21,776 bases of DNA from a virus. Below the pieces are notes generated by a model that was given only the letters and a program-made list of their open reading frames with translations, ran no database searches and was not told the origin of the DNA. The stretch covers positions 1 to 21,776 of IMG/VR virus record IMGVR_UViG_3300025138_000434; one strand, written 5' to 3'. This document shows positions 1-21,776 of this stretch, one piece after another. Each line of letters begins with the position of its first letter. Positions within the stretch are counted from its first letter, which is position 1. The position numbers and the translations under genes are program-made.

Positions 1-47
1 TAGTTAGCTAATACAGGCTAACAAAACAACCTTTAAGGAGGTATATT

Positions 48-1076
48 ATGGCAGCAGCCGTTGAAACTATGGCTTATGCAGGGGAAGTTCCCTGGCATGG
101 GCTAGGTGTTAAAGTTGATAGTAACTTGACACCTGAAGAAATGTTATTAGAAGCTGGTCTTGATTGGACAGTGAGTAAACGTGAAATATTTACTTATGAT
201 AACGCCGACCCTGATAAGTCTGAAGACTTAATCATGGCACCTAACCACTCACTATTAGTACGTGATAGTGATAACACAGTCTTTGGACCATGTGGACCAA
301 GATTTATACCCACCCAAAATAAAGACGCTTTTACGTTTTTCAAAAAGTTTACCGACGCTGGTAACATGACTATGGAAACTGCAGGCTCTTTAAAAGACGG
401 TCGTCAAATATGGGGTATGGCTAAAGTTGATGAAAGCTTTACGTTACCAGGAGACGATAGGGTATTAGGTAACTTACTTGTGTCAGTTAGTCACGAGTGG
501 GGTAAGTCTAATGAAATTAGATTCACACCTATACGGGTAGTATGTAATAATACGCTTAGTATGGCGTTGTCTGATAAAACTCAGCCACACTTTAAAATGC
601 CTCATACTAAAGCTTTTGATGCAGACCTTATAGTGACTGCAGAGCAAGCATTAGGTTTAGCGAGTAACCGCATGAAAGAGTATAGAGAAGCTGCAGAGTT
701 TTTATGTAGTAAAAAGTATACTAAAGATACTGTGGTCTCCTATATAGCTGACCTTATGCAACCTAAGTTAGCTATGCAACAAAAATTACTAGAGCAAAGT
801 AGTAACGAAAAAACATACTTAGCCCGTGCTACTATGTTAGATGAGTTTCAACGTGCACCTAGTAAGGTATATGAAGCGTTAGAGCAACAGCCAGGAGCCA
901 ACTTAAAAAGTAGTGCTGGTACTTGGTGGGGAGCTATGAATGCAGTTACCTTTGTGGTTGACCATAAATGGGGACATGACCGTGACGCAGCAATGCATAA
1001 CGCTTGGTTTGGGGCTAGGGCTAGTTTAAAAACTAGAGCCATGACCACAGCTATAGACTACGCTAAGTCTGCATAA
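48..1076 (+). CDS. DUF932 / phage-plasmid-like protein (TIGR03299-type)
   Basis: The 342-residue protein matches the DUF932 family found in phages and plasmids, judged from the N-terminal pattern METMAYAGEVPWHGLG, a central VSHEWG segment followed by RVVCNNTL, and the C-terminal GTWWGAMNAVTFVVDH. Length is normal for the family. Its biochemical role is not established; it often sits among early or replication-associated phage genes. A strong AAGGAGG Shine-Dalgarno sits just before the ATG at 48. A small hairpin (GTTAGC 3-8 with GCTAAC 17-22) lies upstream, and any promoter is outside the window. The stop overlaps the next start (TAATG), so translation of the next gene is probably coupled. The family call is recognition; function is unknown. 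Confidence 0.9.
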   Translation: MAAAVETMAYAGEVPWHGLGVKVDSNLTPEEMLLEAGLDWTVSKREIFTYDNADPDKSEDLIMAPNHSLLVRDSDNTVFGPCGPRFIPTQNKDAFTFFKKFTDAGNMTMETAGSLKDGRQIWGMAKVDESFTLPGDDRVLGNLLVSVSHEWGKSNEIRFTPIRVVCNNTLSMALSDKTQPHFKMPHTKAFDADLIVTAEQALGLASNRMKEYREAAEFLCSKKYTKDTVVSYIADLMQPKLAMQQKLLEQSSNEKTYLARATMLDEFQRAPSKVYEALEQQPGANLKSSAGTWWGAMNAVTFVVDHKWGHDRDAAMHNAWFGARASLKTRAMTTAIDYAKSA

Positions 1077-1651
1077 TGCACCCAGCATACGATATAAATT
1101 TCGTATACTTCCTACCTGACTTTCCTAGTCGGGTAGTGAAGTTTGATATGGTTGAAATGCATAAAGTAAAAGGTGGTGGTGTTTACATAGGCGATCCTAT
1201 GAAAATGTCTCCGTCGTTAGGAATAGTTCAAGCAGAAAGGTGGTATAAATTCTACTCTGGTAAAACTAGACAGTTCAAAACTGCAAAATGTGGGCAGTTT
1301 GATCTGTATAAATTGTTGATGAAGAAAGCTAAAAAATTAACTGAGGAAGATATGAAAAACTTATATAAAACACAGACATTAGATATACCTAAACCTAATA
1401 ACCATTGTAAAACTGTCCGTGGTCGTGACCCTTGGGAAACTGACTGGACAATAGAACTTACCGATAAAAAACCTTTGAGTCAAAAAATAAAAAACAGGTT
1501 ATCAAATTACATAGACTCTAATAAAGGTAAACTCTCAATAGAATTGATACTAGAGTTAAGCGACTTAAACATTAACGATATAAAATATGATATCAAGCTA
1601 GGTTATATCAAAGCATACCGACTAATAGATGGCAAGAAAAAATATAAATAA
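1076..1651 (+). CDS. Conserved-looking hypothetical protein, 191 aa
   Basis: I do not recognise this protein. It starts at an ATG overlapping the stop of the DUF932 gene (TAATG at 1074-1078), which supports this start and translational coupling. It is soluble and basic, with no membrane segment or signal peptide. The C-terminal third alternates charged helices (SQKIKNRLSNYIDSNKGK, then LILELSDLNINDIKYDIK) that could form a small DNA-binding or winged-helix-like fold, but no diagnostic motif is visible. The middle contains RDPWETDWTIEL. Its 3' end overlaps the next gene by 23 bases. Genuine coding status is well supported by length and context; function is unknown. Confidence 0.75.
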   Translation: MHPAYDINFVYFLPDFPSRVVKFDMVEMHKVKGGGVYIGDPMKMSPSLGIVQAERWYKFYSGKTRQFKTAKCGQFDLYKLLMKKAKKLTEEDMKNLYKTQTLDIPKPNNHCKTVRGRDPWETDWTIELTDKKPLSQKIKNRLSNYIDSNKGKLSIELILELSDLNINDIKYDIKLGYIKAYRLIDGKKKYK

Positions 1652-1895
1652 ATTTGTTTCAGTAGCTGAAGTAGTCTACTATGATCCTAATCAAAATGTT
1701 CCAGAAGCAACACGTTTTGAGATTGAAATAAATTTCCAAGAAAGTTCTACAGTCTCTGGTTTTTATTTACCAGATTGGCTAGACGAACACAAAAATCAGA
1801 TCAGTAAATCTATCTTCAAAGCTTCGCAAAACATCAGTGGAGAGAGTACTTTTCGTTTTCTTAGGGTACGTAAAGTACCTTATTATTCTACGTAG
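1629..1895 (+). CDS. Hypothetical protein, 88 aa
   Basis: This is a small soluble protein with no recognised domain. The ATG lies inside the end of the previous gene in another frame, with AGATGGCAAG-type purines around the start and no strong Shine-Dalgarno. Translation may therefore depend on ribosomes finishing the upstream gene. The predicted sequence looks mostly beta-stranded in the first half (VAEVVYYD, RFEIEINF), followed by an amphipathic helix and a beta strand (TFRFLRVRKVPYY). A later start is possible because the overlap is long. The gene is followed by a 163-base spacer carrying a candidate regulatory motif. Confidence 0.6.
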   Translation: MARKNINKFVSVAEVVYYDPNQNVPEATRFEIEINFQESSTVSGFYLPDWLDEHKNQISKSIFKASQNISGESTFRFLRVRKVPYYST

Positions 1896-1992
1896 TTTAA
1901 GCTTAATGTGAGCCGTTTTAAGCCTTTGATTTATAGGTTTAATACTAACGCCTTATTATAAAAATCAAACCGTCTCGACCCTTTAAATATTT

Positions 1993-2021
1993 TTTGAACT
2001 TCCTTTACCAGCCTACTGAAT
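1993..2021 (+). promoter_or_regulatory. Bipartite regulatory motif, copy 1 (degenerate)
   Basis: TTTGAA at 1993 is followed, at the same 23-base offset as the better copies, by CTGAAT at 2016. The central CTTTACCA resembles the CTATACCA core of the strong copies. It ends 38 bases before the ATG at 2059 and is followed by an alternating TA tract and AAGGAG. This is the weakest of the eight copies on sequence, but position and spacing agree. Confidence 0.4.
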
Positions 2022-2058
2022 ATATATATTATATATACTATATATAAAGGAGTTAAAT

Positions 2059-2298
2059 ATGATTGAAAATAAAGAACACTGGGTAGTGAGTCACGGCTCT
2101 GCTTCCCTTGATCATCGAGAAGAAATTATCTGTTTTGACGAGAAAGAAGTTGAGGGGGCTTGTAATTTGGTAGACCAAAGATATAACCCAGATACTATCT
2201 ACGTGTTTAAAAGACCAGATGATGCTGCAAATCAAAATGCGTATTTTTGGAAAGGTGGATCTATCATGTGCGATAACAAATTTAGAAATAACAGATGA
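2059..2298 (+). CDS. Hypothetical protein, 79 aa
   Basis: A small, acidic to neutral soluble protein of unknown function. The first half is likely beta-stranded (HWVVSHGSASLDHREEIICFDEKEV) followed by a helix. No catalytic motif is visible. A good AAAGGAG site precedes the ATG after a long alternating TA stretch (about 2020-2046), and a degenerate copy of the regional regulatory motif sits 38 bases upstream, so this gene probably begins a transcription unit. The stop codon overlaps the start of the next gene (ATGA), indicating coupled translation with the genes leading to the small terminase. Confidence 0.7.
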   Translation: MIENKEHWVVSHGSASLDHREEIICFDEKEVEGACNLVDQRYNPDTIYVFKRPDDAANQNAYFWKGGSIMCDNKFRNNR

Positions 2299-2528
2299 TT
2301 ACACATCAAATACCCATACCTGATAGATCAGAAACTGCCAATCAGAAGTATCATTTCTATAAATTAAAAATAGGTGATCACATGGATGTTGAGTTTAAGA
2401 ATAATAAAGAAGCAGCAAAAGTACGTGTAGCTGCGAGTAATTATGGTATACGAAACAACAGGGTTATGGTCACTAGAACGTATAAAGAAGAAGTCCCCTT
2501 TATACTTAGAATATGGAGACAGTCTTGA
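2295..2528 (+). CDS. Small phage protein with basic core and RIWR C-terminus, 77 aa
   Basis: The protein has the layout of a recurrent class of small phage proteins: YHFYKLKIGDHMDV, then a helix with AAKVRVAASNYG, then RNNRVMVTRTYKE, ending PFILRIWRQS. I have seen this pattern (a KLKVGDSF-like start, RxxASxYG, and a final RVWR-like strand) in many phage genomes, but I know of no assigned function. It could be a small nucleic-acid-binding protein; that is inference from the basic central helix. The start overlaps the previous stop (ATGA). It lies directly upstream of the Cys-rich gene and the small terminase. Confidence 0.7.
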   Translation: MITHQIPIPDRSETANQKYHFYKLKIGDHMDVEFKNNKEAAKVRVAASNYGIRNNRVMVTRTYKEEVPFILRIWRQS

Positions 2529-2532
2529 TCTA

Positions 2533-3051
2533 ATGCTTTGTGCCTATGCTAAATGTGTAAAACAACGTCGAGAAAAAAGTATTTACTGTAGCGAACGTTG
2601 TACAAGAAGAAATAACTCAAAAAGAAATCAAAAACTGTACAAAAATGTTTTTAATGACACTGGTGGACCAGGAGCAATGAGTGGAGTCAGTTCTATTAAA
2701 CAGCACGAGATTTTGGGTGGTGCAAGTATGAGCTTTGGCACTCTTGATGACTACTCTATAGACCAAGATATATTTGATATAGCATTACAAGATCACGAGT
2801 ATCAAAAAATAGCTAGAAGTGACTACGAACATAGAATTGTGCTTGATGGTTTTGTTGAGTTTAATAAATCTTTTACTGAAAAACACGGCAAATCTTACAG
2901 TAGCTGGAATTACAACAAAATGAAAGAAGACGACCCAGAAAAATATAAAGAATTTCTGGAAAGACAGAAATATTATAACAGGAAACATGATGACAAAAGG
3001 AAAAACAAAATTAACCCCGAAACAGGAAAAATATGCTCAGAACGTAGCTAA
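2533..3051 (+). CDS. Zinc-ribbon-like Cys-rich protein, 172 aa
   Basis: I chose the ATG at 2533, just after the stop of the upstream gene. An in-frame ATG at 2443 lies deep inside the previous gene and would add 30 residues that look like out-of-frame sequence. The N-terminus carries C3-x4-C8-x10-C19-x3-C23 in a basic context, ending YCSERC then TRRN, a plausible zinc-binding knuckle of the kind seen in small phage DNA-binding or HNH-adjacent proteins. No HNH catalytic residues are visible. The rest is charged and mainly helical, with KSYSSWNYNKMKEDDPEKYKE near the C-terminus. It overlaps the small terminase gene by 65 bases, so a packaging or transcription role is possible but unproven. Confidence 0.7.
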   Translation: MLCAYAKCVKQRREKSIYCSERCTRRNNSKRNQKLYKNVFNDTGGPGAMSGVSSIKQHEILGGASMSFGTLDDYSIDQDIFDIALQDHEYQKIARSDYEHRIVLDGFVEFNKSFTEKHGKSYSSWNYNKMKEDDPEKYKEFLERQKYYNRKHDDKRKNKINPETGKICSERS

Positions 3052-3472
3052 AGGGATGAAGAAAAAAGATGCTGCAGTTGACGCAGGGTATAGTGAGAAA
3101 AATGCTACACGTGCGGGATACTTGTTAGACTCGGAAGCTAACCCTTTAGTAAAACAAAGAATATTATCCCTACAAGAGAGAGCAGCAAAGAAAGTCTCAC
3201 TTGACTTGTCAACCCATCTCACTGATTTACGAGACATAAGAGAAGGTGCTATCCGTAATGGTGCTTGGTCTGCTGCGGTTACTGCGGAAGTTGCTAGAGG
3301 TAAAGCAGCAGGACTTTACGTTACTCGTAGTGAGTTAACAGTTAACAGAGTTGACACTATGTCAAAAGATGAAGTTCTTGAACGTATGCAACAATTATAT
3401 TACGACACAGATGGTATTCTGCCAGCTGGTAAAATTATAGAAGGAGAAGTAGAAGATGAGCAAGGGGAGTAA
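2987..3472 (+). CDS. terS: Terminase small subunit (Terminase_2-like)
   Basis: This is the DNA-recognition subunit of the packaging motor. Residues about 6-60 give the classic N-terminal helix-turn-helix pattern of the Terminase_2 family: LTPKQEKYAQNVAKGM, then KKDAAVDAGYSEKNATRAGYLL, then NPLVKQRI. A helical oligomerisation region follows (HLTDLRDIREGAIRNGAWSAAV). The 161-residue length is typical. Two adjacent ATGs (2987 and 2990) are possible starts. The gene overlaps its upstream neighbour by 65 bases and its downstream neighbour by 17. Oddly, the large subunit is not next to it but starts at 13192, about 9.7 kb away. Confidence 0.88.
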   Translation: MMTKGKTKLTPKQEKYAQNVAKGMKKKDAAVDAGYSEKNATRAGYLLDSEANPLVKQRILSLQERAAKKVSLDLSTHLTDLRDIREGAIRNGAWSAAVTAEVARGKAAGLYVTRSELTVNRVDTMSKDEVLERMQQLYYDTDGILPAGKIIEGEVEDEQGE

Positions 3473-3623
3473 AAGACGTCCTGAGGATACTAAGAAAGTA
3501 GATAGTAACTGGGATAAAATATTTAAAAAAGAACCTAATATCAGTAGTTTAACTGATAGGTTTCTTGAGTGGTCACTAAAAAGAAAAGATAATAAACTTT
3601 CAGGGAAAGTAAGGAAAAAATAA
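3456..3623 (+). CDS. Small basic hypothetical protein, 55 aa
   Basis: A short gene that starts within the terminase small subunit end (AAGGAG about 14 bases upstream of ATG 3456) and ends in a TAATG overlap with the oxygenase gene. The peptide begins MSKGSKRRPEDTKKVDSNWD and ends LKRKDNKLSGKVRKK, so it is strongly basic and hydrophilic with a short helical segment (SSLTDRFLEWSLK). It fills the gap between its neighbours exactly, which is the main argument that it is real. No function can be assigned. Confidence 0.65.
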   Translation: MSKGSKRRPEDTKKVDSNWDKIFKKEPNISSLTDRFLEWSLKRKDNKLSGKVRKK

Positions 3624-4321
3624 TGGATAGATCTAAACCCTATAGAATTAAAAATACTATGTTAGCGATTCAATCTGATTGGATGATAGATAAAACTACA
3701 CTAGCGTTACTAAAAGACTCTGAAAAAGAACTCATTGAGTTTCACGAGAGTGATGGTACTCAAGAATTAAATATACCTTTACAAGAATATATAAAAGAAG
3801 AACTACCCGACGTTTACTCAGTGCCTCTGTTTACGGAACAGTTTTGTGATATTATGCTTGATGAAATAAAAAACATAGAAAATTATCTTGGATTTCAGGA
3901 AAACTCTGACGAAGACGAGCTACGTCAAATACCTGAAGTTACGCTACAGGATAATATACCTCAGTTATCTGAAAATCTACACAGCGTGGTATTAAACCAC
4001 ATGAACCCTTTGTTTACCGCAGTGTGGCAACGTTACAGTTTAAAAATAAATTCAATACAGTTAGCCAACTATAACTTAGCTAAAAGAGAGCAGGGAGAGT
4101 GGCATCACGACGCTAGTGCTGATATAAGCGTAGTTGTGCCTTTAAATACTGGCGACTATGAAGGCGGAGGAACTGAGTTTCATGGCAGAGGCGTTGTACC
4201 CCCCTTATCAAGAGGTCATGCTTTATTTTTCCCTAGTTTTACACACATGCACCGTGGATTAAAAGTTGGTAAAGGTGATAGATACTTATTGGTATTTTGG
4301 TTACTTGGTGCGTATGACTAA
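3623..4321 (+). CDS. 2-oxoglutarate/Fe(II)-dependent oxygenase (prolyl-4-hydroxylase-like)
   Basis: The C-terminal half carries the double-stranded beta-helix signature. The iron ligands are H161 and D163 in EWHHDAS and H210 in THMHRG, and R220 in GKGDRYLLVFW would bind 2-oxoglutarate. YEGGGTEFHG and SRGHALFFPS are the usual intervening strands. Family members couple 2-oxoglutarate decarboxylation to hydroxylation of a protein, nucleobase or small molecule; the substrate here is unknown. Phage members are common in marine genomes. The N-terminal 140 residues are helical and less typical. The start overlaps the upstream stop (TAATG), placing it in the same unit as the small terminase, and its end overlaps a regulatory motif at 4313. 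Confidence 0.88.
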   Translation: MDRSKPYRIKNTMLAIQSDWMIDKTTLALLKDSEKELIEFHESDGTQELNIPLQEYIKEELPDVYSVPLFTEQFCDIMLDEIKNIENYLGFQENSDEDELRQIPEVTLQDNIPQLSENLHSVVLNHMNPLFTAVWQRYSLKINSIQLANYNLAKREQGEWHHDASADISVVVPLNTGDYEGGGTEFHGRGVVPPLSRGHALFFPSFTHMHRGLKVGKGDRYLLVFWLLGAYD

Positions 4322-4341
4322 ACTTTACTATGATAAAGATG
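4313..4341 (+). promoter_or_regulatory. Bipartite regulatory motif, copy 2 (degenerate)
   Basis: TATGAC at 4313 is followed at the standard 23-base offset by AAGATG at 4336, with CTTTACTATG in between. It overlaps the last codons and stop of the oxygenase gene and ends 57 bases before ATG 4398. The regional AT-rich leader (ACTAAATAATATAAG) follows. Confidence 0.5.
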
Positions 4342-4397
4342 TAAGGTTTAATATAGTTAGTAACTAAATAATATAAGAAACCATTCCCCGATTCAAT

Positions 4398-4712
4398 ATG
4401 AGAAATAAAATTAAATTAAAACTAGTAAGTGACAACCCAAACCTGAAGACATACTACGTACCACTGACTACTATACACGTAGAGATGTACCCTGTCAAAG
4501 CTACGTCATTAAATGACGCAGTTGATCGAGCTAATCAAGGGTTAAGTGAAGGCATAGTAAGGAAAGTAACACTAGAAGAAAGCTTTACTAACGACGCTTA
4601 CAATTATCCTGACCCACCTACTACTGAGTTATTCGCTAGACAAATTGACCATTTTGAGCTTAATATAAAAGATTTTGACCATGCTATACCCAGTAACGGA
4701 TCAAAGTTATAG
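4398..4712 (+). CDS. Hypothetical protein, 104 aa
   Basis: A soluble protein of unknown function. The first half reads as beta strand, beta strand, helix (KIKLKLVS, TTIHVEMYPVKATS, LNDAVDRANQG). This resembles the small alpha/beta phage proteins in which a strand with VxAxS leads into an EAxxxAxxG helix. No active-site residues are evident. The start is preceded by a degenerate regulatory motif and an AT-rich leader, but the Shine-Dalgarno is poor (AAGAAACC too far upstream). The last 39 bases carry a good copy of the regional regulatory motif that serves the next gene. Confidence 0.65.
   Translation: MRNKIKLKLVSDNPNLKTYYVPLTTIHVEMYPVKATSLNDAVDRANQGLSEGIVRKVTLEESFTNDAYNYPDPPTTELFARQIDHFELNIKDFDHAIPSNGSKL
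4674..4702 (+). promoter_or_regulatory. Bipartite regulatory motif, copy 3
   Basis: TTTGAC at 4674, core CATGCTATACC, and CGGATC at 4697 match the strong copies at the same spacing. The motif is embedded in the last codons of the upstream gene and ends 46 bases before ATG 4748, as do copies upstream of other genes. It is followed by the leader TTAATAATATATAGGAG. Confidence 0.7.
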
Positions 4713-4747
4713 TTTACTTAGTAATTAATAATATATAGGAGATATAT

Positions 4748-4948
4748 ATGAATGAAGAAATACGTAAGTCGCTAGAAAAATCACTAGCTACTATTAATAA
4801 AGTAATGAGTGCTAGTATGAACAACTCTGAAGACATAGAAGGCAGTTTAGCTAACTACGGAGCTTTTATACAAATTAAAATGTGTGTAGAAGCACATATA
4901 GAAATGCATGATCTTATACGTAGTGATAAGGAGCGTACTAATGGATGA
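4748..4948 (+). CDS. Hypothetical helical protein, 66 aa
   Basis: A short all-helical acidic protein (two or three helices: EEIRKSLEKSLATINKVMSA, then IKMCVEAHIEMHDLIRS). It has no known domain. It starts at an ATG with a good ATAGGAG site 7 bases upstream, just below a strong copy of the regional motif, so it is probably the first gene of a two-gene unit. It overlaps the next gene by 8 bases, and its own 3' end supplies that gene's AAGGAG site. Confidence 0.7.
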   Translation: MNEEIRKSLEKSLATINKVMSASMNNSEDIEGSLANYGAFIQIKMCVEAHIEMHDLIRSDKERTNG

Positions 4949-5141
4949 TTCTTGTAAACACGATTGGCGCAATAGTATTAAGATAAATGCTGAAGGTACA
5001 TTAGATAATATTGTAGAGTGTGAAAACTGTGGGGTTAGGAACTATTTAGATAGTCGCGACAGACCAGAGCATTTAAGGCACCTACCTAATAAACGATATA
5101 ATCAATTAGTAAAAATATTTTCACCTAGAACTTCATTTTAA
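4941..5141 (+). CDS. Small zinc-ribbon-like protein, 66 aa
   Basis: I chose ATG 4941 because AAGGAG lies 8 bases upstream; an in-frame ATG at 4908 has no ribosome site and lies inside the previous gene. C5-x-H7 at the N-terminus and C27-x2-C30 (ECENCG) are spaced like a compact zinc ribbon. The C-terminus is basic with RDRPEHLRHLP and NKRYNQLVK, suggesting nucleic-acid contact, which is inference. It is the last gene before the non-coding stretch 5142-5539. Confidence 0.7.
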   Translation: MDDSCKHDWRNSIKINAEGTLDNIVECENCGVRNYLDSRDRPEHLRHLPNKRYNQLVKIFSPRTSF

Positions 5142-5156
5142 GTTTGGGGGATATAA

Positions 5157-5264
5157 GTGACCAAAAACAGCTGTTCAGTAAGTAACGGCGAAATCGACCT
5201 AGATGTGTGTGATACCAGAGCTTATAGCCCTTTCTTGAGTGTTTTTAACCTCAAGATTTCATAA
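5157..5264 (+). CDS. Possible 35-aa peptide (GTG start) overlapping the structured region
   Basis: A reading frame from GTG 5157 has GGGGGA about 6 bases upstream and runs to TAA at 5262, giving a 35-residue Ser/Asp/Cys-containing peptide starting MTKNSCSVSNGEIDLDV. It would overlap the first domain of the candidate structured RNA. The Shine-Dalgarno spacing is reasonable, but there is no other support, and the frame could be open by chance in a non-coding leader. Confidence 0.3.
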   Translation: MTKNSCSVSNGEIDLDVCDTRAYSPFLSVFNLKIS

Positions 5265-5437
5265 AAACGGTTAATCTAGGAAACTTACATGTGGCTAGTG
5301 CTCAGTATTTTATTGAGCCAATGCCACACCTTTTCTCTTCACGGAGGTTATTAAATCTGCTTGTTTGGTGGTGGATTAGGTGTCAGGGTGCTTCGTGAAG
5401 GGCTCCAAAAAAATAGACTCTGACACCACACCAAACA
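5198..5437 (+). ncRNA. Candidate structured RNA with three nested-stem domains
   Basis: This stretch between 5142 and 5539 holds three consecutive foldable domains. Domain 1: CCTAGAT 5198-5204 pairs with ATCTAGG 5274-5280 and encloses a hairpin TCTTGAG 5233-5239 with CTCAAGA 5250-5256. Domain 2: TGTGGC 5290-5295 pairs with GCCACA 5323-5328 around GCTCA 5300-5304 and TGAGC 5314-5318. Domain 3: TGTTTGGTG 5362-5370 pairs with CACCAAACA 5429-5437 around an 11-bp stem 5379-5389 with 5417-5427 containing one G-U pair. Three successive two-tier stems are unlikely in random AT-rich sequence. It does not match tRNA, and I see no tmRNA landmarks. It could be a free RNA or the leader of the gene at 5540; strand is inferred from neighbours. 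Confidence 0.5.
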
Positions 5438-5454
5438 CTCCTCAATAAAAACCT

Positions 5455-5483
5455 TTTGACTATGGTTTACTTTACTTTTGATC
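5455..5483 (+). promoter_or_regulatory. Bipartite regulatory motif, copy 4
   Basis: TTTGAC at 5455 and TTGATC at 5478 are exact, with a variant core TATGGTTTACTTTAC. It follows the structured region and ends 57 bases before ATG 5540. This implies the 5540 gene has its own transcription signal separate from the structured RNA. Confidence 0.65.
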
Positions 5484-5539
5484 CTTAGTATTATTACTAT
5501 GTAACTTTAACTACTAACCTTTAAAGGAGGGCAAATATT

Positions 5540-5803
5540 ATGACTAAAGCTACAGCAAAAAAACTAAACTCGGTGAAAAGCCAAGTAAAAGAGGCTCAAG
5601 CTTCACCCAAAGTGAAGTTCGGTAAATTTCACCCTGATGCTAAATTAAAAGCAACGGGTAAAAAAGTAACCAGCGACGACAATAACGCAAGAGTTAAGTC
5701 GGTTAATGGTAAAACAGTAAAAGAGGCATTAGCTGGTGGTTTATATACTGCTACTGACCTTAACTACGATATCAATAAAATTAAAACTTTAGAGATTGTG
5801 TAG
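5540..5803 (+). CDS. LNYDI-family small basic protein, paralog A (87 aa)
   Basis: This protein has a Lys/Ala-rich, probably disordered N-terminal half and a compact C-terminal module: NNARVKSVNGKTVKEALAGG, then TDLNYDI at 72-78 and a final hydrophobic strand. The same module (HNIxRAxAVNG, AL, LNYDI, then a G-x-L-x-L-like end) occurs in the minus-strand genes at 9276 and 9979, so the three are paralogs. The pattern of a short helix followed by a (D)L-x-(Y/W)-D-I strand and a terminal beta strand is also familiar from many small phage proteins, function unknown. A strong AAAGGAGG site precedes the ATG. The stop overlaps the GTG start of the next gene. Confidence 0.8.
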   Translation: MTKATAKKLNSVKSQVKEAQASPKVKFGKFHPDAKLKATGKKVTSDDNNARVKSVNGKTVKEALAGGLYTATDLNYDINKIKTLEIV

Positions 5804-6006
5804 TGTCTGTTATCAGATGTAAAAAGTGTAGGACTCTCGTAGAGCCTACACTCTTTGGTCCCAATGGTAATAAAGTGTACACCTTGTATACAACTCAATT
5901 ACCTAATTCTTATGCAGATATTGATGTCTGTGAAAGTTGTTATCACGAGTTAAAACTTCAAAAACATAACGTTGACGATGCTTTACCATCAGTCCCATCC
6001 CGTTAA
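5803..6006 (+). CDS. Zinc-ribbon miniprotein, 67 aa (GTG start)
   Basis: The start is GTG at 5803, overlapping the upstream TAG (TAGTG). The Shine-Dalgarno is weak, so translation is probably coupled. Two CxxC knuckles, C6-x2-C9 and C43-x2-C46 (CESCYHEL), are spaced as in zinc-ribbon proteins, with a beta-hairpin-like insert between them (LFGPNGNKVYTLYTTQL). It may bind nucleic acid or act as a protein adaptor; neither is shown. The 3' end encodes a copy of the regulatory motif (5971-5999) that would drive the next gene. Confidence 0.7.
   Translation: MSVIRCKKCRTLVEPTLFGPNGNKVYTLYTTQLPNSYADIDVCESCYHELKLQKHNVDDALPSVPSR
5971..5999 (+). promoter_or_regulatory. Bipartite regulatory motif, copy 5 (inside gene end)
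   Basis: GTTGAC at 5971, core GATGCTTTACCATCA, and CCCATC at the expected 23-base offset. It lies inside the final codons of the preceding gene and ends 47 bases before ATG 6046, the same distance as several strong copies. The shared leader TTAATAAATAATATAAGG follows. Confidence 0.6.
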
Positions 6007-6045
6007 TACTATATGTAGTTAATAAATAATATAAGGAGAATAATT

Positions 6046-6303
6046 ATGAGTAAACCAAAAGTGTGTGTCATCTGTAAAGATGGCATAGAACAGAAAAAAA
6101 CCCCAGAGGGTAAAGTGTACTGGGACTCAGGTGAAAATGCTGAGCCTTATGCAGAAGGTAGATGTTGTGGTAGTTGTAACGATATCTTTGTTATACCAGC
6201 ACGTATGGAAAATATGATGAAAGCAGCAGCAATGCGGGCAAGAAGGGAAAAAAGCAGACAACTACAAGGACGACTACCTGGATTACCTAATGACGAAAGA
6301 TAA
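6046..6303 (+). CDS. Conserved phage Cys-rich zinc-binding protein, 85 aa
   Basis: The layout VCVIC (C7, C10), then a SGENAEPYAEGRCCGSCN segment (C40, C41, C44), then VIPARM is a pattern I recognise from many phage genomes: CxxC, NAxP, GRCCxxCN, VxPxR. These are small zinc-binding proteins without an established role. The C-terminus is a basic helix (RARREKSRQLQGRL). A strong AAGGAG site and the shared AT-rich leader precede the ATG, below regulatory copy 5. It overlaps the next gene by 14 bases. Confidence 0.82.
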   Translation: MSKPKVCVICKDGIEQKKTPEGKVYWDSGENAEPYAEGRCCGSCNDIFVIPARMENMMKAAAMRARREKSRQLQGRLPGLPNDER

Positions 6304-6496
6304 CGAAAAACTATTTGAAGCCTTAGACAATATCGCATACGTAGCAAGAAAAAGTGGTGGAATGATACTACCTGAGCATCCGTTAGATGAAAAACCTTTT
6401 ATGATTTCTGAAATAAAGAAAAATTTAGATATACTTATCAAAAAATTAAAAGATGACCCTAGTAATGCTGAACGCTGTAGATATTACGAACTATGA
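6290..6496 (+). CDS. Hypothetical helical protein, 68 aa
   Basis: A small soluble, predominantly helical protein (NEKLFEALDNIAYVARK, then ISEIKKNLDILIKKLKDDP). No recognised family. It starts inside the end of the Cys-rich gene and ends in an ATGA overlap with the next gene, so it is the middle of a three-gene coupled unit. No strong Shine-Dalgarno is seen apart from upstream GGATTACC-type purines. Confidence 0.6.
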   Translation: MTKDNEKLFEALDNIAYVARKSGGMILPEHPLDEKPFMISEIKKNLDILIKKLKDDPSNAERCRYYEL

Positions 6497-6765
6497 ACTT
6501 AGAAGATAGTAAAAGTATACTAGCAACTAGACTGCAAGACCTCGACCATGGCGAAAGCCTACTGATTGATGAAGGTAAAACCGAAGACATGTTACTGATT
6601 TGGTATTTAGAAGATCGTTATCTTATACTTAAATTCTTGGACAAGACTTATGGTGTTGGACATATGCAGGGTAAATGGATACAGGTCAAAAGTCACATGA
6701 GCATACTCAATATGTTGAGTTCTGATATAATCATAAGCTGGGCTTGTGATCTTCCTTTACCTTAA
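6493..6765 (+). CDS. Hypothetical protein, 90 aa
   Basis: An alpha/beta-looking soluble protein: N-terminal helix (EDSKSILATRLQDL), then strands (ESLLIDEG, MLLIWYLEDRYLILKF), and a C-terminal amphipathic part (SILNMLSSDIIISWA). No motif ties it to a known family. The ATG overlaps the upstream stop (ATGA). The last part is fairly hydrophobic but not long enough to be a clear membrane span. It is the third gene of the unit starting at 6046. Confidence 0.6.
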   Translation: MNLEDSKSILATRLQDLDHGESLLIDEGKTEDMLLIWYLEDRYLILKFLDKTYGVGHMQGKWIQVKSHMSILNMLSSDIIISWACDLPLP

Positions 6766-6815
6766 TAAACATCTTATTTAAAATATAGGTTATATAAATA
6801 TAACAAGGACTTAGA

Positions 6816-6908
6816 GTGGATCGTACTGATCGTAGAATTATTAAAGTAGCTCTATGGACCATTTTACTCTTATTTCTCGACTCTATAACTAGTTTTTTAT
6901 CTTTTTGA
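6816..6908 (+). CDS. Putative 30-aa single-pass membrane peptide (GTG start)
   Basis: A GTG at 6816 has AAGGA 5-9 bases upstream and opens a 30-codon frame ending at TGA 6906-6908. The peptide has a charged N-terminus (MDRTDRR) followed by a hydrophobic segment of about 20 residues (IIKVALWTILLLFLDSI). This fits a small inner-membrane protein with an N-in topology. Its stop codon lies inside the next copy of the regulatory motif, just as other gene ends in this region overlap such motifs. No function can be given; small membrane proteins in phages may act in lysis timing or exclusion. Confidence 0.5.
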   Translation: MDRTDRRIIKVALWTILLLFLDSITSFLSF

Positions 6909-6932
6909 CTATGCTATACCATGTATTTGATG
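6904..6932 (+). promoter_or_regulatory. Bipartite regulatory motif, copy 6
   Basis: TTTGACTATGCTATACC from 6904 followed by TTGATG at 6927, a near-consensus copy. It overlaps the stop of the membrane peptide and ends 47 bases before ATG 6979. The shared leader TTAATAATATAAAGGAG follows. Confidence 0.75.
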
Positions 6933-6978
6933 CCCCCTATACTATTTATAGTAATTAATAATATAAAGGAGAATAATT

Positions 6979-7212
6979 ATGAATACTATTACTGGTCGTT
7001 ACTGGCCAACTACTAATAAAGAATTACTACAAGACTGGTCGATCAATCAGGCTACTAGATTCTTAATATATAAAGCTGACTCACCCGACGAGGAAGTATA
7101 CACCGACCTTACCGATAAACCAGGGCTGATTACTATTTATTGTATGCTAGCTAAAGAGTTATGGGGAGCAGGTTCAGTAGGCGTTGATGACTTAGTTGAG
7201 GGCTTGATATGA
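6979..7212 (+). CDS. Hypothetical protein, 77 aa
   Basis: A small acidic protein without a recognised domain. It has an N-terminal TGRYWPTTNKELLQDW helix start, a mid-protein strand (TRFLIYKAD), and a C-terminal helix (ITIYCMLAKELWGAG). It begins at an ATG with a strong AAAGGAG site and the shared leader, directly below a near-consensus regulatory copy, making it the first gene of a three-gene unit. The stop overlaps the next start (ATGA). Confidence 0.65.
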   Translation: MNTITGRYWPTTNKELLQDWSINQATRFLIYKADSPDEEVYTDLTDKPGLITIYCMLAKELWGAGSVGVDDLVEGLI

Positions 7213-7415
7213 GTAGAGAAAATTTAATTGAGATACGCACTACCGCCAAACTAGATGAGCAGATTGCTAGGTGGCGACTGGCTAAGTATTTAGCAGATGA
7301 AGTATTAAAGATATTAGACTTAGATGGTAACTGGTTACCCGAGGATGAAGAGTACCAATCATTTGAAGATGAGATGTTTAAGCTTTTATCTAAATGGGAG
7401 ACTAAAGATGAGTAA
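7209..7415 (+). CDS. Hypothetical acidic helical protein, 68 aa
   Basis: A strongly acidic, helical small protein (KLDEQIARWRLAKYLADEVLKILDL, then PEDEEYQSFEDEMFKLLSKWE). It starts in an ATGA overlap with the gene before it and overlaps the gene after it by 8 bases. Acidic helical miniproteins of this kind in phages are sometimes DNA mimics or inhibitors of host proteins, but nothing in the sequence demonstrates that here. Confidence 0.6.
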   Translation: MSRENLIEIRTTAKLDEQIARWRLAKYLADEVLKILDLDGNWLPEDEEYQSFEDEMFKLLSKWETKDE

Positions 7416-7701
7416 AGTAACAGGAAAAGACATACCACCCGTATATACAGAAATAGAAGAAGGCGTCTACGAAGACCAAAAAGGCAATCATTTTTACGAT
7501 GAGAAAGTACTCAGGTACAGAGTGTTTGAAAAACCTCTTGATGAACTTTGGGACTGGCGTTTAGTGAGTAGCCATGCTACTTATGATGATGCTGAAACTA
7601 ATGGTGGTGCTTGGTGCGGTCATAGTTGGAACGACGAAAACTATCAATACAAAATAGTTGATAATGGTAGCGAGTCATATATAAAAAGATTATTGTATTA
7701 A
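7408..7701 (+). CDS. Hypothetical protein, 97 aa
   Basis: I place the start at ATG 7408, 7 bases after GGGAG and overlapping the upstream stop. An in-frame ATG at 7324 would be entirely within the previous gene and lacks a ribosome site. The protein looks beta-rich and aromatic (VYEDQKGNHFYDE, LRYRVFEKPLDELWDWRLV, GGAWCGHSWND, YQYKIVDNG). No family is recognised. It is the last gene of the unit starting at 6979. Confidence 0.62.
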   Translation: MSKVTGKDIPPVYTEIEEGVYEDQKGNHFYDEKVLRYRVFEKPLDELWDWRLVSSHATYDDAETNGGAWCGHSWNDENYQYKIVDNGSESYIKRLLY

Positions 7702-7711
7702 AATAAGAACG

Positions 7712-7740
7712 TTTGACTATGCTATACCATCATTTTGATC
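7712..7740 (+). promoter_or_regulatory. Bipartite regulatory motif, copy 7 (consensus)
   Basis: TTTGACTATGCTATACC at 7712 and TTGATC at 7735. It ends 42 bases before ATG 7782. The sequence after TTGATC is nearly identical to that after copy 8. Confidence 0.78.
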
Positions 7741-7776
7741 AACGTTAAAATTACCTTAGTTAATAATATAAAGGAG
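7735..7776 (+). repeat. Duplicated leader, copy 1 (partner at 8172-8217)
   Basis: From TTGATCAACGTTAAAATTA through the AAAGGAG ribosome site the sequence is the same as at 8172-8217 except for a 4-base difference in the TTAATAAATAAT stretch. The two downstream genes also begin with similar codons (MNN). Such near-identity between non-homologous genes implies duplication or selection on the leader itself. Confidence 0.8.
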
Positions 7777-7781
7777 CAATT

Positions 7782-8144
7782 ATGAATAACGAGAATGTAA
7801 AAGCCGAAGATTTTGAAGAATGTCAACCTGACGATCGCCCCTTGGCTGATAATAGTGGGTACTTATTCAATATCAAATACCCTAAAGAACTTAACGAATT
7901 ACTGCTGGGTAGTAGTAATAAGCATCGTATAAGTATTACCTATTATGACTTCAATAAAGGTAGCGTTAAAGATCCTAAGTGGTTTACTTATTCTTATGTT
8001 AACGGTGGTTACCAGACTCATCACTGGTCGGTTACTAAAGGTAGGTTCGGTGAACTTCAACTTAAAGCCGTGGCTCATGAACTATTTGCGGAAGATTATA
8101 GGTACGTTCAAAGTACCTATGACCTAGAAGATGGTAGGGCGTAA
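7782..8144 (+). CDS. Hypothetical protein, 120 aa
   Basis: A soluble aromatic-rich protein of unknown function. Visible segments include an acidic N-terminus (KAEDFEECQPDDRPLAD), RISITYYDFNKGS, WFTYSYVNGGYQTHHWSVT and a C-terminal helix (LQLKAVAHELFAEDY). No catalytic pattern is obvious. It has a strong AAAGGAG site and its own consensus regulatory copy, and is followed within 5 bases by the next copy, so it looks monocistronic. Confidence 0.65.
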   Translation: MNNENVKAEDFEECQPDDRPLADNSGYLFNIKYPKELNELLLGSSNKHRISITYYDFNKGSVKDPKWFTYSYVNGGYQTHHWSVTKGRFGELQLKAVAHELFAEDYRYVQSTYDLEDGRA

Positions 8145-8148
8145 ACCT

Positions 8149-8177
8149 TTTGACTATCCTATACCATGTAATTGATC
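8149..8177 (+). promoter_or_regulatory. Bipartite regulatory motif, copy 8 (consensus)
   Basis: TTTGACTATCCTATACC at 8149 with TTGATC at 8172. It begins 4 bases after the previous stop codon and ends 47 bases before ATG 8224. Confidence 0.78.
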
Positions 8178-8217
8178 AACGTTAAAATTACCTTAGTTAA
8201 TAAATAATATAAAGGAG
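8172..8217 (+). repeat. Duplicated leader, copy 2 (partner at 7735-7776)
   Basis: Second copy of the leader described at 7735. It contains the palindromic TTGATCAA, AACGTT and the AT-rich leader ending in AAAGGAG. Confidence 0.8.
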
Positions 8218-8223
8218 AAAATT

Positions 8224-8760
8224 ATGAACAACTTAAAAAACTATGTTGAATATGCCCAGCCAGTTATAAAGGCTATACGGGAAAATCACAATGAGTTTTG
8301 CCTGCTTCAGTATTATACGGTCAGTACTGAAGACTTAACGGTAAGCAACGGCTTACTTGAATTTATGACCGAAACTAAAAACCGTCCTGAACACTTTAGT
8401 GGTAATATACCTTTAGTGTATGCGCAGTATGGTGAGGAGACTGGTGCTAGTATGGTGTTAGTTATAACTCCAGAGATGCGTAAATTATTAAGTCCCGAGG
8501 TGCTTGATGTTATAAAAACTGAACACCTTGAGTATCATGAAAAATGGCGTAAAACTGCTGATCAAACTATTTACCTACTAATGGATCATGAGTATTATTC
8601 AACGTGTGCTGGTTTTGTGCCTTCTACTGAGTTTGAAGATGTTAACAACGTGGGTGAAGCTACTGATTTTCTATCTCACCGTTTAGGTATTCCTTACTAT
8701 AGTATTAATAATCCTTACTGTGGTCTTGAGTATCATCTTGATATGATGATAAACGAATAG
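8224..8760 (+). CDS. Hypothetical protein, 178 aa
   Basis: The largest gene of the accessory block. It is a soluble alpha/beta protein with NNLKNYVEYAQPVIKAIREN, IPLVYAQYGEETGASMVLVITPEMRK, and a C-terminal part with LSHRLGIPYYSINNPY. I do not recognise the family, and no nucleotide-binding or metal motif stands out. Strong AAAGGAG ribosome site, shared leader and a consensus regulatory copy precede it. Downstream begins a long non-coding region with strong secondary structure and no obvious simple terminator. Confidence 0.68.
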   Translation: MNNLKNYVEYAQPVIKAIRENHNEFCLLQYYTVSTEDLTVSNGLLEFMTETKNRPEHFSGNIPLVYAQYGEETGASMVLVITPEMRKLLSPEVLDVIKTEHLEYHEKWRKTADQTIYLLMDHEYYSTCAGFVPSTEFEDVNNVGEATDFLSHRLGIPYYSINNPYCGLEYHLDMMINE

Positions 8761-8821
8761 CTGTTACCTATATACTATTGTGGAAAAAAGAAAAAAGAAA
8801 AATGATTCTTCAAGACTATTT

Positions 8822-8930
8822 GCCAATAGGCTAATAGCTAACCACTGGAAGAGGTCGTAGTTAGTCCTTCTTTCATGGTTATTGGCTACCCTATTATGAG
8901 CCTATTAGCATGGTGAAGACAATAGGGTAG
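8822..8930 (+). other. Non-coding region with competing long stems
   Basis: Between the stop at 8760 and the repeats at 9152 no convincing gene is visible, but this segment is rich in complementary blocks. CTACCCTATT 8886-8895 pairs perfectly with AATAGGGTAG 8921-8930. GCCAATA 8822-8828 pairs with TATTGGC 8880-8886. AATAGGCT 8826-8833 pairs with AGCCTATT 8899-8906. These share bases, so they are alternatives rather than one fold. It could be an RNA switch, a terminator-like region for the plus-strand genes, or part of a replication site. Strand is not determined. Confidence 0.4.
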
Positions 8931-9151
8931 TTGGTGGGTGGTAAATGGTACTAGTGAAGACACAGCATGTACAGGTATTTAACGAAGTAATAGACCTCTC
9001 CACTGATCCCTATATAGTAAGAACTAAGAAACCATGAGCTAAGACACAAGAACAAAAAACCTACAGCTTTATTATATTGACCAAGAACCATGGTCGAAGA
9101 CACAAACACCAAAGAAAACGCACCATCAGCCAATACGATCAATAGCCCACA

Positions 9152-9223
9152 GATCATGATCGTGATGCTAAAGACAAAGAACCATGGATCATGATCGTGA
9201 TGTTCTAGATCATGATCGTGATC
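9152..9223. repeat. Three GATC-rich 16-bp direct repeats
   Basis: GATCATGATCGTGATG occurs at 9152-9167 and 9187-9202, and GATCATGATCGTGATC at 9208-9223. Each unit contains GATC spaced every 6 bases. An inverted copy lies at 9746-9761. The stretch from 8931 to 9151 also contains scattered AAGACACA and CCATGG words but no supported gene. Such clusters can be iterons, partition or replication-origin sites, or repressor operators; the sequence alone does not decide. Confidence 0.8.
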
Positions 9224-9237
9224 TCTTATTTAGGCAC

Positions 9238-9262
9238 AAAAAATGGGGGGCTAACGCCCCCC
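9238..9262 (-). terminator. Rho-independent terminator for the minus-strand gene at 9276
   Basis: On the minus strand a perfect 7-bp G/C stem (plus GGGGGGC 9245-9251 with GCCCCCC 9256-9262, 4-base loop) is followed by a run of six T residues. It lies 13 bases beyond the stop codon of the LNYDI paralog B. Confidence 0.9.
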
Positions 9263-9275
9263 GACCTTGGGCTAA

Positions 9276-9512
9276 TTACTTGAGCGCCAAGCTACCTTTA
9301 GAAATATCATAGTTAAGGTGAGTTTGAGCACCTTTAGGATATATAGTAGCATAATGAGCAAGGGCTTTTTCTGGGGTTAACCCATTAACAGCCTTAGCAC
9401 GCTTGATATTGTGTTCAGCCCTAGCTTTACCAGAGACATACACAAGAGTTTGAGGAGCCACGTTAGTAGCGACTACCGCAGAAGCGGATTTTTTAGTTTT
9501 AACATTAGTCAT
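9276..9512 (-). CDS. LNYDI-family small basic protein, paralog B (78 aa)
   Basis: Same architecture as the genes at 5540 and 9979: a Lys/Ala/Thr/Val-rich N-terminal half, then a module with AEHNIKRAKAVNG, EKALAHY, HLNYDI (65-70) and a short final strand (GSLALK). Identity with paralog C (HNIxRAxAV, AL, LNYDI) is clear by eye. AAGGT lies upstream of the ATG on the minus strand. It has its own sigma70-like promoter (9579-9607) and a strong terminator just downstream, so it looks like an independently transcribed, moron-like unit opposed to the surrounding plus-strand genes. Function unknown; a nucleic-acid-associated role is only suggested by charge. Confidence 0.85.
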   Translation of the reverse strand: MTNVKTKKSASAVVATNVAPQTLVYVSGKARAEHNIKRAKAVNGLTPEKALAHYATIYPKGAQTHLNYDISKGSLALK

Positions 9513-9578
9513 AATATTTACCTTAAAGGCTGATTAGTTATACTAAGTAGTAGCCTTAATTACCTACCCAGTACCCCT

Positions 9579-9607
9579 ATTATATAGCCCATGGTTAGTA
9601 AAGTAAA
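9579..9607 (-). promoter_or_regulatory. Sigma70-like promoter for paralog B
   Basis: On the minus strand TTTACT (9607-9602) is followed by 17 bases and a perfect TATAAT (9584-9579), about 67 bases upstream of the start codon at 9512. The upstream tandem TTTACTTTACT and a further AT-rich block (9625-9659) are shared with the region upstream of paralog C, which supports a conserved promoter. Confidence 0.7.
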
Positions 9608-9659
9608 GTATTATCTAATAAGAAGTATATATAATTTATATATAAAAACTATACATAAA

Positions 9660-9698
9660 GTTCCCTGCGGGGCACACAGATCGTCGCCTATCGGCGAC
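9660..9698. repeat. GC-rich 19-bp repeat with hairpin, copy 1
   Basis: GTTCCCTGCGGGGCACACA (with a following G) starts at 9660, followed by a perfect hairpin GTCGCC 9683-9688 and GGCGAC 9693-9698. Further copies are at 10402 and 10473. The block is sharply more GC-rich than the AT-rich sequence on its left, which is itself duplicated upstream of paralog C. Confidence 0.8.
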
Positions 9699-9736
9699 AC
9701 ACAAAGACAAAGACACAAAGACAACACATACTACAT

Positions 9737-9762
9737 CATGATCACGATCACGATCATGATCG
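9737..9762. repeat. GATC-rich repeat, inverted relative to 9152-9223
   Basis: GATCACGATCATGATC at 9746-9761 is the exact reverse complement of the repeat unit at 9208-9223, and the flanking TCATGATCACGATCA extends the GATC-spaced pattern to the left. The two clusters flank paralog B, its promoter and its terminator. Confidence 0.8.
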
Positions 9763-9779
9763 TTGTTGTTTCTTAGGCA

Positions 9780-9805
9780 ATAAAAAAGGGGCTTACGCCA
9801 CCCCC
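9780..9805 (-). terminator. Terminator overlapping the end of the membrane-peptide gene
   Basis: On the minus strand a short G/C stem with one bulged base (plus GGGGC 9788-9792 with GCC-A-CC 9797-9802, 4-base loop) is followed by six T residues. The stop codon of the 38-residue gene lies within the hairpin loop and stem. Confidence 0.75.
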
Positions 9806-9909
9806 TTCATTATTAATGCTAGAAACAATAAAAGAACTCCACTAGCAAATAATATTGCTAATCCTTCTTCATTCCTTCTTAACCATCTTTCTCTTTTATA
9901 CTTATTCAT
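9793..9909 (-). CDS. 38-aa single-pass membrane peptide
   Basis: A minus-strand gene with a strong AAGGAG site 6 bases before ATG at 9909. The peptide has a very basic N-terminus (MNKYKRERWLRRNEEG) followed by one hydrophobic helix of about 20 residues (LAILFASGVLLLFLALIM) and a short KGVA tail. By the positive-inside rule the basic end should be cytoplasmic. The end of the gene runs into its own terminator hairpin. It lies between the two LNYDI paralogs and may be transcribed with, or by read-through from, paralog C. Candidate roles are a holin-like, exclusion or membrane-anchoring peptide; none is shown. Confidence 0.7.
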   Translation of the reverse strand: MNKYKRERWLRRNEEGLAILFASGVLLLFLALIMKGVA

Positions 9910-9940
9910 ATTTACTCCTTTTTGTTTATACTTATTATTA

Positions 9941-9970
9941 TACTAAAGGGGGCTTACGCCCCGTTTAGTA
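9941..9970 (-). terminator. Hairpin downstream of paralog C
   Basis: TACTAAA 9941-9947 pairs with TTTAGTA 9964-9970 and GGGGC 9949-9953 with GCCCC 9958-9962, separated by one mismatch, around a TTAC loop. It begins 9 bases beyond the paralog C stop. There is no long T run, so it may be a weak terminator, attenuator or mRNA 3' stabiliser. A second perfect hairpin (CTAGGT with ACCTAG, 9972-9987) overlaps the paralog C stop codon. Confidence 0.55.
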
Positions 9971-9978
9971 ACTAGGTA

Positions 9979-10221
9979 TTAACCTAGCGTTAGCCTACCC
10001 CCTTTAATATCGTAGTTTAAATCTACCTTACCGTAACCCAACGTTTTATACGTAACTAAAGCGTTAGTATATGACATACCCCCAACGGCTGAAGCCCTAT
10101 TGATATTATGAGCAGCACCCCCTTTAGTAACGTAAGTTAGTTTAGCGTTGACAGACACACTAGTATTAACGTTAGTAGTAACGCTAGTAGTAGCAACCTT
10201 TTTAGTATTAGTATTTGACAT
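9979..10221 (-). CDS. LNYDI-family small protein, paralog C (80 aa)
   Basis: Paralogous to the genes at 9276 and 5540. A Thr/Val/Asn-rich low-complexity N-terminal half (TTSVTTNVNTSVSVN) is followed by the shared module: AAHNINRASAVGG, NALVTYKT, DLNYDI (67-72) and the final GGRLTLG strand. It has a TAGGT-type ribosome site and a sigma70-like promoter at 10288-10315 resembling that of paralog B; the two probably arose by tandem duplication including their upstream regions. The N-terminal halves have diverged in composition while the C-terminal module is retained, so the module is likely the functional part. Confidence 0.85.
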   Translation of the reverse strand: MSNTNTKKVATTSVTTNVNTSVSVNAKLTYVTKGGAAHNINRASAVGGMSYTNALVTYKTLGYGKVDLNYDIKGGRLTLG

Positions 10222-10287
10222 AATAATTACCTACAGCCCTTAGTTAGTTAGTATATTAAGTAGGGCTTATTAACTTAATATATACCT

Positions 10288-10315
10288 ATTATATACCACT
10301 AGCCAGTAAAGTAAA
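10288..10315 (-). promoter_or_regulatory. Sigma70-like promoter for paralog C
   Basis: On the minus strand TTTACT (10315-10310), 16 bases, then TATAAT (10293-10288), about 67 bases upstream of the start at 10221. The same TTTACTTTACT and TATATAATAG words occur at the paralog B promoter at almost the same distance from the start. Confidence 0.7.
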
Positions 10316-10380
10316 GTAATTTAGTAACTTAATTTAACTAAAGTATATACAATTTATATATAAAAACTATACATAAATTG

Positions 10381-10504
10381 TGGGCTGACGCCCAGGAAAA
10401 TGTTCCCTGCGGGGCACACAGCACGCCTGACGGCGACACAGACCCACTAGAACTTGGACGAACCAGAAAAATGTTCCCTGCGGGGCACACATCGGCAGAG
10501 CCGA
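10381..10504. repeat. GC-rich 19-bp repeat with hairpins, copies 2 and 3
   Basis: This is the main content of the 450-base gap between paralog C and the gene at 10673. TGGGC-TGAC-GCCCA (10381-10394) is a perfect hairpin. GTTCCCTGCGGGGCACACA occurs at 10402 and 10473, each preceded by CCAG(G/A)AAAATG. Copy 2 is followed by CGCC-TGAC-GGCG (10424-10435), copy 3 by TCGGC-AGA-GCCGA (10492-10504). To the left, 10337-10378 repeats the AT-rich block seen at 9625-9659. No gene is supported here. Confidence 0.8.
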
Positions 10505-10672
10505 CGCACCAGACCACCAGACTAAGTCGTCAAAAAACACCCCCCACCCCCCTTATTACACAGCTTGTGTGAGTTTGACCGTAGCTTACATTTAAAGAGC
10601 CATAAGCCATGACTTTCACTTTTTGACTTAATAAGCTAGAATTAGGGACTCCTCACTAAAATTTTTTGCAAA

Positions 10673-11020
10673 TTGAGAGAATACTTTGAACACATAAAAC
10701 CCGTATGCCCACATTCTATAGAGTCCTACGACCAAGATCGGTTACTCGTGTACGATTATAACCCTGCCCTATTATCCGTCTACTATGAAACGTTACACAA
10801 TTACGACGCAGTTTTGTTCAAGTGTCATCCTACGACCAATCGCGATGCCCTTATCGCCATAGTCCAAGATCTAAACGACGATAGACCTGACGCCCAGTGG
10901 TTTTGGTCACATCCCGACGACGAACATTACTCGACCCCTGTCCCTAGTATTATTATGCAGAACAAAGAAACTTTACAAAAAGCACGTAAAGAGTATAAAA
11001 TGAAGTTAAATGGAAAATAA
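10673..11020 (+). CDS. Hypothetical protein, 115 aa, non-ATG start
   Basis: An open frame whose first plausible start is TTG at 10673; no in-frame ATG occurs until near the C-terminus and no good Shine-Dalgarno is visible, so the true start may differ (the frame is open from 10646). The body is aromatic and soluble (LLVYDYNPALLSVYYETLHNY) with a His-rich segment (WFWSHPDDEHYSTP) and a basic C-terminal helix. No family is recognised. It precedes the 730-residue gene, overlapping its start by 11 bases, and is the first gene of the packaging module. Upstream are TTTGACTTAATAAGC (10622) and TAGAAT, which may belong to a promoter. Confidence 0.55.
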   Translation: MREYFEHIKPVCPHSIESYDQDRLLVYDYNPALLSVYYETLHNYDAVLFKCHPTTNRDALIAIVQDLNDDRPDAQWFWSHPDDEHYSTPVPSIIMQNKETLQKARKEYKMKLNGK

Positions 11021-13202
11021 ATTTCTACCTTTAGGTTACGCTGAAATGCTAGAACGCATGAAGTATAAAGATATGCTTGAACGCTTGAGTTCTACTACCG
11101 ACCCTGCTTATGGCGCGGAACAATTTGCTTACCCTTTAGAACGTGGACCTACAGAAAAATTCGGAGACCTTATAGGTAAGGGTTTATATAACTTCCCTTT
11201 CGCTTTTGACACTGAACGTTCTGCTATGCATACTGGTCAAGACTTAGCGAATGTAGCTTCTTACATCCCTGGACCAGGGAACGTGCTAGGTTACCTAGAA
11301 GGTGAAAAGATGGCTGAAGAAGGTAGACCTTTTTTAGGTAATCTTATATCTGCCGCATCAGTAGGTTTACCCGCAGCAGGTAAATTAGCTTCTCCTGTAA
11401 GAACTAAACTAAAAACATACCCTGCCCCATTACAACTACCACCACCTCCACCACCCCCTAGCCCTAAAATCTTAGAACACAAAGTACTGCACACCGCCGA
11501 CCGCCCTAGAGAAATAAAAGATGTCGAAGGTTGGAGAACTGGTAGCCAAAGTGAAGCTCCTTATCGCAGTTCTGCTAACTTAATGCCTTTAAGGTACGGC
11601 GACAATGACACACAGATGATGAGTCAAATAGCTTTAGCTGAATCAAACCTTTATAAAAAACCTAATAAAGTGTTCCCTATAGAAAACATACTCCAAGGCA
11701 TGAGACGTTATGGGGTAACAGGTAAAGGCAACGTAAACCAAAATGTAGACAGACAAATAAAAGATTTTTTATCTAAAGAGTTTGTAGCTAGAGGTAACGC
11801 TACTCCTGCTCAAGTTATGCTAGAATTACAAAAAAACGCACCTAAAATACAAGAAACTCATGCTTATTACGGGTTAAATTCAACCATGGATGATGCAGCA
11901 CAAAATTCACCTTACGCAAGGTACACTACTAAAAGACCTGTTTATGATTTAGACAGCCCTATTACAAGTATTAATGAATCAGCAGAAAAAATGAGCCAGG
12001 CTTACGGTGAACGTAAGTTTAATATGTTTGATGACGGTCAACTTTACGGTAAACCAGGATCGGAAAAAATAAGTTTTAAAAATCAACAACACAATGACTT
12101 AGCAATAGGTACTAAATTAGGAGGTAGTGAAAAAGGCTTAAAAGATAACAACTATATGCACCAAAGATACACCTTTGAAACTATAGATGGACAAGACAAT
12201 GTATTAGTAGGACAAGAGATTCAAAGTGACACATATAAACTCACAAGAGATCAAAGTAAATTAGCAGCTTCTGTAGGGCGAGAAGATGAATACGGCGGTA
12301 GAATGCATGTCGAACACATAGTCTCTAAAATTGGAGATGAACCTGAAATACCTTTTGAGGACATACAAAAAGGAAAATACACTGCGGGCGATGCACTAGA
12401 AATTAGTGAAGATACAGTAGATTTTCATAATTTTTTAAAAGAAACTGGTGAATTAGATAATTTTAATAAAGAGTTTGATGAAATTGCTAAAAAATTTGAA
12501 ACTGAACAACAAGATGCTATTGCTAATACTAATTTTGTAACTGTAAATATGAGAAATTTCGAAAACCCAGATATGCAGCCCTATGTTCCAGAAGCAGCAG
12601 AAGCATATAACCAAAGAGCAGAACGTTTAGTTTCAAACTACATGCCTGATTTTGCTAAGTATTTAGGAACAGCGACAGACTCTAAAAACCTACCGAGGAG
12701 CGCAGACTGGTTTACCGACAATGTAAAAATATTATTACAAACTGGTGCTAAAAGTGATTCTCCTTTCGTTTTAATACCCAACGGTGCTAGGTCATTAGCT
12801 CCGCCTTCTGGTAATTTAGAGGTAATACCACCTAAAATGATACCCTTTTTTGAAAAAAAGTATAAAAATAATAAGAGTATAAAATTTAACTATGACACTA
12901 AAGGTAAATTAATAAATATTCAAAAATTAAATGAGGATAATACAATGGATACTATATTATTCGCCGAACCAGACAAAGAAAGTATAAACCGAGCTAAGAG
13001 TTATAATGACTTCCTTAAAAAAGCTATGAAACAAACGGAACAAGATTACGGTGTTAAGTTAAATGCTACAGAATACATTGACGGTTACGATCAAGAGTTT
13101 TTAAAAATAGAACTAACCCCAGAACTAAAAGAAGCTTTTAAAACATTCAGAATGAACCATGGTGGAGTAGCTAGTTTAATGCCGTTAAAGTATGACCTCT
13201 AA
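11010..13202 (+). CDS. Polyvalent-type phage protein with EIQSD domain, 730 aa
   Basis: A large multidomain protein directly upstream of the large terminase. Residues 1-130 contain Gly/Ala-rich helical stretches, 144-150 is a run of seven prolines acting as a linker, and LMPLRYG follows at 191-197. Residues about 385-620 resemble the domain common in phage polyvalent proteins: VLVGQEIQSDTYK (EIQSD at 403-407), WFTDNVKILLQTGAKSDSPF (567-585), and a PPKMIPFFEKKYKN segment. That assignment is by pattern memory. Polyvalent proteins are often packaged and injected with the DNA. The C-terminus ends RMNHGGVASLMPLKYDL, repeating both LMPL(R/K)Y and the GG motif of downstream proteins. It overlaps TerL by 11 bases. 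Activity is unknown. Confidence 0.7.
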   Translation: MENKFLPLGYAEMLERMKYKDMLERLSSTTDPAYGAEQFAYPLERGPTEKFGDLIGKGLYNFPFAFDTERSAMHTGQDLANVASYIPGPGNVLGYLEGEKMAEEGRPFLGNLISAASVGLPAAGKLASPVRTKLKTYPAPLQLPPPPPPPSPKILEHKVLHTADRPREIKDVEGWRTGSQSEAPYRSSANLMPLRYGDNDTQMMSQIALAESNLYKKPNKVFPIENILQGMRRYGVTGKGNVNQNVDRQIKDFLSKEFVARGNATPAQVMLELQKNAPKIQETHAYYGLNSTMDDAAQNSPYARYTTKRPVYDLDSPITSINESAEKMSQAYGERKFNMFDDGQLYGKPGSEKISFKNQQHNDLAIGTKLGGSEKGLKDNNYMHQRYTFETIDGQDNVLVGQEIQSDTYKLTRDQSKLAASVGREDEYGGRMHVEHIVSKIGDEPEIPFEDIQKGKYTAGDALEISEDTVDFHNFLKETGELDNFNKEFDEIAKKFETEQQDAIANTNFVTVNMRNFENPDMQPYVPEAAEAYNQRAERLVSNYMPDFAKYLGTATDSKNLPRSADWFTDNVKILLQTGAKSDSPFVLIPNGARSLAPPSGNLEVIPPKMIPFFEKKYKNNKSIKFNYDTKGKLINIQKLNEDNTMDTILFAEPDKESINRAKSYNDFLKKAMKQTEQDYGVKLNATEYIDGYDQEFLKIELTPELKEAFKTFRMNHGGVASLMPLKYDL

Positions 13203-14706
13203 TTTAAAAGACTTACCCGAGTCGGTACTAAAAGAACATCTAGAACTAGCCGAAAGGTTAGAACAAATAGAAAAAGTGGAACGCTGTCAAAGTGGCTTTA
13301 TGGACTTTGTTATAGACCAATGGCCATCGTTTATTGGCGGAGCTCACCATAAAAAAATGGCAGACGCCTTTGACCGTATAGCCACAGGTAAAATAAAACG
13401 CCTCATTATCAATATGCCTCCGCGTCATACTAAAAGTGAGTTCGCTAGTCATTACTTCCCCGCATATTTAGTAGGTCGTAACCCAGCTTTAAAAATACTA
13501 CAAGCAACCCACACCGCAGATTTAGCAGTTAAGTTTGGTCGTAAGATTAGAGATTTAATGCTAACTGAAGACTATGAAAAGATATTCCCTGACGTATTAA
13601 TTAACCCAGACTCAAAAGCAGCAGGTAAGTGGGAAACTCAAATGAAAAGCAACCCTAAACTAAAGGGTGAGTATTATGCTGCGGGGGTCGGTGGTGCATT
13701 AGCAGGTAGAGGTGCGGACTTATTTATAATCGACGACCCCCATAGTGAACAAGACGCAATGAACCCAAAATCTATGGAAGATACTTACGACTGGTATACC
13801 TCAGGACCAAGACAGAGGCTACAGCCAGGAGGGGCTATTGTTATAGTTATGACGCGTTGGAACATTAACGATCTAACGGGTAAACTATTAAAAGATGCAG
13901 CACGTGACCCAAAAGCTGATCAATGGGAAGTTATAGAACTACCAGCGATACTGCCGAGTGGTAACCCACTATGGCCAGAATACTGGAAGATAGAAGAACT
14001 TGAAGGCGTAAAAGCTAGTTTACGTGGCGGACCAAAATGGCACGCCCAGTACATGCAGAATCCAACCAGTGAAGAAGGTGCACTTATAAGGCGTGAGTGG
14101 TGGAAAAAATGGGAAAAAGAAAAACCACCTACATGTGATTATTTAATACAAAGTTACGACACAGCGTTTTTAAAAAGTTCAAGTGCGGATTACTCAGCTA
14201 TAACTACATGGGGAGTGTTCTACCCAGAAGGCACAATAGGTGGTGATATATACGACGGGAGAACTGCACACATTATTCTACTCGATGCTATTAAAGGTAA
14301 GTACTCTTTCCCTGAACTAAAAGGTGTAGCTCTAGAACAGTATAACGAATGGAGCCCTGACATAGTTATTATAGAAGGTAAAGCTAGTGGTATACCTTTA
14401 ACACAAGAATTACGGAACATAGGTATCCCCGTACAAAACTTTACTCCTTCTAAAGGAAATGATAAGGTAGCTAGAGTGAACGCAAGTACTCCATTATTTG
14501 AATCAGGTATGGTATGGGCACCTGATACTAAATGGGCGAACGAGGTAGTAGAAGAGTGTGCAGTATTTCCTGCTGGTGATCATGATGACTTAGTAGATTC
14601 TACTACTCAAGCTATGTTGAGATTTAGACAAGGTGGTTTTGTTAAACTACCTAGTGATTGGGAAGAAGACGAACTATACTACAAACGTAAAATAAGTTAT
14701 TATTAA
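13192..14706 (+). CDS. terL: Terminase large subunit
   Basis: This is the ATPase-nuclease that drives DNA into the prohead. The ATPase domain has a Walker A-like NMPPRHTKSE (residues 74-83), a Walker B LFIIDDP (177-183) and a coupling motif MTRWN (220-224). The C-terminal RNase H-like nuclease has acidic residues in SYDTAF (D323), IIEGKASG (E395) and AGDHDDLVDS (D463-D466). Length, 504 residues, is typical of the Terminase_6-type family. The start overlaps the upstream gene by 11 bases. The portal gene begins 3 bases after the stop codon, the classic order of packaging genes. Confidence 0.97.
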   Translation: MTSNLKDLPESVLKEHLELAERLEQIEKVERCQSGFMDFVIDQWPSFIGGAHHKKMADAFDRIATGKIKRLIINMPPRHTKSEFASHYFPAYLVGRNPALKILQATHTADLAVKFGRKIRDLMLTEDYEKIFPDVLINPDSKAAGKWETQMKSNPKLKGEYYAAGVGGALAGRGADLFIIDDPHSEQDAMNPKSMEDTYDWYTSGPRQRLQPGGAIVIVMTRWNINDLTGKLLKDAARDPKADQWEVIELPAILPSGNPLWPEYWKIEELEGVKASLRGGPKWHAQYMQNPTSEEGALIRREWWKKWEKEKPPTCDYLIQSYDTAFLKSSSADYSAITTWGVFYPEGTIGGDIYDGRTAHIILLDAIKGKYSFPELKGVALEQYNEWSPDIVIIEGKASGIPLTQELRNIGIPVQNFTPSKGNDKVARVNASTPLFESGMVWAPDTKWANEVVEECAVFPAGDHDDLVDSTTQAMLRFRQGGFVKLPSDWEEDELYYKRKISYY

Positions 14707-14708
14707 TT

Positions 14709-17150
14709 ATGGCTATAGATAAATCACCTTTAAACATGGATCAAGACGGAAGCATTGACATCGAAATAATGCAACAATTGGCTGCCGACCCTAGTATGCA
14801 GGGATTACCAACTGAAGTTCAACTCCCAGAAGAAATGGATATTCAAGGTGACATGATGTCTTCATTTGAACTTGACGGTGAGGGAAACGTTACCCCACTA
14901 TTTGGTCAAGAAGGTGAAACAATAACAGACCACCAATCTAATCTTGCTGAAACAATTGACTCATCAGATTTATCCACGTTAGCCAGTGAGCTTTTAGAAG
15001 CTTACGATTCTGATAAAGATTCACGTAAAGATTGGCTGGAAACTTTTACTAAGGGTTTAGATTTATTAGGAATAAAAACTTCTGAAAGAGAAGAACCATT
15101 CCCAGGAGCAACGGGTGTTCATCATCCATTACTAGCAGAAGCAGCTACACAATTTCAAGCACAATCCTATAAGGAGTTATTGCCACCAGGAGGTCCAGTC
15201 AAGACTAGGGCTATGGGTGCAGAAACTCCAGAGATAATGGCACAGAGCCAACGTGTTAAAGAATTCATGAACTATGAAATTACTGAGGTCATGAAAGAGT
15301 ACGACCCCGAAATGGACAGCCTACTATTTTATCTACCATTAGCTGGTAGTGCATTCAAAAAAGTTTATTACGACAACTTACTAGGTAGAGCAACCAGCCG
15401 TTTAGTAAAAGCAGAAGACTTAGTAGTAGCTTACGAAACAACAGATTTAGAGACTAGCCCACGTTTTACACACGCTATGACACTAACAGGCAACGATTTA
15501 AAGAAACTACAGATGAATGGTACATACCGTGAAACTGAAATAGGTGAAGCAGACGCTGATTTAGACTATAACGAAGCAAAAGAAAAGATTGATGAGCTAC
15601 AAGGTCTATCGCCTTCAATGACAGACTATGATGAATACTCAGTTTTAGAGATGCATGTCAATTTGGAGCTAGGTGAAGAGGACGATTATGGTTTTGCAGT
15701 GCCTTATGTAGTAACAATTTTAGAAGAAAAAACCGAAATACTGTCAATAAGACGTAATTGGAGCGAAGAAGACGAATTATTTAGGAAAAAAGAGTATTTT
15801 GTACATTATAAGTTCCTACCAGGACTTGGTTTTTACGGTTTTGGGCTAATTCACATGATTGGAGGGCTTACTAAGTCTGCAACATCAATTTTACGTCAAT
15901 TAGTAGACGCAGGTACGTTAAGTAACCTACCAGCAGGCTTTAAAGCACGTGGAATGAGAATACAAGGTGAGGATGAACCACTTAGACCAGGAGAATTTAG
16001 AGATGTTGACGTTCCAGGTGGTGTAATTCGTGATGCATTGATGCCTTTACCGTATAAAGAGCCAAGTAACGTATTAAGTCAGTTATTAGGCACAATTATT
16101 GACTCTGGAAGACGTTTTGCTTCAATTGCGGACATGAATGTAGGTGATATTGGCTCTCAACAGCTCCCAGTAGGCACCACAGTAGCTATGTTAGAACGTG
16201 GTACAAAAGTAATGAGTGCTATACATAAACGTATGCATTATGCACAGAAAAAGGAGTTTAGGCTTCTAGCAGGCATATTTTCTAAAAGTTTACCCCCTGT
16301 TTACCCATATGACGTTCCAGGAGCTTCTAGGGAGATAAAATCAAGTGATTTTGACGATAAAATTGATATTATACCAGTAAGTGACCCAAATATCTTTAGT
16401 ATGGCACAAAGGGTGATGTTAGCCCAACAAGAGCTTGAAATGGCTCGTGCAGCACCAGAATTACATGATTTACGTGAAGCATACAAACGTATGTACGAAG
16501 CACTAGAAGTTAAGAATATAGACGGTTTATTGCCTCCTCAAGCAGACGTACCAGCTAGAGACCCGATTACAGAGCAACAAGCAGCATTAACAGGACAACC
16601 TATACAAGCTTATATATTCCAAAACCACGACGCATATATTACTAGTCATCAAAGTTTTTTACAAAATCCTATGGTCCAGCAAAATAAAACTGCTCAAACT
16701 ACTATTCAAGCTAATATACAAGAACATCAAGCTATGAAGTATAAGCAGCAGATAGAACAAGCTATGGGTTCACCTCTACCAGAAATGGGTGAAGGCGAAA
16801 TGCCACCAGAAATAATGAATCAGATAGCAACTCAAGCAGCACAGGCTACTCAACAAGTGACTGGTCAAATGCAAGCTTTAGCAGAAGCAGAACAGTTAAA
16901 AGCACAGCAAGCACAAGTTCAACCTTTAGTGCAACTCAAACAAGCTGAGATACAACAAAAGGCACAAAGCGATCAAGCTAAAGCACAAATAGATGCTGCT
17001 AAAATACAGTCAACAGAAGCGATAGCAGAAATGAAAATAGCCCAACAAAGGGAAGATTCTCTTATGAAAGAAAAAGGTGAAATGCGTAAAGATTATCGTG
17101 ATATACTAAAAGACGTTAGAGATTCGGACAACAAAACAAAAGGAATATAA
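14709..17150 (+). CDS. Portal protein (P22-like family), 813 aa
   Basis: The dodecameric portal through which DNA enters and leaves the head. Recognisable segments include EPFPGATGVHHPLLAEAATQ near residue 130, DSLLFYLPLAGSAFKKVYYD near 200, GFGLIHMIGGLTKSATSILRQ, and DIGSQQLPVGTTVAMLERGT followed by AIHKRMHYAQKKEF. This combination is typical of P22-type portals in marine phages. From about 690 to 813 the protein is a long Gln/Ala/Lys-rich coiled coil, fitting the C-terminal barrel or tail-interaction region. It follows TerL by 2 bases and ends in a TAATG overlap with the next gene. Confidence 0.93.
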   Translation: MAIDKSPLNMDQDGSIDIEIMQQLAADPSMQGLPTEVQLPEEMDIQGDMMSSFELDGEGNVTPLFGQEGETITDHQSNLAETIDSSDLSTLASELLEAYDSDKDSRKDWLETFTKGLDLLGIKTSEREEPFPGATGVHHPLLAEAATQFQAQSYKELLPPGGPVKTRAMGAETPEIMAQSQRVKEFMNYEITEVMKEYDPEMDSLLFYLPLAGSAFKKVYYDNLLGRATSRLVKAEDLVVAYETTDLETSPRFTHAMTLTGNDLKKLQMNGTYRETEIGEADADLDYNEAKEKIDELQGLSPSMTDYDEYSVLEMHVNLELGEEDDYGFAVPYVVTILEEKTEILSIRRNWSEEDELFRKKEYFVHYKFLPGLGFYGFGLIHMIGGLTKSATSILRQLVDAGTLSNLPAGFKARGMRIQGEDEPLRPGEFRDVDVPGGVIRDALMPLPYKEPSNVLSQLLGTIIDSGRRFASIADMNVGDIGSQQLPVGTTVAMLERGTKVMSAIHKRMHYAQKKEFRLLAGIFSKSLPPVYPYDVPGASREIKSSDFDDKIDIIPVSDPNIFSMAQRVMLAQQELEMARAAPELHDLREAYKRMYEALEVKNIDGLLPPQADVPARDPITEQQAALTGQPIQAYIFQNHDAYITSHQSFLQNPMVQQNKTAQTTIQANIQEHQAMKYKQQIEQAMGSPLPEMGEGEMPPEIMNQIATQAAQATQQVTGQMQALAEAEQLKAQQAQVQPLVQLKQAEIQQKAQSDQAKAQIDAAKIQSTEAIAEMKIAQQREDSLMKEKGEMRKDYRDILKDVRDSDNKTKGI

Positions 17151-17341
17151 TGTTAAATAAAGCTAACTTTGAGGAAATGATGGGCGGAAACGCAAATCGC
17201 AGAAGAATGAAACAAGGTGGAGAAGTACCTAAAGGGTATCATAAAATGCCAGATGGGTCCATAATGAAAGACTCATCAATGCAAAAGAAAACAAAAGGTG
17301 GGTCAATGACTAACACCAAACAAAATTTAAGGAGACCATAA
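17150..17341 (+). CDS. GG-motif small basic protein 1, 63 aa
   Basis: A short Met/Lys/Gly-rich, probably disordered protein with GGNANRRR (12-19), KQGGEVPKGYHKMPDGSIM (21-39) and KTKGGSM. Short tags of the form (K/R/H)-x-GG or xGG recur in the next genes and at the end of the 730-residue protein. HKMPDG(S/T) segments of this kind are familiar from marine phage structural regions, without a known role. Its start and stop both overlap neighbours as TAATG, so it is translated as part of a coupled chain after the portal. A virion-internal or assembly role is inferred from position. Confidence 0.72.
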   Translation: MLNKANFEEMMGGNANRRRMKQGGEVPKGYHKMPDGSIMKDSSMQKKTKGGSMTNTKQNLRRP

Positions 17342-17514
17342 TGCCAGGAACTAATAGAGGTATGCAAAAAATGAACCGTGGTGGTGAAAAGAAAAAGATG
17401 ACAAAAGGTGGTGAACCTAGAGCTACTATGATGAATGGTGGTAAAGCTGCTAAGAAAACAGGAATGGCTAGAGGTTGCGGAGCAGCAACTCAAGGCAAAG
17501 GATTTAATAAATAA
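17341..17514 (+). CDS. GG-motif small basic protein 2, 57 aa
   Basis: A 57-residue highly basic Gly/Met/Lys-rich protein with KMNRGGE, MTKGGE, MMNGGK and a C-terminal MARGCGAATQGKGFNK. The ending ARG(C/M)GAA(T)xGK-F is a pattern I have repeatedly seen in small proteins encoded near the portal of marine phages. It is bounded on both sides by TAATG overlaps, and AAGGAG lies 8-13 bases upstream of its ATG, which together make it secure as a gene. No fold is expected; it may bind DNA or nucleate assembly, which is inference. Confidence 0.75.
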   Translation: MPGTNRGMQKMNRGGEKKKMTKGGEPRATMMNGGKAAKKTGMARGCGAATQGKGFNK

Positions 17515-17771
17515 TGACTAAAAAGAAAAAAGGACTTGATGGCAAAGCTTGCTGGAAAGGATACAAACAAATGGGTACAAAGATGAAAGGTGGAAAACGT
17601 GTCGATAATTGTGTTAAGATGTCTCACGGTGGCGAACTTCACGGTGGTCAGAAAAAATTAGATAAAAACAAAGACGGTAAATTATCAGGGAGTGATTTTA
17701 AAATGATGCATAAAGGTGGTGAAGTGTTAGCAGGTAATGCTAATCGCAGAAGATCACAAAACCATGGCTAA
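17514..17771 (+). CDS. GG-motif protein 3 with EF-hand-like loop, 85 aa
   Basis: Three elements are visible. First, GLDGKACWKGYKQMGTKMKGG and DNCVKM (7-35), a Cys-containing pattern shared with small marine and cyanophage proteins. Second, a canonical 12-residue calcium-binding loop DKNKDGKLSGSD (50-61) with acidic or amide ligands at loop positions 1, 3, 5 and 12, Gly at 6 and Leu at 8. Third, KGGEVLAGNANRRR (67-80), a repeat of the GNANRRR element in the gene at 17150. Four GG tags are present. Start overlaps the previous stop; the end overlaps the next gene by 8 bases. Probably a minor structural or assembly protein. Confidence 0.75.
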   Translation: MTKKKKGLDGKACWKGYKQMGTKMKGGKRVDNCVKMSHGGELHGGQKKLDKNKDGKLSGSDFKMMHKGGEVLAGNANRRRSQNHG

Positions 17772-18027
17772 AGCAGGACCAAGAAAAGGAAAAGCGAGAG
17801 TTAAGGTAACTAAGTCTGGTAAAAGAGTTAGTTACGGTCAAGCAGGAAAAGCTAAAGGTGGCGGACCAAGAGTTAAGCCAGGTACTTCTAAAGGTGATTC
17901 GTATTGTGCGAGAAGTTTAGGTATAAAGAAAAGATTATCTAAAAAGAAAAAGAACGACCCTAACACACCTAATAACTTATCCAGGAAAAGATGGAAGTGT
18001 TCTGGAGCTAAGTCAAAAAAGAAATAA
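17764..18027 (+). CDS. Conserved cationic phage protein, 87 aa
   Basis: I take ATG 17764, giving MAKAGPRKGKARVKV. An in-frame ATG at 17737 would add nine residues from inside the previous gene with no ribosome site. The protein is extremely basic, with VTKSGKRVSYGQAGKAK, VKPGTSKGDSYCARSLGIK, and NDPNTPNNLSRKRWKCSG. This series (SGKxVSYGQ, PGTxxGDxYCARS, NxLSRxxWxC) is a conserved small family in marine phages; the two Cys residues may bind metal. Charge suggests DNA or RNA contact inside the virion, but that is not demonstrated. Confidence 0.8.
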   Translation: MAKAGPRKGKARVKVTKSGKRVSYGQAGKAKGGGPRVKPGTSKGDSYCARSLGIKKRLSKKKKNDPNTPNNLSRKRWKCSGAKSKKK

Positions 18028-18032
18028 TAGAA

Positions 18033-18206
18033 ATGGTAGATAAATTACGTAAACAAATATTAGAACGACGAGAGCAATTAAAAGAAACTCTCGCAAGTGG
18101 CGGAATACAAAACTTTGAAAGTTACAACAAGATAGTAGGCGAAATATCAAGTCTGTCGTTTACTCTCTCACTTATAAAAGACTTGCACAAGGATAATGAC
18201 GAATAA
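18033..18206 (+). CDS. Small coiled-coil protein, 57 aa
   Basis: A short gene between the cationic protein and the co-chaperonin. The peptide is two helices: VDKLRKQILERREQLKETLASG and FESYNKIVGEISSLSFTLSLIKDL, with a helical-hairpin appearance. The pattern (LxxxIxxRxEx(L/I)KxxLASG, FExYxxxVGxIxxLxxxxxLIxDL) recurs next to portal or head genes in other phages. The stop overlaps the start of the co-chaperonin gene (TAATG). No strong Shine-Dalgarno is seen, only AATAG purines upstream. It may be a small assembly or head-completion factor. Confidence 0.7.
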   Translation: MVDKLRKQILERREQLKETLASGGIQNFESYNKIVGEISSLSFTLSLIKDLHKDNDE

Positions 18207-18667
18207 TGTCAAAAAACATAGAAGCCTTTGGTTCAGGCGGAGAACCAATTCCGAATAACGTCGAAAGATTTACACAACAAGAGGAAAAGTTAGAAACTGT
18301 AACTCCTGAAAGTGTACATGAAGATGAAGAATTAAAATCTAAACTTCCTAAACCTACGGGTTACAGAATTTTGATATTACCTTTTAGTCCTAAACAGAAA
18401 ACAAAAGGTGGTATTTATTTATCAGACTCAGTATTAGAAAAAGAACGTATTGGTACTAATGTTGGGTTTGTTGTAGCACTTGGTCCAGACGCTTACCGTG
18501 ACGGGAATAAATTTCCTGAAGGGGCATGGTGTCAAGAACGTGACTGGGTGATATTTGGCAGGTATGCAGGAGCTAGACTCAAAATTGAGGGTGGCGAACT
18601 GCGTTTATTAAACGATGATGAAATTTTAGCTGTTGTCTCGGATCCCGAAGACATACAATCAGCTTAA
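18206..18667 (+). CDS. GroES-like co-chaperonin
   Basis: Residues 48-145 follow the GroES pattern: KPTGYRILILPF, a mobile-loop-like PKQKTKGGIYLSDSV (62-76), GFVVALGPDAY (88-97), DWVIFGRYAGARLKI, and the final DDEILAVV. The GGIYLSD segment corresponds to the GroEL-contacting loop GGIVLP of host GroES, and there is a 45-residue acidic N-terminal extension not found in GroES. Phage co-chaperonins such as T4 gp31 redirect host GroEL to fold the capsid protein. Here the gene lies in the head module two kilobases before the capsid gene, which fits that role. Start is a TAATG overlap. Confidence 0.88.
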   Translation: MSKNIEAFGSGGEPIPNNVERFTQQEEKLETVTPESVHEDEELKSKLPKPTGYRILILPFSPKQKTKGGIYLSDSVLEKERIGTNVGFVVALGPDAYRDGNKFPEGAWCQERDWVIFGRYAGARLKIEGGELRLLNDDEILAVVSDPEDIQSA

Positions 18668-18694
18668 TTTTATTACGCACATAAGGAGAATAAC

Positions 18695-19591
18695 ATGGCA
18701 GAAGAAGCTATGCAATCAATAGAAGAAGATGAGGGTACTGAAGTAGAACTTCCTGAAAGTGAAACTGAAGAATCTGAATTAATAGAAGAAAAAGAACCAG
18801 AGTCTAAAAAATCAGAACAAGAAAACGAGATTGAAGACTACAGTGAAGGCGTTAAAAAACGTATCAATAAACTGACATATAAGGTCAGGGAATCAGAAAG
18901 AAGAGAGCAGGCAGCAATTGACTATGCCCAATCTGTTCAAGATGAATTAAATAAAACTAAAAATAAACTTTCAAAAACAGATAAGAACCTATATGATGAA
19001 TATAGTACTAGAGTTACTTCTCAGTTAAACTCGGCACAAGAGAGCTATAAGAAAGCATATGAATCAGGTGATACAGATGCTTTAATGGAAGCTCAAAAAG
19101 ATTTAGCCAAGTTAGCAGTAGAGGAAGAAAGCTTAAAAAGGGTAAGACCAGAAGCTGAACCTAAAGAAGTAGAAGTTCCTCAAGTAGAGCAACAGGTAGC
19201 TCAAAACTACAGACAACAACCTGCTGAGGCTATAAAGCCTGACCCAAAAGCAAAAGCTTGGGCAGATAGGAATAAGTGGTTTGGTGATGACCTAGCTATG
19301 ACAACTGCAGCATTTGCGTTCCATAGACAGCTCACAGAAGGAGAAGGTTATGATCCTACTTCCGATGATTATTATAAGGAAGTAGACAAAAGACTTGCTG
19401 AGTCGTTCCCTCATAAATTAGGGAATACTCAAAAAGAAGTGAAAGAGAATGTAGCTGGTTCTAGCAAAGGTGTTGGAACTACTCGAGCTCGATCACGTAG
19501 AACTATAAAACTCACACCGAGTCAAGTAGCGATAGCGAAAAGATTAGGTGTGCCACTAGAAGAATATGCTAAGCATATAAAGGAGGACTAA
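18695..19591 (+). CDS. Capsid scaffolding protein
   Basis: The 298-residue protein has the usual scaffold layout: a very acidic N-terminus (residues 1-50, Glu-rich), a charged coiled coil (about 53-150), a more ordered stretch with WADRNKWFGDDLAMTTAAFAFHRQL and a basic C-terminus ending RTIKLTPSQVAIAKRLGVPLEEYAKH. WFG(D) followed by a helix and a final LTPSQVxxAKxLGxxxxEYA are typical of scaffold proteins of related marine podovirus-like phages. The ribosome site AAGGAG is strong. It lies just upstream of the decoration and capsid genes, the standard scaffold position. Confidence 0.85.
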   Translation: MAEEAMQSIEEDEGTEVELPESETEESELIEEKEPESKKSEQENEIEDYSEGVKKRINKLTYKVRESERREQAAIDYAQSVQDELNKTKNKLSKTDKNLYDEYSTRVTSQLNSAQESYKKAYESGDTDALMEAQKDLAKLAVEEESLKRVRPEAEPKEVEVPQVEQQVAQNYRQQPAEAIKPDPKAKAWADRNKWFGDDLAMTTAAFAFHRQLTEGEGYDPTSDDYYKEVDKRLAESFPHKLGNTQKEVKENVAGSSKGVGTTRARSRRTIKLTPSQVAIAKRLGVPLEEYAKHIKED

Positions 19592-19592
19592 A

Positions 19593-20069
19593 ATGGTAGA
19601 TGAAATTAAAACTACTAATACAGATCGTAGTCCACGATCTGCTGAAAGTCGAGACAAAGTTTCTCGTCGCAAACCTTGGCAACCCCCGTCTTTATTAGAC
19701 GCACCTCCCCCACCGCAGGGCTATGTACACAGATGGATACGAGAATCAATGATAGGTCAGAACGATCCAGCGAATATGTCAAAACGTATTCGTGAAGGTT
19801 GGGAACCTGTTAGAGCAGAAGACTACCCAGATTTTGAAGCTCCTAGTATTGATGATGGTAAACACGCTGGTGTTATAGGAGTTGGTGGCTTAATTCTCGC
19901 TAAGATACCCAAGGAGACTGTTGAAGAAAGGAGAGCATACTATCAAAATGTTGCTGACCAACAAATTCAAGCAGTTGATAATGATCTTATGAGAGAAAGT
20001 AATCAAGTGATGCCTATTAGTGCTCCTAATAGATCATCCAAGGTTACATTTGGTAAAGGTGGCTCTTAA
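19593..20069 (+). CDS. Conserved head-region protein, 158 aa
   Basis: A conserved protein placed between scaffold and decoration genes in many marine phages: PPPPQGYVHRWIRESMIG, NMSKRIREGWEPVRAEDYPDF, GVIGVGGLILAKIPKE and VTFGKGGS at the end. I recognise the pattern (HRWIR, RIxEGWExVRAxDYPD, GVIGVGGLxLAKxP) but not a function; it is usually called a virion-associated or hypothetical protein. The N-terminus (residues 1-35) is polar and disordered. It begins one base after the scaffold stop, with AAGGAGG 6 bases upstream. A 47-base AT-rich spacer follows. Confidence 0.8.
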   Translation: MVDEIKTTNTDRSPRSAESRDKVSRRKPWQPPSLLDAPPPPQGYVHRWIRESMIGQNDPANMSKRIREGWEPVRAEDYPDFEAPSIDDGKHAGVIGVGGLILAKIPKETVEERRAYYQNVADQQIQAVDNDLMRESNQVMPISAPNRSSKVTFGKGGS

Positions 20070-20116
20070 CTTATGTTAAGGGTTTAATAAAATTTATTTT
20101 ATAAAGGTGAATTAAA

Positions 20117-20656
20117 ATGGCAAATACAAACGCCCCAGATGGATTCACACCAGCTTATCATATGTCAGGTGGCGTAATCCGACCTTCAGAGTTTGCAATA
20201 GCAAGCGGAACTAACGCATCAATCTTCTCAGGTGATGTTGTTAATCTTTCTAGTGGTCTGGTTATCCAAGGTACTGCAACAGGTACCCCACTTGGCGTAT
20301 TTTACGGTGTAGAATACCAAGCAACAGATGGTTCAGTAGTGTTTTCGAACATGTGGACTGCAGATGTTGCGACTTTAGGTTCTGCGAATGCTAAGGCATT
20401 TGTTTATGTTGATCCAGATATTGTTTATGAGGCTCAGTCTACTGGGACTCCTACTCAAGCATCTATCGGCACTACAAATACCATTAGTACTACCGCAGGT
20501 AATACTTCAACAGGTCGATCAAAAGAAGGTGTAACAACTACAACTTCTAGCGGTATTGCGACAGTAGTAGGTTTCCCACAGAAACCAAACAATTCTATTG
20601 GACAACACGCTAGAGTTTATGTAACGTTCCCAGCTTCCGCGTTCGGCAATAGCTAA
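20117..20656 (+). CDS. Probable head decoration / minor capsid protein, 179 aa
   Basis: The protein is beta-rich and Thr/Ser/Gly-rich, with NAPDGFTPAYHMSGG, GTPLGVFYGVEYQATDGSVVFSNMW, AKAFVYVDPDIVYEAQS and GQHARVYVTFPASAF. The order GVFxGVEYxxxxGxxVFSxxW and AxAFVYxDPxxVFExQ is typical of the protein encoded immediately upstream of the major capsid gene in related marine phages, annotated as a decoration or structural protein. Start follows AAAGGTG 8-14 bases upstream. It is 13 bases from the capsid gene. Assignment as decoration is contextual. Confidence 0.72.
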   Translation: MANTNAPDGFTPAYHMSGGVIRPSEFAIASGTNASIFSGDVVNLSSGLVIQGTATGTPLGVFYGVEYQATDGSVVFSNMWTADVATLGSANAKAFVYVDPDIVYEAQSTGTPTQASIGTTNTISTTAGNTSTGRSKEGVTTTTSSGIATVVGFPQKPNNSIGQHARVYVTFPASAFGNS

Positions 20657-20669
20657 AAGGTGATATACA

Positions 20670-21578
20670 ATGGCAATTAATAGAGCTCAACTAGTAAAAG
20701 AACTCGAACCAGGACTAAATGCACTTTTTGGTCTTGAGTACGACAGATACGAAAACGAACATACTGAAATCTTTGATACAGAGAATTCAGACAGAGCGTT
20801 TGAGGAAGAAGTGATGTTATCAGGTTTCGGTCAAGCCCCAGTTAAAGGCGAAGGCGCATCCGTGACTTACGATACAGCACAAGAAACTTTCACAGCAAGG
20901 TACAGCCACGAAACTGTAGCTTTAGCATTTGCGTTGACTGAAGAAGCAATAGAGGACAACCTTTATGACAGCTTATCTTCAAGATACACAAAAGCTTTAG
21001 CTAGGTCAATGGCTACTACTAAGCAAGTGAAAGCAGCAAACGTACTAAATAACGGTTTCTCAACTTCCTTCCCAGGAGGCGACGGCAAACCACTCATGAC
21101 AACTGATCACCCTACCTTATCAGGTGGAGATCAATCAAATGAGCCTAGCACAGCAGCTGATCTTAATGAAACTTCATTAGAAAACGCGATGATCGATATA
21201 TCACAGTTTGTTGATGAAAGAGGCATTAAAGTGAATGTTCAAGCAAGAAAACTAATTATACCACCTCAACTACAATTTGTAGCTGAGAGAGTGTTAAAAA
21301 CTCCAGGTAGAGTTGGTACTTCTGATAATGATATTAACGCATTGAAAAATATGGGAATGCTCCCTGATGGATATACTGTTAATCATTACTTGACTGACAC
21401 AGATGCATTCTTTATCAAAACAGATGCACCTAACGGGTTAAAACACTTCGTTAGATCTCCTATGTCAACAGGCATGGAAGGTGATTTTGAAACTGGTAAC
21501 GTTAGATACAAAGCTAGAGAGAGATACTCTTTTGGCTTCAGTGACTGGCGTGGAATTTATGGTTCCCCAGGAGCATAA
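20670..21578 (+). CDS. Major capsid protein
   Basis: A 302-residue HK97-fold-type or Mu gpT-like major head protein, judged from ALFGLEYDRYENEH, FEEEVMLSGFGQAPVKGEGASV, the helix ALTEEAIEDNLYDSLSSRY and ALARSMATTKQVKAANVLN, and the C-terminal FETGNVRYKARERYSFGFSDWRG. LTEEAIEDxLYD followed by SRYxxALARSMxxTKQ is characteristic. Its place after scaffold and decoration genes and just before a very strong terminator supports high-level, separately ended transcription. AAAGGTG precedes the ATG. No protease gene is visible nearby. Confidence 0.92.
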   Translation: MAINRAQLVKELEPGLNALFGLEYDRYENEHTEIFDTENSDRAFEEEVMLSGFGQAPVKGEGASVTYDTAQETFTARYSHETVALAFALTEEAIEDNLYDSLSSRYTKALARSMATTKQVKAANVLNNGFSTSFPGGDGKPLMTTDHPTLSGGDQSNEPSTAADLNETSLENAMIDISQFVDERGIKVNVQARKLIIPPQLQFVAERVLKTPGRVGTSDNDINALKNMGMLPDGYTVNHYLTDTDAFFIKTDAPNGLKHFVRSPMSTGMEGDFETGNVRYKARERYSFGFSDWRGIYGSPGA

Positions 21579-21597
21579 TTCGTTCTTCGAATTTAAT

Positions 21598-21625
21598 AAG
21601 GGAGCTTCGGCTCCCTTTCTTTTTT
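21598..21625 (+). terminator. Strong rho-independent terminator after the capsid gene
   Basis: AAGGGAGC 21598-21605 pairs with GCTCCCTT 21610-21617 around a UUCG tetraloop and is followed by a T run at 21620-21625. A smaller hairpin (AATTCG with CGAATT, 21577-21593) sits just before it, overlapping the capsid stop codon. Confidence 0.95.
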
Positions 21626-21667
21626 CTATAATAAGGTATATCATTTAATTCTAGGATTTATTAACTT

Positions 21668-21709
21668 GTTCTACAGACTGACCTAGCAGACAAGCCAAGA
21701 CGGTAGAAC
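21668..21709 (+). ncRNA. Candidate structured leader upstream of the next virion gene
   Basis: GTTCTAC 21668-21674 pairs perfectly with GTAGAAC 21703-21709 and encloses a 28-base loop containing three AGAC words (21675, 21688, 21698) and a possible CTG/CAG mini-stem. It ends 21 bases before ATG 21731, just upstream of TTAGGAGG. This placement fits an RNA leader acting on translation of the next gene, or a protein-binding site. Confidence 0.5.
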
Positions 21710-21730
21710 TTATTTCCTTAGGAGGAAATT

Positions 21731-21776
21731 ATGGCAAAATCAACCTTTTCAGGTCCAGTCAAATCATTGTCGGGAT
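21731..21776 (+). CDS. Virion protein gene, 5' fragment (cut by window end)
   Basis: Only 15 codons are present (MAKSTFSGPVKSLSG), after an excellent AGGAGG ribosome site. Short proteins starting MA(K/Q)STFSGPV(K/R)S follow the capsid gene in related marine phages and are annotated as structural or hypothetical. It lies downstream of the capsid terminator and the candidate structured leader, so it may be regulated separately. Confidence 0.7.
   Translation, partial: MAKSTFSGPVKSLSG

Follow-up and report, generated by a model that had tools for sequence, protein, structure and literature searches.

Phage lambda CII is a small helix-turn-helix (HTH) protein whose TTGC-N6-TTGC direct repeats flank a poor -35 element. 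In the middle promoters of phage T4, a phage box replaces the -35 element and the host -10 element is kept (PMC2988021; PMC6755090); this MotA box has the consensus (a/t)(a/t)(a/t)TGCTTtA and lies 12 +/- 1 bp from the -10 element (PMC2988021). The promoter array described here is like the T4 middle promoters, which work by MotA/AsiA sigma appropriation, in combining a phage-specific box at the -35 region with a host -10 element. No published account of the motif or of its candidate regulator was found in the literature accessible without subscription.

The array lies in IMGVR_UViG_3300025138_000434, a 21.8-kb virus fragment from IMG/VR that was analyzed over its whole length (21,776 nucleotides; here termed the window). 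The gene products include a DUF932-like protein, the small and large terminase subunits, a portal protein, GroES, and the major capsid protein, the first of these being our own assignment for the plus-strand gene at 48-1076 (PHROG 1221). The nearest named phages are the pelagiphages HTVC023P and HTVC027P, phage 023Pt_psg01, and phage DSL-LC04, with identities of 56-62% for the terminase and 67-75% for the capsid protein; these values place the source phage in the same family as the HTVC023P-type pelagiphages and their relatives, which are tailed phages with genomes of about 57-62 kb. Most of the genome of the source phage lies outside the window. The source phage is uncultured and probably marine. 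An Rfam scan of the window gave no match.

Other features of the window include three proteins of 78-87 aa, encoded at 5540-5803 (plus strand), 9276-9512 (minus strand), and 9979-10221 (minus strand), which appear to be paralogues, in that their endings resemble DLNYDIxKGxLxL and their middle parts RAxxVNGxTxxxALxxY; the latter two are in a separate block. Five partly palindromic GATCATGATCGTGATC-type repeats are located at 9149-9223 and 9731-9761, in the interval that separates the array from the large terminase gene, and the relative G012 has similar GATCATGATCATGATC runs at the corresponding location. The sequence TTCCCTGCGGGGCACACA occurs three times (9660-9678, 10403-10420, and 10474-10491), and a 37-bp repeat at 97% identity (9623-9659 and 10341-10377) lies downstream of the start regions of the two minus-strand blocks. 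Just before the large terminase gene, a 730-aa gene at 11010-13202 had no PHROG match; at its place, the relative G005 has a far smaller, 168-aa ORF.

Promoter copies and their architecture

Nine copies of the motif were present in the window, all on the plus strand, where the number expected by chance is near zero (Table 1). All eight copies listed in an earlier note on this DNA were verified at their coordinates. The remaining one (copy 6) was recovered with a 42-column matrix, which was used together with shuffled controls for the motif scans of the window and its relatives and which replaced a 17-bp-only matrix that, when iterated freely, drifted to coding matches. Six of the eight listed copies matched TTTGACTATGCTATACC with at most three mismatches (shuffled mean, 0.08), those at 1993 and 4313 being weaker matches than the other six. 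A tenth, weaker copy was located at 5958-5999 of contig L113, just left of the window edge. Each copy in the window precedes a gene or ORF, and the overlap of some copies with the 3' end of the upstream gene, also pointed out earlier, was borne out for those at 4313, 4674, 5971, and 6745.

Table 1. Leader and promoter copies in the window
Feature	Position	Strand	-35 and -10 elements	Context
Leader of presumed DUF932-like gene (48-1076)	1-47	+		
Promoter copy 1	1993-2032	+	-35 TTTACC 2004-2009, -10 TATTAT 2027-2032	Precedes genes 2059-4321 (small terminase, 2OG oxygenase)
Promoter copy 2	4313-4352	+	-35 TTTACT, -10 TTTAAT 4347-4352	Precedes ORF 4398; overlaps end of 2OG oxygenase ORF
Promoter copy 3	4674-4713	+	-35 TATACC, -10 TATAGT 4708-4713	Precedes ORF 4748; within end of ORF 4398-4712
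Promoter copy 4	5455-5494	+	-35 TTTACT, -10 TATTAT 5489-5494	Precedes ORF 5540
Promoter copy 5	5971-6010	+	-35 TTTACC, -10 AATACT 6005-6010	Precedes ORF 6046; within end of ORF 5803-6006
Promoter copy 6	6745-6784	+	TGTGATCTTCCTTTACC, -10 TAAAAT 6779-6784	Precedes short GTG ORF at 6816; missed in the earlier note
Promoter copy 7	6904-6943	+	-35 TATACC, -10 TATACT 6938-6943	Precedes ORF 6979
Promoter copy 8	7712-7751	+	-35 TATACC, -10 TAAAAT 7746-7751	Precedes ORF 7782
Promoter copy 9	8149-8188	+	-35 TATACC, -10 TAAAAT 8183-8188	Precedes ORF 8224

The overall element reads TTTGAcTATgC / TTTACc / N8 / GATC / N5 / TATAAT. In every copy, a -10 hexamer occupied motif positions 35-40, exactly 17 bp past the -35-like TATACC/TTTACC, which contradicts the earlier statement that the motif does not fit sigma70 spacing. 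The mean -10 score of the eight copies was 4.45 at position 35 and 0.12 at the next offset, and 0 of 3000 shuffles reached 4.45. Relatives were searched with the first 17 motif columns only, so that circularity in the -10 test was avoided; the -10 hexamer was at position 35 in 32 of the 43 nonredundant core-only matches, and at positions 34 and 36 in one each. The earlier proposal that a promoter element specific to the phage precedes gene units, with its spacing conserved in relatives, is supported. Since the -10 hexamer is fixed at position 35, TATACC/TTTACC (positions 12-17) stands in the place of the -35 element, with a spacer of 17 bp. The hexamers found there, TTTACT, TTTACC, and TATACC, agree with TTGACA at 3-4 of 6 positions, and TTGACA itself was never present; a canonical promoter scan of the window, which gave a modest excess of hits (51 versus 38 by chance), passed 3 of the 9 copies. 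There is strong support for the motif copies being a family of sigma70-type (host-type) promoters with an unusually rich upstream part.

Conservation extends beyond the two hexamers. Among 65 site clusters (80% identity), the strongest columns included G-43, A-42, C-36, T-35, T-33, A-32, C-31, G-21, A-20, C-18, and T-7. A second half-site, as described earlier, does exist, but it is less uniform than claimed (positions 26-29 in the eight copies were GATC in four, GATG in two, CATC in one, and GAAT in one), and a distance of 22 bp, not 23, separates the GA steps of the two halves. TTGA forms a direct repeat with this distance (-45 to -42 and -23 to -20), which equals two helical turns; the two TTGA sequences thus flank the -35 element and face roughly one side of the helix. 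To our knowledge, positions -43/-42, -36, and -21 to -18 are not among the sigma70 contacts. The conservation of such non-sigma bases, together with the recurrence of GA at 22 bp around the -35 element, suggests that an activator reads these promoters.

Dozens of related phages share this promoter family. A degenerate pattern with the correct spacing was found in 46 IMG/VR stretches, many with two to six matches, whereas a control pattern with one additional base between the -35 element and GATC was found in 3 stretches with a single match each. Isolated matches at the replication operon start of relatives (for example, 14209 in G005 and 2799 in G003) apparently fall within coding regions and are unlikely to be promoters. 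On the minus strand of the window, a promoter-like site at 9577-9618 (TTTACT, 17 bp, TATAAT) precedes gene 9276-9512 and is without the GATC element; its equivalent was found in the relatives G001, G002, and G003.

The HTH gene and its association with the array

Contig L113 shares 99.8% identity with the window over 7,216 bp and reaches further left. There it encodes a 104-aa HTH protein at 5636-5950, and the last base of this gene is 53 bp before the window start. The gene directly follows one that we take to encode DNA polymerase; the corresponding ORF of G005 matched all four named phages at 48-51%, and polymerase is annotated there. The HTH protein family aligns well. In a comparison of its profile with solved structures, the best match was sigma70 region 4 (E = 2e-4; region 4.2 HTH). 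Matches to Pfam sigma region 4 had E values of 0.004-0.07, below the cut-off. An AlphaFold model contained five helices (pLDDT 88.9), and its fold neighbors were generic HTH proteins, with DeoR at Z 6.2 and sigma region 4 at Z 4-4.5, the latter level with other HTH folds. One distant relative was found among the 84,980 species genomes of bacteria and archaea that were scanned, and the HTH protein is therefore essentially a phage protein.

The motif was linked to this gene in position and orientation. At the chosen threshold, 80 contigs fetched by the HTH protein had 216 sites downstream of the HTH gene and none upstream (369 and 343 kb, respectively), and 215 of the 216 were oriented as the HTH gene; with group-specific matrices, 9 of 76 matches were upstream in the most divergent third of the contigs. 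The HTH gene was also present in 27 of 44 IMG/VR contigs identified by the motif only, compared with 0 of 3 contigs identified by the +1-spacing control. Multi-match contigs without the gene start within the array itself or no more than 2.7 kb ahead of their first match; since about 4 kb separate the HTH gene from the first strong copy downstream of it in G003 and G005, such contigs begin too near the array to include it.

Gene content among relatives followed the same pattern. G010, with a terminase 87% identical to that of the window, has the HTH gene and four sites, whereas the 62-kb contig G012, with a terminase 85% identical, has neither the HTH protein nor the array. The HTH-lacking G012 and the named phages had 0-2 sites, with one similar site kept in both G012 and G013, which is likewise without the gene; for the HTVC023P-type pelagiphages and their relatives, scans of four records over their first 50 kb gave no match to the motif or to the HTH protein. 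Four G005 genes were present in all of G003, G006, G010, and L222 and absent from G012 and G013; the HTH gene is one of them and is the only one of the four with a DNA-binding signature. Shared ancestry and synteny account for part of the association, and phylogeny is a partial confounder. No motif copy was found in front of the HTH gene itself. The HTH protein is the best candidate for an activator of the array, and it probably assists the reading of these promoters.

Proposed circuit and alternative explanations

We consider it likely that each site is a promoter of about 40 bp for host sigma70 polymerase and that the phage HTH protein binds the surrounding element, aids these weak promoters, and so turns middle or delayed genes on. 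An early or replication transcript would end with the HTH regulator gene, just after the replication genes. Host sigma70-type polymerase would read the -10 hexamer, the 17-bp spacer, and the degenerate -35 hexamer (TTTACY/TATACC), which is predicted to be surrounded by a recognition element specific to the phage (TTTGA.TATgC at -46 to -36 and GATC at -21 to -18). The HTH protein, about 100 aa in length with a recognition helix like that of sigma70 region 4, would bind on both sides of the -35 hexamer, probably on one face of the DNA, and would thereby help polymerase to use a series of promoters that would otherwise be weak. Each promoter would drive a unit of one to a few small genes, with the small terminase and 2OG oxygenase genes in the unit under the copy at 1993, and switching on the array would express a middle or delayed set comprising small accessory genes, the small terminase, and the 2OG oxygenase. 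A further possibility, put forward tentatively, is that a free-standing sigma70-region-4-like protein provides -35 recognition in trans, displacing or supplementing host sigma region 4 and reading TTTGA / TTTACC / GATC. If so, recognition of the -35 region in trans would be a second, independently evolved sigma appropriation, in a widespread uncultured phage group.

The intact -10 hexamer and 17-bp spacing would also suit strong early promoters for unmodified host sigma70 polymerase, in which the extra bases optimize polymerase contacts and no phage regulator takes part; extra consensus regions are likewise found in T4 early promoters (PMC2988021). Such an explanation is unlikely, given that the -35 hexamer is never TTGACA and that the array tracks a phage HTH gene. 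Moreover, we know of no sigma70 or alpha-CTD contact that fits the conserved GA at -43/-42 and the spacer GATC. Operators at which the HTH protein or another phage repressor covers the -35 region and shuts the array off would account for the adjacency of the HTH gene and for an element that overlaps the promoter from -46 to -18, where repressors also bind, but the repeat is direct, not inverted, the -35 hexamer is weak, and the lack of a motif copy in front of the HTH gene leaves no sign of autoregulation, which together make repression quite improbable.

The element might instead be read by an activator from the host, for example CtrA or a response regulator of the PhoB type, as TTTACCAT is similar to a CtrA half-site, and other phages of alphaproteobacteria are under CtrA control (PMC9437464). 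TTAA-N7-TTAA, however, was present in 0 of 181 unique sites, and a phage HTH gene is common to the motif-bearing contigs; a host activator is thus very unlikely. The promoter of a single-subunit phage RNA polymerase, the idea raised in the earlier note, is hardly tenable: GACTATGCTATA is loosely like T7-type promoters, but the -10 hexamer is separate and conserved, and PF00940 was not found in 14 related records (four named genomes and 10 IMG/VR contigs of up to 62 kb), whereas T7, used as the control, gave a match at 1e-109.

Activation by the HTH protein would give a predicted circuit for uncultured, probably marine relatives of pelagiphages, each genome having one regulator gene and some 7-11 promoters, and would offer a handle for forecasting the expression classes of such phages from sequence alone.

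Comparison with known systems

The candidate regulator differs from sigma70 region 4 in being free-standing and in having an extra helical C-terminal part of about 50 residues. Sigma region 2, as would belong to a full sigma factor, was not found in the related phages, while ten cellular controls matched. The array may be a new case of a phage that re-aims host RNA polymerase without a polymerase of its own or a complete sigma factor.

The likeness to lambda CII-type activation lies in an HTH protein of about 100 aa and direct repeats flanking a poor -35 element. The repeat here is TTGA at 22 bp, not TTGC-N6-TTGC, and the likeness is one of description.

With T4, the correspondence extends to the box itself, since the core TATGCTTTA matches the MotA box consensus. 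This box, however, is 19 bp from the -10 hexamer, not 12 +/- 1 bp, and the array has two further conserved parts, TTTGA on the upstream side and GATC within the spacer. MotA (PF09158) was not found in the 14 related records, most of whose contigs are fragments, while the T4 control matched; together with the box distance, this rules out membership among the T4 MotA-dependent promoters. In its manner of working, the array would nevertheless be most like the T4 middle promoters, and it is probably a new version of the T4-style redirection of host polymerase.
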